Assembly (NCBI RefSeq): GCF_000309385.1
Contig: NZ_JH976537.1
Span: forward strand, 2,740,010 to 2,804,009
Length of the DNA stretch: 64,000 nt
DNA from: Nodosilinea nodulosa PCC 7104
Lineage (GTDB): Bacteria; Cyanobacteriota; Cyanobacteriia; Phormidesmidales; Phormidesmidaceae
Direction: 5' to 3'
Shown here: in pieces, positions 1 through 64,000 of the stretch
Numbering within the stretch: position 1 is the first letter of the stretch
Layout: the number at the start of each line of letters is the position of its first letter
Program-made: the position numbers and the translations under genes
Notes under the pieces: model-generated
The model's database searches: none
Seen by the model: the letters and a program-made list of their open reading frames with translations, nothing else
What the model was told of the DNA's origin: nothing

Positions 1-258
1 CGCCAGCGACAGCCCAAAGCCCACCAGCAGCCGGTAGTCTTGGCGCGAATGACCTCGCCAGCGGGGGCGGCACCAGGCCACCAACACCAGGGCCGACAGC
101 CCCACCCGCAGCAGCACCATACCCAACGGCCCTACCTGGCCAAACAGGCTTTTAGCAAGGGTCGAGCCCAGCTGGGTCGACGCCATAGAGGCGATCACCA
201 GCACGGGAGCCGGGAGATTGAATCCAGGCAGCTTAGGCAGCAGAGAATTGGGTAACAA
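1..258 (-). CDS. EamA/RhtA-type drug-metabolite transporter, N-terminal part (cut by window edge)
   Basis: The open frame on the minus strand runs off the left edge; 86 codons are present. It reads as a hydrophobic first membrane helix (VLVIASMASTQLGSTLAKSLF), a Gly/Pro turn and a second helix (MVLLRVGLSALVLVAW) followed by a basic loop, which matches the start of 10-helix EamA exporters of the RhtA subgroup. The frame is closed upstream by a TGA. The first plausible start is a TTG at 258 preceded by an AGGAA ribosome-binding sequence; a GTG further in is possible. It is transcribed away from the DUF456 gene. Substrate unknown; amino acid or metabolite export is the family role. Confidence 0.6.
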   Translation of the reverse strand, partial: MLPNSLLPKLPGFNLPAPVLVIASMASTQLGSTLAKSLFGQVGPLGMVLLRVGLSALVLVAWCRPRWRGHSRQDYRLLVGFGLSLA

Positions 259-504
259 GGGTAGATTCCTGGGGCGATCGGGTCAGCTAGTGCCTCCCAA
301 CTCTAGCGTCTTCGACCAACGGTACCTAACCACATTGTCGATACCCGGGTATGACCGGCATGAATGGATAACATCACTGGAGACAGTCGGGATGGCCGCA
401 CCGCCGACTCCCCTGGTTTCGGCCCTAGTTTTAGCTATGATCCGCATTAGACCCATCACCACTCTCCAGCACCCCGTCCCAGGTTTTCGGCACTTACATT
501 CAGG

Positions 505-1224
505 ATGATTTTCTCCATGGCTGTCTTCATGGCCCTCGCCCTGCCCCAGAGCCTCACTGCGATCTATCAGCAGGTGAGTCAGTGGCTGACCGGCCTAGCT
601 GCTGCCACTGGCGGCTATCTAGTGGGTCTAGGCCACACCATCGTCAATCTGCCTGCCCAGGTGCCTGCGGCCATCAACGCCCCAGCCGTCTGGCACCTGG
701 CCCTGTACTGGCTGCTGGTGCTGGTTATGGTAGCAGGGGTAGTGGGGGCGGTGGTCCCCGCCCTGCCCGGTATCACGCTCATTGTGGGAGCCATCTTAAT
801 CTGGGGGCTGGTGGCCGGGTTTGTGGGGCTAAAGTGGGCTTTGGGCGTGGCGATCGCAGCCCTTATCCTCAGCTTTGCCATCGACTACCTGGCCGGAGTG
901 CTGGGGGCGCAGCGAGTGGGGGCCAGCAGCTGGGGCCAAATTGGGGCTTTTGTAGGCATGTTTTTGGGGCTGTTTGGCCTATTGCCCCTGTTGCCTACGG
1001 GTATTCCCCTGCTGGGGCTGCTGCTGGGCACGGTGCTAGGTGCCTTTGTCGGCGAGTTTTTGCACCGCCGCGAGCTCAAGCTGCTCCAGCGCGTCAAGCA
1101 GTCGGCCAAGGTCGGGCTGGCCATTGTGGTTGGCACCCTGGTCGGCAATATTTTGCAGGGCATTCTCGCCCTGATTAGCCTAGTGGTGTTTTTGGTCACA
1201 ACCGGGCCAGGAATCTGGGGCTAG
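505..1224 (+). CDS. DUF456 family integral membrane protein
   Basis: The 239-residue protein has about six hydrophobic segments. The core from about residue 70 onward carries the glycine-rich helical hairpins typical of DUF456 (VVPALPGITLIVGAILIWG; AIDYLAGVLGAQRVGASSWG; LPTGIPLLGLLLGTVLGAFV). DUF456 proteins are small inner-membrane proteins of unknown function, widespread in cyanobacteria and actinobacteria. The roughly 65 residues before the core form an extra amphipathic/hydrophobic stretch and may be partly regulatory. ATG at 505 is used; an in-frame ATG at 517 is an alternative. It converges with the methyltransferase gene and has no operon partner here. Confidence 0.8.
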   Translation: MIFSMAVFMALALPQSLTAIYQQVSQWLTGLAAATGGYLVGLGHTIVNLPAQVPAAINAPAVWHLALYWLLVLVMVAGVVGAVVPALPGITLIVGAILIWGLVAGFVGLKWALGVAIAALILSFAIDYLAGVLGAQRVGASSWGQIGAFVGMFLGLFGLLPLLPTGIPLLGLLLGTVLGAFVGEFLHRRELKLLQRVKQSAKVGLAIVVGTLVGNILQGILALISLVVFLVTTGPGIWG

Positions 1225-1232
1225 GCAATTAT

Positions 1233-1883
1233 CTATTGTTTCTCCAGAGGCTTGAGGCCTGCTAGTAGCGCCATTTCCAACCATTTCCAATGGCAATCTA
1301 CATCGCTAAAGCCAATGTCTCGCAACCAGCCCAGCTGAGTTTCCATATCCAGCAGCTGATTGGCAGGATCCTCGGTTTCAGGGGTATAGCCAATCGCCGC
1401 CAAAAACTGATGATGCAGTCGCTCCGTCGGAGAAGCGACATGCTCCAGGTTGCAAAAGCAGCCTCCTGGCTCCAAAATTTGAAAAATTTCCCTATAAAGT
1501 GCTGCCTTGCGGGAGTGATCCAGGTGGTGAATCGCAAAGCTTGAGACTACCGCGTCAAAGCTACCTAGATCGGGCAGCGGCTGCGACAGGTCGTGGTTGA
1601 CAATCGCAACGCTGGGGTCGGAACCGAATCGATCTCCCACCGCCGCCAGCATCGTGGGTGAAAAATCGATCGCCACCCAGTCGGCACTGGGGCGATCGAT
1701 TTTCAGCAGTCCTAGCAGCCGCCCATTGCCGGTGCCCAAATCTAGAACACGTCGGGCTGTGGTCGGCACCAGATTTAGCAGCACGGCCTCGCCTTCGGTG
1801 CGGTGGGGAATGGCATCCGCCCGAGACAGGTAGTCGAGGGCATGGCTGGCGGAGGTCCAGGAATTATGCAGCGGTAAGGTCAT
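1233..1883 (-). CDS. class I SAM-dependent methyltransferase
   Basis: The 216-residue protein has the Rossmann SAM-binding motif I VLDLGTGNGRL at about residues 46-56. An acidic residue (AIDFSPTML) follows as motif II, then the post-I/motif III strand SFDAVVSSFAIHHL and the EPGG turn (ILEPGGCFCNLEHV) near residue 140. This is the Methyltransf_25/UbiE-like layout. The substrate cannot be read from sequence. Its ATG overlaps the stop of the upstream pterin dehydratase gene by four bases (ATGA), so the two are probably translated together from one mRNA. The C-terminal helix FSDVDCHWKWLEMALLAG is typical of small-molecule methyltransferases. Confidence 0.8.
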   Translation of the reverse strand: MTLPLHNSWTSASHALDYLSRADAIPHRTEGEAVLLNLVPTTARRVLDLGTGNGRLLGLLKIDRPSADWVAIDFSPTMLAAVGDRFGSDPSVAIVNHDLSQPLPDLGSFDAVVSSFAIHHLDHSRKAALYREIFQILEPGGCFCNLEHVASPTERLHHQFLAAIGYTPETEDPANQLLDMETQLGWLRDIGFSDVDCHWKWLEMALLAGLKPLEKQ

Positions 1884-2284
1884 GGGCTTGAGGGGGGCGA
1901 GGGCGGTTCACACTGCCCAGACTGGAGCGCCGTAATCTCCTGGGCAAGGGCAAAGTCAAGGCTAGTGACACCGCCAGCATCGTGGGTCGTTAGGCTAATG
2001 ACCAGACGGTTGTAGGCAATCCCCAGGTCGGGGTGGTGCCCCAGGCGATCAGCGGGCTCTACCAGGCGATCGACAAAGGCAATGGTAGCGGCAAAATCGG
2101 CGAAGTGACACTCCGTCACCAGACTGTCTCCCACAATTGACCACCCGGGCGGCACAGCCTCAGAGGCGGCCAGAGTGGCACCCCCTGACAGAGTTGCGCC
2201 TAGCCCCAGCGCCCCCGCCAGGCAAAGGCGGCAGGGCTTACAAATGCGACCAATCCATGAATTATGCGCCACGCCAAAGACCAT
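1880..2284 (-). CDS. pterin-4a-carbinolamine dehydratase with N-terminal export-like signal
   Basis: The C-terminal 85 residues match the PCD/PhhB fold: a Trp in the first strand, an F-x-D-F segment, Phe-Val before an Ala-Asp helix, the catalytic HHPD at residues 83-86 and THD at 100-102, then GGVTSLDFALAQ. PCD dehydrates 4a-hydroxytetrahydropterin and is normally cytosolic, about 95 residues. Here about 43 extra N-terminal residues form a basic-then-hydrophobic segment (RLCLAGALGLGATLSGG) ending in Ala-rich residues, like a Sec signal or membrane anchor. A later start would lie inside this hydrophobic stretch. The gene overlaps the downstream methyltransferase by ATGA. Family confidence is high; export is inferred. 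Confidence 0.8.
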   Translation of the reverse strand: MVFGVAHNSWIGRICKPCRLCLAGALGLGATLSGGATLAASEAVPPGWSIVGDSLVTECHFADFAATIAFVDRLVEPADRLGHHPDLGIAYNRLVISLTTHDAGGVTSLDFALAQEITALQSGQCEPPSPPSSP

Positions 2285-2945
2285 AGAGGTTAACGTCCCA
2301 GCCCTATTCTAGATTCCCAGCACCATTCTAGATATAGAGTCATGCCCATCAGCAGCCACCTATCCGTAGCGCAATCGTGCCAAGACAACGGCCCAATAGG
2401 CCTCCAAAAGAGAGATCAAAAAGAAGTAAAACAATCCCTTTCAAGATTACGATTCAAGCCATTATCCTATCTAGCAAACGGCTAAATCTTTGCCTTCTCT
2501 ACAGTCCCTCAAAGTAGATTATTAGCTTCAGCCAGATTGCGGAAGTAGTTTTGTACTTCCGCAGCATTACGGAAGTTCTGCACAAATAGACAATTATTAT
2601 CCGAACAGAGCCTCATTCTTTGTGGATTTCTCTGTTGCGATCGCCAGCTTCTCAAGCCTATCAAGACATTCTTTGCGTAAATACACTGATTTATTTTACT
2701 TTCAAAAAAATTGACCAGAAAGACAAAAATTTTTTAGGGGTCAAACCCCTCTTAGAGGATTTTAAGCGCTTCGCTAAGCTTAATCCATCGAGGCGTGAGC
2801 GCTCAGTTTTAGAGCTTGCTTTTGGCAATTCTCTACTCCTGAGTCAACAAAAATCTCACATAAGTAGTGACTGGGGTTGCGTTGTTCTTACTGCACACAG
2901 TCATTCAGCCAGATTTAGCAACGCCAACACAGGGTGCGAGGAAAA
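2285..2945. other. AT-rich intergenic region upstream of the caspase-STAND gene
   Basis: This 661-bp stretch between the divergently oriented dehydratase and caspase genes is clearly more AT-rich than its surroundings. A plus-strand open frame from 2620 exists, but it overlaps the caspase start in another frame, lacks a ribosome-binding site and has no recognisable composition, so it is not called. The stretch holds the palindrome described separately at 2538-2563. No tRNA or known RNA family was recognised. Confidence 0.6.
2538..2576. promoter_or_regulatory. perfect 10-bp inverted repeat plus a third half-site
   Basis: TGCGGAAGTA at 2538-2547 is followed after six bases (GTTTTG) by its exact reverse complement TACTTCCGCA at 2554-2563. 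A third direct copy of the core, CGGAAGT, lies at 2570-2576. A perfect palindrome with an extra half-site about 370 bp upstream of the caspase-STAND start could be an operator for a dimeric regulator, or an RNA hairpin. There is no T-run, so it is a poor intrinsic terminator. Confidence 0.4.
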
Positions 2946-5756
2946 ATGTCACGGGATGCGCTTGTTGTCGGAATCAACACTTACCAATATCTACCTGCAC
3001 TACAGGCTCCAGCTCAGGATGCTGAGTCGGTAGCACGGTGTTTGGAAAGCTTTGGAGAATGCCGTGTCGTACGGCTGCCCGAAGCCATTGCCAATCAAAA
3101 ACCGGCGGTGAGCCAGCGGGGCACAGTCACTACTTCTGTACTGGAAGAAGCGCTCATTAAGCTGTTCAAGCCAGCGGGCAAAACCATCCCTCAAACCGCT
3201 ATCTTCTACTATTCTGGCCATGGCCTTCAGCGCCAGGCAGGCATTCAAGAAGGTTATCTGGCCACCAGCGATGCCAACCCAGAGGCAGGGCACTACGGGC
3301 TGTCGCTGCACTGGCTGCGGCGCTTGCTGCAGGAGAGCCCCGTGCGTCAGCGCGTGATTTTGCTCGACTGCTGCAACAGCGGCGAATTTTTTAACATGCT
3401 GGAGGCTGACCCTGGCGCCCGGGCTGGCACCGATCGCCTCTTTATGGCTGCGGCCCGGGAATACGAGGCGGCCTACGAGTCGCTTGACGGCAACCACAGC
3501 GTCTTTACCCAGGCGCTGCTGTCGGGGCTCAACCCCTACAAGGTGAAAGGAGGCATTGTCAACAGCCACTCCCTCACCGATACGGTCAACCGAGAACTGA
3601 AGGGTGAGCTTCAGCAGCCGCTCTTTGAAAGCTCCGGCAGCGAAATTGTGCTGACCCGCATGTCTGGCCTGACGGCTCCGGCCAGAGACACCCCGCCGCC
3701 GCTGCTAGAACGCCTGCAAAAGCTCCGCTACGGGTTTTGTCCCTTTCCGGGGGCAGCGCCTTTTGAGGCAGCCCACAGCGAGATCTTCTTTGGCCGCGAT
3801 GAGATTGCCCAAACGCTGATCGGTCGAGTACAGTCATCGCGCCTGTGCGCCCTGGTAGGCGCTTCCGGGGTGGGCAAAACATCCCTGCTGCGGGCCGGGC
3901 TCATGCCCCAGTTGGCCAAGGCTGAGGGCAAAACAACCTGGGAGGCACGCTACCTGGCGCTGGGGGCTTCCCCGCTGTCCAGCCTCGCAGAATTATTTGT
4001 AGAGCCTGGGGCAACAGGCCTGCCCCGGGCTGAGCAGCTGCGCCGAGCCGAATCATTTTTGCAGCAGGGACCAGAGGGGTTTTGCCAGCTGGTGCAGGCT
4101 TTGATCGGCGAGCGCGGCCCAGAAACCCGACTAGTACTGGTATTAGACCAGTTTGAAGCGCTCCTAACCCCCGGTCTTGACTCCAGCCGCGATCGCCGTC
4201 TGGTGCTCGATTGCCTGAGCGCAGCGATCGAGCAAGAGCACTTACCTCTACACCTGGTGCTGGGCCTGCGCGCCCACCATCTGGCGGGACTGGCCGACGT
4301 TCCTAAGTTTCAAACCCTAGTGGCTGACCACAGCCTGGTCGTACCCGCCATGACCTACAACCAGCTCAAGGCCACTATCGTTGGCCCGCTGGAGAAGGTC
4401 GGCCTGCGCTACGACGCCAACCTGGTGTACACCCTACTGCTGGATATTGTCAGCGCCCCCGCCGATCTGGCCCTGCTGCAAATTGCCCTCAAGGAGCTGT
4501 GGCTGCGGCGGGAGAGCGGCCCAAATACTCCAGAGCCGCCGCGCCTAACTCTGTCTGCCTACGTCGAGATGGGAGGCATTCGCCACCTGCTCACCCAGCG
4601 GGCCGATCGGCTGTTTCAGGCTCTGCCCGCCCCAGAGCAAGCGATCGCCCAGCGCATTTTTTTGAGTCTCTGCGACCTCGGCGACGGTTCTACCGTCACC
4701 CGCCGCCCGGTATCCCTGAGCGAACTCGTCACGCGCAGCACCCCCGAAGCAGATGTAGTAGCTACCCTGGAAAAGCTGCTGGCCGCTCGCCTGGTGGTGG
4801 CTCAGGACCAGCTCCAGGCGAGCAGCAGCTCGGCGGCGATCGCGGTGCCGGGCTGGGCCCCCTCCCCAGCCGTGCCATCTACTGCGGCGGCAAATCTGCC
4901 CCAGCTCACCAGCAGCCTGTTGGTCAGTAGCCCGCCAACAACCGCCAACGCCTTCTACTTTGACATTGCCCACGAGGCGCTGATTCGCAACTGGCCCCTG
5001 CTACAGCAGTGGTTGCAGACTCAGGGCCCGCTGGTGCGGCAGCAGCGAGCTATCGAGGTGGCGGCCCAGGAATGGCACTGCCAGCAGCAGCCCAATCATG
5101 CCGACTATTTTTTGACCAAAACCCGTCTCAACGAAGCTAAGAGCTTTCGGCAGGCGCACAGCGATCAGCTCTCGGTGGTAGCCAGCGGCTATCTGGAGGC
5201 CTGCGATCGCCACGCCAGGCGCTGCCGCCGCCAGCATCACCTCGTGCGGCTGCTGATTCCCCTCAGCATGGCAACCGGCATGCTCACGGCCTATGCCCAC
5301 AGCTACATTACCCAGCCAGACATGGAGTTTGCGAAGACTCCCAGTGCCTCTGTGGACGCCCTGGCCCCTTCCTTTAACCTGACCGAACCTGAGTCAGCTA
5401 CGGATAAAGGCGCCGCAAAAGAGTCTATGCCTACCCTCGGATCGCCTGAGGCGGGTATTGTGCGTACCGATGTGCTAGCTCTGGCCGCAACGCTGCCCAA
5501 ACGGCAAAACCATCGGGGAGCCGCACCTGACGCTCAGGCCACTCAGGGGGCAGTCAGGGCCCCCATGGCTCGGCCATCGGCAGCGTTGCCAGCGGGGTCT
5601 CCGTCACAATCTAGCCTGCCCTCAGCCAACCAGCTGGTTGAGCTGGAGTCATGGTGGATTTCGCCAGAGGATCCATCAATGGTCATTCAGATTTGGTGTA
5701 CCCGCACTGAGACCACCCCCGTGTGCTTTACCTCCACCGCCGCCCGCAGCAACTAG
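2946..5756 (+). CDS. caspase (C14) - nSTAND1 ATPase protein with one membrane segment
   Basis: The 936-residue protein starts with a caspase-like peptidase domain (about 1-240): VVGINTYQYLP start, catalytic His92 in YYSGHG and catalytic Cys143 in LLDCCNSGEF, so the dyad looks intact. A STAND-type P-loop ATPase follows: FFGRDEI lead-in, Walker A GASGVGKT at 305-312, Walker B LVLVLDQFE at about 396-404, and a helical region to about 750 ending in the FDIAHEALIRNWPLL motif typical of nSTAND1. One hydrophobic segment lies at about 767-787, then a Pro/Ala-rich linker and a short Trp-rich tail (ELESWW). There are no WD40 or TPR sensor repeats, unlike most cyanobacterial relatives. Start: ATG at 2946 with GAGGAAA ahead, preferred over the in-frame GTG at 2934. 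STAND-caspases are suspected cell-death or defence switches; that role is inferred. Confidence 0.85.
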   Translation: MSRDALVVGINTYQYLPALQAPAQDAESVARCLESFGECRVVRLPEAIANQKPAVSQRGTVTTSVLEEALIKLFKPAGKTIPQTAIFYYSGHGLQRQAGIQEGYLATSDANPEAGHYGLSLHWLRRLLQESPVRQRVILLDCCNSGEFFNMLEADPGARAGTDRLFMAAAREYEAAYESLDGNHSVFTQALLSGLNPYKVKGGIVNSHSLTDTVNRELKGELQQPLFESSGSEIVLTRMSGLTAPARDTPPPLLERLQKLRYGFCPFPGAAPFEAAHSEIFFGRDEIAQTLIGRVQSSRLCALVGASGVGKTSLLRAGLMPQLAKAEGKTTWEARYLALGASPLSSLAELFVEPGATGLPRAEQLRRAESFLQQGPEGFCQLVQALIGERGPETRLVLVLDQFEALLTPGLDSSRDRRLVLDCLSAAIEQEHLPLHLVLGLRAHHLAGLADVPKFQTLVADHSLVVPAMTYNQLKATIVGPLEKVGLRYDANLVYTLLLDIVSAPADLALLQIALKELWLRRESGPNTPEPPRLTLSAYVEMGGIRHLLTQRADRLFQALPAPEQAIAQRIFLSLCDLGDGSTVTRRPVSLSELVTRSTPEADVVATLEKLLAARLVVAQDQLQASSSSAAIAVPGWAPSPAVPSTAAANLPQLTSSLLVSSPPTTANAFYFDIAHEALIRNWPLLQQWLQTQGPLVRQQRAIEVAAQEWHCQQQPNHADYFLTKTRLNEAKSFRQAHSDQLSVVASGYLEACDRHARRCRRQHHLVRLLIPLSMATGMLTAYAHSYITQPDMEFAKTPSASVDALAPSFNLTEPESATDKGAAKESMPTLGSPEAGIVRTDVLALAATLPKRQNHRGAAPDAQATQGAVRAPMARPSAALPAGSPSQSSLPSANQLVELESWWISPEDPSMVIQIWCTRTETTPVCFTSTAARSN

Positions 5757-5767
5757 CTGCCCTCGCC

Positions 5768-5802
5768 TCCCCAGGCTCAGGCCCTGCCCCCTAGCCTGGG
5801 GA
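5768..5802 (+). terminator. GC-rich hairpin after the caspase-STAND gene
   Basis: TCCCCAGGCT (5768-5777) and AGCCTGGGGA (5793-5802) are perfect 10-bp arms around a 15-base loop, starting 11 bases after the stop codon. There is no T-run, so it may act as a pause or mRNA-end stabiliser rather than a classical intrinsic terminator. Confidence 0.5.
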
Positions 5803-5949
5803 AAGAAAGCTATCCTAGTCTTCGTGGCTTGAGCGGTGGAATCGGTCAGAGCGTTCCATCCAAAAAAATGTCCTGGCCAAACCCGCGAAATCGACCCGCT
5901 GGGACGATCGCAGTGAAACCCCAGATAGGTATTTAGCTGGAACAGTTCT

Positions 5950-8715
5950 ATGCAAATTTTGTCGGTGGCGCTGCAAAACTTTAAGACCCACCGCGATCGC
6001 TATTTTGAGTTTCAGCCCGGTACCAATGCCATCTGCGGCGAGAATGGGGCCGGCAAAACCAGCATTTTAGAGGCGATCGCCTGGGTGCTCTTCAACTACC
6101 AGGGCGACTATGCCAAAGAAGACCTGATTCGCAACGGCAGCGGCAGCGCCCAGGTTACGGTAGCCTTTACCTCCAACTACGATGGCCGCACCTACCGGGT
6201 GCAGCGCTGCACCCAGCGGGGCTACGCCCTCTTCGATCCCCAGCTGAACGAGCGTCTCCCCTACACCCGCATCAAAGACGAGGTGCTGCCCTGGCTGCGC
6301 CAGCACCTGGGAGTCGGTCCGACCACCAACCTGCCCCAGCTGTTCGCCCGCACCCTGGGGGTTCCCCAGGGCACCTTTACCGCCGATTTCTTACAGCCTG
6401 CTGAGCACCGCAAAGCGGTATTCGACGCCATTCTCAAGGTCGAAGACTACAAGCTGGCCTTTAAGCAGATGAACACCCTGCGTCGCTACGCCGAAGACCA
6501 GGTCGAGGCGACCAAGGCAGAAATCGCCCAGTACGACGAGGCGCTGGCCGAGTGGGATGACCTAAACCTCCGGCGGCACAGCCTCCAGCAGGGCATTGCC
6601 GCCAGCGAGCAGCGTCTGCAAACCCTTACGGCCACCGTAGCCGATCTGCAAGCCCAGCGCGACAGTCTCAAGGCTCAGGCCCAACAGCTACAAACCCTAA
6701 CCAATCAACGCCAGGGGCTGTCCCATCAGCGGTCGGCCAAGCAGTCCAGTTTGGCTCGGTTGCAGCAGTCAGCGCAGCAAGCCGGGCAGGCGATCGCCCT
6801 CTGCCAGGCCCATCGCACCGACTATGAGAGGTACCGGGCTGCCGAGCAGATGGGGCAGGCGCTAGCCCAGGAACAGCGGCAGCGGCAGCACCTCCAAAAC
6901 GACTGTCAAAGGCTACAGCAGGCTCGGGGGCAAACGCAGGTAGACCTGGCTCGCTGGCAAACGCAGCTGGAGTCATTTGAGGCCACAGAGCGAGAACTGG
7001 CGCTGCTGCAACCTCAGCTTGAAATTCAGGCCCAGCTGGAGGCCCGACGTGAGGCTATGCAGCAACAGCTGGAGCAGTGCCAGCGCTGGCAGCTACAGCA
7101 GCAGCAGGCTCAGGCTCAGCAAGCCCAGCTCAAAGAGCAGTGGATTCAGGCGGTGCAAACTCGCGATCGCTTAGTCGCGTTACAGCCCCAGGTGAACAGC
7201 ATTGCCGCCCTCGAAGATCGGCGCGATCGCCTCCAGCAGCAGCTCAGTCGCATGGCCGCCGCCCGCCAGTTTGAGACCGAAATTAGCGCTCTAGTGGCGG
7301 CCAGTAAAGGCCAGGGCCAAACCCAGCAGGCGAAAATTGAGGCGGTGCTAAAAGATTTGGCAGTTCTGTCCGACAGCCTACCGCTGCTATCGAGCCAGAC
7401 TCTCACCCAGCTAGAGCAGACCCTACAGGATACCGCCACCCTGCATGACTCGTTAGTAGCAGCGCTGGAGGCGATCCTGCGGGATTTGGCCGACCAAACC
7501 GACGAAGAATCCCTCAGAGCCGCCCTGAAAACGCTAGAACTTGACCTCAAGCAGCACTACGGTTGGCGAGCCGAGCTAGCCCAGCTGAGCAGCATAACCA
7601 CTCAGCTAGAGCGCATTCAGCAGTCGCAGGCAGAGCTCTCAAACCAGCTCGATAGTCTTGCCCAGCAGCTGGTCAGTCAGGCCACTGTAGAAACAGCCCT
7701 GGCGACTCTAGACAATGACCTTAAAAGTTTGGGCCGACCGCGGGAAAAAAGCCAAATATTGGAGCGCACTCTCCAGGATAAAGCCCGCATAGAGCAGGCC
7801 TACACGGCTCAGACAGCCGCTTTAGCCAACCTCGACCAGCAAATGGCAGCCCTGACCACCCAGCTCGATCGCTTTGCCGACCTCGACCAGCGACTGGCCC
7901 AAGCCGAGAGCGATCGCGTTCAATCCCAAGCCGGGTACGGCATCTATCTACAAAACCAGCAGCTCGCTAACCAGCACCCTCAGCTAGAGGCCGAGCTAGC
8001 CGAAGTCAGCGCCGAGCTAGCGCAGATGCAGCAGCAGCAGGCCGAGCTAGAGGAAGCCTATCAGACGGTCCTGGCTGACTTTGATTCCGAAGCCGCCGCC
8101 GCCCTTGAAATTACCTACGGCAGCGTCAAATCTGAGGCGGACCAGCTGGCGGGAAGCCTGCCTCAGCAGCGCCAGCGGCTCGACGATCTCGACCGGCAGC
8201 TCGCCGGTCTCAAGGTCCTTAGCCAGCGCCGCGACGCCGCGAAGCAGCAGCTGCAGAGCCGAGAAAAAACCAAACGATTTATCACCTTTGCCCGCAAGGC
8301 CTACAACGAGGCCGGCCCGCGCATCACGGAGCAGTACGTGCGCAGCGTGTCCCAGCAGGCCGACAGACTGTTTCGAGACCTGCTCAATCGCCCCAATGTG
8401 GCACTGGACTGGACGCGAGACTACGAAATTTTGGTGCAGGACGGGCCAAACCAGCGACGGTTTGTCAATCTTTCGGGGGGAGAGCAGATGTGCGCGGCCC
8501 TGGCGGTGCGGCTAGCGCTGCTCAAGGTGCTCGCCGACATCGATATTGCTTTCTTCGACGAGCCCACAACCAACATGGATCGCCGCCGCCGACAGGGGCT
8601 AGCGGAAGCCATTGGCCGAATTAAAACCTTTCAGCAGCTGTTCGTGATTAGCCATGACGACACCTTTGAGCAGGTGACCGAAAACGTCATTGTGGTCGAG
8701 CGAGAGGCTAGCTAA
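5950..8715 (+). CDS. Rad50/SbcC-like SMC-family ATPase
   Basis: The 921-residue protein has a split ABC ATPase head at both ends. Walker A is GENGAGKTS at residues 30-38; the C-terminal head has the ABC signature LSGGEQM near 841 and Walker B AFFDEPTTNMD near 865, with a D-loop and an H-switch (VISHDD). Between them are about 600 residues of Gln/Leu/Ala-rich coiled coil. Rad50/SbcC works with the nuclease Mre11/SbcD in double-strand-break repair, but no sbcD lies in this window. No CxxC zinc hook is seen at the coil apex near residue 460; the few cysteines are isolated. ATG at 5950 gives the usual short lead to the first strand. It is co-directional with the caspase-STAND gene, 193 bp downstream. 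Confidence 0.85.
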   Translation: MQILSVALQNFKTHRDRYFEFQPGTNAICGENGAGKTSILEAIAWVLFNYQGDYAKEDLIRNGSGSAQVTVAFTSNYDGRTYRVQRCTQRGYALFDPQLNERLPYTRIKDEVLPWLRQHLGVGPTTNLPQLFARTLGVPQGTFTADFLQPAEHRKAVFDAILKVEDYKLAFKQMNTLRRYAEDQVEATKAEIAQYDEALAEWDDLNLRRHSLQQGIAASEQRLQTLTATVADLQAQRDSLKAQAQQLQTLTNQRQGLSHQRSAKQSSLARLQQSAQQAGQAIALCQAHRTDYERYRAAEQMGQALAQEQRQRQHLQNDCQRLQQARGQTQVDLARWQTQLESFEATERELALLQPQLEIQAQLEARREAMQQQLEQCQRWQLQQQQAQAQQAQLKEQWIQAVQTRDRLVALQPQVNSIAALEDRRDRLQQQLSRMAAARQFETEISALVAASKGQGQTQQAKIEAVLKDLAVLSDSLPLLSSQTLTQLEQTLQDTATLHDSLVAALEAILRDLADQTDEESLRAALKTLELDLKQHYGWRAELAQLSSITTQLERIQQSQAELSNQLDSLAQQLVSQATVETALATLDNDLKSLGRPREKSQILERTLQDKARIEQAYTAQTAALANLDQQMAALTTQLDRFADLDQRLAQAESDRVQSQAGYGIYLQNQQLANQHPQLEAELAEVSAELAQMQQQQAELEEAYQTVLADFDSEAAAALEITYGSVKSEADQLAGSLPQQRQRLDDLDRQLAGLKVLSQRRDAAKQQLQSREKTKRFITFARKAYNEAGPRITEQYVRSVSQQADRLFRDLLNRPNVALDWTRDYEILVQDGPNQRRFVNLSGGEQMCAALAVRLALLKVLADIDIAFFDEPTTNMDRRRRQGLAEAIGRIKTFQQLFVISHDDTFEQVTENVIVVEREAS

Positions 8716-8766
8716 GCGCTATCAAATTATCGAAAAGAGACCTGGCATCAATGTTTGCTGTGCAGT

Positions 8767-8795
8767 AAAAAACCGCTCCCAACCGGGCAGCGGTT
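8767..8795 (-). terminator. intrinsic terminator of the small thylakoid protein gene
   Basis: Read on the minus strand, AACCGCT and AGCGGTT (plus 8771-8777 and 8789-8795) pair as 7-bp arms and are followed by a run of six T (plus A-run 8767-8772). It lies 85 bp past the stop of the 8880-9104 gene. Confidence 0.75.
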
Positions 8796-8879
8796 AATGG
8801 TAATGGGTACTACAGGAGTAACTTGAACAACTTTGCAACGACCTCCCTCGTTTGAGGCCGATCGCAAAACTATTGATTT

Positions 8880-9104
8880 CTACAGGGCGCTGCTTGTAAA
8901 CGCATCGCCGCTGTAGGCGGGAACGCGATCGCCAGCGTCGGTCGCTTGGCCGGTCACGGATTTGGCCAGCTGGTCAAAGGAGTCAGAACGCCAGTTGCGC
9001 TCGTGGATGGGCTTGGTTTGCTCGCCTCGGAAATAAGCCTGGGAACCGATCAGCGCAACGGCAACCCAGCCAACAACAAACAGTGAAATTAACAGAGCAG
9101 TCAT
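8880..9104 (-). CDS. small single-helix thylakoid protein, probably a photosystem II assembly factor (Psb35-like)
   Basis: The 74-residue protein has one N-terminal membrane helix (LLISLFVVGWVAVALIG) and a polar tail with a RNWRSDSFDQLAKSVTG stretch, ending YSGDAFTSSAL. It resembles the short conserved cyanobacterial family of Synechocystis Ssl2148, described as Psb35, which stabilises the CP47 module; the match is from memory and is tentative. The start is well fixed: a strong AGGAGG lies 8 bases before ATG 9104. The gene stands alone with its own promoter and terminator. The promoter carries an HLR1-type RpaB motif, which fits a high-light-regulated photosynthesis gene. Confidence 0.7.
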   Translation of the reverse strand: MTALLISLFVVGWVAVALIGSQAYFRGEQTKPIHERNWRSDSFDQLAKSVTGQATDAGDRVPAYSGDAFTSSAL

Positions 9105-9191
9105 AGATAAACCTCCTGTTTAGGGGAATGACGGCCACAAAGCACGCTGCGAACAGGGCTTTGACTCCCATCGGAGCAGACGTGCACCGCC

Positions 9192-9230
9192 TATGTAAAC
9201 CAATGTAAATGAAATGTAACAAAATGTCAA
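9192..9230 (-). promoter_or_regulatory. promoter with HLR1 (RpaB) motif over the -10 box
   Basis: On the minus strand TTGACA (plus 9225-9230) is followed after exactly 17 bases by TACATT (plus 9202-9207), a good -35/-10 pair about 100 bases before the ATG. The -10 is embedded in TTTACATTGGTTTACATA (plus 9192-9209), which fits the HLR1 consensus of two KTTACAWW units separated by two bases. A third unit, GTTACATT, lies at plus 9213-9220. An HLR1 over the core promoter is the arrangement through which RpaB represses high-light genes under low light. Regulation is inferred from the motif. Confidence 0.65.
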
Positions 9231-9621
9231 ATTAAATTGCTTCATTATCACCGGAGTGATAAAAGCGCCAGATTTTATCTGCGCGCCCCCAATTGTCCGG
9301 GCAAACGTCCCTTACCCCCATCGGGAGGCCCGTTGTTGGATTCAGGGGTTTGAGTTCGGCCTTGGAATTAACCCTGGTTCTTGAGCAGTCATGCAACACC
9401 CCCTGGAACTGTTGAGCATTTTGTCGCAAAAGATACAAATATTAAGCGCCGCCCGGCAGCAAAGCTCGCCAAAACTCCTAGGATGAGATCAGGATTTGTG
9501 CGCTAATCTCCCATCGATCAAGGGATCAAGCGCCTGAGGATGGCGTACCTAGCATCAGCCATACCTGGGCGATCGCAGGCTAGCGATCGCCACCGTCACT
9601 CTTCTCTAACTCAGGTTGTTT
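9231..9621. other. intergenic region before the pentapeptide gene
   Basis: This stretch of about 390 bp contains HIP1-type GCGATCGC sites near 9570-9590 and no supported gene. A minus-strand frame at 9232-9438 lacks family features and a ribosome-binding site. No RNA gene recognised. Confidence 0.5.
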
Positions 9622-10182
9622 ATGCTGCCCAACAGACGCTATTCCTTAGACTTACTGGTCCAAAGCTACAGTCGAGGGCAGCTCCAGTTTGAGCACTTGG
9701 ACCTGCGAAATGTCTCCCTAGAGGGCATCAGGCTGCCCTTTGTTGAATTTATCGACTGCAATATGCAGGGGTTAAACCTGGCTGGGGCTTTTATGCCAGG
9801 AGGGGTTTTTTCTCACAGTTGCTTACGCAAAAGTAAGCTGACCTGGGCAAATCTGATCGGCACCGATTTCTTCCGGGCCGATCTATCCGGTGCTCAACTC
9901 CATTGGGCTATGCTTTCCGGCGCTAAGCTGGTGGGCATAAATTTGCACGGCGCTAGCCTTCAGGGGGCGGTGCTCACCGGCAGCGACCTGCGGGGCGCCA
10001 ACCTCAAAGGGGCCAAGCTGCGGGGCGCTAACCTCGGCAATACCAACCTCCAGGGAGCCGATCTCCGTGGGGCCGACCTCACCGACACGGATCTCAGCGG
10101 TGCTTCCCTCTTGGGCACTATCATGCCCGATGCCACCTATGTCGACTATGGTGTTGAGCTACTCCCAGCCGGATCGGAATAG
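9622..10182 (+). CDS. pentapeptide-repeat protein
   Basis: The 186-residue protein has an N-terminal region of about 45 residues, then roughly 20 consecutive A(D/N)LxG-type pentapeptides (GADLRGADLTDTDLSG and similar), predicting a right-handed quadrilateral beta-helix. Such proteins are abundant in cyanobacteria and mostly of unknown function; a few bind DNA gyrase or act in thylakoids. There is no signal peptide or membrane helix, so it is probably cytosolic. ATG 9622 is chosen because AGG ends 6 bases upstream; the in-frame TTG at 9616 overlaps that site. It converges with the mlaE gene. Confidence 0.85.
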   Translation: MLPNRRYSLDLLVQSYSRGQLQFEHLDLRNVSLEGIRLPFVEFIDCNMQGLNLAGAFMPGGVFSHSCLRKSKLTWANLIGTDFFRADLSGAQLHWAMLSGAKLVGINLHGASLQGAVLTGSDLRGANLKGAKLRGANLGNTNLQGADLRGADLTDTDLSGASLLGTIMPDATYVDYGVELLPAGSE

Positions 10183-10234
10183 ATTTGGGACCAGTTTAGC
10201 TCTGGGAGAAGCTAACCTTGCCCTTTTGAATAGC

Positions 10235-11101
10235 TCAGTGCAGCACCAAACCCGAGCCACCAAACAACACCAAGGATAGAAAAAAATCGACCACAAATAG
10301 CCCTACCCAGGTGGTGACTACCGCCGAGGTAGCCGCCCGACCGACCGACCGACTGCAAGTGGTCGTCAACCCCCAGGTGCAGCCCGCCAGCGCCACGATC
10401 GCGCCAAACAGCATTGACTTGATCAAAACCGCTATCAGGTCGTTGAGCACCATCAGCGATCGCACCGAGTCGAGAAACTGGCCGACAGGCATTTCATAAA
10501 AGAAAAACGCTACCCCGGCCCCACCCGCAATGCCCAGCACCAGCCCCATGACTGTAAGCACAGGCAGCATGACGCAGCAGGCTATCACCCGAGGCACCAC
10601 CAAATACTCAATGGGATCGGTGCGCAACACCTTGAGCGCATCGATTTGGTCAGTCACCTTCATACAGCCAATTTCAGCGGCGTAGGCGGTGCCCACCTGC
10701 CCAGCCATGATGGCAGCTGTGAGAATAGGCGCTAGTTCACGACAAAAGGCCATGGCAAAAGCCCCGCCCAGAGCGTGCAAAGCGCCAAATCGCTCCAGCT
10801 CTCGGGCAGTTTGAATGGTAAAGATCATGCCGGCGAAAATATTGGTCAACAGCACCGGCGTTAGGGTTAACGGCCCGGCCGCCACCATTTGCTCGATGGT
10901 GCGCTGACGATTGATCCCGCACCGCAAAATACGCATTACCACCTGTCCGCCTAAAAAGCAGGCCATCACAATGTGATAGGGACAGGATTTTGGACGCACG
11001 GCCTGCGCGGCTCTGGGTGCAAGGCGGGAGCTACAGTCATGGTGAGTTGCCTCCGGAATGGGAAGAGACATCCGCCGAGCTTTGTGGTAGGCCTTAACCA
11101 T
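10235..11101 (-). CDS. mlaE: MlaE/YrbE-family lipid ABC transporter permease
   Basis: The 288-residue frame has five or six membrane helices and the MlaE core: FAGMIFTIQTARELERFG, then FCRELAPILTAAIMAGQVGTAYAAEIGCMKVTDQIDAL (given as the segments FCRELAPILTAAIMAGQVG and AEIGCMKVTDQIDAL), VPRVIACCVMLPVLTV and a glycine-rich C-terminal helix. MlaE is the membrane subunit of importers or exporters that move phospholipids or other hydrophobic molecules across the envelope, paired with MlaF ATPase and MlaD substrate-binding proteins. Neither partner is in the window, as is common in cyanobacteria where these genes are scattered. The first 60 residues are basic and unusual; a later start, for example ATG at 11071, is possible. 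No clear ribosome-binding site separates the options. Confidence 0.8.
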   Translation of the reverse strand: MVKAYHKARRMSLPIPEATHHDCSSRLAPRAAQAVRPKSCPYHIVMACFLGGQVVMRILRCGINRQRTIEQMVAAGPLTLTPVLLTNIFAGMIFTIQTARELERFGALHALGGAFAMAFCRELAPILTAAIMAGQVGTAYAAEIGCMKVTDQIDALKVLRTDPIEYLVVPRVIACCVMLPVLTVMGLVLGIAGGAGVAFFFYEMPVGQFLDSVRSLMVLNDLIAVLIKSMLFGAIVALAGCTWGLTTTCSRSVGRAATSAVVTTWVGLFVVDFFLSLVLFGGSGLVLH

Positions 11102-11818
11102 GGCAAGAATTTATTGAGTGGTAGGTTGAGCAAACGCAGACATCACCAAGCTCAGGGTGCCCCTTCCCGGCAGGCAGGTAGATCTACAGTCCGTTAATCT
11201 ATATCAAGCCAACGCCTGAATAGCAATGTCTCTCACTCAGGTATTTTTAATCCAGCAGATTTCTTAGAGTTTTGGTCATGCCGCCACGGTCAGGGAACTC
11301 CCGCCAGGGCCTTTGGAATTCGCCCTTGGATAACGGTTAACAGCTGGCTGATTCCGACCGAGATACCTGGCTTTCTGGGGACAGGTGCGATCCTGGTTAA
11401 CTGACAAAACCCTTGAAACCCTTAGACTGGCGTAGGTTGGGTTAGCGTAACCCAACAAAACCGTTACTGGAGTTGGGTTTCGCTTCTCTCAACACCAACC
11501 TACGTCAGAACTTTTGTCAGTCAATCAGGGTGCGATCTCGCTGCGCTAAGCGATCTCCACGGCGGTCCCATGACACGGCGGCTACATCAATAGAGCTAAC
11601 CCCACAATAGCCCAGGCAACCCGCCCCAAAGCTGGAGCTGAAACCAGGCCTGACCAAAGCGCCGCCCAAAACAGTATATCACCAGTACAAATTCGAGTCT
11701 ATTGTGGTACACTTGTACCAAATTGCTGCCAGGCGATCGCCCAACGAAGGCCTAAACGTTATCGGTTGAGTCTAGATTCGGCCCTGGAATAGCGGTTTGT
11801 GTTCATGGTTGCTCTCCT
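11102..11818. other. intergenic region containing a MITE-like element
   Basis: This 717-bp stretch between divergent genes has no convincing reading frame. Its main content is the nested inverted-repeat element at 11392-11529. The rest shows nothing recognisable. Confidence 0.6.
11392..11529. mobile_element. MITE-like nested inverted-repeat element
   Basis: The outer arms CCTGGTTAACTGACAAAA (11392-11409) and the reverse complement of 11512-11529 agree at 16 of 18 positions, with CTGACAAAA perfect. A second perfect pair, CGTAGGTTGG (11431-11440) and CCAACCTACG (11495-11504), lies inside. The centre contains GGGTTAGCGTAACCC and a related GTTGGGTTTCGCTTC segment. At 138 bp and non-coding it looks like a non-autonomous transposon remnant. 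GTAGGTTGGGTT...AACCCAAC motifs are recurrent in cyanobacterial intergenic DNA. No clear target duplication was seen. Confidence 0.5.
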
Positions 11819-12850
11819 ATGGGGGTCTGTACGGTGGATTTAAAGAGCATTCAAACCAAGCTAATTCATACGGTCAATGCCCTTGACCAAAACGATGCCA
11901 ACGTACAGGTTGACTGGCCCGGTGCCCCTCCCCTGACCGGGCCTAGCCCCGACCGATTGCCAAGGTCCGGTCGGGGAGCAGATTTCTCTACGGCAGTAGA
12001 TACCCTCCGGCAGCGGGCCGAGCCGTCAGGAACTGGCGCCTATTCTGCCCTTGACGCAGATCTGGCGACAGAAGCCTATGTCAAACGCCTCAGCGCCATG
12101 GTCCATAAAATCAATCAACTTTCGAGCGAGCAGGAGCGGGCGATCGCAGAAATACAGAGAATCCAGGCGCGTCTAGCTCACGGATACCCTGCTACAGATC
12201 CAATGGGCCAACCTGTGGTCACCCCCCATGTCGACTACCAGCGCGCAGTTATTGCTCTGGCAGAGGCCGATGGTCGAGGCAACGTTGTGCTGGCTTACCG
12301 CACGGTTGCCCCCAAGCCTCCACTGCTGCGGACAGATCAGCCCAGGCCAGCCTATGGCGAGGCCAACCAGCTAGCCAGTCACCTGCGCACCACCTATGGA
12401 CATCCCCCGGCTCGGGGCTGGAGAATGCTCGTTAGCGAGGTGCTAACCCTGGGTCGCGAACCGTCGCAGCTAGTGGCTCAGCTGGGTCGTGCCGCCTGGA
12501 GCCTGATCTCAGATTTCACCCAAGGAGCAGTATTCCGGTGGTCTAGAGCATCTGAGTCCTTACACGGAGCCTTTGACCCACAACCCGGTGCCTTCGACAG
12601 GCTCAGTGGTAAAACGTCGCTGTCTTTAGTAGACAGCATGCTGTGGTTTGGCGGCGGGGTCATCGGTCGACTGGCGCTGAATTTGCTGCTAGGGGCTTTT
12701 CCAGCCCTTTGGTCCCTAGCTGTTGCTGCCATTACCGCAGTAACGGCCTACGCTCTCTACCGAGCAACTCTGGCACCCAAGCTGGCCTTTGGCCCTGCCC
12801 TTCGAGTAGCTCTACTGGTGGTGGGGCTAGTCGTAGGGGGGCAAATCTAG
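11819..12850 (+). CDS. conserved-type hypothetical protein with C-terminal membrane helices
   Basis: This 343-residue protein was not recognised. Residues 1-70 are polar and Pro-rich. A helical region at about 85-130 (SAMVHKINQLSSEQERAIAEIQRIQARL) may form a short coiled coil. Two or three hydrophobic segments lie near the C-terminus (LALNLLLGAFPALWSLAVAA; ALRVALLVVGLVVGG). There is no signal peptide, so it is probably anchored by its C-terminus. ATG 11819 lacks a good ribosome-binding site; an in-frame GTG at 11834 is an alternative. It is followed after 49 bp by another unknown gene in the same direction, and the two may be co-transcribed. Confidence 0.6.
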   Translation: MGVCTVDLKSIQTKLIHTVNALDQNDANVQVDWPGAPPLTGPSPDRLPRSGRGADFSTAVDTLRQRAEPSGTGAYSALDADLATEAYVKRLSAMVHKINQLSSEQERAIAEIQRIQARLAHGYPATDPMGQPVVTPHVDYQRAVIALAEADGRGNVVLAYRTVAPKPPLLRTDQPRPAYGEANQLASHLRTTYGHPPARGWRMLVSEVLTLGREPSQLVAQLGRAAWSLISDFTQGAVFRWSRASESLHGAFDPQPGAFDRLSGKTSLSLVDSMLWFGGGVIGRLALNLLLGAFPALWSLAVAAITAVTAYALYRATLAPKLAFGPALRVALLVVGLVVGGQI

Positions 12851-12899
12851 TCCAGATTTAGGTCTTACGCTTTTCTTCTAAGTTTTAAGGAGGCAGATT

Positions 12900-13313
12900 A
12901 TGGTTTCAATGCATCAGCCGGGGGGCGGCGTAGCCCTGACAACGGCCAAACCGTTCATTGCCGGTGGACTTATGCTGGCCATCGGCCTCATAGCCATTAA
13001 TGACCAGGTTTTTGGCCGCTGGCTATCGGCAGCTCGCCCCAAAGGCGCTCAGGGGTGCGAAAAAATTGTCCAGAGCAGTGCCCAGCTTAGCCGCGAGCAG
13101 TTAGCCAAGCTGCTGGTAGTACCGGAGCGTGACCCCAAAGAAAATGTGCGTAAGATCGTGGCCGAACCCTATTGCAGTCTGCCACAGCTTCAGGTGCGCT
13201 CTGGGGTGGTATCTGAGCGAGAGGCCTACCCAATGGCCTGGGATCCTTCTGTTCAGCTAGTGATTTTGTACGAAAATGACGAGTACGCTGGCTATCGCTT
13301 TCGGTTTCAATAG
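12900..13313 (+). CDS. hypothetical protein with one N-terminal membrane helix
   Basis: The 137-residue protein has a single hydrophobic segment at about 16-34 (AKPFIAGGLMLAIGLIAIND) and a soluble C-terminal part containing two cysteines (GCEKIV; EPYCSLPQLQ) and ending in a short beta-rich segment (VQLVILYENDEYAGYRFRFQ). The start is well supported by AGGAGG 8 bases before ATG 12900. Function unknown; topology suggests a periplasmic or lumenal C-terminal domain. It probably belongs to an operon with the flanking genes. Confidence 0.7.
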   Translation: MVSMHQPGGGVALTTAKPFIAGGLMLAIGLIAINDQVFGRWLSAARPKGAQGCEKIVQSSAQLSREQLAKLLVVPERDPKENVRKIVAEPYCSLPQLQVRSGVVSEREAYPMAWDPSVQLVILYENDEYAGYRFRFQ

Positions 13314-13359
13314 TGGGTCGGCCAGATCGTACCGCTCTACCCCAAGGCGATCGCGGCAA

Positions 13360-13884
13360 TTGGGCCGATTTTTTGGGACTGGGGCAACGGCGGGGTATCG
13401 ACCTCACGCTTTGGGGCAGCTGATTCTGGGGCTGGGGCTAGGCCTGCTGCTGGCTACCCTAGGCGGCTGCCGCAGCCTGACTCCAGTCGTACCCAGGCAA
13501 ATTGTGCTCAAGCAAGCCTGGGAAATCGAGTCGGGCGATCGCGTAGCCGGACAGTTAATCACCGGCAGCCTTGGCGACGTCTCGGTACAACTCCAGGGCA
13601 CCCGTCTCAGAGCGCCTTTCGCTGGCCAAATCGAGTTGGCAGCCAGGGGGTTTCACTGCATCTATTTTTCGACCGCTGAGGTGCCCGCCTACCTGTTTCG
13701 ATACTGCGGAGTGAGACGGCCTCGACTCGGGCAGGTGGAAGCAGGAGAGGCCATGGGGCGAGGCAGTCAAATTCAGTTTGCCACCCTGCGCAGCCAGCCC
13801 GATGGCACCTGGGCCATCGTTGAACCCTCCGATCGCGTCTTAGAGCGATCCCTCAATCAACCGCTGCCGGCCCTGCGCTTTTAG
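13360..13884 (+). CDS. putative lipoprotein of unknown function
   Basis: The protein has a long hydrophobic segment ending in a lipobox (LLLATLGGCRSL), then about 130 residues with beta-rich composition (LITGSLGDVSVQLQGTRLRAP; YLFRYCGVRRPRLGQ). This predicts a lipid-anchored protein. The start is uncertain: the frame opens inside the preceding gene at 13276 with an implausible Arg/Ser-rich lead, while a TTG at 13360 or 13411 gives a conventional signal peptide. 13360 is given here. No family was recognised. Same direction and close spacing to the 12900 gene suggest one transcript. Confidence 0.55.
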   Translation: MGRFFGTGATAGYRPHALGQLILGLGLGLLLATLGGCRSLTPVVPRQIVLKQAWEIESGDRVAGQLITGSLGDVSVQLQGTRLRAPFAGQIELAARGFHCIYFSTAEVPAYLFRYCGVRRPRLGQVEAGEAMGRGSQIQFATLRSQPDGTWAIVEPSDRVLERSLNQPLPALRF

Positions 13885-13958
13885 CCCCACCGGCTGGATC
13901 TGCCCTGGGCCTGGCCCTTGCTTCTGCCTTGAATCCCCTTTGCCCCCTGTTTTGCCCC

Positions 13959-16052
13959 ATGAAGCTTCACCCTACTCTCCTAGCCGCCAGTTCTCTACTG
14001 GCGCTCCTGAGTCCCACCGCCGCCCAGGCCGACGATGGCATTCTCAGCTTTGAGCTAACCCAGCCTCAGTGGGCTACCGCCGCCCCAGTCGCCCCAGTCG
14101 CCCCAGTCGCCCCGGCCACCGATTCCGCCGACCAGCCTCTGCCCATTCCCCCGCAGGCTGCAAATCCACCGATGCGCTACCACTCTCCGCAGCAGCTGCC
14201 CGCCGGAGTCTATCGGCGCGGGGTAGCCGTAGCCCTCAACACCAGCACCTCGGCCACCGCATTGCTCCCCCCAGCCCCACCCCCCGCAGCCAGCCCCGTG
14301 CTGGTTGCCATCGCTCCCCCGGAACCCACCCCCCAGGAGGAGCCAAAACAGGAGTCCAAATCCCTCGCCCTAGACTTCGGCGTTGAGCCGTCGCCCGCTG
14401 TAGTTGCCCTAGCCCAGGCAAAACTGCTCGCCTCCAGACCGCCAGCCAACCCGCTGACGAGTCTTTTTGAAGGCAATTCCGACTCTCTAGTAGCTTGGGC
14501 CGTAGGCAGTGCCGAGGGCACCCGCACTCCCAACGGAGCTATCAATCCCGCCTACTTTGGCCATACCGACCCCGGCAACAGGGTGTGGAACCTGGGCACG
14601 TTTTCTTACCAGCACGGGGCCAAGACACCGGAAGAAGCCGACCAAAAGCAGCTCGCTCGCCTGAAGAGCCAGGGCGACGTGCTGCGTCAGCGGGCGCTCA
14701 AGCAGGGCCTCAACCTCACCCTTGAAGAAACCCTGAATGGCCTGGATCTGGCCAATCAATCTCCCCTGGCAGCCATCGGTCGGGTTGGCTATATCGAGCG
14801 CCTGGCAGAGGCCAAGGCCATCGGTCTGGAAGGCTCTGAGGCAATATTAGTCGCCCGCACTCGCTCCTATATCAACCCCAACACTGGCCGCTGGAATGCC
14901 CCTGGGCTGGGCAATACTGAAGCCAGTATTCGCCGCGATCAGAAGCGTCGAGCCAGTGCCGTGGCCAGCGCGATCGCGGCCTACGAAAGCCAAAATCCGC
15001 AGCTTCAGGCCCAAACCTGGACTCTTAACCCCAGCCCCCCAACCGCACCCGACGCCCTGGTAGCCCAGGCAGGCGCTCAGCCAGAACCCGTCGATGACTT
15101 CCTCAAGATGTGGACATCTCCCAGCGACGGGGTGGCCCGGGCCAACACTGCCGACCCTGAAATCTTGGCGAATCAGCCCCAGGCGGATGTGTCCACTGCT
15201 GAACCAAAACCCGGTAGCGAAGCTAAGGACGATGGTCTGGCCGGTCTGTGGCAAATTACCGTCGATCGCCTATCCCAAATCAGCAGCGCCGAAGATAGTG
15301 CTGATGCGCCCCATACCGCTTCACTGGTGGGAGCATTGTTTAACCCTGGCCCCGCTAGAGATACCGCCCCTGGTGCGCCAAATGCGACGGCAGACGCCAC
15401 GGCCCCAGCCCCCGCCGAGCCGAGCGATATCCGAGCGTCCCAGGCCGCAGCTGCCGAGGGAATGACTCCCCCGACCTGGGAAGCAGCGCGAGAAGCCAAC
15501 CAAACCACCTCTGCCCAAACGCCGGAACCCGATCCGACAGTAACGGTCTCCACGCCCCCGCCGGGTGCGGTCCCAACGGCGGCGGTCTACGCTCCCACAC
15601 CCCTAGCGGCTGCCCCGGCAGCGCCGGACAATCTTCCTCTTGCAGTCGCCCCTGCCCCTGCTAGCGAGGCTCCCAACCCCGCCCCGGATCGCGTTGCGGC
15701 CTCCGGTACTGCCGCGACCTCAGACTCGGTGGGGGCAGAGGAGGCGCAGCCCGCAGAGGCTCTCTCACCCGCAGAGGGCAGTGGTTCTCTGGTCTTTGAC
15801 TCGGCTGCCGTCGCAGACTTAACCTCCGAGCCACCCATAGCCGAGCTACCGGCAGAGTCTCTTACACCAGGTCTCTCTGAGCCAGCACTTTCTGAAGCAG
15901 AATCCATCGCTCCCGAGTCAACTGCCGCAGCAAGCACCATCTCCGAACCAGTGCCGCCTCAGCCGACAGCCTCGACTACCACGTCGGCTCCCGCCTTCGA
16001 TGCAAACGCTAACAGCCCAACCCAGCAGGGATTGCTTCCTCAACTTCCCTGA
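13959..16052 (+). CDS. secreted Ala/Pro-rich protein with one conserved internal domain
   Basis: The 697-residue protein starts with a classical signal peptide (MKLHPTLLAASSLLALL, cleavage after TAAQA). Residues about 20-150 are Ala/Pro-rich with a VAPVAPVAPA tandem. A compact conserved-looking domain lies at about 175-350 (AVGSAEGTRTPNGAINPAYF; GHTDPGNRVWNLGTFSYQHG; ARTRSYINPNTGRWNAPGLG; RRDQKRRASAVASAIAAY). The remaining 340 residues are a Pro/Ala/Glu/Ser-rich disordered tail. The domain is familiar from cyanobacterial hypothetical proteins but has no assigned function. Periplasmic or cell-surface location is likely. ATG 13959 is preferred to 13929 because it begins the signal peptide. Confidence 0.7.
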   Translation: MKLHPTLLAASSLLALLSPTAAQADDGILSFELTQPQWATAAPVAPVAPVAPATDSADQPLPIPPQAANPPMRYHSPQQLPAGVYRRGVAVALNTSTSATALLPPAPPPAASPVLVAIAPPEPTPQEEPKQESKSLALDFGVEPSPAVVALAQAKLLASRPPANPLTSLFEGNSDSLVAWAVGSAEGTRTPNGAINPAYFGHTDPGNRVWNLGTFSYQHGAKTPEEADQKQLARLKSQGDVLRQRALKQGLNLTLEETLNGLDLANQSPLAAIGRVGYIERLAEAKAIGLEGSEAILVARTRSYINPNTGRWNAPGLGNTEASIRRDQKRRASAVASAIAAYESQNPQLQAQTWTLNPSPPTAPDALVAQAGAQPEPVDDFLKMWTSPSDGVARANTADPEILANQPQADVSTAEPKPGSEAKDDGLAGLWQITVDRLSQISSAEDSADAPHTASLVGALFNPGPARDTAPGAPNATADATAPAPAEPSDIRASQAAAAEGMTPPTWEAAREANQTTSAQTPEPDPTVTVSTPPPGAVPTAAVYAPTPLAAAPAAPDNLPLAVAPAPASEAPNPAPDRVAASGTAATSDSVGAEEAQPAEALSPAEGSGSLVFDSAAVADLTSEPPIAELPAESLTPGLSEPALSEAESIAPESTAAASTISEPVPPQPTASTTTSAPAFDANANSPTQQGLLPQLP
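14084..14113 (+). repeat. short 9-bp tandem repeat inside the secreted protein gene
   Basis: About three copies of GCCCCAGTC encode the VAPVAPVAP run. Such a 9-bp unit can change copy number without a frameshift. Confidence 0.6.
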
Positions 16053-16308
16053 CGAAGCACATTGCCTAAGCGGGTTGAGCCGTGACTACCATCGGCCAAA
16101 ACTGCCGCTGCTCCGCAGAATCCGCTGATTATGACCCAATCAGAGTGGAGAGTAACCTCAGAGGGAGAAATCTCCCGCGTAGGGTCACGCGATCGCCAAA
16201 AAAGCCCGATCAAGCGTAAAGATTAGGGGGTGGATATTAAGAATTCAGCTTTACCCATCGACTGACGCCTAGCATATAAAGAATCCTGACCGTTGCTGTG
16301 CCAGGCCT

Positions 16309-17448
16309 ATGCCTAAATCCAACACCTACGAGCCCCCCCACGACCTCTCTGCCCTAGATGTGCAAAGCGGCATTGAAGCCGTTGACAGCCGACTTAACAC
16401 CGCTCAAATGCTGTCGCTGATCGACAGTATTTTTCCGTTTGAGGCCTGTCTTTACCACGAAATTATTCCTCTCTCCGTTGAGTCGAGCTGTCTGTATCTA
16501 GGCATGGTCAGCCCCACCGACCCCGCCGCCCTCGACTTTGCCCGTCGGCAGGTATCGTTCATTCACTGTTCGCTGGTACCGCTATCGGTGGCCGCTGACT
16601 GGCAGCGCAACATGCTGTCCAAATATCTGAGTCACTCAGCCCGCACAAAGCCACAGCCCCAGCCCGCCAATCACCTTACATCGCGGCTGCCAACGGTAGC
16701 CGACGATGAACTGATGACTTTTATTGTCGATAGCCCTGATGACATCCAGAACGATCGCATTGAACAGACCGCTCCTGCGCCTCGGCCCGCAGTGGTTTCC
16801 ACCGCTGTTCCAGCCTCCCAACCCTTAGACCTGACGCTAGATGCCGACCTCGGTCAGATAGCCCTTGACCAGTTCCACCTCCTACCGCCCGCTAAGCTCA
16901 CCCAGGCGCTGCTCAAGCAGGTGCTTACCGAAGGCATCGGACGACTTTATCTGGAGCAACGCCCAACCCATGGCCGCGTACTCTGGAGCAAGGATGGTGT
17001 AGTGCAGGCAGCCCTCACCGATCTCAGTACCGAGCAGGTTCAAAGCATCATTAACGAGCTTAAGCGCCTCACCCACCTGCCGCTGCTGCCGACTAGCCAG
17101 CCCAAACAGGCGGATATCGAACGGCTTTACAAAGGCGATCGCGTCCTGCTGCGCCTGCGGCTAATTGTAGGCGCCCACGGCGAGGAAGCTACCCTTCAGG
17201 TGCTGCGGGGTGCCGCCCTAAAATTCTATGAGCAACAACAGCTTCGTCAAATGGGAGAAGAGGCGCTCACCGTAGCTCACGCCCTACAGAAGCGAATCAG
17301 CAATATTCGTCAACAGGCTATGCAGACCCTCACAATTGAGACTCCCTCTGCCCGCACCCTGGACGATCTGATGCAGTTGCTCAAGACCATGGAGGAGCAG
17401 ATCGAGCAGATTATCGAGTCCTCCGCTCATTCAGAAAGCGGTCAATGA
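16309..17448 (+). CDS. GspE/PilB N-terminal-like protein without an ATPase core
   Basis: The 379-residue protein has two regions that recall type IV pilus/type II secretion ATPases. Residues about 30-115 look like the GspE/MshE N-terminal domain (LIDSIFPFEACLYHEIIPLS; LYLGMVSPTDPAALDFARRQ). Residues about 190-310 look like the N1 half of PilB (LTQALLKQVLTEGIGRLYLE; GRVLWSKDGVVQAAL; RVLLRLRLIVGAHGEEATLQ with V.RG). There is no Walker A, Asp box, Walker B or His box, and the protein ends in a helical tail. A regulatory or adaptor role in pilus assembly is possible; this is inference. ATG 16309; it stands alone. Confidence 0.6.
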   Translation: MPKSNTYEPPHDLSALDVQSGIEAVDSRLNTAQMLSLIDSIFPFEACLYHEIIPLSVESSCLYLGMVSPTDPAALDFARRQVSFIHCSLVPLSVAADWQRNMLSKYLSHSARTKPQPQPANHLTSRLPTVADDELMTFIVDSPDDIQNDRIEQTAPAPRPAVVSTAVPASQPLDLTLDADLGQIALDQFHLLPPAKLTQALLKQVLTEGIGRLYLEQRPTHGRVLWSKDGVVQAALTDLSTEQVQSIINELKRLTHLPLLPTSQPKQADIERLYKGDRVLLRLRLIVGAHGEEATLQVLRGAALKFYEQQQLRQMGEEALTVAHALQKRISNIRQQAMQTLTIETPSARTLDDLMQLLKTMEEQIEQIIESSAHSESGQ

Positions 17449-17586
17449 CGGTGCCGAAGCCTACGCGCTGAAAGCTATATGCTGAAAAATCTACCTGGGA
17501 GAAGCTGAAATCTGCCCCTATCTTTTACCTCTGCTAGCCATCAAACGGGCTGGGCTTTGCTGAGATATGGGTCCAGATAGGCCCTA

Positions 17587-18060
17587 TTAGCGATCGGGCT
17601 TGGCCCCCCAAGCGCTAGTCATGCGGCCAAAATTGGTCCGAAATTCGTCTAACCCTAGCCAGTTCCCAGGGCGGCCTTCATCCCAGGATGCCGACAACAC
17701 ACCATAGGTAAGGCCCACCACCCCAAGCCCAAAGCAGCCCAGAGTAATGAGCAATACGAAGTATGAGGGTAAATCCACCACCCCGTTAACCACCAGGTAG
17801 TAGCTGACAAAGAAGGTCAGTATCCCCAACCCCGTAGGGATACCAGAGAAAGCCAGCATGCGCCGCAGCATGCGGCCACTGACCTCCTCTGGAATCGCTG
17901 TTGGCGCAGAAGCGGGAGTCTTTTTGTCAGGTACAGCCTTTTGAGCCGCCTTTTTAGCTGGAGCAGACCTGGCCGTTTTTTTACGGTCTTTAGCGGCCTT
18001 CTCGCCAGTCTTGCCAACCGGTTCAAAGGGTAGACGCCTGCGGGAGGATTCCGGGGCCAT
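17587..18060 (-). CDS. PAM68-family photosystem II assembly protein
   Basis: The 157-residue protein has a basic Lys/Ala-rich N-terminus (about 1-55) and then the PAM68 core: MLRRMLAFSGIPTGLGILTFF, two membrane helices and the conserved LGVVGLTYGVLSASWDE followed by GLDEFRTNF. PAM68 is a thylakoid protein needed for early photosystem II assembly and for handing nascent CP47 to chlorophyll insertion. ATG 18060 is used; the open frame reaches a TTG at 18072. It lies 53 bp downstream of rpsO on the same strand, a frequent cyanobacterial neighbour. Confidence 0.85.
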   Translation of the reverse strand: MAPESSRRRLPFEPVGKTGEKAAKDRKKTARSAPAKKAAQKAVPDKKTPASAPTAIPEEVSGRMLRRMLAFSGIPTGLGILTFFVSYYLVVNGVVDLPSYFVLLITLGCFGLGVVGLTYGVLSASWDEGRPGNWLGLDEFRTNFGRMTSAWGAKPDR

Positions 18061-18113
18061 AGAGCTAAACAATCACAACGAGCAACACTCGAAACCTGAC
18101 TCAGCCAATCGGA

Positions 18114-18383
18114 TTAGCCGCGAATGCCAAGTTTCTGAATGAGTGCCCGATAGCGCTCGGAATCTTGCTTTTGCAGGTAGGCCATGAGGCGCTTGCGGTG
18201 GCCAATCATTTTGAGCAGGCCACGGCGAGATGAGTAGTCTTTCTTATTCTTTTGCAGGTGGGCACTGAGCTGATTGATGCGATCGGTGAGCATGGCAATC
18301 TGCACATCGGCAGAGCCAGTATCCGTTTCGTGCACCTGATAGTCGGAGATAAGTTCCTGCTTGCGCGCTTGCAACAGAGTCAT
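18114..18383 (-). CDS. rpsO: 30S ribosomal protein S15
   Basis: The 89-residue sequence is a full-length S15: [59 protein letters not shown] and a C-terminal [12 protein letters not shown]. It binds 16S rRNA in the platform of the small subunit. A candidate -10 box TATAGT lies on the minus strand at plus 18431-18436, giving a leader of about 40 bases; S15 genes are often autoregulated through such leaders, but no specific structure was identified. Confidence 0.97.
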
Positions 18384-18430
18384 GGGACAGATAGCTTCTC
18401 TAGAAGGATAGTATTGAGCCAGGATTTTTC

Positions 18431-18436
18431 ACTATA
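18431..18436 (-). promoter_or_regulatory. candidate -10 box of rpsO
   Basis: TATAGT on the minus strand, in an AT-rich patch 48 bp before the rpsO start codon. The -35 is not obvious, so this is tentative. Confidence 0.35.
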
Positions 18437-18560
18437 GCACAGGGGCTGCCGTCCCTATCCACTCCACCCTGAGGATGTTGCGACCCCGAGGATTTGTGCT
18501 CCAGGATGCTTGAGCCGCCGCGAGAGCGCTCCCATTGACATTTAGCCAGGGCCAGGCAGA

Positions 18561-19187
18561 CTACTGACTCAGCCATGCGATCGCCTCGCGTACCCAGCTT
18601 TCAGGGTCCGCCGATTTCTGCAGGGCAGACTTTAGCCCCACGGCCTGAACGGCCTTAAGGATTTCGCTTTGACTATAGCCCAGGGCGCTGAGGGTAATTT
18701 CTACATCCTCGTAAAGCGTCGGCACTGGCCCCGCCGCAGGAACCAGACCAACCCCAGCCTGGGTTTGCCAGTCTTGCAGCTTAGACTTTAGCTCTAGCAC
18801 CAGGCGCTCAGCGGTTTTGCCGCCCACCCCTGGGGTACGCGACAGCAGGCGGGTGTTGCCACTGACTACCGCCTGGGTGAGTTCGGCTTCCCCCAGAGTA
18901 TCGAGCAGCGCCAGGGCCATTTGAGGACCGATGCCGCTAACGCCAATGAGCAGTCGGAAAAGGTCGCGCTCCTGGCGCTGGCCAAAGCCAAACAGCACCG
19001 CCTGGTCGTCGCGAAAGTAGAGGTGGCTAAAAAGCTGCACCATCTCCCCCAGAGGAGGCAGTAGAGCCAGCTGGCGGGCAGGCACCTGCATGTCGTAGCC
19101 CACCTGGTTGACGTCGAGGGTGACGACGATTTTATGGTTGCCAGGTTTTTGAATATCTGCCAGCATTCCCTTCAGGTAGCTGATCAT
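18561..19187 (-). CDS. ruvA: Holliday junction branch migration protein RuvA
   Basis: The 208-residue protein has the three RuvA domains: an OB-fold start ([16 protein letters not shown]), two helix-hairpin-helix motifs (GVSGIGPQMALALLD at about 75-90; TPGVGGKTAERLVLELKSKL at about 113-132) and a C-terminal RuvB-binding domain (EDVEITLSALGYSQSEILKAV). RuvA tetramers hold four-way junctions for RuvB. Its ATG overlaps the stop of the upstream coiled-coil gene by four bases (ATGA), indicating translational coupling. Confidence 0.95.
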   Translation of the reverse strand: MISYLKGMLADIQKPGNHKIVVTLDVNQVGYDMQVPARQLALLPPLGEMVQLFSHLYFRDDQAVLFGFGQRQERDLFRLLIGVSGIGPQMALALLDTLGEAELTQAVVSGNTRLLSRTPGVGGKTAERLVLELKSKLQDWQTQAGVGLVPAAGPVPTLYEDVEITLSALGYSQSEILKAVQAVGLKSALQKSADPESWVREAIAWLSQ

Positions 19188-20002
19188 GGGTCGGCGGTGG
19201 GCTTCTGGGGGGGGCGAGGACGATTCGCAAAGCGCTCGGAGCCAGAATCGGGGCGACCTTCGGGGATGGCGGCACTGGAGGGGGCGCTCTTACCTCCCTT
19301 AGACCGCTGAGGGGGGGCAGGCGCTTCTTGAGCGGGCTGGAGATGACTGCGACCGTTTTGAATAATCCGCAGCATTTGCGAAAGCTGCTGCTCTACATTG
19401 GAAAGCACCTGATCGGCGTAGACATCGGCCTCCTGCTGAATCATGTCTTGCTCAGCCAGAGCCTTTTGCCGCAGAGATTCCCACTCGCGCTGGGCCTGAA
19501 TCTGCATCTGCTCGATATCGCCCATCACTTGAGTGCGCAGACTGTCGCAGTCTTGCTGGGCCTGAGTCTTAATCTGCTGGGCCATCTGTTCGGCCTGGCG
19601 CACAATGCCCAGTTCATCCAAAATTTGGGCCGCCTGCTGCTCCGCCGCTGCGATTAGATCCTGGGCGTAGCGTTCGGCTTCAGCCATAAGAGCGCTGCGC
19701 TGCTGCAAAATTTGCACCGCCTGACGAAAGGCCGGAGGCAGGTCAAGGCGAATGGCATCCAGCTGATCGAGCAGTTGATCTTCATCGACCAGGGTGCGGC
19801 CGCTGAAGGGTACCCGAGGGCTAGCCAAAATGATTTCTTCCAGCTTGTTGAGATCCTGCTGAATATCAATGTCGCCAGGGGTAGGTAAGGCCGAAACTAC
19901 CTCTGCCGCCTCTATAGACAATCCATTGGCTTGGGTACCAGCGGCGCGGGGTTGACCATTGCGGGGCTGGGTGTTGAGGCGGGTGGGATCTGGGCGTAGC
20001 AT
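19184..20002 (-). CDS. coiled-coil protein encoded between coaD and ruvA
   Basis: The 272-residue protein has a polar N-terminus and a helical core (about 45-225) rich in Gln/Ala/Glu ([40 protein letters not shown]) resembling ATP-synthase b-type or DivIVA-like coiled coils, then a disordered Pro/Ser/Arg tail. Cyanobacteria commonly carry such a gene after coaD; its function is not known to me. ATG 20002 overlaps the end of coaD by 91 bp. A TTG at 19921 would reduce the overlap to 10 bp and is a real alternative. Confidence 0.7.
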
Positions 20003-20463
20003 TGGTAAACGTCTCGCGCTACATGGTGGGGAACAAGATGGTCGATGGGGCCGCCAAAGCGAGCTATTTCTTTGACCAGGCTGCTGCTGAGAAAGCCGTA
20101 CTCTGTAGAGGTTGAGAGAAAAAGAGTTTCGATATCGTCGGCCAGGGTTTTATTAGTATGCGCCATTTGCAGCTCTTTTTCGAAATCGGAGAGCACTCGC
20201 AACCCCCGTAGCAGGACTTGAGCCTGGCGCTGACGGGCATAGGTAATGGTAAGGCCGTCGTAATCATCGATATCGACGTTGCTGAGATGGCCCACCGAAC
20301 GCTCAATTTGGACAATGCGCTCGGCGGTAGAAAACATAGGCACTTTGTTGGGGTTACTGGACACCAGCACAATTACCCGGTCAAACAATCGACTGCCACG
20401 GGTAATGATGTCGACGTGCCCCAGGGTGATGGGGTCGAAACTGCCAGGGTAAATGGCAATCAA
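19912..20463 (-). CDS. coaD: phosphopantetheine adenylyltransferase
   Basis: This cytosolic enzyme transfers AMP to 4'-phosphopantetheine, the penultimate step of coenzyme A synthesis. Seen: the nucleotidyltransferase motif [10 protein letters not shown] at residues 7-16, [14 protein letters not shown], the [16 protein letters not shown] segment and the [16 protein letters not shown] motif. The C-terminus is about 20 residues longer than in compact homologues and Pro-rich. The start is a TTG at 20463, with AAGG upstream; no closer ATG keeps the first strand. Confidence 0.93.
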
Positions 20464-20525
20464 AATGGCCTTGCCCAGTGTGATTGTGGCGATTATAGCT
20501 AACTTTCGAGCGGTTCAGGGTCAAT

Positions 20526-21044
20526 CTATGGCTTGGGCAAGGTGCCCACAGGGGCCAGCCGTTTGCAATAGATGCGATCGCACCGAGCCGTCTCTACCCC
20601 GCTGGCTGCCTCATACCCACTCGATTCGTACAGGCTGACGGCTGTTTTTAACACCGAGGCCGTTTCGATCCAAATTTCGCTGAAGCCGCGCTGCTGAATG
20701 GCAAGTTCCATGGTGTTGAGCAGATAGCGCCCCAGGCCCTGGCCTCGGGCCTTAGGGTGCAGGTACATTTTGCGCAGCTCTACAGCGCCTTTGCCCCGCC
20801 CGTTAGGGTAATAGCCAGCGGTACCCACCAGTTCCCCGCTGGTTTCTACCACCCAAAACTCACCCCCCGTCTCCCAGTAGCAGGCCTCTATTTCAAGCAC
20901 ATCGCGATCGCTGGCGGTCGGCTCGCAGGTGAGGTCGTACTCCGCCAGCACCTGGGCAATCAGGGCAAAGGCGGCGGCGCGATCGCGGGGCTGCCAGTTG
21001 CGAACCAGGTAGGGGCCAAAGGTGCTGCGGTGTTTGATGGCCAT
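20526..21044 (-). CDS. GNAT-family N-acetyltransferase
   Basis: The 172-residue protein has the GNAT fold: beta-4 (GELVGTAGYYPNG), the pyrophosphate-binding R-x-x-G-x-G/A loop (YLHPKARGQGLGRYLLNTME) at about 92-111, and a late strand with the Tyr region (SLYESSGYEAASG). The acceptor is unknown. It begins 9 bp after the miaE stop and is very likely co-transcribed with it. Confidence 0.85.
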   Translation of the reverse strand: MAIKHRSTFGPYLVRNWQPRDRAAAFALIAQVLAEYDLTCEPTASDRDVLEIEACYWETGGEFWVVETSGELVGTAGYYPNGRGKGAVELRKMYLHPKARGQGLGRYLLNTMELAIQQRGFSEIWIETASVLKTAVSLYESSGYEAASGVETARCDRIYCKRLAPVGTLPKP

Positions 21045-21053
21045 CGGAATCCT

Positions 21054-21650
21054 TCAGCTGTGAATGCGGGGCTGGGGATGCAGCGCGGATAAAATCTCGC
21101 TTTCGGTGGCGGCAAGGCTGTTGAGCCGAGTCTCCACCTCGGCACGGAGAAATCGGCCCGTCGCCAACACCCAGTAGGCGCCGTAGTGGCGAGCCTCAGA
21201 GGCCATTAAACTGCGGTAAAACTGGGCCAGCTCTGGAACCGGGCAGTGCTGAGCTAAAAGCCCCAGCCGCTCATGGCTGCGGGCTTCGATCAGGGCAGAC
21301 ACCAGCAGCACATCAAGGCGTCGGTGCGGTTCGACCGGGCGCACCTGCTGATGTAACGCTGCACCGTAGGGCGGAGGCGGCAGCGGCCTAAAGGGAATGC
21401 CGCGCTGCTCAAGCCACTGATTGACCTGGGCAAAGTGGGCCAGCTCTTCCTGGGCGATCGCAGTCAGCACCTTTACCAACTCAGCATCCGACGGATAGCG
21501 GTTGATCAAGCCCATCGCCACTCCCGCCGCCTTGCGTTCGCACTGGGCGTGGTCCAGCAGGATCAGGTCCAGGTTGGCCAGGGCCTGATCGACCCACGCC
21601 TGGGAGGTGGGCATTTGAAGAAATTTGACCGTGGCGGGAGCAGCAACCAT
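21054..21650 (-). CDS. miaE: tRNA-(2-methylthio-N6-isopentenyladenosine) hydroxylase MiaE-like
   Basis: The 198-residue ferritin-like di-iron protein shows the metal ligands in order: HAQCERKAAG, AIAQEELAHF, ALIEARSHERL and MASEARHYGAY. MiaE hydroxylates the isopentenyl group of ms2i6A37 in tRNA using O2. Length and motif spacing match bacterial MiaE. ATG 21650. Downstream neighbour is the GNAT gene, 9 bp away. Confidence 0.88.
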   Translation of the reverse strand: MVAAPATVKFLQMPTSQAWVDQALANLDLILLDHAQCERKAAGVAMGLINRYPSDAELVKVLTAIAQEELAHFAQVNQWLEQRGIPFRPLPPPPYGAALHQQVRPVEPHRRLDVLLVSALIEARSHERLGLLAQHCPVPELAQFYRSLMASEARHYGAYWVLATGRFLRAEVETRLNSLAATESEILSALHPQPRIHS

Positions 21651-21766
21651 AGGGAGATGCAGCAGGGTTGGACGCAGGCTTAAAGTCTAATCCACCAGCG
21701 GTTCAGCAGGTTAGGCCGCAGGCCATTGCTTCACCATTATCTAGACCAGAGGCCCATCCGTCGGGT

Positions 21767-22222
21767 TTAAGAATCTGCGGATACCTGCCGACCGAGATGC
21801 TGCACTAGAGCATGCAGTCCGAGGCGGTAGCTGTCGGCTCCGAAGCCGCAAATCTGCCCCACGGCGACGGCAGCAATGTAGGAATGGTGGCGAAAGGACT
21901 CACGCTTGTGAATATTGCTGAGGTGCACCTCGACTGTGGGCAGACCCACGGCGGCGATCGCATCTCGAATTGCCACGCTGGTGTGGGTGTAAGCACCGGG
22001 ATTAATGACAATGCCGTCCTGCTGACCCAACGTCCCCTGGATGCAATCCACCAGAGCACCTTCACTATTGGATTGAAAAAACGTTAGGCAGACCCCGAGC
22101 GACACAGCCTCATCGGCAAGCATAGCTTCAATGGTGGCCAGAGTTTGCGCGCCATAGATGCCAGGCTCTCGCAAACCCAGCATGTTTAGGTTGGGACCGT
22201 GGATAACTTGAACCTTAAGCAA
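21767..22222 (-). CDS. aroQ: type II 3-dehydroquinate dehydratase
   Basis: The 151-residue enzyme carries the type II motifs: [18 protein letters not shown] with the catalytic Tyr, [29 protein letters not shown] and the [17 protein letters not shown] segment with the catalytic His. It converts 3-dehydroquinate to 3-dehydroshikimate in the shikimate pathway. A TTG at 22222 preceded by GAGG at the right distance is chosen because it places the first strand at residue 3, as in homologues. The frame extends to an ATG at 22276, which would add 18 unusual residues. Confidence 0.92.
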
Positions 22223-22374
22223 TGAAGCAAGCCTCAGGATTTTCGATTGCCTAAAACCCCAAATAAACCTGCCCAAGCTAGGCAGAATTTAACACAATCG
22301 CTCAAACACAACTGTCCAGTCACCCAGCAAAATAGTCGTTTGCCTGTGAACCTCAAGAATTTAGCAGATGCCCC

Positions 22375-22506
22375 TTAGCGGCGGGGTTCATCTACCGGAA
22401 TTGGGATTAGCTCAGGCTCGACCTGGGACTCAGGACCAAATAGCGCCTCAATGACTCTATCGACCCACTCGCGCAGTTTTTCGAGAGCCTCTTCGATGTA
22501 ATCCAT
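22375..22506 (-). CDS. 43-residue acidic small protein
   Basis: A complete small gene: ATG at 22506 with GGAG about 12 bases upstream, ending at TAA 22375. The product begins with an amphipathic helix (MDYIEEALEKLREWVDRVIE) and ends in a Pro/Glu-rich tail (ELIPIPVDEPRR). I believe similar small proteins occur in other cyanobacteria, but no function is known to me. It lies between cinA and aroQ on the same strand. Confidence 0.6.
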   Translation of the reverse strand: MDYIEEALEKLREWVDRVIEALFGPESQVEPELIPIPVDEPRR

Positions 22507-22642
22507 TAGAGCAAAACTCCATACTGGCACACGCGCCCCCATCTGCCTTTGACCCGTTGACCCAAGGCCAACAAAGCTAACCGGGGCTGCACTTATCCAT
22601 AATTACATAATAGCCATTTGAAGCAAATGATCAACCCAACCT

Positions 22643-23968
22643 TTACAGCAGGCTGCGACGCAGCGCATCGAGGGCAGAAAGCGCGCTGAGTTGACGCACC
22701 CAGTCGCGTCCCCGGTAACCAGAAAACTCGTGCCGGTAGCTCACCACCTCGCCGCTGGGGGCGGCCAGCCCAATATAAACCAGGCCCACCGGTTTGGTTG
22801 CGCTCCCGCCTTCTGGTCCGGCGATGCCGGTAATGCTCAAAGCCCAGTCAGTTTTCAATAGTGCCTTGACCCCCAAAGCCATCTGCTCAGCCACGATCGC
22901 GCTTACCGCCCCCTCCGCTTCTAGCACGGCGGCATCCACCTTGAGAAGGTTGACCTTAACCTGGTTGTCGTAGGCAATCACACCACCGTAAAAGTAGGCA
23001 GAACTGCCCGGTATATCGGTCAAAAGGTGGCCCAAGCCCCCTCCGGTACAGGACTCGGCCACGGCTACGGTCTGCTGACGCTGCAGCAGCAGCTTACCCA
23101 CCACGGCGGACAGAGTGTCATCGTCGGCGCCGTAGCAGTCAACCCCCACAAGGGCGCGGATGCCTGCTTCTATGGGCTGAATTTGCTCCAGGGCAGCGGC
23201 TCTAGAGCTGGCTCGGGCACTGATGCGCAGCTTAGCCTCCCCCCGACTGGCGTAGGGCGCCACGGTTGGATTTCCCTGGCTCAGGTAGGGCGCTACCCGC
23301 TCTGCGAGGGCAGATTCACTGATGCCCCAAAACCGGAGCATGCGGCTGACAATGGTGGTTGTGACCCAGCCGTGACTGTGTAGATAGGGCACTGCGGTTT
23401 CCCGCCACATGGCCTGCATTTCGCGAGGCACGCCGGGGAAGGTCATCAGCGTCAGGTCCGGGCGTGGTGACCAGATAATTCCGGGCGCAGTGCCCTGGGG
23501 GTTGGGCAGCACCGTCGCCCCATCGGGCAGCAGCGCCTGCTTGCGGTTGCTGGGCGGCATGGTGCGCCCCCGTGCCGTAAATTTAGCCTCAATGTCGGCC
23601 ACCAGGTCGGGATGCTCGACCAGGGGGGCACCAAACAGGTGGGCCAGCGTCTCTATGGTCAGGTCGTCGGGGGTGGGGCCAAGGCCGCCAGTGAAAAGCA
23701 GCAGCTTTGCTACCGGGTCGGGCTGCTCCACCAATCGCCGTTCTGCCACGGTCACCGCCTGCTGGATGCGGGCGGGGTTATCTCCTACAACGGTCTGGTA
23801 ATAGTGGGCAATGCCCAGGGCAGCCAGTTCTTTGGCCAAAAACTGGGCGTTGCCGTTGAGAATGTCCCCTAGCAGCAGCTCGGTGCCGATGCAGATTATC
23901 TCTGCGCTCTGAGCAGGTGGATCCAGGCGATCGCGGTTTTCGGTCTGAAATGCTGGGCTTGAGGTCAT
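22643..23968 (-). CDS. cinA: CinA-family nicotinamide-nucleotide amidase/competence-damage protein
   Basis: The 441-residue two-domain CinA. The N-terminal MoCF/COG1058 domain (about 20-190) has CIGTELLLGDILNGN and FTGGLGPTPDDLT. The C-terminal PncC-type amidohydrolase domain (about 285-440) has the AESCTGGGLGHLLTDIPGSS active-site Ser/Thr motif and ITGIAGPEGG. It recycles NMN to nicotinate mononucleotide and hydrolyses ADP-ribose. An extra N-terminal stretch of about 20 residues precedes the conserved strand. Confidence 0.93.
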   Translation of the reverse strand: MTSSPAFQTENRDRLDPPAQSAEIICIGTELLLGDILNGNAQFLAKELAALGIAHYYQTVVGDNPARIQQAVTVAERRLVEQPDPVAKLLLFTGGLGPTPDDLTIETLAHLFGAPLVEHPDLVADIEAKFTARGRTMPPSNRKQALLPDGATVLPNPQGTAPGIIWSPRPDLTLMTFPGVPREMQAMWRETAVPYLHSHGWVTTTIVSRMLRFWGISESALAERVAPYLSQGNPTVAPYASRGEAKLRISARASSRAAALEQIQPIEAGIRALVGVDCYGADDDTLSAVVGKLLLQRQQTVAVAESCTGGGLGHLLTDIPGSSAYFYGGVIAYDNQVKVNLLKVDAAVLEAEGAVSAIVAEQMALGVKALLKTDWALSITGIAGPEGGSATKPVGLVYIGLAAPSGEVVSYRHEFSGYRGRDWVRQLSALSALDALRRSLL

Positions 23969-24152
23969 GGGGCGTACTGAGGGCGGGCTGGGGCAAAGAG
24001 CAAAGCGAGATAGCTAGGACGCAATAGTGTCATTATGACCATTGCAGGGGAGCCAGCAAAAGCCTAGCAGACTGGCGCACAAAGTAATTCAAGGCAGGCC
24101 CCAAATGGTTTGCACGATTGTTCTGCACTGGTGATGTAAGGGAGAAAGCCCG

Positions 24153-25904
24153 ATGGCAGGTTGGCGTAACGGTCAAGGAACCGCCCTTTGGGGCAGGGGT
24201 CAAGGACCCACCTTTGGGGGCGATCGCAGATTCGGCTTGCCCCAGGGGCTGGTGGCTCTGGTGCTGGGGGGCTTGCTCTACCGCACTATCGTCGCATTCT
24301 GGATGCTGCCGGGCTTTGACGAAGCCTACTACTACCTCTACAGCCGCTACCTAAACTGGAGCTACTTCGACCACCCGCCCGTAGTTGCCCTCACCACCGG
24401 CATAGGCTGGTGGCTGACGGGAATAATTTCCCCCTTCACCCTCCGGCTGGGGGCGCTGGTGCTCTACTGCGTCAGCCTTTGGCTTCTATACCTGGCGGCG
24501 GCGCGGCTGTTTTCGAAGGCCGTGGGACAGATGACCATCGCCATTGCCACGGTAATACCGCTGTTCGCCATCGGCTTTGGCATTCTCACGTCTCCCGACA
24601 ACGGGCTAATTTTATTTTGGAGCGCAACGCTGCTGGTCGCCGCCTGGGAGTTTTTTCCCAATCCCAGCCGCCTCGGGCACTATGGTCTGATCAAGGCAAC
24701 CTACGTGCCCACCTGGCGCATTGCGCTACTGGGCCTGACGGTAGCCCTAGCCTGCCTCAGCAAGTACCACGGCTTTGTTTTAGGCATTAGCCTAGTGGGG
24801 TTTTGTGCAGCCCATCGGCCCTATCGCCCAGCGCTGCGATCGCCCTGGACCCTGCTAGCCCTGATCGTCTTTGGCCTGACCCTATTTCCCCTCTGGTACT
24901 GGAACAGCCAGCACGACTGGATCTCCTTTCGCTTCCAGCTGGGTATGCGATTCAGCGGCGACACTGGCAGCGGCGGCTTTAGCCTGGGGCAGATGATCGG
25001 CTACTGGCTCCTCTCCATCGTCTACCTATTTCCTCTACTGGGGTTTCCCCTGTGGTGGGTAGCGGCCAAGCAAAGCGGCAAGCAGGCGCTATTTTGGGCT
25101 TCTCCCAGCCTCAGCGGCGGTGAGGCCCAAGAACATTTAAAGCGCGCCCTAATTCTCTGGCTGTCGCTGCCGATTATGCTGCTGTTTACCCTGCTCGGGG
25201 GCAAGCAGCAAATTTTACCGGCCTGGCCTGCCCCCGGCTACTGGGGTATGGTCATTCTTCTGGCCGCTCAGGTGCTAGTCTGGCAGCGCCACAGGCCTCG
25301 GCTAATTCGCCGCTGGCTGTGGGGTTCGGGGCTGTTTCTAGCCGCACTTTCCATGGTGGCACTGCTGCACCTGCGGCTTGGCATCTTGCAACAGCCCAGT
25401 ACCTATGCGCTCTTTGGGGGCCTGATACCAGTCGATCAGGATGGCTCCACTGAGCTGATCGATACCACTCAGATGCAGCGCCTATTTTCCAGCACCCCCG
25501 AAATTCAGCAGGCTCTAGACCAGGTGGGGTTTGTCTTTACCAACGAATACTATTTGGGGGGCTACTTTGCCATGGCCATCCATCCCCTGGTTGACCTGCC
25601 CGTGACCGCCTTTAGCCAAGATCCACGGGGCTTTGCCTTTTGGTTTAATCCCTCCGACTGGGTCGGCCAGGATGCGCTCTACATGACCCTAGAACGCTTT
25701 GCCCAGAAGGAGGAAATTCTAGACAGCTACCGCCCGCTATTTGACAACATTGAGCCCCTAGGCACGGTGGCGCTCAGGCGAGGAGGCGCTGTAACAGAAA
25801 CCATTTACATCTATCGCGCCAACAATCTGCGTCAGGCTTACGAGTACCCCTATGGTCCCTCAGCGAGTGCGCTGCCGCAGCCGCCAGCCGGTGTAGCTCA
25901 GTAG
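24153..25904 (+). CDS. glycosyltransferase family 39 (ArnT/PMT-like) membrane protein
   Basis: The 583-residue protein has about ten membrane helices. The first external loop carries the catalytic acidic motif of GT-C enzymes (LPGFDEAYYYLYSRYLNWSY followed by FDHPPVVALTTGIGWWL). Later loops have the positively charged segment SKYHGFVLGISL and NEYYLGGYF. Such enzymes transfer sugars from polyprenyl-phosphate donors on the outer face of the inner membrane; acceptor unknown. GGGAG precedes the ATG at 24153. The last 45 bp overlap the convergent wecA-like gene. Confidence 0.85.
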   Translation: MAGWRNGQGTALWGRGQGPTFGGDRRFGLPQGLVALVLGGLLYRTIVAFWMLPGFDEAYYYLYSRYLNWSYFDHPPVVALTTGIGWWLTGIISPFTLRLGALVLYCVSLWLLYLAAARLFSKAVGQMTIAIATVIPLFAIGFGILTSPDNGLILFWSATLLVAAWEFFPNPSRLGHYGLIKATYVPTWRIALLGLTVALACLSKYHGFVLGISLVGFCAAHRPYRPALRSPWTLLALIVFGLTLFPLWYWNSQHDWISFRFQLGMRFSGDTGSGGFSLGQMIGYWLLSIVYLFPLLGFPLWWVAAKQSGKQALFWASPSLSGGEAQEHLKRALILWLSLPIMLLFTLLGGKQQILPAWPAPGYWGMVILLAAQVLVWQRHRPRLIRRWLWGSGLFLAALSMVALLHLRLGILQQPSTYALFGGLIPVDQDGSTELIDTTQMQRLFSSTPEIQQALDQVGFVFTNEYYLGGYFAMAIHPLVDLPVTAFSQDPRGFAFWFNPSDWVGQDALYMTLERFAQKEEILDSYRPLFDNIEPLGTVALRRGGAVTETIYIYRANNLRQAYEYPYGPSASALPQPPAGVAQ

Positions 25905-26918
25905 CGCCGTAGCGCCGAGGGCGTAAACCAGTCCGCTAGGGATGCCAGCAAAGGCCAGAGCCAGACTACCGGCCCACAGCGTAAGCACATAGATGAACAA
26001 TACCGCCACCCGATGGGAAAGCCCCGCCTCTAGCAAACGATGGTGCAGGTGGCGCTTGTCTGCAACAAAGGGCGACTTGCCAGCTCGCAGGCGATCTACA
26101 ATTACCGCCGACATATCTAAGATAGGCACCGCCAAAATCAGGTAAGGCAGCAGCACCGCCGCCGTAGTGACCGTCTTAACTAGGCCAATGACGCCCACCC
26201 CAGCCAGGGTAAACCCCATGAAATAAGCGCCACCATCCCCCATAAAGATCTTGGCTGGGTTGAAGTTATAGCGCAGAAATCCGAGGGCACCACCGGCCAA
26301 GGCAGCGGCGATCAGCGCGGCCGCAGGCTGATTCATAAACAGGCTCACGACCAGCATAACCAGGGCCGCAATCCCTGAAACTCCTGCGGCCAGGCCGTCG
26401 AGACCGTCGATCCAGTTGATCGCATTGGCCATGCCCACCAGCCACAGAATTGTTACCGGCAGGCTGATAAAGTCGGGTAGCTGAGTCAGTCCGTAGAAGG
26501 GAATGGTGAGGAAGTCAATGCTGACGCCCACGTGCCAGGCCATAGTGGCCACAACAGCCTGCATAAATAGACGACTGATGGGAGACAGCCCGAACAAATC
26601 GTCGGTTAGGCCAATGAGGAAGAAGGCTAAGCCCCCCAGGGTGACGCCCCAAATTTGGAACTCCTGAGGGGGGGCAAGATGTTCGCCCGTAGCGTCGATG
26701 AAGCCACCGAGGGACCAGACGGCGAGTAAAGCCAGCAGGGTGCCTAGAAATATAGAAACCCCGCCCAGACGGACCATAGGTTTGTCGTGTACCTTGCGGC
26801 CGCCGGGCTGGTCTACCCGCCCACTCTTGAGGCCCAAGCGGCGCACAACGGGCGTTGTGCCCAGCACAACTGCGGCGGAGATACCAAAGGCCAACACGTG
26901 ATACAAAACGAACGGCAT
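25860..26918 (-). CDS. polyprenyl-phosphate N-acetylglucosamine-1-phosphate transferase (WecA/TagO-like)
   Basis: The 352-residue GT4/MraY-superfamily protein has ten or eleven membrane helices and the hallmark loops: LGGVSIFLG, the Mg-binding LTDDLFGLSP, NAINWIDGLDGLAAGVSG, FMGDGGAYFMGF and the HLHHRLLEAG His motif. It starts lipid-linked sugar assembly for surface polysaccharides. ATG 26918 is favoured because AGGAGG lies 7 bases upstream; the frame also has a GTG at 26924. It converges on, and overlaps, a GT39 gene that may use its lipid-linked products. Confidence 0.9.
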   Translation of the reverse strand: MPFVLYHVLAFGISAAVVLGTTPVVRRLGLKSGRVDQPGGRKVHDKPMVRLGGVSIFLGTLLALLAVWSLGGFIDATGEHLAPPQEFQIWGVTLGGLAFFLIGLTDDLFGLSPISRLFMQAVVATMAWHVGVSIDFLTIPFYGLTQLPDFISLPVTILWLVGMANAINWIDGLDGLAAGVSGIAALVMLVVSLFMNQPAAALIAAALAGGALGFLRYNFNPAKIFMGDGGAYFMGFTLAGVGVIGLVKTVTTAAVLLPYLILAVPILDMSAVIVDRLRAGKSPFVADKRHLHHRLLEAGLSHRVAVLFIYVLTLWAGSLALAFAGIPSGLVYALGATALLSYTGWRLRQRTR

Positions 26919-27099
26919 CCTCACCCCTCCTATTTTGAGAACCTTTGACTCGGTCAGGTTCTATTTCAGCAGCCTACTATGCTTTGTCGGCACCCTTTAA
27001 CCAGCCCGCCCCAGGTGCTGAGGCAATAACACTGAGTCAGAGGATATTTTGGCCCGAAACAGTCCATAGGATAGGTCGAGTCTGGCTAAATAAGCAAAA

Positions 27100-27163
27100 A
27101 CTCCATGCAATTATGACAGATCATTAAGGCGTAACCCCAACTTTCTGTAACACTGCATGGAGT
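27100..27163. repeat. inverted repeat downstream of glyA
   Basis: ACTCCATGCA (27100-27109) and TGCATGGAGT (27154-27163) are perfect 10-bp arms separated by 44 bp; inner pairing is imperfect. It could be an mRNA-end hairpin for glyA or a small repeat element. Confidence 0.4.
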
Positions 27164-27210
27164 AATATTCGGTCTGGCGCGGTAAAAGCCTGGCCTGGAA
27201 ACGCGATGGC

Positions 27211-28494
27211 TTAGACCAAAGCTGGCACCAATCCGCCGAGATGGGCGTACAGAGGGAAGCGATCGCACAGTACAGCCACTCGCCGCCGACAGGTTTCAGC
27301 CATCGCGGCGTCCTCAGGATTGAGCAGGCGATCGGCGATGATGTCGGCAATTTCGGTAAACTCGGTTTCGCCCATCCCCCGGGTCGTCATAGCTGGAGAC
27401 CCCAGGCGCAGCCCGCTGGTCACAAAGGGCGACTCGGGATCGTAGGGCACCGTGTTCTTGTTGGCGGTGATGTTGACCTCGCTGACCAGCTGATCGGCGC
27501 GCTTGCCGGTTATACCGATAGAGCGCAAGTCGACTAACACCAGATGATTATCGGTGCCGTCGGAGACCACCTTGAAGCCTCGCTGCTGGAGCTGGGCCGC
27601 CAGCCGCTTGGCGTTGGCAATCACTTGGGCGGAATAGGTGCGAAACTCAGGCTTGAGGGCTTCGCCAAAGGCCACAGCCTTGGCCGCGATGACATGCTCT
27701 AAGGGGCCGCCCTGGCTGCCGGGAAAGACCGCTTTATCAAACTTTTTGCCCAGCTCAGCATCGCGGGTGAGAATCAGGCCACCGCGAGGTCCGCGCAGGG
27801 TTTTGTGGGTGGTGGTGGTAACCACGTCGCAGTAGGGCAGGGGATTGGGATGCAGGCCAGCGGCCACCAATCCGGCGATGTGGGCAATGTCGGCTAGCAG
27901 GTAGGCACCGACTTCGTCGGCGATCGCCCTAAATTTTTCGAAGTCAATCGTGCGGGGGTAGGCCGAATAACCGCAGATAATCATTTTCGGGCGGTGCTCT
28001 AGGGCCTGGGCACGAATTTGTTCAAAGTCGAGCTGCTCCGTATCGCGGCTGACGCCATACTGGGCAACCTTGAACCACTTGCCCGACACGTTGACCGGCG
28101 AGCCGTGGGTGAGGTGACCACCGTGGGAGAGATCCATGCCCAAAATGGTGTCGCCGGGCTGGAGCAGGGCCAGAAACACGGCGAAATTTGCCTGGGCACC
28201 GGAGTGGGGCTGCACGTTGGCATGGGCGGCGCCAAACAACTGCTTGGCGCGATCGATCGCCAGCTGCTCAGCTTCATCCACAAAGGCGCAGCCACCGTAG
28301 TAGCGCTTGCCGGGTAGCCCCTCTGCATACTTGTTGGTCAACACCGATCCCTGAGCCGCCAGCACTGCCGCCGACGTAAAATTCTCGCTGGCGATCAGCT
28401 CCAGGTGCTCACGCTGACGCTGTAACTCGCGCTGCACAATACTCGCCAGCAGTGGATCGGACTCTTGCAGAAAATCAAAGTTAGTTTGAGGCAC
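27211..28494 (-). CDS. glyA: serine hydroxymethyltransferase
   Basis: The full-length PLP enzyme (about 427 residues) interconverts serine and glycine with tetrahydrofolate. Seen: [41 protein letters not shown], the lysine motif [16 protein letters not shown] with the PLP-binding Lys, and [16 protein letters not shown] near the C-terminus. The frame opens at a TTG at 28509, but GTG 28494 has GGGAG eight bases upstream and gives the usual short N-terminus, so it is preferred. Confidence 0.96.
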
Positions 28495-28945
28495 GGGCAA
28501 GGCTCCCAACGGTCAACAGAACGATACAGACAGAGCAGACCGGTGACAGGTAGCCGGTCGGGGCCGCCTTCCCCAGATCAGCTGCCCGCCCCCATACCAC
28601 CACAGCCATCGGCATAATGGTGCCATGCAAAACGTGGTAGAAGCTGAGGCCACTGAGCCGGTTTTGAGGCGCAGTCTATTATCTTATCTGGGTGCCTCTA
28701 AATTGGGTAGGCCAACGGCGGCGATCGCCTGCGCTCAGACGCATAGATGACGCACAGATTCGGAATGTGTGAGCAAATGTTACGGATTGCAACATATAAT
28801 CTTTAGGAACGGCGAGGCGGGTTGCTTCGGGGAATGGGCCGATTTCAACTGTTTTGCCAAAGTTGGGTGCAGTTGTGAGAGGCTAGTTTAAGCAGAATTG
28901 CCTGTAGTCGGTTTGAGATTTATATTCTCCAGGTTTGGGTCATTA
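28495..28945. other. divergent intergenic region between glyA and crtB
   Basis: This stretch of about 450 bp between divergent genes has no reading frame of its own. A TATAAT at 28795-28800 facing crtB is the clearest promoter element. Just upstream is a weak GTTACGGATTGCAACA segment that only loosely resembles an RpaB HLR1 site. HIP1 sites occur near 28720. Confidence 0.5.
28795..28800 (+). promoter_or_regulatory. candidate -10 box of crtB
   Basis: A perfect TATAAT about 145 bp before the crtB ATG. No good -35 was found at 16-18 bp, suggesting activator dependence or a false positive. Confidence 0.4.
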
Positions 28946-29872
28946 ATGCTGCAACTGACGGATTCTCCCCCCATCCAATCCCTCTCCTCCATCGAGGAAG
29001 CCTACGAAGTGTGTCGGCGCGTCACGGCCAAGTATTCCAAGACGTTCTACACTGGCACTATGCTAATGGCCCCCGCCAAGCGGCGGGCGATCTGGGCTAT
29101 CTATGTCTGGTGCCGCCGTACCGACGAGTTAGTGGATGGGCCGCAGGCGCAGTTCACCAGCGAAAAGACCCTCGATCGCTGGGAAGCCCAGCTTGAGTCA
29201 ATCTTCGCAGGCTGCCCGGTAGATGACGAAGACGTGGCGCTGGTCGACACCCTGGAGCAGTTTCCCCTCGACATTCAGCCCTTTCGCGACATGATTGCGG
29301 GCCAGCGGATGGATTTGCACCGCTCTCGCTACGACACCTTTGAGGATCTAGAACTCTACTGCTACCGGGTGGCGGGCACCGTGGGGCTGATGTCAACCAC
29401 GGTAATGGGCATCGACACCCAGCTCCAAACCGCTCCCTGGAGCCAGCAGCAAAATCTCGACCCAACGCCTCAGGCGATCGCCCTGGGCATTGCCAACCAG
29501 CTCACCAACATCCTGCGCGACGTTGGCGAAGACGCCCGCCGCGGCCGTATTTACCTGCCGCTGGCCGATCTGGCAGCCTTCGACTACACCGAGGTAGACC
29601 TGATGGCCGGGGTTGTAGACGATCGATGGCGGGCTCTAATGGCCTTTCAGATCGAGCGCGCTCGTCGGTTTTATGCCGAGGCAGAGAGCGGCATTGGGCT
29701 GCTTAGCGAAGATGCCCGCTGGCCAGTGTGGTCAGCCCTGGCCCTCTACCGCCAAATTCTGGACGTTATCGAGGAGAACGGCTATGACGTCTTTACTCGA
29801 CGCGCCTTTGTCCCTTCCCTGCGCAAGCTGTTAACCCTGCCCGGTACCCTCTTGAAGGCGCGGGTACTTTGA
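28946..29872 (+). CDS. crtB: 15-cis-phytoene synthase
   Basis: The 308-residue enzyme condenses two geranylgeranyl diphosphates to phytoene, the first committed step of carotenoid synthesis. Seen: the start of the prenyl synthase core (SKTFYTGTMLM), the first Asp-rich motif RRTDELVDG, AGQRMDLHRSRYDTFEDL, and the second Asp-rich motif LTNILRDVGEDARRGRIYLP. ATG 28946 (MLQLTDSPP) is chosen over the upstream frame opening at 28898. The usual cyanobacterial partner crtP is not upstream here. Confidence 0.95.
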   Translation: MLQLTDSPPIQSLSSIEEAYEVCRRVTAKYSKTFYTGTMLMAPAKRRAIWAIYVWCRRTDELVDGPQAQFTSEKTLDRWEAQLESIFAGCPVDDEDVALVDTLEQFPLDIQPFRDMIAGQRMDLHRSRYDTFEDLELYCYRVAGTVGLMSTTVMGIDTQLQTAPWSQQQNLDPTPQAIALGIANQLTNILRDVGEDARRGRIYLPLADLAAFDYTEVDLMAGVVDDRWRALMAFQIERARRFYAEAESGIGLLSEDARWPVWSALALYRQILDVIEENGYDVFTRRAFVPSLRKLLTLPGTLLKARVL

Positions 29873-29889
29873 AGCCAAACGGAGAAAGG

Positions 29890-29913
29890 GCGGGTAGCGG
29901 TTTGGCTACCCGC
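29890..29913 (+). terminator. hairpin after crtB
   Basis: GCGGGTAGC and GCTACCCGC form perfect 9-bp arms around GGTTTG, 17 bp past the crtB stop. The following T-run is weak (TTGGC). Confidence 0.6.
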
Positions 29914-29993
29914 TTGGCAAGCCAGGACAGGGCAAATTTATTAAGATATATGTAGAGCCACTGGGCTCTAGCCGCTGTCTCACCTTGCCTGCC

Positions 29994-30467
29994 ATGACAA
30001 CCACCGCCGCTTTTACGCCTGAAGCCCCAGCCGCAACCGATTGGAAGATCAAGCTGCTCTACGACGGCGACTGCCCCCTTTGCCTGCGAGAAGTCAACTT
30101 TTTGCGCCAAAAAGACAATGGGCGCGGCCTGGTTGTCTTTAGAGATATTGCCGCCGCCGACTACAGACCTGAAGACAATGGCGGCGTCGATTTTGCTGCG
30201 GCCATGGGTCGCATTCATGCCGTGCTGCCCGATGGTACAGTCATTAAAAATGTAGAGGTATTTCGGCAGATATACGCTGTGCTAGGGCTGGGGTGGGTGT
30301 ACGCCCCCACAGGCTGGCCTATCCTCGGGCCTCTGGTGGATTGGATCTACGAAATTTGGGCCAGATGGCGGCTGGCGGTAACTGGGCGGCCCAACCTGAG
30401 GAGTATTTTGGCGGAGCGAGAGGCCAGAGTTCAGCAGGGCTGTGGCGGCGATCGCTGCAAGATTTGA
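29994..30467 (+). CDS. DCC-family thiol-disulfide oxidoreductase-like protein (DUF393)
   Basis: The 157-residue protein has the signature DGDCPLCLREVNFL at about residues 21-34, giving the DxxC-x-x-C motif of the DCC family, then RDIAAADY, IHAVLPDGTVIKNVEVFRQI and a hydrophobic C-terminal half (PILGPLVDWIYEIWA). Family members are predicted thioredoxin-like redox proteins of unknown partner. ATG 29994 is preferred over TTG 29985. Confidence 0.85.
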   Translation: MTTTAAFTPEAPAATDWKIKLLYDGDCPLCLREVNFLRQKDNGRGLVVFRDIAAADYRPEDNGGVDFAAAMGRIHAVLPDGTVIKNVEVFRQIYAVLGLGWVYAPTGWPILGPLVDWIYEIWARWRLAVTGRPNLRSILAEREARVQQGCGGDRCKI

Positions 30468-30575
30468 CGCCGCCGACAATGCGCCCAAAAACCTATAGCT
30501 ACGTGGTAAAAACCAGTGGCCGAGCATTGGCAGCGTTGGAAAAAGGTTGATGCGGGCCTGATCAAAAAGTCCCGC

Positions 30576-30905
30576 CTATGGCTCTACCTCAGGGCTGCCA
30601 TCGTCTGAGTCTTCAAGGGAGAAGCTGGTGCCGTTGTAGAGGGCATCAAGCTGCTCACGGGCATCTTTTACGGAAATGGAACGCATGACTAACAAAGGTT
30701 CACGAATGACGTGACCATCTTGATCTAGCAGCTCAGGGTGAGGAACGGAACCCTCGCCGCCAGGGGACGGCTGTCCGGGGGCGTAGGTTCGAGGCGACTG
30801 AGGGCTGCGGGCGCTGCCGCCGAGCAAGATCAAGTTTCTGACCAGGTTTGCGATCGCCATAATGGCCAGAACCGCAAACGCAATGATGTAAACGACGTGC
30901 CACAT
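30576..30905 (-). CDS. DUF2973 family membrane-anchored protein
   Basis: The 109-residue protein has one N-terminal membrane helix (VVYIIAFAVLAIMAIANLV), a variable linker and a conserved C-terminal part HPELLDQDGHVIREPLLVMR followed by SVKDAREQLDALYN. This matches DUF2973, a cyanobacteria-restricted family of unknown function. The gene converges with the DCC gene; a GCGGG/CCCGC stem in the gap (30552-30575) could serve both 3' ends. Confidence 0.75.
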   Translation of the reverse strand: MWHVVYIIAFAVLAIMAIANLVRNLILLGGSARSPQSPRTYAPGQPSPGGEGSVPHPELLDQDGHVIREPLLVMRSISVKDAREQLDALYNGTSFSLEDSDDGSPEVEP

Positions 30906-31008
30906 AGCTGCTGTCCTCTGGCCAACCTTTGCCTGTACTGACTTTAACGTGTTTCAGGTCTCCGTGCTGTGTCAGGCCAAAAACTCAGACCCCAAACTCG
31001 CTTGACCT

Positions 31009-31275
31009 CTAGTTTAACCAGAATTTTTCTGTCTCATCCTCGGCCCTAAGGCTGCTCAGCGGCTGCCATCCCGGCTGCCAGAGCGATCGATTTTTCAGCT
31101 GCTTAGCGTTTACCCACAGCCGCACCGAAGGATCGCAGGAAGCCACCAGTTCAGCGAACACCCATTCGCCCTCCTGCTTTCGGTTGGTGACCTGAAAGTG
31201 CCGCCAGCCTTCGGTTTGCTGGTGGGCTGTCCACTTGGAACCCACCAGATGGGGATATTTTTGTTTGCGGGGCAT
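31009..31275 (-). CDS. TIGR02450-type Trp-rich small protein
   Basis: The 88-residue protein has regularly spaced tryptophans in a conserved pattern: GSKWTAHQQTEGWRHFQV, EWVFAELVASCD, RLWVNAKQLKNRSLWQPGW. This matches the family of short Trp-rich conserved proteins with no known function, found in cyanobacteria and marine bacteria. Single gene, ATG 31275. Confidence 0.8.
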   Translation of the reverse strand: MPRKQKYPHLVGSKWTAHQQTEGWRHFQVTNRKQEGEWVFAELVASCDPSVRLWVNAKQLKNRSLWQPGWQPLSSLRAEDETEKFWLN

Positions 31276-31399
31276 AGGACCAAGGGGAAGATCAAGACTT
31301 AAAAACAGGCCCAGCCTCGGTTGGGTTTACCAAGGAGAGCGGCTTTTGCAAAAAATATCGCACTCTAAATCACAGTCTAAACAGAGGCGTTAACGCAAC

Positions 31400-31852
31400 C
31401 TAGCGAATGCCGCTTGCCTGCAGGCGCTTTTTGAGGCGGCGGATGTGATTGGCGCGGCTGCCAATTTGGGCCTGCTTGTCTCCCAAAAGCACATAGATAC
31501 GGCCTGAGAGCAGCTGGCGTAAAAAGGGTCGTTGATAGACCAAAATACCGTCTAAACCGGCCTCCGTATCTTCGGCGTAGCCCATTTCAGCTAGCGTGGC
31601 ATCCAGCTCGCGCTTGAAGGTTTTACGGCTGCTAATGGGCAGATTCAACGTCGAGCTACGGTTGATCAAAGCCCCCAGAACGCCCCCCACAGTCCCAAAC
31701 AAAAGGCCATACTGATTAGGGAGGCCTGTATCTAATCCAATTCCCAGGGTTTTAACCGCCAGCAGGGTCGTAACCAGGGCCGTGCCGCAGAAATAGTACA
31801 AAAATGTCAGGCCAAAGCCAGGACCAGAGGGCAGAGTTGGTTCGTCGGTCAT
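31400..31852 (-). CDS. conserved hypothetical protein with two membrane helices
   Basis: The 150-residue protein has two predicted helices near the N-terminus (GLTFLYYFCGTALVTTLLAV; LLFGTVGGVLGALI), then a basic soluble domain (RKTFKRELDATLAEMGY; GRIYVLLGDKQAQIGSRANH). The soluble part looks like the short cytosolic domain found in several cyanobacterial membrane proteins. No function known to me. Confidence 0.65.
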   Translation of the reverse strand: MTDEPTLPSGPGFGLTFLYYFCGTALVTTLLAVKTLGIGLDTGLPNQYGLLFGTVGGVLGALINRSSTLNLPISSRKTFKRELDATLAEMGYAEDTEAGLDGILVYQRPFLRQLLSGRIYVLLGDKQAQIGSRANHIRRLKKRLQASGIR

Positions 31853-32337
31853 TGCACTGTTTGAATGGTTGATGGTGTGGAACTGGTATCTATCTTGTCA
31901 TCAACGCCGAGGGTTTTGGAAACAAATAGTTTTCCGATGGGGCGGTTGTAAATTGCCACCCCCACAGCTGAGCGAGGGCGCATAGTGCGCCCCGCAGCCG
32001 ACTTAGACAGTTTGGCCTAGACTATCTGACTTAGACTATCTGACTTAGACCGTCATGAAATCCGGAACATTCCAGTGCAGAAACCTTCACCTTTAAAGCG
32101 ATCGCCTAAATACTCTAAACAACGTTTGAATGGTCAGCGCTGGAATGGAGGGCAGCCATCGCTACTAACCCTTAGCGACCAGCAAAAAGTTGAGAGATTC
32201 AGCGATCTTCTAAAAAAGTATCCGGACTGTTGCCCAGAAAAAGGGTCTAAAGATGAGGTCGGAGGATGGAAAGCAGGGGCATAATTAGCCCTGGAGCCTT
32301 TGTGTATTTACTATGCCCCCAATTATTATTCGGTCTA
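31853..32337. other. intergenic region with a 14-bp tandem repeat
   Basis: This 485-bp stretch contains TAGACTATCTGACT repeated twice (32018-32031, 32032-32045) plus a partial third copy. A 69-codon frame at 32075 begins with GTG, has basic low-information composition and is not called. Otherwise nothing recognisable. Confidence 0.5.
32018..32051. repeat. 14-bp tandem repeat, about 2.4 copies
   Basis: Two exact TAGACTATCTGACT units followed by TAGACC. Copy number could vary between strains. Confidence 0.6.
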
Positions 32338-32673
32338 ATGCAAGAGGATATATCTCTACTCAGAACTATGTACCAGATGACCGAGCAGATTATGGCCGCA
32401 AATCGCGGCTCTAAGGAGCGCTTTCTGGCCAGTGTGCAGCTGCAAAGCGCAGCGGTAGCTCGGTTGTTGACCATAGCCAACTGCGCCCGGGCTCTGACGC
32501 CTGAGACCTCCCAGACGCTGCCCCTGGTGGGCGGCCAAGCGGTTGACAGTTTACGCGACGCGATCGCAGACGACAACGACAATGTGAAGCTTGAGCTGCT
32601 CTGGCAGATCGTGCAGCAGGATATCCCTCAGCTGGCCCTGGCGTTAGACCGATGGCTATCCGCCAAAGCTTGA
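32338..32673 (+). CDS. small helical hypothetical protein
   Basis: The 111-residue protein is predominantly helical (SLLRTMYQMTEQIMAANRGS; KERFLASVQLQSAAVARLL; NVKLELLWQIVQQDIPQLAL) with no signal or membrane segment. ATG 32338 starts the helical part; the open frame extends to 32266 with a hydrophobic lead that looks non-native. It ends 56 bp before pheS and may share its transcript. No family recognised. Confidence 0.55.
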   Translation: MQEDISLLRTMYQMTEQIMAANRGSKERFLASVQLQSAAVARLLTIANCARALTPETSQTLPLVGGQAVDSLRDAIADDNDNVKLELLWQIVQQDIPQLALALDRWLSAKA

Positions 32674-32728
32674 GGGCTAGGGGCGATCGCCCCTGGTAAC
32701 CTAAAGAGGGAAATCCCAGGAGCTTGTC

Positions 32729-34180
32729 ATGGTCGATCTGCTTCAGCTCAGCGGCAAACAGCGGCAGTTTGTGGAACTGCTGCAGCGGCGGCACACCGTG
32801 GATAGTCTGCGAGCGCTTTGCGCTGAGGCCGGGTTTGACTTCAACTTTATCAACGGTTTTTTGCGCAGTGGTGCCCTCGACGGCTACGTGCAGCATCAGG
32901 AGCACACCCAAAGAACCTGGGTGCTGACCCCCAAGGGCGATGAGCTAGGCGGAGTGCTGCCGGGGTTTTCTCTCGCCGATCGACTATTGCAGGGGGTGCG
33001 CGATCGCGCCACCCTCCAGGCCGAACTCGGCACCACCTTCAGCCTCAACTACGGGGCACTGCGGCGCGAGCAGGCTGTCGATCTGGTCGATGGCGATGGC
33101 GAAGGGATGGTTGCGGTGCTGAAGACGTCGGTACTGGGAGCCTACCAGCAGAGGCAGGCAGTATTTGGGGCGATCGCCGCCGACAAATCCCTGACGGAGG
33201 GGTCCGCTGCCTCCCTGGGCTGGCTGCAACAGCAGGGCTATATCACCAGTCGCAGCGAGACAGATTACAGCCTGACGGTGCTGCCCAATCTACAAACCCT
33301 CGATCTGGGCGACGTGGTGACGGCCCTCACCAGCGAGCGTATTCTCTCCGGTCAGTGGCGGCAGATTGACCTCAAGCCCTACGACATTCACGCTGAGGTG
33401 CCCGATGTAGCCTACGGTCGGCCTACCATTCTCAACCAGTGTATTCAGCGCATTCGCGATATTTTTCTCAACATGGGCTTCGACGAAATGTCGGGCTACA
33501 TAGTGGAGTCGGCGTTTTGGAACTTTGACGCTCTGTTTACCCCCCAAGATCACCCCGCCCGGGAGGTGCAGGACACTTTTTATCTGGCCACCCCCCAAAC
33601 GCTGCCGTTGCCTAGCGATCAATCCCTAGTCGATCGGGTAAAGCAGGTGCACGAGGCCAACTACGGCGGCCAGTGGACTGAAGCCGAAGCCAGCCGCGCC
33701 ATTCTGCGCGCCCACACCACTACCTCCACCGCCCGTCGCCTGCACCAGCTCCAGGGCAAAGATGGCAAGTATTTTTCGATCGATCGCGTGTTTCGCAACG
33801 AAACCGTCGATCGCACCCATCTGGCCGAATTTCACCAAATCGAAGGTGTGGTGGTGGGGGAACTGCTCAGCGTGCGCACCCTGATGGGCTACCTCACCTA
33901 CTTTTATGAGCGCCTGGGGTTCAAAGATTTAAAGTTCAAACCCACCTATAACCCCTACACCGAGCCATCGCTAGAGGTGTTTGCCTACCATCCACCGAGC
34001 GATCGCTACATCGAAGTGGGCAACTCGGGTCTGTTTCGCCAGGAAATGCTGGAGCCTCTGGGCTGCGGCAACAAGGCTACGGTGGCTTGGGGTCTGGGCC
34101 TGGAGCGCATTGCCATGCTGCTCTACGGCGTCGAAAAACTTGCCGACCTGATTGGGCCAGACATCCGGCTGGATGAGTAG
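32729..34180 (+). CDS. pheS: phenylalanyl-tRNA synthetase alpha subunit, archaeal/eukaryotic type
   Basis: The 483-residue protein has about 200 N-terminal residues of winged-helix-like domains followed by a class II synthetase core: GQWRQIDLKPYDIHAE, GFDEMSGYIVESAFWNFDAL, PQDHPAREVQDTFYL, ILRAHTTTSTARRL (motif 2 region), FSIDRVFRNETVDRTHLAEF, PTYNPYTEPSLEVFAYHP and motif 3 VAWGLGLERIAMLLYG. These features match the type 2 PheS of archaea, eukaryotes and spirochaetes rather than the shorter, about 330-residue bacterial PheS. No pheT is present here. ATG is at 32729, 7 bases after CAGGAG. Whether this is the only PheS or an extra copy cannot be seen. Confidence 0.85.
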   Translation: MVDLLQLSGKQRQFVELLQRRHTVDSLRALCAEAGFDFNFINGFLRSGALDGYVQHQEHTQRTWVLTPKGDELGGVLPGFSLADRLLQGVRDRATLQAELGTTFSLNYGALRREQAVDLVDGDGEGMVAVLKTSVLGAYQQRQAVFGAIAADKSLTEGSAASLGWLQQQGYITSRSETDYSLTVLPNLQTLDLGDVVTALTSERILSGQWRQIDLKPYDIHAEVPDVAYGRPTILNQCIQRIRDIFLNMGFDEMSGYIVESAFWNFDALFTPQDHPAREVQDTFYLATPQTLPLPSDQSLVDRVKQVHEANYGGQWTEAEASRAILRAHTTTSTARRLHQLQGKDGKYFSIDRVFRNETVDRTHLAEFHQIEGVVVGELLSVRTLMGYLTYFYERLGFKDLKFKPTYNPYTEPSLEVFAYHPPSDRYIEVGNSGLFRQEMLEPLGCGNKATVAWGLGLERIAMLLYGVEKLADLIGPDIRLDE

Positions 34181-35145
34181 CTCCAGCATTCGCGCTTTTT
34201 CCCAGCCCCCTGCCCCCCTGCTTTCAAACAATACCTAACCTCCCGCCCTAGAGCACCACTTATTCTAATTGCCAGCCAAACCGCATCGCTATTTTTACTG
34301 AGCCCTGATTCAGCTATTTGATGGCATCAGTAAATTTTCTGAATCCAAAAAACTTCTTTCATGCTTCTAAAATCCAAGCCATCAATTGCTATTAGAATGT
34401 GATATTGATACTAATGCCGCTCTACGCGGCCAATAAATCGAACCGCAAGATACCGAAATATGGCGCACTGGCATGTAGTCCTCAACCCAAAGGACTATGC
34501 AGGGTGTCCCAACCGATCTAGCAACAGCCAAATCGCGCAATTAAAAGACCCAAATCCATTTTCAGGCCTCCGTTTATCAATGCTTAAAAAACCTGGAAAA
34601 ATCTTTTATCTAACCTTATTCATCCAAAGCAATAAGGATTACTAAGTTTATTTCATTTACTTCAGAGGCCGTCATATCGCCACAAACCTTTACATAAAAG
34701 AGGTTTTCAAGGCCTGTAGCGATAGCACGCCAGGAAAGATTTTTGCCAATCTTCTGAACAGATGGTAGGTGGCGCAGCATATTGGGAATAATTAATTTTG
34801 AAAAAAATGACGTCAGGAAAGGTGTAAAAAGCTTGATTTAAAAGGCTTGAGGCTTATCTCTACCAGGCGGCAAAAAGCTCGATCTGATAGAGTTATCAGC
34901 TTTGCTGGTCAGTTGGCCGACAAAGCTATTTCAGGAAGCTTTAAACCGACTCATCCTAAATCGGCGTTACTCTCCAGCATTAGGAGCTATAAATCCATAC
35001 TTGAACTTTAGATCTTAATGCCAAGGCCATCTTTCTATTAGCGCTCTGTTGCTCTCCCACTTCGCGAGTGGTAGCTACATCAGGCCCAATGCGGTCAAGG
35101 AACCTGACGGAGCCTAGCTTTTCTGTGCCATGCCATTTACCAGCC
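34181..35145. other. 965-bp AT-rich non-coding gap before the DUF11 operon
   Basis: The longest gap in the window is noticeably AT-richer than its neighbours. A 61-codon frame at 34460 has no ribosome-binding site or family features. No tRNA, riboswitch or repeat was recognised. It probably holds the promoter and leader of the DUF11 operon, and perhaps remnants of lost genes. Confidence 0.5.
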
Positions 35146-37644
35146 ATGAAAAATACCCATACACCACCTCAATTTCGCTCGTTATCCAGTAGTTTTCGAC
35201 CGCTGGTCATTATGGCGATCGCCGCCGCTGGCGTTTTCCGTTTTCTGGTCCCTGTTCTAGCCGAAGGCACCGCCGCTGGCACCGACATTATTAACCGGGC
35301 TACCGCAACCTACAGCGATGGCACAACCAACTTTGACGCCATTTCCAATACCGTCACCATCAAAGTAGAAGAGGTACGCGGCCTCACCGTCACCGATGCG
35401 GGCTTTACTGATGCCAATGGCAGCAGCATTGCTACCGGCGACAACCTCTACTTTGACTTTTTAGTCACCAACACCGGCAACGCCAACGCCTTTGTCTATG
35501 TTCCAGGGGCGACGGCCCTCGGCCCGCTGGCCACAGGGGGCAACATCACCGCTGTCGAAATCATTGAGGTCAACGGCACGGCGCTGGGTGCTGCGATCGC
35601 GGTTCCGGCAGGAGGTGATAGCACTAACAACCTGGCAGCGTTCCCCAATACAGGCATTGTCGGAGCCGACCAAAACTTTAAGGTGCGGGTGACCATGGCC
35701 GTCACCGCCATCAACGGGGGCGACCCGGTGAAGGTGCAGTTTGGTAATACGGCTGACAATCCCCCCAACACCCAAAACCAGCAAAATATCCGCGATGACT
35801 CAGACGGGGCATCCAATGCCAACGATGTCCGCACCTTAGACGCCGACGGCACCCTTACTCCAGCCAACGGCGAACGGGAAGCCGCTGCCTCTCACCAGGA
35901 AGTAGTCGGTACCCAGCCCAAGCCCCTAGCCCAGACCACCCTGTTGCTGACGTCAACAACCGCACCGGGAGCCAACGCCAACAGTGCCGTAGACGATACC
36001 ATCACCTACGATCTCGACTTCCGGGTAGCCAATAATCCTCAGCCAGGATTCCCGGTCGGCAGCCTAGAAGGCACCACAATAAATCTCAATGGCACTCCCA
36101 CCGAGCGCATTTTAGTCTCCACTACCGTGCCCCCCAACACCGTGTGGGATGGCAACGCGCCTATCGTGCCCAACGGCAACTGGATTCCAGTCTATTCCAC
36201 CGATGACGCCTATACGGGTGTCGAGAACCCGATCAACGGCGTCACCTGGACCACCACCCCGCCTGCACCCGGCACCGTCAAGCGGATTGGTTTCGTCTAC
36301 GACTCAGGCGCCAATGGAGCCCTGCCGCCCGGTACCGCTGTCAACGATTTTAGATTCACCGTGGTGACCAGCGGCTTACCCACCACCGGGGGTAGCGTCG
36401 CCAACATTGGCCAGATCTTTGGCGAAACCCTCAACGATCCAGCCAACAATCTGGTCTACGACGAGTCTGGCGACCAGGATGCCAACAACTACGATGATGG
36501 CGTCTTCCCGCCCAACCCCGACATCAGCGACTTTATTGCCAATCCCCAAACCGGTGCCGCCAACCCCAACGACCCAGATACCAACAGCAACAACACCGGC
36601 ACTGGCCCCAATGGAGAAGCAAACGTCATCGGCATTTTGCCCCTGGCAGCTGCCAACAGCGCCCTGCTCAATGGCCCCAACAACGTGCCCAACGCCATTG
36701 GCCCCACCAATGCCCAGGACGACTTTACCAACGCGGCCACCACTGTACCCACCCCTGGAGTGCAGGGTAGTGCTAGCGATCCGGCAGCGGTGACGATCAC
36801 TAACACTGTCCAGAACACCATTGCCACCAATCTGGATAACGTCAAGCTCTTGCCCTTTGCCCCCGATGCGACCAATGCTCTAACCGGTGGGGTCCACGGC
36901 ACCAACGCCAGTATCCCTGACGGCACCACGGTGACGATTAAATTCGGGGCTCAAACTGCGGCCTATACCTACACTGCGGCCGGGGGCTTTGCTCCGGTAG
37001 CCGCTAACCCACCTGTAGTAATTGGCACCCTGACCGCCAATCAACGACAGTCCTATACGGTGACGGTGGACTTGCCAGCGGGCACATCCCAAATTCAGGG
37101 CTATACCATTCCCGTCGTGGCCTTTGTGGATAACGACAGCAGCAACAGCTTTGTTGCCACAACAGACACGATCTATAACTTCACCAACGATCGCATCTAT
37201 CCCGGCTTTATCAATCTGGTGAAGGCGGCTCGCATTCTGGATACCAACGGCACCACCCAAATCGATCCGGCTGGCCCCGGCCCCAGCTACACGGCGACCC
37301 CAACCGGGCGGCCAGCGCCAGGGCAGTTTGTGGAATACCAGATTACCTACCAAAACATCTCTGAGATTCAACCTGCCACTGGCGGCGGCAACGTGCTGCT
37401 CACCGGCAGCGGGCTCGTGATTACCGAGGACGGAGCGGCGGCACCGAACACCTGGGCGGGGATTACCAGCCACCGACAAAATACGGCTGCTACCCTCGGC
37501 ACCCTGCAGTTCTACAACGGCGCAGTTTTGCTCGGCAGCACCGACCCGGCCTCAGGAGCGGCGGTAACCCGATACGTCAACACGATTCCTTCCCTGGCAC
37601 CGCAGGTGAGCGGCTCGCTGACCTTCCGCCGGATTGTCAACTAG
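35146..37644 (+). CDS. secreted DUF11-repeat surface protein
   Basis: The 832-residue protein has a signal-type N-terminus (basic start, hydrophobic PLVIMAIAAAGVFRFLVPVLA) and opens its mature part with IINRATATYSDGTTNF, a typical DUF11 lead. It is rich in Asn, Thr, Gly and Ala with several beta-sandwich repeats (YFDFLVTNTGNANAFVYVPG; VEYQITYQNISEIQPATGGG). It ends SGSLTFRRIVN. An Asp/Asn-rich DPDTNSNNTGTGPNGEANV patch may bind calcium. DUF11 domains occur in bacterial cell-surface proteins. ATG 35146 is preferred over 35068 because it begins the signal sequence. First gene of a five-gene operon. Confidence 0.8.
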   Translation: MKNTHTPPQFRSLSSSFRPLVIMAIAAAGVFRFLVPVLAEGTAAGTDIINRATATYSDGTTNFDAISNTVTIKVEEVRGLTVTDAGFTDANGSSIATGDNLYFDFLVTNTGNANAFVYVPGATALGPLATGGNITAVEIIEVNGTALGAAIAVPAGGDSTNNLAAFPNTGIVGADQNFKVRVTMAVTAINGGDPVKVQFGNTADNPPNTQNQQNIRDDSDGASNANDVRTLDADGTLTPANGEREAAASHQEVVGTQPKPLAQTTLLLTSTTAPGANANSAVDDTITYDLDFRVANNPQPGFPVGSLEGTTINLNGTPTERILVSTTVPPNTVWDGNAPIVPNGNWIPVYSTDDAYTGVENPINGVTWTTTPPAPGTVKRIGFVYDSGANGALPPGTAVNDFRFTVVTSGLPTTGGSVANIGQIFGETLNDPANNLVYDESGDQDANNYDDGVFPPNPDISDFIANPQTGAANPNDPDTNSNNTGTGPNGEANVIGILPLAAANSALLNGPNNVPNAIGPTNAQDDFTNAATTVPTPGVQGSASDPAAVTITNTVQNTIATNLDNVKLLPFAPDATNALTGGVHGTNASIPDGTTVTIKFGAQTAAYTYTAAGGFAPVAANPPVVIGTLTANQRQSYTVTVDLPAGTSQIQGYTIPVVAFVDNDSSNSFVATTDTIYNFTNDRIYPGFINLVKAARILDTNGTTQIDPAGPGPSYTATPTGRPAPGQFVEYQITYQNISEIQPATGGGNVLLTGSGLVITEDGAAAPNTWAGITSHRQNTAATLGTLQFYNGAVLLGSTDPASGAAVTRYVNTIPSLAPQVSGSLTFRRIVN

Positions 37645-37751
37645 CCAGGTCCATCGGGGAATGAGGCGTGACGTTCTGCAACGTTTTTCGTCCCCTGGGA
37701 TGACCGCCATCCACTGATATTTGCACAACATTCTGGACGAGATTAATCACT

Positions 37752-38315
37752 ATGAAACGCTCACTTAGTTTAGGTTTAGCGGCCCTGGCGACCCTCGTGG
37801 TTATTCCCCTGGCCAAGGGCAGCCCCGGGCTGGCTCAGCTGCAAAATAGGGGGACCGAGATTGTTCAGCAGGTGCTGCGCCCAGAGATCAAGCTGGTGCT
37901 GCAGGCCGAAAAACAGGTGCAAACGCTAGATGAGCAGGGTAAGCCTCTGATCGCCTGGCAGCAGCTAGAAGGTGAGGCCACGGTGCAGCCCCAGGATGTG
38001 CTGCGCTACACCATTAGCTCAGAAAACGCCGGGGAAATGGCCGCTAAGAACCTAGTGATTACTCAATCTATTCCATCGCAGATGACCTACGTGCTGGCGA
38101 CGGCAGTGGGCAATGACGGGGCCAAAATTACCTACAGCATTGATGGCGGCAAGTCTTTTGTGGCCGAGCCTTTAGTAGAGGTGGTGCAGGAGGATGGCAC
38201 GGTAGCGATGGAACCGGCCCCGGCGGAAGCCTACACCGACATTCGCTGGGATTTTGCGCAGTCTTTAGAGCCTGAGGTGGTGGTGCAGGTGGCCTACAAC
38301 GTCACTGTGAAATAG
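37752..38315 (+). CDS. single-DUF11-domain exported protein
   Basis: The 187-residue protein has a signal peptide (MKRSLSLGLAALATLVVIPL, cleavage near SPGLAQ) and one DUF11-like domain (VQPQDVLRYTISSENAGEMA; NLVITQSIPSQMTYVLATAV; DIRWDFAQSLEPEVVVQVAY). It has the size of a minimal subunit and might be an adaptor or pilin-like building block between the larger proteins. It starts 107 bp after the preceding gene in the same direction. Confidence 0.8.
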   Translation: MKRSLSLGLAALATLVVIPLAKGSPGLAQLQNRGTEIVQQVLRPEIKLVLQAEKQVQTLDEQGKPLIAWQQLEGEATVQPQDVLRYTISSENAGEMAAKNLVITQSIPSQMTYVLATAVGNDGAKITYSIDGGKSFVAEPLVEVVQEDGTVAMEPAPAEAYTDIRWDFAQSLEPEVVVQVAYNVTVK

Positions 38316-38481
38316 CCCCAGGGGCGAGCCCACCCTGGCCGCGATCGCCCTCTATCACCACCCTCACCCTATCCACTTGCTGAAGGTCAGGCCCAGCAGG
38401 ACAGGATTTTTTCGCCTGTTGGTCACGGCCTACCGTTCGCGCCGTTCCGCTGGATCTCCCCGTTATTTTCGAGCCGCTCCG

Positions 38482-40059
38482 ATGGTTACGCTCCTACTCA
38501 AATTGTCACTGCAATGGGGACTGGCACTGCTCAGCCTGGCTGCACCGAGGGGCCTAGGTTCTCAGCGCCGCCGCCGGCTCAGCCATCTGCTGCTGTTGCC
38601 CCTGGAATTTGGCCTCGCAGTGGGATTGACCCTTGGGCTGGCTGCTCCGCTGAAGGCCCAGCCAGCCCCCGACGCCAGCCTGAATAATCAGGCCACCTAC
38701 AGCTACAGCGTTGACAACAGCGGTCGCACCTGGACGGGCTATGGTGCCGTATCGCTAGGGCGATCGCTGATCGACCCCTTTGGCACTCTGCTGGGGTGCG
38801 GCGGCGCGCCCCTGCCCAACTACCAGGGGTTTACCCTGGCGCTCTACAACCCGCTGCCCGGAGATGCCACCCAGTCGGAGCTGGGTTCGCTGGTGTCGTT
38901 GACCCCGACCGAACTGCCCGACATTCCCGGCAATGGGGTGCCGAGCGGCCTGGCCCCCAACACCACCAATGCCAATCTCTACAGCCTGTCATCCCAGGGC
39001 ACCTATAACTTTTTGCTGGATGCGGCCCAGGGGCAAGTCGATGTGGGGCGCACCTATCTACTGGTGGTGAATCCGCCCGTCGGCACTCCCTACGTCCAGC
39101 GGCGGGTCAAGCTCCAGATTCTCAGCAACGGCGGCGGGGTGATTACCTATCGGGCAACGTCTCTGGACGGCCAGCCGATTACCGCTACCGGAGCTACCCA
39201 AATCGACCAGCAGACCGTCCAGGTCAACAATGCGGCCCAGGCGGGGCTTCAGCTCTCGGCCCTCAACCTGGTCACAACGCTGTGTAATGCCCGCCAGCTA
39301 CAGCTGACGAAGTCGGGCGATCGCGCCGTAGCCCAGCCGGGCGACACCGTGATCTATCGGGTTTTGGTGCGCAACCAGACCGATATTTCGCTTCAGAATT
39401 TTACCTTTACAGACACCCTGCCCCTGGGCTTTCGCCTGGTGGCGGGGTCTGCCCGAGCAGCGTTGGCGGATCAGACCTATCCGGTTCAGGTCAACCAGTC
39501 TGGTTCCACGGTGGAATTTCAGGTAGATGCCGCCGCCGTTCTGCCGGTGGGTGAGGCGCTGAGCGTAGTCTACGCGGCCCAGCTGACTCCCGATGCCATC
39601 CGTGGGACAGGACGTAATTCGGCGCTGGTCACAGCCCGCCGCAGCGATACCGGAGGGCTGTTGCGGGATGGTCCTGCGACCCACCGACTGCGGATTGATC
39701 CAGGCCTACTGTCAGACTGCGGCACCCTGATTGGCCGCGTCTTTGAAGACCTGAACTTCGACGGCGAACAGCAGAATGGGGAACCGGGGATTCCCTACGC
39801 GGTGATTTTTCTCGACGACGGCAATCGCATTACCACCGACGAGCGGGGCATTTTTTCCCTGGCCAATGTGCTGCCGGGCTATCGCTCGGGCACCCTCGAC
39901 CCGCTGAGCATTCCCGGCTATGAGCTGGCCCCCAACCAGGTCTTTATCGAGCGCAATAGCACCTCTCGGCTGGTGCATTTGGCCCCCGGCGGCATGGTGC
40001 GGATGAACTTCGGGGTCATGGCTCAAAGCCAGGCGGAGGGTAGCGAGAATGAGCTGTAA
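38482..40059 (+). CDS. exported DUF11 and SdrD_B-like domain protein
   Basis: The 525-residue protein starts with an extended hydrophobic, basic lead and a second hydrophobic segment ending in LGLAAPLKAQ, the probable cleavage site. Residues about 65-280 form an N-terminal beta region, then a DUF11 domain (VAQPGDTVIYRVLVRNQTDI; NFTFTDTLPLGFRLVAGSAR). The C-terminal SdrD_B/Cna-B-like domain has GRVFEDLNFDGEQQNGEPGI, a likely calcium-binding loop, and TTDERGIFSLANVLPGYRSG. ATG 38482 is chosen; the frame opens at a TTG at 38377. Its end overlaps the barrel gene by 11 bp, indicating coupled translation. Confidence 0.8.
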   Translation: MVTLLLKLSLQWGLALLSLAAPRGLGSQRRRRLSHLLLLPLEFGLAVGLTLGLAAPLKAQPAPDASLNNQATYSYSVDNSGRTWTGYGAVSLGRSLIDPFGTLLGCGGAPLPNYQGFTLALYNPLPGDATQSELGSLVSLTPTELPDIPGNGVPSGLAPNTTNANLYSLSSQGTYNFLLDAAQGQVDVGRTYLLVVNPPVGTPYVQRRVKLQILSNGGGVITYRATSLDGQPITATGATQIDQQTVQVNNAAQAGLQLSALNLVTTLCNARQLQLTKSGDRAVAQPGDTVIYRVLVRNQTDISLQNFTFTDTLPLGFRLVAGSARAALADQTYPVQVNQSGSTVEFQVDAAAVLPVGEALSVVYAAQLTPDAIRGTGRNSALVTARRSDTGGLLRDGPATHRLRIDPGLLSDCGTLIGRVFEDLNFDGEQQNGEPGIPYAVIFLDDGNRITTDERGIFSLANVLPGYRSGTLDPLSIPGYELAPNQVFIERNSTSRLVHLAPGGMVRMNFGVMAQSQAEGSENEL

Positions 40060-43000
40060 GCGAGTCTATAGGGCAATGGTTGCCGTCGGTAGTCTTGGCC
40101 TGGTTATGGGTACTGGCATGCCGCTGGCGAAGGCCGAAGCTTCCGTCGATCGCCCGACAATCTCAGCAAGTAGCACCCCTGCAAAGGCCAAACCTGCCGA
40201 CGCGATCGCGCTAGCCCACCCTGCGGATCCAACCTCTGACCTAGGTGAGCCGTTACCTCTCCTGATCGCGGATGAGACTCCAACCGCAGAGGGTGCCAGC
40301 GAGCTGCTCACATCCCCAGACTCAGCAGCACCCAAACCGGGCATCTCTGACGCGATCGCCGATGGGGCCCCAGCCACAGGTGGGGCCAGCGAACCATTCC
40401 CTCCCCCCGATGCGGCAGAGCCAGGGCAGGAGAGCCCTGACGAATCCGTGGTCCAGGGGTCAATTCGCGTTCTGACCCCCAGCCCGGACGCCGTCCTCGA
40501 TATTCCCTCCACTACGGTGACGCTGCAGTTTCCCGTGGGCAGCGAGATTACCCTGATGGTCAACGGCAGCCCGGTGCCCGCCGACCTGATTGGCCGCACT
40601 GAAACCAACCTGGAAACCGGCCTGATTACCCAGACCTGGTACGGGGTCGGGCTGCACGCAGGCGAAAATCAGCTGTCTGCCCAGGGCCAGCTGGCCGGAA
40701 CCACGCTGGCCGGGGCCGAACAGCTGGTGAGGGTGCGCGGCGCGATCGCCAGCCTCAGCATTACCACCCTGGAGAGTCGGGTCACCGCCGACGGCCGATC
40801 GACGGTCACCGTGCAGGGCCAGCTTTTAGATGCCCAGGGCAATGTCGCCAGCCAGGACACGGTGATCACCCTGGAAGCCAGCCAGGGACAGTTCACCGAT
40901 GAGGATCAAAACCCGGACCAGCCAGGGTTTCAGGTGCAGACCCAGGGAGGCAGCTTCCGCACGACGTTGCAAACGGGGCTAACCCCAGGTCAGGCGACGA
41001 TTCGGGCCAGTCGGGGCGAGCTGGAAGCCTACACCCAGGTGGAGTTCATTACCGAGCTGCGGCCCACGCTGCTGACCGGGGTGGTGGATGTGCGGCTAGG
41101 GGGCGGCGGCACCGATTTTTATAGCCGCTACCGCGATTTTTTGCCCCCCGACGGTGGGGCTGGCACCCAGCTAGCGGTGCGGGGCGGGGCCTTTGCCATC
41201 ACCTCCTTTGGCGACTGGCGCTTTACCGGGGCCTACCGCAGCGATCGCGCCCTCAACGAAGGCTGCGACGGCACCGTGCCGCTGTTTCGCACCTACCAAG
41301 ACTGCGATCGCGCCTACCCGGTCTACGGCGATGATTCCACTTCAGAAGTGCTTGCTCCTTCCACCGACAGCCTCTACCTACGGCTCGAGCGCACCTCTCC
41401 CGAACTCAACGCCGGGTCGGATTACGTCATGTGGGGCGACTACCGCACTGACGAGTTTGCCACCTCGTCTCAGCTCTACAGCAGCATTAGCCGATCGCTC
41501 CATGGCTTTAGCGGCAACTATAACCTGGGCAATCTGCAGCTCTCCGCCATCTACGGCAACAACATTCAGGGATTTCAGCGCGATACCATTGCCCCAGACG
41601 GCACCAGCGGCTTTTACTTCCTCTCGCGCCGCCTGCTGGTGCCGGGTAGCGAGGCGGTTTACTTTGAGCTAGAGGAACTCAACCGCCCGGGGCAGGTGCT
41701 CGATCGCCAGCAGCTCAGCCGCGGCCCCGACTACGAAATCGACTACGATCGCGGCACTCTCCTATTTCGTCAGCCGGTGTTGCGCACCGTGGTCGATAGC
41801 CAGGGCCGTAACCTGGTGCGGCGGATTGTGGCCACCTACCAGTACGAGGGAGGGGGCAGCACCAGCCTCTACGGCGGTCGCCTGCGCTATCACCTCAACC
41901 GCGACTCAGACCAGGCCAGCTGGCTGGGGGCCACCTACCTGCAAGAGAATCAAACGGCCCAGCAGTTTCAGCTCTACGGGGCCGATGCCCAGGTGAGCTT
42001 TGGCACGGGCGGGCTGCTGCTGGCCGAATACGCCCACTCGACCAATAGCCTGGTCAGCACCGCCCCGGTATCCGGCGATGCCTATCGGCTGGAGGTGAGC
42101 AATGCCTTTAGCGACCAGCTCTCCGGGCGGGCCTACTGGCAGGAGGTTTCCCCCGGCTTTGCCAACAATGCCACCACCAGCTTTGTGCCGGGCCAGCGCC
42201 GCTACGGGGCAGAACTCCAGGCCGATCTGTCAGAAACTACCACCCTGCGCTTTGGCTACGACCACGAAGACAACTATGGCATCGCCCCCGCCACCCTGAC
42301 GGCGCTGGAGCCGCTTCTATTTCCTGGCGTTACTGCCGCGCCGGGGCAGCCCCTCGATAACTCGCTGACCACGATCAGCGCAGGTATTCAGCAGCAGATT
42401 GGCAGCGCCACTACCTCGATCGACTGGATTCACCGCGATCGCCGCGATCGCCTCGCCCCCGAATTTAGCTCCGTCACCGACCAAATTCGCTCGATGGCAA
42501 CGCTGCCCATCGCTGATAACGTCACCTTCACCGCCCTGAATGAGTTCACCCTGGCCGGGCGCACTGATGCTGTCTATCCCAATCGCAGCCTGCTGGGCCT
42601 CAACTGGCAAATTTATCCCGGCATTAGCCTTGGGGTCACCCATCAAATTCTCAACGGAGGTCAGTATGACAACGACAGCCTCACCTCCCTCTATCTATCC
42701 GGCGACTACGAGCTGGGATCAGACACTCGGTTCACGGGCAACTTCTCGATGTTTGATCGGGGTCAGATGTCTGGCTCCATCGGTGTTGAGCAGGGCGTTA
42801 CCCTGGCCCCGGGCCTGCAGCTGGATCTGGCCTACGAGCATGTGTTTCAGAGCAATAATCTTGTCACCGGGGCCGGCACCCAGTTTGCTCAGCCCTATGC
42901 CGTAGGCCAGGCGGCAGCCGCTCTGGCACCCACGGGCGGCGACAGCTATAGCGTCGGACTGTCCTACACGGGCAGTCCCGACTTTCAGGCCAATGCCCGC

Positions 43001-43795
43001 TTTGAGCATCGCACCTCTAGCGCCGGGTCGAACACCGTCATATCCGCCGATGCTCGGGGTCGCCTGACGCGATCGCTCACGGTCTTAGGCCGCTTTCAGC
43101 AGGCCAGTGCCGCCAACCAGCTGCTCTCAGGGCTGGGCGATACCACCAATCTGCGCCTCGGCCTGGCCTACCGAGACCCCGAGAACGACAAATTAAATGC
43201 CCTGCTGCGCTATGAGTACCGCCGTAACCCGGGCCTGCTGCCCGAAAGTCTGCTAGCGGGCAGCGGCAGCGGCTCAGCGGATCATGTCTTTTCCGCCGAG
43301 GCGATCTATGCTCCGAACTGGCAGTGGGAATTCTACGGTAAGTTCGCCTTTCGGAGCAGCACCTCGTACCTGGCCTCAGACTTAGTCGGCAGCAGCACGG
43401 TCACCCTGGCTCAGCTGCGGGCGACCTACCGCCTCAATTACCAGTGGGATATTGTCGGCGAGGCCCGATTTATCAACCAGCCCAGCGCTGGCTACGGCGA
43501 AACCGGGTTCTCTCTGGAGACGGGCTATTATCTAAATCCAAATCTGCGGCTGTCGGCGGGCTACAGCTTTGGCGGCGTCTCCGATCGCGACTTCAGCGGC
43601 TCCCGCTCGGCGGGTGGCCCCTACTTCGGCCTCACCCTCAAGCTCGACAACTCGCTGCTAGAGGGCTTCAGCATCGACGACCCATCGATTGGTGTTGATG
43701 CCCCAGCCACTGAAGCGATGCCCCTAGATATACAGTCAGGCGATGGCGCGATCTCGCCCAACAGTCAGCCGCGTCCCCCGGAGGAAGAACTATGA
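40049..43795 (+). CDS. large outer-membrane beta-barrel protein with Ig-like N-terminal domains
   Basis: The 1248-residue protein has a signal peptide (VAVGSLGLVMGTGMPLAKAE), a Pro/Glu-rich linker to about 145, a PEGA/Ig-like domain (about 145-230) and a second Ig/Big-like domain (about 230-335; ADGRSTVTVQGQLLDAQGN). From about 345 to 1210 there are many alternating amphipathic strands (WRFTGAYRSDRAL; SDYVMWGDYRTDEF; LRYHLNRDSDQASWLGATYL; ARFEHRTSSAGSNTVISADA) with a YPVYGDDS motif, as in barrel proteins of DUF11 clusters. A tail of about 40 polar residues follows. It overlaps both flanking genes (11 and 4 bp). It could be a surface-assembly platform or transporter; this is inference. Confidence 0.75.
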   Translation: MSCKRVYRAMVAVGSLGLVMGTGMPLAKAEASVDRPTISASSTPAKAKPADAIALAHPADPTSDLGEPLPLLIADETPTAEGASELLTSPDSAAPKPGISDAIADGAPATGGASEPFPPPDAAEPGQESPDESVVQGSIRVLTPSPDAVLDIPSTTVTLQFPVGSEITLMVNGSPVPADLIGRTETNLETGLITQTWYGVGLHAGENQLSAQGQLAGTTLAGAEQLVRVRGAIASLSITTLESRVTADGRSTVTVQGQLLDAQGNVASQDTVITLEASQGQFTDEDQNPDQPGFQVQTQGGSFRTTLQTGLTPGQATIRASRGELEAYTQVEFITELRPTLLTGVVDVRLGGGGTDFYSRYRDFLPPDGGAGTQLAVRGGAFAITSFGDWRFTGAYRSDRALNEGCDGTVPLFRTYQDCDRAYPVYGDDSTSEVLAPSTDSLYLRLERTSPELNAGSDYVMWGDYRTDEFATSSQLYSSISRSLHGFSGNYNLGNLQLSAIYGNNIQGFQRDTIAPDGTSGFYFLSRRLLVPGSEAVYFELEELNRPGQVLDRQQLSRGPDYEIDYDRGTLLFRQPVLRTVVDSQGRNLVRRIVATYQYEGGGSTSLYGGRLRYHLNRDSDQASWLGATYLQENQTAQQFQLYGADAQVSFGTGGLLLAEYAHSTNSLVSTAPVSGDAYRLEVSNAFSDQLSGRAYWQEVSPGFANNATTSFVPGQRRYGAELQADLSETTTLRFGYDHEDNYGIAPATLTALEPLLFPGVTAAPGQPLDNSLTTISAGIQQQIGSATTSIDWIHRDRRDRLAPEFSSVTDQIRSMATLPIADNVTFTALNEFTLAGRTDAVYPNRSLLGLNWQIYPGISLGVTHQILNGGQYDNDSLTSLYLSGDYELGSDTRFTGNFSMFDRGQMSGSIGVEQGVTLAPGLQLDLAYEHVFQSNNLVTGAGTQFAQPYAVGQAAAALAPTGGDSYSVGLSYTGSPDFQANARFEHRTSSAGSNTVISADARGRLTRSLTVLGRFQQASAANQLLSGLGDTTNLRLGLAYRDPENDKLNALLRYEYRRNPGLLPESLLAGSGSGSADHVFSAEAIYAPNWQWEFYGKFAFRSSTSYLASDLVGSSTVTLAQLRATYRLNYQWDIVGEARFINQPSAGYGETGFSLETGYYLNPNLRLSAGYSFGGVSDRDFSGSRSAGGPYFGLTLKLDNSLLEGFSIDDPSIGVDAPATEAMPLDIQSGDGAISPNSQPRPPEEEL

Positions 43796-46029
43796 CGTTA
43801 AGGTCTTCTGTGCATCACGGCGCAGCCGCCAAATTACTTCGGCTCCTGCTGGGGATACTCTCGCCAACGGTTTTACTCGCAGCTGCGCTGGCTGGGGTCT
43901 CTCCACCCGCGAGGGCCGAGGGCAGTCGAGATATGGTGACTGACGGCGGCGATCGCCCCTTTACTGAATGGGCTAGCAGCACAACAGCGGGCATTCCCCG
44001 TCAAACACTGCTGAAGGTCTATGTGCAGGCCGGAGAAACCCTCAATTTAGGATCGAGCGTCTATGCCAGCGCTACCGACCCAGCCGATATCGTCTACCGA
44101 AACCCTTCGGGGCAGCAGGGCTCCTGCAACGTGCTAAACACAGGCTTTGGCTGGATTGACACGCTCGCCAAAGAAACGGCAGGTCCTTTACCCAACGTCA
44201 ACGGCTACACCCCCTGCATCGTCACCGCCACCCAAACAGGGATTTATGAGGTTGAGTTTCACGCCCCGGCTACTAGCGGGAACCCCACCCCTGTCAGTGC
44301 TACAGCCGCCTTCCAGACCGATGCCACTCAGCGCTCTGGCGTTGCCGCCTGGGACATTACCGTTAGAAATAGTGGGGGCACGGCCCAACTCGGGCGTGTG
44401 TTTACCAGCTATGTCGCCATGAATATGGGCGCAAATAACCGTTTTCTGGCTAGCGATTTCTATATCCAAACCTGGGACGGTTACCTCTACAGAACCGACA
44501 TGAACAATGTCGACCCCTTTGGATTTGTTTTTTTTGGTAACTCTAGGGGGTTTCTCGACGCAACTAACGGCAGCACGCTATATCACTCTGCCCAGGCAGT
44601 TGACAACAACCTCAATCCGTTCTTTGGCAACGTCGTTGTTCAAAGTCCCTTGGCAGCTAACAATTCTTCAACCAACAGCTACACCCATCTGGTGTTTTTT
44701 AATCCTCCCGATGGCAAGACTCTCGACCAATTGGGTATACCAAGAAGTCCATCGGTACCGCAGCCTCCTAGTGATTTCCGGTTTGTGGGCGCTAATAATA
44801 GCGACAACCGCACCCTGGTTGGCGTTGGGGGAAATTTTTATTTCACCGTCGCGGGTGGCAGTAGCTACCGCATTATCTTAGATACCAATACCGACGGCGT
44901 ATTTAACGCCGCGACGGATCGCGTGTTAGAAAATATCTTGGTTCCTGGGGCGAACCAAGTGTTTTGGGATGGCAAAGACGCCGCTGGCAACAACCTGCCG
45001 CCCCGCCCAGGCAACGCCCCCTACAGCGCCAGAATTGTCATTCGCAATGGCGAGTATCACTTCCCCATGCTGGATGCTGAGTCTAATGCCAGTGGATTCA
45101 TCATCGAAATGACCAATCCACCCCAGAGTTTCCCCAATTTTTTAGATTTAAATGGTGTGCCCATCGATCGCTATACCGTTTATTACAACGACAGCAACTA
45201 CACCACGGCCAACGGCACAACCGTCAGCCTAGACGGCGGCGGCGCAACCTTTCCTCGCAATGCTATAGAAGGGATTAGAAGCAATGGCGGAGAGCACGAG
45301 TTTAGCAGTAACTACGGCGACTTCAAGGGAATTGATACCTGGGCATTTTTTCCCAGTGAAGCCGTTTTTTCAAATGTCATCATCACCACTGCAATTACCG
45401 ATCCGGCCATACTGCTGGTGAAGCGGATTACGGCGATTAACAGCACTAATTTCACGGGTGTCGTGGACGGCGTTAACATCTCTGGAGATCCCAACTATGT
45501 GCCGTCCCCCCGCGATCAGGACGATAATCATCCCCGCTGGCCCAGTGGCTTTCTCAAGGGGCAGATTACGGGGGCTATTCAGCCGGGTGACACGGTGGAG
45601 TTTACGATTTACTTCCTCTCCAGCGGCACCGCCCCAGCCCAGAATGTGTTGTTCTGTGATCTGGTGCCATCCAACGTGACCTTTTTACCCGCCGCCTATA
45701 ATGCCACCGCTGCGGCCAGCGGCCCCAATCCGGTGCCGGGCGTCACAACAGATGGCGGCGATCGCGGCATCGTGCTGGGCCTGGGCACGCAGTCTGCCAC
45801 CAGTCCGTACCCCATTCAGGTGTCTCTGTCCAACAGCAGCGATGGCGATGTGGGACAGTACGTTGCCCCCGGCATCGACCTAACCACAATCGACAGTCGT
45901 TTGGCCGGCTGCGGCAGCAACACCAACGGGGCGATCGTGGCCAACCTGGGCAATTTGCCCCAGGCTACCAGCGCTGGAGATCCGGCGGGCTCCTACGGCT
46001 TTGTTCGCTTTCGAGGGCGGGTCAACTAG
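43792..46029 (+). CDS. secreted protein with FlgD-like and DUF11 domains
   Basis: The 745-residue protein has a signal peptide (LLLGILSPTVLLAAALAG, cleavage after ARA). An N-terminal beta domain contains two cysteines (QGSCNVL; TPCIVTA). A FlgD-like Ig unit follows (YRIILDTNTDGVFNAATDRV; VFWDGKDAAGNNLPP). A C-terminal DUF11 domain (about 560-740; QPGDTVEFTIYFLSSGTAPA; VLFCDLVPSNVTFLPAAY) ends YGFVRFRGRVN, like the end of the first operon protein. The start overlaps the barrel stop as ATGA. Last gene of the operon. Confidence 0.8.
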   Translation: MTLRSSVHHGAAAKLLRLLLGILSPTVLLAAALAGVSPPARAEGSRDMVTDGGDRPFTEWASSTTAGIPRQTLLKVYVQAGETLNLGSSVYASATDPADIVYRNPSGQQGSCNVLNTGFGWIDTLAKETAGPLPNVNGYTPCIVTATQTGIYEVEFHAPATSGNPTPVSATAAFQTDATQRSGVAAWDITVRNSGGTAQLGRVFTSYVAMNMGANNRFLASDFYIQTWDGYLYRTDMNNVDPFGFVFFGNSRGFLDATNGSTLYHSAQAVDNNLNPFFGNVVVQSPLAANNSSTNSYTHLVFFNPPDGKTLDQLGIPRSPSVPQPPSDFRFVGANNSDNRTLVGVGGNFYFTVAGGSSYRIILDTNTDGVFNAATDRVLENILVPGANQVFWDGKDAAGNNLPPRPGNAPYSARIVIRNGEYHFPMLDAESNASGFIIEMTNPPQSFPNFLDLNGVPIDRYTVYYNDSNYTTANGTTVSLDGGGATFPRNAIEGIRSNGGEHEFSSNYGDFKGIDTWAFFPSEAVFSNVIITTAITDPAILLVKRITAINSTNFTGVVDGVNISGDPNYVPSPRDQDDNHPRWPSGFLKGQITGAIQPGDTVEFTIYFLSSGTAPAQNVLFCDLVPSNVTFLPAAYNATAAASGPNPVPGVTTDGGDRGIVLGLGTQSATSPYPIQVSLSNSSDGDVGQYVAPGIDLTTIDSRLAGCGSNTNGAIVANLGNLPQATSAGDPAGSYGFVRFRGRVN

Positions 46030-46098
46030 CCCAGCCCCGGCAGGCACAAATCCCTGGCCAGCGCGGCAGCCAGGTAGAGTTCCGTGAGTCATCGGGTC

Positions 46099-46428
46099 TC
46101 AGGCGGCTGATTCTTCCGGAATTTGATCGGCGGGTGAACTACGGTCCAGGGAACCTGGGGGCGCTGCCTCGACCTCCCCTACCAAAACCTCTAGCTCCAG
46201 GGTGAGTTGCTCACCGGGTTCTGGCTCGGCACCGTCCTCGGGGGGGGCCTCAGGCTCTCCTTCAGCGGCCTCAGCGCTGTCGCGGGCTAGCCAGGGAGAA
46301 TCGAAGTGGTGCCATGGCAGCACAGGCTCGTTGGGCAGGCTTTCGGTGAGCACGGTGATGTTACTGACATCTGGCTCGGGCAGGGCCACCCGCCGCTCTA
46401 GAGCTGTTTCTTGCTGTCCATCACTCAT
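46099..46428 (-). CDS. acidic hypothetical protein
   Basis: The 109-residue protein is strongly acidic and Pro-rich (EAAEGEPEAPPEDGAEPEPG) with one conserved-looking segment (NEPVLPWHHFDSPWLARDS). There are no membrane or signal segments; it is likely disordered. It follows the 46483-47100 gene by 54 bp on the same strand and may be co-transcribed. The call rests on a complete frame and coherent composition only. Confidence 0.45.
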   Translation of the reverse strand: MSDGQQETALERRVALPEPDVSNITVLTESLPNEPVLPWHHFDSPWLARDSAEAAEGEPEAPPEDGAEPEPGEQLTLELEVLVGEVEAAPPGSLDRSSPADQIPEESAA

Positions 46429-46482
46429 TACTGGTTCCCGCTGAATGCGTTAAAAACCCTGGGTTAGAGCTTTTGAAGGCTG

Positions 46483-47100
46483 CTAGAACGTCCCAAACGT
46501 TGCCCCAGCAGCCACGTAAATTACCAGAATATGTACCAGCATGATAGCAGTTGTGCCCCAGATGGTGTAAGCCGCATATTTAAGGCTTTGCGATGTATCT
46601 TCGAGGCGCTGCTTATTGGCGTTGTAGGTTTCAGAGAGGTTTACCAGCATTTGCAGCTGGTAGTCTTGCTCGGGCAGGGCCAGGTAGGTTTCTAAAAATT
46701 TACGGTCTTCCAGGTTGGGGGTGACGGCCACCTGGCGGGGCAGAAAAGCCCCCATCAGCAGCGAAAAGCTGACCAGAAAGCCCACCACTTCGGCCAGGCT
46801 GAACAGGCTGCCGCTCACCAGCAGCCGCGAAATGCTGAGGCTGGTGAGCAGCGCCCCATTGGCGACAAACAGGATGTTGAGCTTGGTGGTCAACAGCTGG
46901 CTTTGCTCGCTCTGCTCGCGCAGCACCATGCGCACATCCTGGGCCGCCAGGGCCAGGGTAGCCGGGGCGATGGTCGGTGGGGTGGGGGGTGGCTCCTCCA
47001 CGGGCAGGCTCAGCTGTACCTCGTCGGCGGGGGCGGGGGGCAAGACGTCCACCGGAGGCAGGGTATCGACGGGGGCCGGGGTAGAGACAGCATTGACCAT
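46483..47100 (-). CDS. unknown membrane protein with three helices
   Basis: The 205-residue protein has a Pro-rich N-terminus (about 1-40), an amphipathic segment, two consecutive membrane helices (LNILFVANGALLTSLSISRL; VVGFLVSFSLLMGAFLP), a soluble helical stretch (YQLQMLVNLSETYNANKQRL) and a C-terminal helix (AAYTIWGTTAIMLVHILVIY). The two-helix plus cytosolic helix plus one-helix layout recalls small membrane effectors of nucleotide-signalling systems, but no such motif can be demonstrated. Function unknown. Confidence 0.65.
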   Translation of the reverse strand: MVNAVSTPAPVDTLPPVDVLPPAPADEVQLSLPVEEPPPTPPTIAPATLALAAQDVRMVLREQSEQSQLLTTKLNILFVANGALLTSLSISRLLVSGSLFSLAEVVGFLVSFSLLMGAFLPRQVAVTPNLEDRKFLETYLALPEQDYQLQMLVNLSETYNANKQRLEDTSQSLKYAAYTIWGTTAIMLVHILVIYVAAGATFGTF

Positions 47101-47319
47101 GGCAGCGGCCGCTAAAATGATGCGTTAGAAGCTTTGGACTCAGCAAAGTCCTGAAGCCTAAACTAGGTTTCAGAGCATTGGCGATGGAAAAAGCCTGGCT
47201 GGCGATCGCGCCAGTGTTTACGGCGATCGCGCTATTTCCATAGTAGTCAGAATTTACTGGCTTGGGTGAATCCCGATCGGGTCAATTAACCGCTATATCA
47301 GGGTTTGATCGGGGTAGGC

Positions 47320-49560
47320 CTAGCCGTCTTTTTGCAGCACCTCAGCAAACGCCAAATCCTCGGAGGCCAGCACCAAAATCGTTGCCGGCAGCGATGCCGT
47401 ACGCCGCTGAAGATTGAGGTAGTAGTCGGTAAAGTCATGCTCTGGGGTGGCGAGGCCCAGAAATACCAGATCAGCGGTTTGGGAAGACACCTTCAGAATG
47501 TCGTCAAAGTCGCGATCGCCCGCCACAATCACCCTGGGAATTGCCCCTATGCGCAGGCTTTGAACCAGGCCTTCCAGGTTTTGCTCGGCGGCGGCCTGGG
47601 CCTGTGGATCAGGCACCACCAGATTCAAGTAAATATCGGCATTGCGCCACCGCCCGCTAGTCCGCAGCAGATAGGCCAAAATCAGCATCAGGCCGCCATT
47701 GGATTGAAGCCCTCCCCACCACACATCGATGCGGCGGTTGGCCTGGCGACGGTCAGTGGGTAAACGGTTGTCAAAGACCGGATAGTTTTCCGGCTGGCTG
47801 CGAAAGATCAGCACGTTGCGCCGCGCCTGGTGGCAGGTGGCAATCATCTGGCAGAAGCGATCGCGCGTTTCCTCGGCTTCGGTATCGCCCAGCAGCACGG
47901 TATTGGGCACCAGCGGCCCAATGCCGTAGGCATCCACCAGTTTCTCCATGCCGCTAAAGGGGTCTGGGGCCGTGACTAACCGCACAAAGGCCTCGATCCC
48001 CTGCCTGTCGAGGTAGTCTTGAATGGCCGATTCTAGGGCATCTTGCTGGCTGGCACTGCGGGCACCAGAGGGCAGCACGCTGGAGAGGGTAATCAGGCCT
48101 CGGTTGTGGGTGAGATCCACAGCCAGATCGGTGAGGTGAGGTCGCCTGGTCGGCGCGCCCGAAAACACCAGCAGGTGGGGACGCCAGTTTTTGGCGTCGG
48201 GGGTCGTTTGCATCTGAAACAACCCCGTCCGCACCAGGGTCATCCACAGTCCGTTGCGCACATCGCCCCAGGCCCCCTGCATCTCTCGCCGCTGAAGCCA
48301 GAGGAAAATGCCCAGCACAATCAGGGCGGCCAGCACCGTCGCCACCGCATTGATTAAAAACATCACCACCAGACAGCTCACTGCCCCCAGCAGCGAGAGG
48401 CTCCAGTGCACCTTAAACGTGGGGCGAAAAGACGGGCTCTGCAAAAAGGTCTCCAGCCCAGCCGACACATTCAGCACCAGGTAGGTGGTCAGAAAAAACA
48501 TCGTCAGTACTGGCGCGATCAAATTCAGATCGCCGATGCTCACTGCGGCCAGGGCAATGCCCAAGGTGAAGAGCGTGCCCAGACGGGGTTCATCCATGGG
48601 GCCGTGCCCCCGGCCCAGCCACCGCAGCCGATCGGGCAAAATGCCGTCTCGGGCCAGGGCTTGCAGCACCCGCGGGGCGCCCAAAATGCTGCCAATGGCG
48701 CTGGATAGCGTGGCCCCCCAGACCCCCAGCAAAATGGCATCTCCCCACCGGGCCATGCGCCGCATGACCAGGGGTTCGTTCAGCAGCGTGGTTGGGTCGG
48801 CCCACTGGTAGAGGAAAATGGGAATAATCATGTAGATGACGTAGCCAACCGCGATCGCGGCCAGGGTCCCGTAGGGAATCGATCGCTGGGGATCTCGCAG
48901 ATCTCCCGACATGTTGACTCCGGCCATAATCCCCGTCACCGCCGGGAAAAATACCGCCAGCACCGCCCAAAACCCCACCGAACCCGGCACCTCGGTCACC
49001 GGCAGCGAGGTCGGCTCAACGCTGTGGCCCAGCATTAGCGACCCCAGCGATAGGGCGATCGCCGCCATGATGAAATACTGGGCCTTAATGGCAATATCCG
49101 CCGATTTCAGCGCCAAAAGAGCGACCAGAACCGTGGTGATTAGCGCTACCAGCGTCTGGGACAGCACCGGAAACACCTGCACCAGGCTTTCGGCAAAGCC
49201 AATGGTGTACAGCGCCACCGAGAACGCCTGGGCCAGATACAGCGGAATACCCACTGCGCCTCCGGTCTCGATACCCAGGGAGCGGCTGATCATGTAGTAA
49301 GCGCCGCCCGCCCGCACCACCTGGTCGGTGGCAATAGCCGAGATCGACAGCCCGGTCAGCAGCGTGATCGAGGTCGAAATCGTCACAATCAGCAGGGTTT
49401 GCCAAAGCCCAACGTGGCCCACCACCCAGCCAAAGCGCAGGTACATGATCACCCCCAGGATGGTCAAGATAGAGGGGGTAAACACGCCGCCAAAGGTTCC
49501 CAAACCCTGAGACTTATTGCCTGTAGGCAAAATGACGCTGCTGTTTGGCGATTTAGACAT
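47320..49560 (-). CDS. cation-chloride-cotransporter-type APC superfamily permease
   Basis: The 746-residue protein has about twelve membrane helices in the first 440 residues, beginning GTFGGVFTPSILTILGVIMY followed by LRFGWVVGHVGL, the hallmark of Na-K-Cl cotransporter-like (SLC12) proteins. VRAGGAYYMISRSLG and FFPAVTGIMAGVNMSGDLRD also match. A C-terminal cytosolic domain of about 270 residues follows (DLVFLGLATPEHDF), as in SLC12 proteins. Bacterial members are poorly characterised; ion or amino-acid cotransport is likely. ATG 49560. Single gene. Confidence 0.85.
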   Translation of the reverse strand: MSKSPNSSVILPTGNKSQGLGTFGGVFTPSILTILGVIMYLRFGWVVGHVGLWQTLLIVTISTSITLLTGLSISAIATDQVVRAGGAYYMISRSLGIETGGAVGIPLYLAQAFSVALYTIGFAESLVQVFPVLSQTLVALITTVLVALLALKSADIAIKAQYFIMAAIALSLGSLMLGHSVEPTSLPVTEVPGSVGFWAVLAVFFPAVTGIMAGVNMSGDLRDPQRSIPYGTLAAIAVGYVIYMIIPIFLYQWADPTTLLNEPLVMRRMARWGDAILLGVWGATLSSAIGSILGAPRVLQALARDGILPDRLRWLGRGHGPMDEPRLGTLFTLGIALAAVSIGDLNLIAPVLTMFFLTTYLVLNVSAGLETFLQSPSFRPTFKVHWSLSLLGAVSCLVVMFLINAVATVLAALIVLGIFLWLQRREMQGAWGDVRNGLWMTLVRTGLFQMQTTPDAKNWRPHLLVFSGAPTRRPHLTDLAVDLTHNRGLITLSSVLPSGARSASQQDALESAIQDYLDRQGIEAFVRLVTAPDPFSGMEKLVDAYGIGPLVPNTVLLGDTEAEETRDRFCQMIATCHQARRNVLIFRSQPENYPVFDNRLPTDRRQANRRIDVWWGGLQSNGGLMLILAYLLRTSGRWRNADIYLNLVVPDPQAQAAAEQNLEGLVQSLRIGAIPRVIVAGDRDFDDILKVSSQTADLVFLGLATPEHDFTDYYLNLQRRTASLPATILVLASEDLAFAEVLQKDG

Positions 49561-49718
49561 GGGCTATTTTCCTCAGCAGTTTTGCCGTTGACCTGTCATA
49601 GGGGCCGCGCAAAGGGTCGAAAAAACTAAATCCCTGCAATTCCTTTGGCCCAGGGTTCCCTTGCCGGGGTAGTGCCGCTTTCAAGGGTAGACTACCGCGC
49701 CCCGGCCGTATCCTAGCT

Positions 49719-50930
49719 TTAATGCTGGGGAAGGGTTGGGATTTTGGTTTTGAGTAAATGCCGATAGTGCTGGACGTGGAGCGCCGCCGACTGCGCCCAG
49801 GCGTATTGAGGCAACAGTCGGCGGCTGGCTTCTACCCGTTTTTGGGCGATCGCCGGACTGAGGCTATCGAGCATGGCCTGGGCGATCGCATCCGCCGAGG
49901 CAGAGTTCACCAGCAGAGCACAATCAGGGCTGAGAAATTCGGTAAACGGCGGCTGATCGGCGGTGATCACTGGCAGCCCCGAGGCGATCGCCTCCAGCAC
50001 CACCAGCCCCCAGCCTTCTTTGGTAGAGGGAAAGCAGAACACATCGGCAGTGCGGTACAGAGCGGGCAGATCCTCATCGGGGATCACACCCGGCAGAATC
50101 ACCGATTTGCCAATCATTGGCCCGTGCGGCTGTTCCAGCGTGTTTGCCAGCGCAAAGAATTCCTGGCGGTAGGGTTCATAGTCAAACAGCGTGGCCCCGC
50201 CCGCAATTACCAGCTGAGCCTGGGGATGAAGGATGAGCACCTGGGCAAAGGCCTCCAGCAGACGAATGGAGTTCTTGCGCGGCTCGATGCCGCCGACCGT
50301 GAGAAAAATGGGAGCACCCGTCACGCCGTAGCGTTCTTTCAGGGCATTTTCCTGACCCGAGGCGATGGCAGAAAAGCGCCTGAGATCGACGCCGTTGATC
50401 ACCCTGGGGGCCTCAATACCGTAGTCGTCGCGGAGGGCCTGGTGCCAGCGATCGCTCACACACAGGCACAGGTCAGGATCGCGAATCGACTTATCCTGGC
50501 ACTGCTGGAGATAGATACTGGGGTAGTCTTCCACATGGTGGACGGTGCGCACCACGTTGGGCACCCGCCCCTGCTGGCGCAGCTGCACCAGCGCATTGGC
50601 CCCAATACAGTCCTGGGCGTGGTAGATGTCGCAGGCTCCAGGATTGGCCAGAAAATAATCCACAAATTCTTGAATGCGCTGGCGAATCAGCGCGTCGATC
50701 GCCTGGTCAGGGAGCAACTGCTGTGGCGGGGGCTGAGCGGGTACTAATTGGACGTTTGACGGAATTTCGCGCTCAAACCCCTGGCCATCTTTATCGAGGG
50801 CGTAGACGCAGACCTGGTGACCTAGCTCAGTTAGCGCTGTGGCCAATTCTAAAGTGTGCACAACACTGCCCCGCAGCTTGGTGGAGTAGGTCAGCAGAGC
50901 AATGGTAAGAACGTCAGGTATATCGTGCAT
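49719..50930 (-). CDS. Nit1C-cluster glycosyltransferase (MSMEG_0565 type)
   Basis: The 403-residue GT4-fold protein has an N-terminal acceptor domain (TYSTKLRGSVVHTLELATAL) and a C-terminal donor domain with TVGGIEPRKNSIRLLEAFAQ and the EGWGLVVLEAIASGLPVITA motif carrying the two catalytic-site glutamates. This subgroup is recurrently found with the Nit1C nitrilase cluster. Here it is the last gene of the minus-strand operon, 23 bp after the toxin stop. Its role may be to glycosylate the unknown product of the cluster; this is inferred from context. Confidence 0.8.
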   Translation of the reverse strand: MHDIPDVLTIALLTYSTKLRGSVVHTLELATALTELGHQVCVYALDKDGQGFEREIPSNVQLVPAQPPPQQLLPDQAIDALIRQRIQEFVDYFLANPGACDIYHAQDCIGANALVQLRQQGRVPNVVRTVHHVEDYPSIYLQQCQDKSIRDPDLCLCVSDRWHQALRDDYGIEAPRVINGVDLRRFSAIASGQENALKERYGVTGAPIFLTVGGIEPRKNSIRLLEAFAQVLILHPQAQLVIAGGATLFDYEPYRQEFFALANTLEQPHGPMIGKSVILPGVIPDEDLPALYRTADVFCFPSTKEGWGLVVLEAIASGLPVITADQPPFTEFLSPDCALLVNSASADAIAQAMLDSLSPAIAQKRVEASRRLLPQYAWAQSAALHVQHYRHLLKTKIPTLPQH

Positions 50931-50953
50931 TTTGGCTCAAAACGGCAAGGTGG

Positions 50954-51289
50954 TTAAGAAAATGCCCATAACCGTTGGAGACTCTCCACCACTCTGCCCC
51001 AGTCATCAGCGGACAATTGGCCGAGCTGACGGCTGACTAAAGTTTTGTCCAAGGTTGCAAGTTTATGTAAGCGCACCGTAGAAGGCCTGAGCAAATTAGC
51101 GCCTTCCCAGTTTTCTAACGCAATATCGAAAGGCGTTGAATAAGACTGGCTGGTGACACGAGAAACAATTACATCTGGATCGCCAGTATCCAGCAGGATG
51201 AGGGCAGGGCGGCGCTTTTCACCTACCCCATCAGTGAACGGAAATGCAATGAGAACAAGATCTCCAGGTCGATAGCTAGAGAGCGTCAT
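50954..51289 (-). CDS. PemK/MazF-type toxin
   Basis: The 111-residue protein has the MazF/PemK fold signature: YRPGDLVLIAFPFTDG start, KRRPALILL strand, the ISRVTSQ-type strand (VSRVTSQSYSTPFDIAL), NLLRPSTVRLHKLATLDKT and a C-terminal helix. Family members are mRNA-cleaving ribonucleases. ATG 51289 gives a 14-bp overlap with the antitoxin gene, usual for such pairs; the frame extends to 51316. It sits inside the Nit1C operon. Confidence 0.8.
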   Translation of the reverse strand: MTLSSYRPGDLVLIAFPFTDGVGEKRRPALILLDTGDPDVIVSRVTSQSYSTPFDIALENWEGANLLRPSTVRLHKLATLDKTLVSRQLGQLSADDWGRVVESLQRLWAFS

Positions 51290-51488
51290 AGATGGCATCT
51301 TCGGGGCTATAGCCATCCAAAAATTGGGTAGCCGTTAGGTTAGACCAAGCTTGTGTATCGTCTGTAGGCTCTTGCACCAGCACAATCACCCGTACCGCTT
51401 GCTCACCGGCAAATTGGGCTAGGGCAGCTTCCGGTAGCTTGAGCTGCCCATCCTGGGTAACCTGGGCCGGAAATTCGTAGGCTTTCAT
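51276..51488 (-). CDS. antitoxin partner of the PemK/MazF toxin
   Basis: The 70-residue protein starts MKAYEFPAQVTQDGQLKLPE, an AbrB/DUF-type antitoxin lead, and ends in an acidic helical part (DGYSPEDAIYDAL) that would contact the toxin. ATG 51488 is chosen; the frame opens at 51566 inside the previous gene. Its stop lies within the toxin gene, giving coupled translation. Confidence 0.75.
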   Translation of the reverse strand: MKAYEFPAQVTQDGQLKLPEAALAQFAGEQAVRVIVLVQEPTDDTQAWSNLTATQFLDGYSPEDAIYDAL

Positions 51489-51555
51489 AGAATTACGTTG
51501 CGATGATTGTTTTTGATCATGCCTGAGTGACCTACAAATATGAAGTCCGGCATGT

Positions 51556-52584
51556 TTATTGAGCATCAGCCCTCATCCTAGCCACTGCCTGAGGATTCTT
51601 TAGTGCCCCAGGCGCGAACCCGGTTAGGGATTCAGAGGCAAAATCCCAAAAGCAGAGGGAGGCGTCGCCAAGCTTAAGGTTGAGAGTTTGCCCGTTGGTT
51701 ATGGTGCCGACAGGTTCGCATACCAGTCCTCGACTGTGGAATTCGGGCTGAATTTGGGCCACGGCTTCGGGTCGCACGCTGAGCAAAAAGCCGTAGCTGG
51801 GGAAGCTGAGTAGCCAGGACAGCAGATCGATGCCGGGGGGAGGCGCGATCGATCCCACATTCAGCACGGCCCCGCACCCCGACGTTTCCAAAAGCATCAG
51901 CGCGGTGCCGACAATGCCCCCCATGCTGATGTCTTTGCCGGTATCGCAGAGGCCCGATTCGGCCAGGGTGGGCAGCAGGGCGAGGTTCTGGCGCAGGCGA
52001 TCGCAGTCGGCCTCCGTCGCCGCATTCCAAAACGGGTACTGGGGATGCATCTGCCCCTGCATGTCGGTGACGTGCAGCAGCACATCCCCCGGCTGGGCGC
52101 TAAAGCTGGTAATCAGGTGATTGGCGCGGCCTAATATCGCCACCGATAGGGCTGCGTAGGGACTGTGGCAGCTGGTGTGACCGCCTACAATGGGCACGTT
52201 GAAGGCCTGGGAGGCGGCGACCATGCCCCGCCACAGGGGGTCTACCTGCTGGGGCGACTGGCTCCAGATCGTATCGACGACGGCGATTGGGCGACCTCCC
52301 ATCGCATAGATATCACTGACGTTGACCATCACGGCGCACCACCCGGCAAACCAGGGGTCGGTTTCGACCAGGGTGGGCCACATGCCCTCTGCGGCAAGCA
52401 GCAGGTAGCCATCGCCGTCGGGAATGGCGGCGCAGTCATCGCCGAGCAGAATTGGGGATTGGTCGGTGAATGGGACGAAGCTGCCCAGCCGATTGGCTGC
52501 GGTTTGAATGTCCTGCTTGTGGAGGATGCCGAGCGATCGCCGCAGTTCGGCGGCCAATTCCTCCAGCGTTAGCTCTTTGGTCAT
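51556..52584 (-). CDS. AIR synthase-like protein (Sll0787 type)
   Basis: The 342-residue protein belongs to the PurM/AIR-synthase-related ATP-binding superfamily: DDCAAIPDGDGYLLLAAEGM near residue 45, the WCAVMVNVSDIYAMGGRPIA motif, VPIVGGHTSCHSPYAALSV and a C-terminal half (DISMGGIVGTALMLLETSGC). Sll0787-type members occur in the Nit1C cluster and presumably activate an amide or carboxylate with ATP; the substrate is unknown. ATG 52584 starts a helical segment; the longer frame to 52698 has an atypical lead. It lies 240 bp after the GNAT stop. Confidence 0.85.
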   Translation of the reverse strand: MTKELTLEELAAELRRSLGILHKQDIQTAANRLGSFVPFTDQSPILLGDDCAAIPDGDGYLLLAAEGMWPTLVETDPWFAGWCAVMVNVSDIYAMGGRPIAVVDTIWSQSPQQVDPLWRGMVAASQAFNVPIVGGHTSCHSPYAALSVAILGRANHLITSFSAQPGDVLLHVTDMQGQMHPQYPFWNAATEADCDRLRQNLALLPTLAESGLCDTGKDISMGGIVGTALMLLETSGCGAVLNVGSIAPPPGIDLLSWLLSFPSYGFLLSVRPEAVAQIQPEFHSRGLVCEPVGTITNGQTLNLKLGDASLCFWDFASESLTGFAPGALKNPQAVARMRADAQ

Positions 52585-52824
52585 CACTGCATCAATACTT
52601 GGAGTGGCTTGAGTGAGGGGAGAAAAGCCAGGGTTGCCGCTGGGGCCATTTCGCTGGCCCCAGTCCCCCTTCTCGAAGGGCGTTCCGCCGCCCTTCACCC
52701 CACGGAAAGGACTGGCTGCATCGGTTTAAACCTATGTCCTGCAAATGGGCCGGTGGGCAGCTTTCAACCCCTAAAACTTCAAATTTTCTTAGTCTGCGCA
52801 TCCACCCATCCACGCATCCACCCC

Positions 52825-53343
52825 CTACGACACCTGCTGCACTTCCCAGGGCAAGACAGGCCGCGCTTCGCTGCCGGGGGGATAGTGGGCGAGATCGGCT
52901 TCCATCAGGTGGTGGGGGCGATCGCACAGCAGCATCTCCTCCAGAGAATCCCAGTGGAGGCGCTGAAAGAAGCGCACGTTTTGTTCTTGCACGGTGGCGA
53001 GGAAGCGATCGCAGCCCCAGGTGTTGGCCGTTGTCACCGCCTTGTAGATTAGTCCTTTGCCAATGCGGCCAACGCGACGATAGTTGGGGTGCACCCCCAG
53101 CCGCCCCCCGTACCAGAGCCGGGGCGACTTTTCGTAAATCCGCACCACGCCCACGACGCGATGCTCCGGAGATGCATCGCAATCCAGCGCCACAATGGGG
53201 TAGGCCACGCCGTCCAAAGTATCGGCATCATTCTGGTCAAAGAGCCCCTGCTCTTCGCAGAAAATAGCCTGACGGAGAGAAAAATAGCCCTTTAGATCGT
53301 CGGAAGATTTAGCTAGCTCAAAGCTATAGCGATGGAGTGCCAT
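52825..53343 (-). CDS. Nit1C-cluster GNAT N-acetyltransferase (Sll0786/MSMEG_0567 type)
   Basis: The 172-residue GNAT has an N-terminal helix (YFSLRQAIFCEEQGLFDQND), beta strands (EHRVVGVVRIYEKSPRLWYG) and the acetyl-CoA loop HPNYRRVGRIGKGLIYKAV. The C-terminal part (FLATVQEQNVRFFQRLHWDS) and the final CDRPHHLMEADL are typical of the Nit1C subgroup. It lies between the radical SAM and AIR-synthase-like genes. ATG 53343 is used; the open frame begins at a TTG at 53355. Confidence 0.85.
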   Translation of the reverse strand: MALHRYSFELAKSSDDLKGYFSLRQAIFCEEQGLFDQNDADTLDGVAYPIVALDCDASPEHRVVGVVRIYEKSPRLWYGGRLGVHPNYRRVGRIGKGLIYKAVTTANTWGCDRFLATVQEQNVRFFQRLHWDSLEEMLLCDRPHHLMEADLAHYPPGSEARPVLPWEVQQVS

Positions 53344-53416
53344 GGTAGTCGCCAAGGTTGTTCTGGGTTAGATATATCGGGATAGAAATCCCCTCCTGGG
53401 AGGGGCAGGGGGTGGG

Positions 53417-54505
53417 TCACCCCTCAAAGGTCGAAAGCGCCGAACAGGCGCCGCACTTGGCGCAGCCCGCCTTCATATCCGCCGAGGCCATGCCCGATTG
53501 CTTCAGCAGGGCGCCGACTCGCTGATAGAGGGCAAACATAAACTCGCTGCTGGGGGCCGGATGGCCGGACAGGGGGGTTTCGCCGATGGGCACAAAGGGC
53601 ACAACAAAGGGGTATACGCCGATCTGAATCAGGCGATCGCTGGCTTCCACCAGCGTCTCCAGGCTGTCGCCCAGGCCCGCCAGCAGGTAGGTACTCACCT
53701 GGCCCCAGCCAAACACCTTGACCGCCGCTTCAAAGGCCTGATAGTAGACGGTCAGCGGTACTTCGGCCTTGCCGGGCATAATCCTGGCTCGCACCGCCGG
53801 GTCGACCGCCTCCAGGTGCATGCCCAGGCTGTCGACGCCAGCAGCCTTCATGCGGTCAAACCAGGCAAAGTCGTCGGGCGGTTCGCACTGGGCCTGAATC
53901 GGCAGGTGCGGCACTCGCTGGCGAATGGCGGCGGCGCATTCGGTCAGGTAGGCGGCACCGCGATCGCTCGTATTCGGCGTGCCCGTGGTCATAATCATGT
54001 GGGTGACACCATCGAGCCGGACAGCGGCCTCGGCCACCTCGGCCAGTTGTTGGGGCGTCTTGCGGGCAATGGTGCGGCCAGCATCCAGGGATTTCTCAAT
54101 GGCGCAAAACTGACAGGCGGTGGCGGGGTCGCGGTAGCGCATGCAGGTCTGCTGCACCGTGGTCGCCAGCACGTCGCGCCCGTGCAGCAGGGCGATCTGA
54201 CCATAGGGAGTGCCGTCAGCCGTAGTCAAGCCGTAGAACTTGGGCGAGTTGGGCAGATCGATGGAGGTAATGGCCTCCCCCGAGGCTTCTAGATGCAGGG
54301 GGCTAGCCGCTGTAGCCCTGAGAGCGTAGGGAGATTGGGCGGCGCTGTTGGTGTAGACCGGCACCATGACGGTGGTGCCGTCGATGGTGATGGCCCTGTG
54401 GTCGGAGGGGCCTGCGCCACCTCGCCGCCCCGTTGCCCCAGGGATAGACTCCACCAGCCGCAGCCCGTGGGTTTGTAACTCTGTAATCAGCCGTTGCTTG
54501 TTCAT
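53417..54505 (-). CDS. Nit1C-cluster radical SAM protein (Sll0785/MSMEG_0568 type)
   Basis: The 362-residue protein resembles biotin/lipoate-synthase-like radical SAM enzymes. The cluster-binding cysteines lie in TCMRYRDPATACQFCAIE (C-x9-C-x2-C), at about 125-140, rather than the canonical CxxxCxxC. GVTHMIMTTGTPNTSDRG and QVSTYLLAGLGDS follow as barrel strands. The C-terminus has an extra CAKCGACSAL motif that could bind a second Fe-S cluster. It sits directly between nitrilase and GNAT genes. The reaction is unknown. Confidence 0.85.
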   Translation of the reverse strand: MNKQRLITELQTHGLRLVESIPGATGRRGGAGPSDHRAITIDGTTVMVPVYTNSAAQSPYALRATAASPLHLEASGEAITSIDLPNSPKFYGLTTADGTPYGQIALLHGRDVLATTVQQTCMRYRDPATACQFCAIEKSLDAGRTIARKTPQQLAEVAEAAVRLDGVTHMIMTTGTPNTSDRGAAYLTECAAAIRQRVPHLPIQAQCEPPDDFAWFDRMKAAGVDSLGMHLEAVDPAVRARIMPGKAEVPLTVYYQAFEAAVKVFGWGQVSTYLLAGLGDSLETLVEASDRLIQIGVYPFVVPFVPIGETPLSGHPAPSSEFMFALYQRVGALLKQSGMASADMKAGCAKCGACSALSTFEG

Positions 54506-54603
54506 GGCCTGCCGCTCAATACCCGATAAAAACCTGCGTCAATTCCTGCCGCCAAAATCCGGCGGCTCCATACCCAATTCAGCTGTAGACATGCGGTCCT
54601 AGC

Positions 54604-55659
54604 CTAGGCCGTTGGCAAACCAAGGCCGCTAGGGGGAAGATCCTGTGCCATTTCGCCCTGCAGACCTGGGGAGACCTGGGTTTCCCCAGAGGCCTGGGCC
54701 TCTCCATTCGGCCTGGGGGAAAAGGGTACTGGCGCATCTACCACCGACCAGGGGTCAGTATTTAACCGCAGACGTAGCAGATCGGGGCGGGCGTAGTGGC
54801 CTACCGAGTCCATCATGCGCTTGCGTTTGGTAATCAGCGAAAAGTCGAGATCGGCGATCGCCAGCCCCTCCCCTGCTGCAATGGGTTCCGTCAGAGGCAC
54901 CCCCTCGGGGCTAATAATGGCGGTATAGCACCCCCCCGACAGCACCCGCTGCATGGCCTCATCGCCAGTAATCTGCTGTTTTTGCTCGGGGGTCAGCCAG
55001 CCTGTGGCATTGACCACAAAGCAGCCCGACTCCAGCGCGTGGTGGCGCATGGTGACCTCCATCTGGTCGCCAAAGATTTGCCCCACCATCGATCCTGGAA
55101 ACTGGCCGCAGTGAATTTGCTCGTTCTGGGTCATCAGGGCATAGCGGGCCAGAGGGTTGTAGTGCTCCCAGCAGGCCAGTGCGCCCACCCGGCCCGCCGC
55201 CGTATCCACCACCCGCAGACCGGCCCCATCCCCCTGGCCCCACACCATACGCTCGTGGTAGGTGGGGGTAATCTTGCGCCGCTTCAGCAGCAGGCTGCCG
55301 TCGGCGTCAAAAATCAGCTGGGTGTTGTAGAGAGAACCGGCGTCCCGCTCGTTGACCCCCAGCACCACCACCATGCCGTAGGACCTGGCTGCCCGGCTCA
55401 CCGCATCGGTGACTGGCCCCGGTACCACCACCGCCTCTTCGTACAGCCGCAGATGCTCTTTGCCCATCAGCACCGGGGGCTGCACAAACGAGAAATAGGG
55501 ATAGTAGGGAATGAAGGTTTCTGGAAAAACAATCAGATTAACCCCGGCCCGGGCGGCCTGGGCGATGGTCTCCAGCACCTTTTCGGTGGTGCCGTCGCAG
55601 TTAAACAGCACGGGGCTAATCTGCGCCGCGGCGGCTCGGATGGTTTTGGTGTGATCCAT
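54604..55659 (-). CDS. Nit1-subfamily nitrilase (Nit6803/Sll0784 type)
   Basis: The 351-residue nitrilase-superfamily enzyme shows the full Glu-Lys-Cys catalytic set: Glu in [15 protein letters not shown], Lys in [16 protein letters not shown] and Cys in [16 protein letters not shown]. The C-terminal [18 protein letters not shown] and [18 protein letters not shown] segments match Nit6803. Such enzymes hydrolyse nitriles to acids and ammonia; Nit1C nitrilases have been linked to cyanide assimilation in Pseudomonas. Start ATG 55659 ([11 protein letters not shown]); upstream codons to 55785 have non-native composition. The C-terminus carries about 45 extra polar residues. Confidence 0.9.
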
Positions 55660-55750
55660 AGGACGTTGGTGAGAGGAGGGAACTGGGGGGCCATGCCCAC
55701 CCTGCAAATCTGTCGCCCCTCGCCTGGGGGAGAGGGGTTGAAGGCGATCG

Positions 55751-56233
55751 CTACATGGTCCAGGTGTCGAGAATGAAGGCCCCATCTTTGCGGTGCATGA
55801 GCACGATGTCGAGCACGTCGAGGGGGCTGATGGGGCGAATACCGGGAATTAGAGACGGCTCACCGTGGCCGTAAAGGGCCTGGAGGGCAAAGCGACAGGC
55901 ATAGATCTTGCAGCCCATCTCCAGCAGTTTGACAATCTGGTTATTCATGGCCAGATGTCCGGGGAAGGCTTCGTCGTTGAGCTTGGGAAAGCCGCGCTGC
56001 ACCCCCAGGGTGACCCCAGGACCGTAGAGCAGTACCGAAGTCTCAAAGCCCTTGCGAATGAGGCGGGTGGCCTGGAGCAGGTTGACCAGGCCGATGGAGC
56101 CTTCAAAGGCGACGGTGTGGAAGGTAACGAGGGCTTTCTCACCCGGCTCGGCCTGGACATCGGGAAACACCTTCTCTTCGTAATCGACTAAAAAATCTCC
56201 AGCCTGGTGGGCCGGTGTAGTTACTTCAGGCAT
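55751..56233 (-). CDS. Sll0783/MSMEG_0572-type nitrogen-starvation protein
   Basis: The 160-residue protein has a DsrE-like layout: [40 protein letters not shown] and [20 protein letters not shown]. It matches the family of Synechocystis Sll0783, which is induced by nitrogen starvation and required for polyhydroxybutyrate accumulation. It is the first gene of the Nit1C minus-strand operon. ATG 56233 with AGGAG about 9 bases upstream is clearly better than the frame start at 56284. Its promoter holds an NtcA site. Confidence 0.88.
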
Positions 56234-56292
56234 GTATTTTCGCTCCTGGCAAAATTGCTTGCAGTCAGACAGCTGTGGCTGCATGTCTCAGA

Positions 56293-56334
56293 ACCTTACG
56301 GGTGATTTCAGCGAGTTCCCGTATCAGCAACTAC
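56293..56334 (-). promoter_or_regulatory. NtcA class II promoter of the Nit1C operon
   Basis: A perfect GTA-N8-TAC site lies at 56321-56334. On the minus strand it is followed after exactly 22 bases by TAAGGT (plus 56293-56298), matching the TAN3T -10 box of NtcA-activated promoters. Transcription would begin near 56286, leaving a leader of about 50 bases before ATG 56233. Confidence 0.75.
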
Positions 56335-56407
56335 AAACTTTGCGGGTCTGACCTAATCAACAGGGGCAGGGCAATAACGGTCGCGATGACAGGCCCTGAG
56401 GGAGGAA

Positions 56408-56433
56408 TACCCCTATCACTTTCGATAGGGGTA
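56408..56433. promoter_or_regulatory. perfect inverted repeat between the two NtcA promoters
   Basis: TACCCCTATC (56408-56417), loop ACTTTC, GATAGGGGTA (56424-56433). It could be a second regulator operator or an insulating hairpin. There is no T-run on either side. Confidence 0.5.
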
Positions 56434-56516
56434 CTGGCTAAATGCCCAGCTACCCACTGGGCCTGCGATCGCTCGCATCCCCCCACCCTGCCACTAGCGC
56501 TAGATCAGGGTTTTCT

Positions 56517-56559
56517 GTAGCCAGGGTTACATGTATTCCCCCAATCAACGACCTAGGGT
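56517..56559 (+). promoter_or_regulatory. NtcA class II promoter of the flavin oxidoreductase gene
   Basis: A perfect GTA-N8-TAC site lies at 56517-56530, followed after 23 bases by TAGGGT at 56554-56559, matching the TAN3T -10 box. The start codon is at 56601, so the leader is about 35 bases. Confidence 0.75.
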
Positions 56560-56600
56560 ACGAAACAGAAAACCCAGCGCACCTCACACAGGATTTAGCT

Positions 56601-57881
56601 ATGACCATGCATTACAGCGCGATCGTAATCGGCGGCGGCCAGGCGGGGCTGTCGATCAGCTACTGTCTACAGCGCCGGGGCATCGACCATCTGGTGCTGG
56701 AGCAGCATCAAATTGCCCACTCCTGGCGCACCAAGCGGTGGGATTCGTTTTGCCTGGTGACGCCAAACTGGCAGTGCCAGCTGCCTGGCTTTCCCTACCC
56801 CGACGACGACCCGGAGGGGTTTATGGGCCGCGATGCGATCGTGGAGTACATCGAGCGCTACGCCAGCCACTTTAACCCGCCGATTAGAACCGGGGTCAAA
56901 GTAGAGCGGGTGCGCCGGGGGGATGGAGTGAGCTTCGAGGTGGTCACCAACCAGAATACTTTCACCGCCGACCAGGTGGTGCTGGCCACGGGCGGCTACC
57001 ACACCCCCAAAATTCCCCGTCTGGCGGAGCGGCTGGATCCTAATGTGGTGCAGCTGCACTCAGCCGAGTACCGCAACCCTGAGTCGCTGCCTGAGGGTGC
57101 CATCCTGGTGGTGGGCACGGGGCAGTCGGGCTGCCAGATCGCCGAAGACCTGCACCTGACCGGGCGAAAAGTACATCTCTGCGTGGGGGGCGCGCCGCGA
57201 TCGCCCCGCCGCTACCGCGGTAAAGACGTAGTGGAGTGGCTCGACCAGATGGGCTACTACGATCTGGCGATCGATGACCACCCGCAAAAAGAAACCGTGC
57301 GCCACAAGACCAACCACTACGTCACCGGACGGGGCGGTGGCCGCGAAATTGACCTGCGCTACTTTGCCCTTGAGGGTATGGCGCTGCACGGTCGGCTCAC
57401 CGATATTCAGGGCACTCGCATGACCTTTGGCGACGACCTGAAGAAAAATCTTGACCAGGCCGATGCCGTTGCCGAAAGCATCAAGCGCACCATCGACCGC
57501 TATATTGACAGCAACAATATCGATGCGCCCATTGACCCGCCCTATCAGCCAGTCTGGCAGCCTAAAGCGGGTCCCTCCGAACTCGATTACCGTGAGGCCA
57601 ACATTACTTCAGTGATCTGGTGCATCGGCTATGGTATCGACTTTAGCTGGGTAGAGCTACCCGTGTTCGATGGGCAGGGGTATCCCGGTCACCGTCGCGG
57701 CGTGACTACCGTACCAGGGCTGTACTTCCTTGGCTTGCCCTGGCTTTATACCTGGGGGTCTGCGCGGTTCTCTGGCATCGCCCGCGATGCTGAGTACTTG
57801 GCCGATCAGATTGCCGCAAAAGCCGCAAGCGAGCAGCCCCGATCGCCCCGGGTAGTGAATGATGTCGCCATAGGGTCCTAG
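56601..57881 (+). CDS. Nit1C-cluster flavin-dependent oxidoreductase (MSMEG_0569 type)
   Basis: The 426-residue flavin monooxygenase-like protein has the FAD Rossmann motif VIGGGQAGLSISYCL near residues 9-23, an FMO-like segment (SWRTKRWDSFCLVTPNW) and a second nucleotide-binding motif VVGTGQSGCQIAEDL near 169-183. A C-terminal ICWxGYG-like stretch (SVIWCIGYGIDFSWVELPVF) follows. The subfamily is a regular Nit1C member. It is divergent from the rest of the cluster and has its own NtcA promoter. ATG 56601 with AGGA 11 bases upstream; the open frame to 56442 runs through the promoter and is rejected. Confidence 0.88.
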   Translation: MTMHYSAIVIGGGQAGLSISYCLQRRGIDHLVLEQHQIAHSWRTKRWDSFCLVTPNWQCQLPGFPYPDDDPEGFMGRDAIVEYIERYASHFNPPIRTGVKVERVRRGDGVSFEVVTNQNTFTADQVVLATGGYHTPKIPRLAERLDPNVVQLHSAEYRNPESLPEGAILVVGTGQSGCQIAEDLHLTGRKVHLCVGGAPRSPRRYRGKDVVEWLDQMGYYDLAIDDHPQKETVRHKTNHYVTGRGGGREIDLRYFALEGMALHGRLTDIQGTRMTFGDDLKKNLDQADAVAESIKRTIDRYIDSNNIDAPIDPPYQPVWQPKAGPSELDYREANITSVIWCIGYGIDFSWVELPVFDGQGYPGHRRGVTTVPGLYFLGLPWLYTWGSARFSGIARDAEYLADQIAAKAASEQPRSPRVVNDVAIGS

Positions 57882-58121
57882 GCGTTAGCCGCGCTCTGCC
57901 CCAGTCCTCTGCGGCACAAACTTAGACGCCATCTCGTCGGGCTAGGCAGTAGGAGAGCTAGGGAGGCATTTGCGAAGCAGTGCAACGTTTAGAGGTCATC
58001 CTCCCAGGAGCAGCCGCGATCTCAATTTCTAGTATTGACAGACCACTAGCGATTTGAAGCGAACTACCCATCTGGGAGACTGCTGCGATCGCTCTCGCGA
58101 GCCAAGTGGGCGACAGCGCGT

Positions 58122-58934
58122 TTAAGACTGTCCCAGTTCCTTAGAACGCTCGTAGGCAGACCGCACTGCGGCCATCAAAGTCGATCGCAGTCCCCCCGCC
58201 TCCAGGGCCGCAATTCCAGCGATGGTCGTACCGCCGGGGCTGGTGACGCGATCTTTGAGCACGGCTGGATGCAGGTCGCCCTGGTGCAAAAGCTCGCCGG
58301 TGCCGCGCACGGTGGCGATCGCCAGTTCCAGGGCGATCGCCCTGGGCAACCCCACCGCCACACCGCCATCCGCCAGCGCCTCTACCACCAGGGCAAGGTA
58401 GCCCGGCCCCGAGCCAGAGAGCGCTGTTACAGCGTCCATCTGAACCTCAGGAACCTCCACCACAGTGCCCACGCTGGCAAAAATGGTCCGCGCCCGCTGG
58501 CGCTGCTCCTCGCTGACGCCCTCGCTGGCCGTCAAAGCTGTGACGCCAGCCCCCACCGTAGCAGGGGTGTTGGGCATGGCCCGCACCACTGCCCAGCCGG
58601 GAAATGCCTGTTCCAGCCGAGCCAGATTAACCCCCGCCAAAATCGACAGGAGCAGCGGCACCTGTTCCCCCTCTGGCGGCGTCAACCGGCCCGCGACCGC
58701 CGCAAGCATCTGGGGCTTAATGGCCAACAGCACGGTTTCAGCGCCGTTGACGACCGCCTGGTTGTCGGCGGTGACCTGTACACCGTAGGTCTGCCGCAAA
58801 AAATCTCGCCGAGCCGCCTGGGGATCGCTCACCAGTACCGCTCCAGGGGCAAAGACCCCCTCACTAAGAAGGCGGGTGATGAGAGCTTCTCCCATCATCC
58901 CGCCGCCGATAACCCCAAATGTTGTCTCAGGCAT
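58122..58934 (-). CDS. proC: pyrroline-5-carboxylate reductase
   Basis: The 270-residue enzyme performs the last step of proline synthesis. Seen: N-terminal dinucleotide motif FGVIGGGMMGEALITRLL, VLLAIKPQML, VVRAMPNTPATVGAGVTALT, and the C-terminal ALSGSGPGYLALVVEALADG plus LKDRVTSPGGTTIAGI. ATG 58934 is chosen; the frame begins at a GTG at 58946. It is downstream of sepF on the same strand, the usual cyanobacterial order. Confidence 0.95.
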   Translation of the reverse strand: MPETTFGVIGGGMMGEALITRLLSEGVFAPGAVLVSDPQAARRDFLRQTYGVQVTADNQAVVNGAETVLLAIKPQMLAAVAGRLTPPEGEQVPLLLSILAGVNLARLEQAFPGWAVVRAMPNTPATVGAGVTALTASEGVSEEQRQRARTIFASVGTVVEVPEVQMDAVTALSGSGPGYLALVVEALADGGVAVGLPRAIALELAIATVRGTGELLHQGDLHPAVLKDRVTSPGGTTIAGIAALEAGGLRSTLMAAVRSAYERSKELGQS

Positions 58935-59073
58935 AGCTTGACCCACGACTTAAACGTCCATTGTCGCCAGTGAAGACCACAACCCAAGATAGCCCCCGGA
59001 ATTAGACCGGGGGCAGTGATAGTCACAATCGAGAGCGCTGGTTAGAGCGCCTGGATAACGATTAGGTAGCCGC

Positions 59074-59664
59074 CTAGGCCATCCGAGCCATTGACTCTGC
59101 ACCCCAGGTGGGAGCCGGGGGCATTTGGCCGGGCATGGGCATACCCTGGGGCTGCCCCATGAAGATTTCCTCTTCGTACTCGGTGGGGGTGCTCACCTGC
59201 ACGCAGTTGGGGGTGAAGAGAAAAATGCTTTCGCCGATGCGCTCCTGGTGGCCATCGATGGCGTAGGTGCCGCCCGCCACGAAGTCAACCGCCCGCTGAG
59301 CCTGGTCAGGATCCATAATGGTGAGGTTTAGCACCACCGACTTGCGCTCCCGCAGGGCTTGGATGGCCTGGGGCATCTCTTCAAAGGAGCGGGGTTCCAT
59401 CACCACCACTTCGGAGGTGCCGTTCATGGCACCGGGCATACCAATTACGTTGCTGGCCATCGGGGTCATTCCTGCATCAGTGGGCATCATACGTTCGCGA
59501 CGGGGGCGGCTCCGCCGAACTTCTTCGGGCTGGGGCTGCACGATAGGCTGGGTATTCTCTTCTTGGTAGAGGTTTTGATACTCCTCTCCATCCATTTCTT
59601 CGTATTCGTAGTCGTAATCTGCTGGGTCGTTTAGGCCAACGAAGTCCCGCAGCTTAGAAAACAT
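59074..59664 (-). CDS. sepF: cell division protein SepF
   Basis: The 196-residue protein has the SepF N-terminal amphipathic helix ([11 protein letters not shown]), an acidic Tyr-rich linker, a basic variable segment and the C-terminal SepF domain (about 100-175): [57 protein letters not shown]. SepF tethers FtsZ filaments to the membrane. ATG 59664 is preferred; a GTG at 59673 is in frame. A TATACT -10-like box on the minus strand at plus 59988-59993 suggests its own promoter. Confidence 0.93.
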
Positions 59665-60210
59665 GTTGCTCACAACTTACACTCCACGATGACTATCACT
59701 CAGGTAGGCGAACCCCGTGGCCATTGACCGATGGGGAAGGGCGTCATGCTCCGGTTATCCGAGGGCCATGATAGCGCCAAATTTCCATTTGCAACGGCTG
59801 CACGACAAATTAATCGGGTGAGCCTGGGGTTATGGGGGAGTCAGGCCCTCTGGGAAAGCGCCTGACGGTCTAAACCTACATTCAAAACCCAGTGGTAAAT
59901 CGAACACCGGAGTGACACGCATCTCACTGAGCTACGGCAGGTTTAGGGCTTTGCGTTAATACCCTGTACACAGAATATTGAGACCACAGTATACACGAAA
60001 TCAAAAAAAGGAATAGCTGATTCACAATTAGTTAAAACTTTTTTTTGGGTAGGGCTAGATTTTGCCCCCAATATCTAGATTCTGTTTGGGGAGAGATTTG
60101 GGATCAAGCACTGGCTGCGATCGCCCCAATCCGTTGCCTCGCCAGCGCCCAAGCGCCCGGTTTCAGTTAGCAACTCAGGCAAAAATTGCTCGGTTTCACG
60201 CTGGCCGAGA
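59665..60210. other. 546-bp gap between pipY and sepF
   Basis: This AT-rich region on the sepF side has a TATACT -10-like box (minus strand, plus 59988-59993) and poly-T/poly-A tracts at 60002-60050. No gene or RNA family was recognised. It separates the pipX-pipY pair from sepF-proC, so they are probably separate transcripts with partial read-through. Confidence 0.5.
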
Positions 60211-60897
60211 TCAAGGTGCTGGAGGTCGCGGACCAAACAGCGCCGTACCCAGCCGCACCAGAGTAGCTCCACAGGCAATGGCCTCTCGATAATCCCCCGA
60301 CATGCCCATGGAAAGCTGGTCAATATGCAGGCGGCTAAAGTTAGCCCGATTGATGGTTTCGGCCAGGGTCTTGGCACCGCCAAAAACCTCTCGGATCGTA
60401 CTGTCGCTAGCCCCCTGGGGGGGAATGGTCATGAGGCCACAGAGTTTGAGATAGGCCAGCTGATCGAACTGGGGCAATAGGGGCTCTAGCGCCGCCGCGT
60501 CGATTCCAGACTTGGGCGGATCGGGCACCAGTTTGACCTGGAGGCAGCACCGGGGCGCTTTGCTCAGATCCTGAGCGGCCTGATCCAGGCGTTGGGCCAG
60601 CTTAAGGCTGTCTACGGAGTGAATCCAGTCGAAGTGCTCAACGGCTTTGCGGGCCTTATTGGTTTGCAGATGGCCAATCAAATGCCAGGTAATGTCGGGC
60701 AGATCGGTGAGGTCGGCCTGTTTCGCGATCGCCTCCTGCACCCGGCTTTCGCCAAAATGCCGCACCCCTCGCCCGTAGGCAGCCCGAATGGTGTCCACGG
60801 GCAGAAACTTAGTGACCGCAATCAGCGTAACCGAGGGGGGAATAGCGCGGCGAATGCTCTCGAAGGTCTCGGGCAGGGGGCCAGAGGCAGCGGTCAT
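60211..60897 (-). CDS. pipY: YggS/PipY-family PLP homeostasis protein
   Basis: The 228-residue protein has the single-domain PLP-binding TIM barrel of the YggS/PLPBP family: PSVTLIAVTKFLP with the PLP-binding Lys, HFGESRVQEAI, WHLIGHLQTNKARKAV, CGLMTIPPQG, LSMGMSGDYREAIACGATLV and RLGTALFGPR. In cyanobacteria this gene is pipY, co-transcribed with pipX. Here its ATG overlaps the pipX stop (ATGA). Confidence 0.95.
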   Translation of the reverse strand: MTAASGPLPETFESIRRAIPPSVTLIAVTKFLPVDTIRAAYGRGVRHFGESRVQEAIAKQADLTDLPDITWHLIGHLQTNKARKAVEHFDWIHSVDSLKLAQRLDQAAQDLSKAPRCCLQVKLVPDPPKSGIDAAALEPLLPQFDQLAYLKLCGLMTIPPQGASDSTIREVFGGAKTLAETINRANFSRLHIDQLSMGMSGDYREAIACGATLVRLGTALFGPRPPAP

Positions 60898-61166
60898 TGA
60901 AAGGTCTGCTTGTAGGTGTGCTGTAGTCGATCATAGTCCGCCTGCTGGCCTGCCCGCCGCAAAATACGCAGGCGACTTTCAAGCATTAGGCGGGCGCTGC
61001 TGCGGCCCAGCGGCTGAAACACCAGACCTTCGGTGGGGGAATGGGTGACTAGAAAAAACAGCCGCTGGGCGTATAGGGTGGCAAACAGCTCTTGACCGTC
61101 GTCTACTATGCACACTCTGAAGAGCAGGCCGAAATTCGGATGATTGAGATAGGTTTCTGTGCTCAT
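60894..61166 (-). CDS. pipX: PII-interacting protein PipX, NtcA coactivator
   Basis: The 90-residue protein matches PipX: MSTETYLNHPNFGLLFRVCI, ELFATLYAQRLFFLVT (Tudor-like beta domain), then GRSSARLMLESRLRILRRAG and YDRLQHTYKQTF helices. PipX binds NtcA to stimulate nitrogen-stress transcription and is sequestered by PII when nitrogen is sufficient. Its stop overlaps the pipY start by four bases. It lies about 3.3 kb from the Nit1C cluster, whose promoters carry NtcA sites. Confidence 0.95.
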   Translation of the reverse strand: MSTETYLNHPNFGLLFRVCIVDDGQELFATLYAQRLFFLVTHSPTEGLVFQPLGRSSARLMLESRLRILRRAGQQADYDRLQHTYKQTFQ

Positions 61167-61305
61167 TCAAGTATGGAAGAGGCTCTTCTGTATGCCAGGA
61201 TGATTGCTCTGTCTGTTCAATTCGCCACATGCATTCTAGAACCTGGCGTGCATTGTGCATGCATCCAGGGGGGAGGGCTACCGTTTATTGCGATTTATTG
61301 CTGAA

Positions 61306-62772
61306 TTAATCCAGCCCTAGCGCCAACAGTTGTGCCCTCGCCTTTTGCAATGACTCTTGCCACTCTCGCTGGGGGTCGCTGTCAGCCACGATGCCTGCCC
61401 CGACCTGCCCCCATACCGTAGATGCCGTAGCTAAGCCATCAGTATGCCCAAGCAGCAGCGTGCGGATCAAAATATTGAGATCCAGATGCCCCCGGCGGTC
61501 GAGGTAGCCACAGGAGCCGTAGAACAAGCTGCGGCGCACCGGCTCCAGGGTTTCAATAATCTCCATGCAGCGCACCTTGGGGCAGCCGGTAATGGTGCCG
61601 CCGGGAAAGACGGCGCGAATCAGGTCTACAGGGGTACGTTGGCGCAGCCTCCCCGCAGGAGAATTGCCCTGGAGCTGACCCACGACATTGCTGACCAGGT
61701 GCATCACGTGGCTGTAGTACTCCACCGTCAGCAGCTCATCTACCCGCACGGTACCCCACTGGCACACCCGGCCCAAATCGTTGCGCTCCAGATCCACCAG
61801 CATAATGTGCTCGGCCCTCTCCTTGGGGTTATTCAGCAGAGCTTGGGCCAGTGCTACATCCTGCTCGGGGGTCGATCCCCGAGGACGAGTCCCGGCGATG
61901 GGACGGGTTTGGGCCGTGTCATTCTGCAGCTTCACCAGTCGCTCGGGGGAGCAGCTGATCACATCGCCCCAAGGGGTACGCCAGTAGCAGGCAAAGGGAG
62001 ACGGGTTAATGCGCTGGAGCCTGCGGTACAGCGCCCAGCTATGGGCCGTGGCGACTGCCGAAAATCGCAGGGAAAGGTTAACCTGAAACACATCCCCCGC
62101 CCGAATATGCCGCTTGACCTGCCGCACCGCCTGCTGGTATTCCGCTGCTGTCATACCCAGGGCCACAGCGCGGGGATCGCCCGCTATTGGAGAAATGTAG
62201 GCCTCTTCCCTGGGCGGCAAGCTGAGCTGCTTTTCCATCCTGTCAAGGCCGCCCTCCGCAGGTGCCGCCAGCCACAGCCGCTGGGCCTGGTGGTCGAGCA
62301 CGGCAAAGGTGGCTGGCTCATACCACAGGGCAATGGGGAAGGGCAGGGAATCGGCCCTGAGGGTGGGCAGCCGCTCGATTTCCCAGGCCAGATCGTAGCC
62401 TAGCCAGCCCAGCCAGCCCCCCGTAAAGGGCAGCGTCTGCTCGGCTTCGTCTGCCTCTAGCCCCAAAAGCTGGAGCTGCTTGCCCTCCGCCAGCCGCTGC
62501 GTCAGCATGGGCAAAATGCTCCCCACCGCTGGCGTCCACACCTGTGGACGATCGCCTAGCTGACGGGGCGGCCCGGCGCAGATGGAGTAACGGCTGTGAA
62601 CGGCGTGGGGCTGGGCCGCCACCGGCAGCGGGTAAGGACTCTCCAGCAGGGCCACCAGGGTTCTAGCGGTGGGGGGCTGCCGCAGCAGGTCGCCGTAGAG
62701 GGCTTGAAAGATATCGGTGCCGGTGCGGTGTCCCAGGGGCTGCGATCGCACCCACCACTGCCGCTGAGTCAA
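61306..62772 (-). CDS. anthranilate/aminobenzoate synthase component I-like chorismate enzyme
   Basis: The 488-residue chorismate-binding enzyme has an N-terminal domain (SRYSICAGPPRQLGDRP; FTGGWLGWLGYDLAWEIERL) and a C-terminal catalytic domain: FQVNLSLRFSA, ISCSPERLVKLQ, TRPIAGTRPRGSTPEQDV, IMLVDLERNDLGRVC, FPGGTITGCPKVRCMEII and YGSCGYLDRRGHLDLNILIR. It has PIAGT, the anthranilate-synthase form, not the PIKGT of many PabB proteins; cyanobacteria have both types, so TrpE versus PabB is left open. Start: TTG 62772 with GGAGG ahead, overlapping the EcfT stop (TTGA). The frame upstream to 63132 lies inside the EcfT gene. Confidence 0.85.
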   Translation of the reverse strand: MTQRQWWVRSQPLGHRTGTDIFQALYGDLLRQPPTARTLVALLESPYPLPVAAQPHAVHSRYSICAGPPRQLGDRPQVWTPAVGSILPMLTQRLAEGKQLQLLGLEADEAEQTLPFTGGWLGWLGYDLAWEIERLPTLRADSLPFPIALWYEPATFAVLDHQAQRLWLAAPAEGGLDRMEKQLSLPPREEAYISPIAGDPRAVALGMTAAEYQQAVRQVKRHIRAGDVFQVNLSLRFSAVATAHSWALYRRLQRINPSPFACYWRTPWGDVISCSPERLVKLQNDTAQTRPIAGTRPRGSTPEQDVALAQALLNNPKERAEHIMLVDLERNDLGRVCQWGTVRVDELLTVEYYSHVMHLVSNVVGQLQGNSPAGRLRQRTPVDLIRAVFPGGTITGCPKVRCMEIIETLEPVRRSLFYGSCGYLDRRGHLDLNILIRTLLLGHTDGLATASTVWGQVGAGIVADSDPQREWQESLQKARAQLLALGLD

Positions 62773-63683
62773 GCCTCGCCTCCCCACACCCAGCGCGCCC
62801 ACAAAAATACCGCCAGCAACCCAAGCGCAAACCAATCCCAGCTCCGCAGCGCCAGCTGGTACCAGCGCACCTGGTGCTCGTTGGGGCTGGTAAAGCCGCG
62901 CACCTCCATCGCCGCCGAGATTTGCTCGGCCCGCAGCAGCAGGTTTTGCAGCAGCCGCTCCATCACCGCCAGCCACACCTGGGCCGAGCCGCGAAAGCCC
63001 AGTTTTTTCCAGTTGATGGCGCGGGTCTGCACCGATCGCACCAGGTTCTGCACCTCCTCCAGCACCAGAGGAATAAACCGCAGCGAGAGCGTCACCGTCA
63101 GGGCAATCTCGGTTACAGGCAGGCGCAGCCACCGCAGCGGGGCCATCAGCGTCTCTAAGGCCAGGGTAATTTCTTCGGGGGCGGTGGTGAGCAGGTAAAG
63201 ATTGGTGCCATAGATGAGCGTAAACAGCAGGGTGCCAATGCGAATGCCCAGTTCAAGCGATCGCCGCGTCACTGTAACTGGCCCCCAGTCAAATACCACA
63301 TAGCGATAGGAGGTCGGCTGAGGCAGCTCCGGCAATTCCTCCGGCGGATTCTCTAGAGTCGCCATCGCCGCTGGGGTCGGCAGGCGCGGCGTCTGCGCTA
63401 CCTGAAGCCCGTCGGGCATGACAAAGGTCAGCCCCATCACCAGGGCGCTCAGCAGCACCAGCCAGCCCATCTGCTGTCGCCACACCCGAAAGGGAATGCG
63501 CGCCACCAGCGTCAGCAACACCAGCAGCGCCACTAGCCCAAACCGCCAGTAGGCATTGGCCAGAATGGGCGTCACCAAAATGCTCATCAGCCACGCCATT
63601 TTGACCCTAGGGTCGAGCCGGTGCAGCCAGGTAACCGGCTGCTCCAGGTAAAGGCCAATGGGGAGAGAGCGGAGGAGATCCAT
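62769..63683 (-). CDS. EcfT/CbiQ-family transporter transmembrane protein
   Basis: The 304-residue protein has about six membrane helices and the EcfT signature: WLHRLDPRVKMAWLMSILVT, LTVTLSLRFIPLVLEEVQNL, SVQTRAINWKKLGF (an A-R-G-like motif region) and ISAAMEVRGF. EcfT couples two ATPases to a vitamin- or metal-binding subunit in ECF importers. No ATPase or S-component is in the window, as is usual for cyanobacteria. The central loop of about 45 Pro-rich residues is an insertion. It neighbours der, a common cyanobacterial pairing. Confidence 0.88.
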   Translation of the reverse strand: MDLLRSLPIGLYLEQPVTWLHRLDPRVKMAWLMSILVTPILANAYWRFGLVALLVLLTLVARIPFRVWRQQMGWLVLLSALVMGLTFVMPDGLQVAQTPRLPTPAAMATLENPPEELPELPQPTSYRYVVFDWGPVTVTRRSLELGIRIGTLLFTLIYGTNLYLLTTAPEEITLALETLMAPLRWLRLPVTEIALTVTLSLRFIPLVLEEVQNLVRSVQTRAINWKKLGFRGSAQVWLAVMERLLQNLLLRAEQISAAMEVRGFTSPNEHQVRWYQLALRSWDWFALGLLAVFLWARWVWGGEA

Positions 63684-63725
63684 GGAGTTGGGGGTTGGGT
63701 TTTGACTACCGTTGCCAATTTTGGA

Positions 63726-63840
63726 TTTTGGATTTGCGATTTTAGCCGACAGCTATATCGCTAGAGGGCAAGGCTCATGAGCTATGGGTTTTAGCGGCTT
63801 TCACCCAACTCATCTAAAATCCAAAATCGCAAATCCAAAA
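63726..63840. repeat. 18-bp perfect inverted repeat between EcfT and der
   Basis: TTTTGGATTTGCGATTTT at 63726-63743 is the exact reverse complement of 63823-63840, with further ATTTTGGATT units next to each arm. The spacer is 79 bp. Such TTTGGATTT-type runs recur in cyanobacterial intergenic DNA and may be a repeat element or an mRNA-end structure. Confidence 0.6.
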
Positions 63841-63842
63841 TA

Positions 63843-64000
63843 TCACTTCACCTTCGTCGCCCGGTTGGGGTTGTTGCGCTCCAGGTCGCGCATCGCCTTG
63901 CCCCGCCAAAAGATGCGAATCGGCGTGCCCTCAAAGCCCAGGTTCTCGCGAAACTGCCGCTCCACATAGCGGCGGTAGTTGTCTTTGAGCAGGTGGGGAT
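63843..64000 (-). CDS. der: ribosome biogenesis GTPase Der, C-terminal end (cut by window edge)
   Basis: The last 52 codons read [20 protein letters not shown] followed by [20 protein letters not shown] and [10 protein letters not shown], then TGA. This is the C-terminal KH-like domain end of EngA/Der (double GTPase involved in 50S assembly). The GTPase domains lie beyond the right edge. Confidence 0.9.

Follow-up and report, generated by a model that had tools for sequence, protein, structure and literature searches.

The question raised by this locus is whether five adjacent genes (p1 to p5), which encode a very large predicted outer-membrane β-barrel and four exported proteins with Ig-like domains, form a system that exports or anchors proteins at the cell surface, and which of the five would then be machinery and which cargo. 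The window analysed is a stretch of 64,000 nucleotides from Nodosilinea nodulosa PCC 7104, whose genome comprises 6.9 Mb in 2 contigs. Five open reading frames, all on the plus strand, occupy positions 35146 to 46029 and either overlap or are separated by short gaps (Table 1), and the called coordinates agree with the five-gene operon proposed in the initial annotation, including overlaps of 11 bp between p3 and p4 and 4 bp between p4 and p5. For p1 an alternative GTG start at 35068 is possible, and the signal-peptide-like N-terminal segments are discernible by eye only. A promoter and terminator scan of 34100–46600 was uninformative, with 2 promoter-like sites (shuffle mean 4.8) and 12 terminator-like sites (shuffle mean 11.0). 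None of the five proteins had any match in PHROGs, and domain-family searches of the five recognised neither a chaperone nor an energy source in the operon.

Table 1 Coordinates of the genes and gene segments of the five-gene cluster, in window positions.
Feature	Position	Strand	Description
p1	35146..37644	+	Exported 832-aa protein with Ig-like domains; DUF7925 at 35938-36492; ends TFRRIVN
p2	37752..38315	+	Exported 187-aa single DUF11-domain protein; ends YNVTVK; present in 76/80 loci
p3	38377..40059	+	Exported; DUF11 at 39298-39636 and weak SdrD_B at 39736-39879 near the C-terminus; start (TTG) uncertain
p4	40049..43795	+	1248-aa predicted outer-membrane giant β-barrel; two N-terminal Ig-like domains
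p4 N-terminal Ig-like pair	40469..41050	+	Second domain Big_1/Invasin_D3-like
p4 barrel region	41069..43645	+	About 40 predicted strands (DSSP list of the model: 8 before and 32 after the insert)
p4 plug-like insert	41573..41794	+	Conserved IAPDGTSG...GSE...DYEIDYDRGTLLF segment; runs of invariant columns; short strands, model residues 390-450
p5	43792..46029	+	Exported 745-aa variable partner (proposed cargo)
p5 conserved C-terminal DUF11-type domain	45415..46026	+	Ends GFVRFRGRVN

Pfam searches assigned p1 to DUF7925 (E 2.1e-52, 178.1 bits against a cut-off of 26.5) and found no DUF11 match in it. DUF11 passed its cut-off in p2 (25.6 bits against 24.6) and in p3 (30.4 bits), where SdrD_B was matched only sub-threshold (E 3.3e-4). 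In p5 a DUF11-type repeat near the C-terminus was recognised by TIGR01451 (29.8 bits, cut-off 24), the Pfam DUF11 match being sub-threshold (16.5 against 24.6). The earlier description of the secreted proteins as DUF11, SdrD_B-like and FlgD-like units is therefore borne out for DUF11 in p2, p3 and p5, reaches SdrD_B only through the sub-threshold match in p3, and does not hold for p1 or for FlgD-like units, which are below threshold in all window proteins; FlgD_ig in another p5 (L041) had an E-value of 0.006, under that family's cut-off. The AlphaFold model of p1 (mean pLDDT 79) retrieved mostly general Ig-chain proteins with Foldseek (PrgB, integrins and others), which informs on fold class only. 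DUF7925 is listed among predicted isopeptide families, with Q8YS00 as example protein, in the available part of one study (PMC12617251). The triad columns read Lys-Asp-Asn in 67 of 77 aligned p1 sequences (4 rows are gapped). The p1 of the window retains the Asn (N420) and lacks the Lys and Asp (L268, T326), and its relatives L024 to L027 have M-T-N or M-S-N at these columns, so that the isopeptide cross-link is probably absent in this lineage.

Sub-threshold Pfam matches to Invasin_D3/Big_1 at residues 236–334 of p4 are followed by a long β-rich region. An AlphaFold model of residues 133–1214, built from an alignment of 42 close sequences, places two Ig-like domains first, followed by 8 strands, then a plug-like section made up of short strands with highly conserved sequence, and finally a further 32 strands. 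Model quality is moderate (mean pLDDT 71.8, pTM 0.54), several of the first 8 barrel strands lie in or adjoin low-confidence stretches, and because of these values and the shallow alignment both the strand count and the plug are uncertain. The initial annotation had predicted a barrel with periplasmic Ig-like domains and had named structure prediction as a means of refuting it; the model shows two Ig-like domains and supports the barrel at moderate confidence.

Structural comparison with VIA-align gave the FimD usher as top row (Z 16.1, 339 of 1082 residues, rmsd 7.6), together with SprA (Z 14.7, 664 residues, rmsd 11.4), which aligned along the entire barrel, and with a siderophore receptor, PiuA (Z 15.1), and a porin, Omp32 (Z 14.7). 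As PiuA and Omp32 score as high as SprA, this ranking does not single out secretion barrels. Foldseek returned β-galactosidases, SlpA/SDBC, SprA, FimD and receptors with TM-scores ≤0.2 over the barrel; a β-galactosidase came first because of a match to the Ig-like pair, and Deinococcus SlpA/SDBC chains ranked 2, 4 and 5. A search of PDB sequences with p4 alone gave no match, and the barrel profile at E ≤5 retrieved only a β-galactosidase (0.0074) and a designed barrel (0.49), with no match to SprA. Pfam assigned the Usher family neither to p4 (E 0.1) nor to the 14 members of a barrel alignment (E 0.01), the inverse-autotransporter barrel family likewise to none of these proteins, no TonB receptor or plug family to p4, and no type V family (POTRA/ShlB or autotransporter barrel) to p4 (E 0.1); SLH had no match in p1–p5 (E 0.1). 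The model thus supports a very large predicted barrel with a plug-like insert and supports membership of no family. An OmpA domain was found in 2 of the 14 aligned barrels (Pfam, E 0.01), over the cut-off in L014 and sub-threshold in L020. These two p4 relatives (L014 1303-5721, L020 109-5094) are 1470–1660 aa long and carry the OmpA match in a C-terminal extension, which suggests that such extensions may anchor the barrel directly to peptidoglycan.

The cluster recurs widely in cyanobacteria. A scan of the genome collection yielded 454 relatives. The best 80 were kept, all of them cyanobacteria by title; the closest over p4 among these are from two Nodosilinea, one Phormidium and one filamentous strain (80–86% identity). 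In 72 of these best 80 loci p4 is immediately preceded by p1-p2-p3, and among the 74 with p3 immediately before p4 the overlap of these two genes is exactly 4 bp in 59. Four of the other eight loci have no upstream gene before p4 near a contig end (L038, L039, L089, L103), two have p1 and p2 in the locus with only p3 passing the 600-base spacing rule (L028, L087), and the remaining two have a barrel split into two frames (L077) or an extra small frame (L086); the barrel is also split in L100, which was nevertheless counted within the 72. Of 292 genomes sampled from the phylum, 27 have DUF7925 and 36 match the barrel profile, 32 of them with a near-complete barrel; the four partial or remnant matches (G329, G085, G087, G098) were left out of the barrel-genome count. 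All 27 DUF7925 genomes fall within the 32 with a near-complete barrel, and DUF7925 was found in none of 14 control genomes. The co-occurrence and order of p1–p4 is far beyond chance, and the recurrence of the families elsewhere, on which the initial annotation had staked its proposal, is therefore borne out by the upstream order in 72 of 80 loci and by the barrel in 27 of 27 DUF7925 genomes. The five-gene set is located on a plasmid in Synechococcus NIES-970.

Proteins were labelled p5 by means of an iterated profile. ORFs in 65 loci matched it, and in 63 loci p5 remained the best label of an ORF, one ORF per locus being used. Median pairwise identity (divided by aligned columns) was 0.66 for p4, 0.64 for p3, 0.54 for p2, 0.52 for p1 and 0.30 for p5, whose length ranges from 416 to 2203 aa. 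The divergence is unevenly distributed along p5: in the 62 proteins of at least 600 aa, median identity (divided by the shorter sequence) was 0.45 over the last 175 residues, 0.12 over the first 250 and 0.15 in the middle. The front part of the profile is still matched by 33 of 63 p5 proteins, and the front is therefore not always unrelated. In seven examples examined for domains, the front consists of DUF11 arrays, SdrD_B, SpaA, lamin-tail or GEVED, with one lacking any family. Proteins of the p5 type with more than 2000 aa occur at L026 (13849-19965) and L079 (13836-20444); a domain scan of the former showed ten stretches of DUF11. Pairwise distances over 56 loci correlate with those of p4 at 0.82 for p1, 0.87 for p2, 0.92 for p3, 0.66 for the p5 tail and 0.25 for the p5 front; these correlations are supportive, though confounded by shared ancestry and saturation. 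We therefore propose, from this pattern of conservation, that p5 behaves like a cargo, with a conserved tail and an otherwise divergent chain.

The distribution of the p5 tail closely follows that of the barrel. Strong tail matches (best E ≤8.9e-22) occur in 31 of the 32 near-complete-barrel genomes and in 0 of the 260 others (Fisher 5e-41, a value that ignores shared ancestry). Weak matches (E ≥1.9e-7) occur in ten remaining genomes, namely G026, which has a near-complete barrel and only a weak tail match (2e-6), G085 and G098, which have partial barrels, and seven genomes without a barrel, in which the matches to the tail profile are partial (1.5e-5 to 2.8e-4). Several tailed proteins can lie beside one barrel (G221, G215, G112, L035, L038, L081). 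In G323, contig C3 carries p1–p4 and the sole strong match to the tail is a full-length p5 on C168, and the partner can therefore be unlinked. With p5 variable and sometimes multiple or unlinked, the fixed proportion of products earlier deduced from the gene overlaps does not hold in general.

The similar C-terminal strand noted in two of the secreted proteins (FRRIVN in p1, FRGRVN in p5) is real, the sequences being as quoted. With loose patterns in the relatives, the strand motif forms the exact C-terminus of 66 of 76 p1, 74 of 76 p2 and 61 of 63 p5 proteins, and at other places in these loci the p1-type pattern turns up only seldom (8 matches are internal and 1 is close to an unrelated end). 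Nine p1 proteins have residues beyond the motif (5 by pattern and 4 by eye, the latter L037, L047, L056 and L060), and a free end is therefore not always required. In the AlphaFold model of p1, the terminal domain has nine or ten strands (block pLDDT 80–96), and residues 822–831 form the last strand of this complete Ig-like domain (pLDDT 95 and 90 for the blocks concerned). The most economical explanation is that p1, p2 and p5 terminate precisely with the final strand of a DUF11-like domain. A donor-strand exchange involving this strand was also considered and is unsupported by the model, which covers p1 only and in which residues 822–831 complete the domain they belong to.

Relatives of the p3-p4 pair extend to Deinococcota and Pseudomonadota. 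A tblastn search of plasmids gave 33 records, 31 of them non-cyanobacterial (Deinococcus, Thermus, Acinetobacter, Roseobacter-group, rhizobial genera and others), and 12 of the 31 were examined (H3, H4, H5, H8, H9, H11, H15, H16, H21, H24, H27, H28). The p3 profile recognised a p3-type module next to the barrel, or fused with it, in 9 of the 12 (L104, L106, L108, L110, L118, L119, L120, L122, L123). In L105 and L109 the neighbour is annotated as DUF11 or SdrD_B and is not matched by the p3 profile; the upstream gene of L109 is incomplete in the stretch examined, and for the barrel gene of this locus tblastn is the sole support. The alphaproteobacterial L121 has no p3-type neighbour and has IS elements upstream. 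In L105, L108 and L122 the match to the p4 profile lies mainly in the Ig-like pair, and support for the remainder comes from profile comparison only. The cyanobacterial barrel profile aligned with that of six outside loci over 952 columns (E 2e-63) and with that of three Deinococcota loci alone over 828 columns (E 1.5e-21), the plug segment included. Fusions of p3-type and p4-type sequences are found in Acinetobacter haemolyticus, Pacificitalea and a Deinococcus gobiensis open frame, and genes resembling p2 and p1 are present as well in Deinococcus ficus. In Acinetobacter an OmpA-domain gene neighbours the barrel, and OmpA appears in the name under which the Eleftheria barrel gene is annotated. 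Judged by these comparisons, the most widely spread core is the p3-p4 pair rather than all five genes.

A second barrel, 48% identical, is encoded elsewhere in the same genome (L004 4279-12589, corresponding to G000:C1 6034278-6042588). Its operon is of a second type, with a p3-like gene, the barrel, a β-helix protein with an OmpA domain and a DUF11 protein ending FRVTVN; the last three occur in the same order at the G140 and G221 loci, and gene order is similar at L112 and L113.

No description of the operon or the barrel was recognised in full-text searches of open-licence papers. Several known systems share part of the architecture. The chaperone-usher pathway (FimD), the top structural row for p4, resembles the system as predicted here in its large barrel, plug-like insert, N-terminal domains and Ig-like subunits, but no Usher family match and no PapD-type chaperone was recognised among the five proteins. 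The FimD usher barrel has 24 strands, whereas some 40 are predicted here, and the terminal Ig-like domain of p1 is predicted to be complete. The type IX secretion system offers a giant single-chain barrel (SprA), an alignment over the whole barrel and partners with a conserved C-terminal domain; type IX cargo carry conserved C-terminal tails, but p4 has no sequence match to SprA and the tail here is of DUF11 type. In intimin and invasin, Ig-like (Big_1/Invasin D3) domains and a barrel are likewise combined in one protein, but the intimin barrel precedes the Ig-like domains whereas in p4 they precede the barrel, which is also far larger. For Deinococcus SlpA/SDBC, the fold similarity to p4 is weak and p1–p5 lack its SLH match. 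Domain content is held in common with fibrillar adhesins that carry DUF11 (CLIPPER) and DUF7925, as far as the available text describes them (PMC12617251); the differences are the giant barrel in the operon and the loss of the isopeptide Lys and Asp from the DUF7925 of the window. GhlA of Litorilinea (Chloroflexota), a chain of DUF11 domains, forms a grappling-hook-like extracellular filament according to the accessible part of its description (PMC13319060). It differs in being a single 6,596-aa protein from a phylum said to lack canonical BAM, with no barrel partner described in that same part (PMC13319060). The sixth ORF of the Acinetobacter fil operon encodes FilF, a 641-aa putative pilus assembly protein in the accessible part of the report (PMC4751259); on this description Fil fimbriae were considered as a candidate for the same system, and the link was not adopted.

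The reading that we prefer, with a likelihood that we place at an even balance, is that p3 and p4 form an outer-membrane platform for the export or anchoring of Ig-repeat surface proteins with a dedicated C-terminal domain. In this scheme p4 would supply the giant β-barrel with its periplasmic Ig-like domains and internal plug, and p3 would be its DUF11-SdrD_B partner, which in some other bacteria is fused to the barrel. The platform would export chains of Ig-like (DUF11/CLIPPER) domains, anchor them onto the cell surface, or both, with p1 and p2 as constant structural or assembly subunits. The variable surface protein would be p5, its conserved tail recognised by, or docking on, the p1–p4 machinery, and p5-type partners might also be encoded elsewhere in the genome. 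The reading draws on a conserved operon, a constant module with a variable partner, near-absolute co-occurrence of tail and barrel, and the predicted folds. These comparisons show a functional unit and a dedicated association of tail and barrel. The earlier suggestion that the barrel anchors or exports repeat proteins fits the conserved tail on an otherwise divergent p5; we infer, at the strength of that fit, that the barrel is the export route and the tail a signal or anchor, although the tail could instead be a polymerisation or structural domain. The product would be a fibre or an adhesive surface structure, the evidence not separating a layer, fibres and adhesins. More tentatively, and somewhat short of even likelihood, the cluster may represent an undescribed outer-membrane secretion or assembly pathway, with the giant plugged barrel and its DUF11-SdrD_B partner as core, in Cyanobacteriota, Deinococcota and Pseudomonadota.

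The same genes might instead encode a barrel-anchored adhesin complex with no export role, in which p3-p4 are the anchor on which the p5 tail docks and the DUF11 proteins are exported by other means. The p3-type/p4-type fusions of the three outside genera would suit an anchor, as would the recurrence of OmpA (in 2 of 14 barrels, in the Acinetobacter neighbour, in the Eleftheria name and in the β-helix protein by the second barrel) and the role of DUF11 and related domains as stalk domains of fibrillar adhesins, reported in the available portion of that survey (PMC12617251). A barrel of about 40 strands is, however, far larger than an anchor needs, and the domain searches of the five proteins revealed no other exporter of the outer membrane; we regard this alternative as rather unlikely. 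That the barrel is a structural porin like SlpA/SDBC, scaffolding an S-layer-like coat of p1, p2 and p5, appears improbable: the Deinococcus chains rank high in Foldseek and the system has relatives in Deinococcota, but TM-scores do not exceed 0.2, no SLH domain is present in the five proteins and p5 is too divergent for a lattice subunit. Least probable of all, and by our estimate very unlikely, is a porin for uptake or polysaccharide export that its neighbours serve only loosely. Several alphaproteobacterial relatives are annotated as TonB-dependent receptors, and PiuA and Omp32 align with p4 at the scores given above; against this stand the absence of a TonB receptor or plug family from p4 in Pfam, the linkage to DUF11 proteins in three phyla and the co-occurrence of tail and barrel.

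In cyanobacterial two-step secretion, the step that crosses the outer membrane is described as still to be identified in the accessible part of a recent account (PMC13297417). A conserved operon with a giant barrel and co-occurring tailed partners makes this question of export directly testable in transformable strains. Barrel relatives in other phyla are labelled 'hypothetical protein', 'TonB-dependent receptor', 'OmpA family protein' or 'DUF11 domain-containing protein', and a demonstrated function would therefore rename many genes.

Just upstream of the operon, at 32729-34180 (+), lies a gene for an archaeal-type phenylalanine–tRNA ligase alpha subunit (PRK04172, 409 bits against 350). A second PheS is encoded at G000:C1:2234025 (361-aa frame) and an archaeal-type PheT match is found on contig 2 (331 bits, cut-off 283), and the organism seems, from these matches, to carry two PheRS systems. 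Strong matches to the window PheS (E ≤1e-78) occur in 29 of the 57 genomes searched, its own included.
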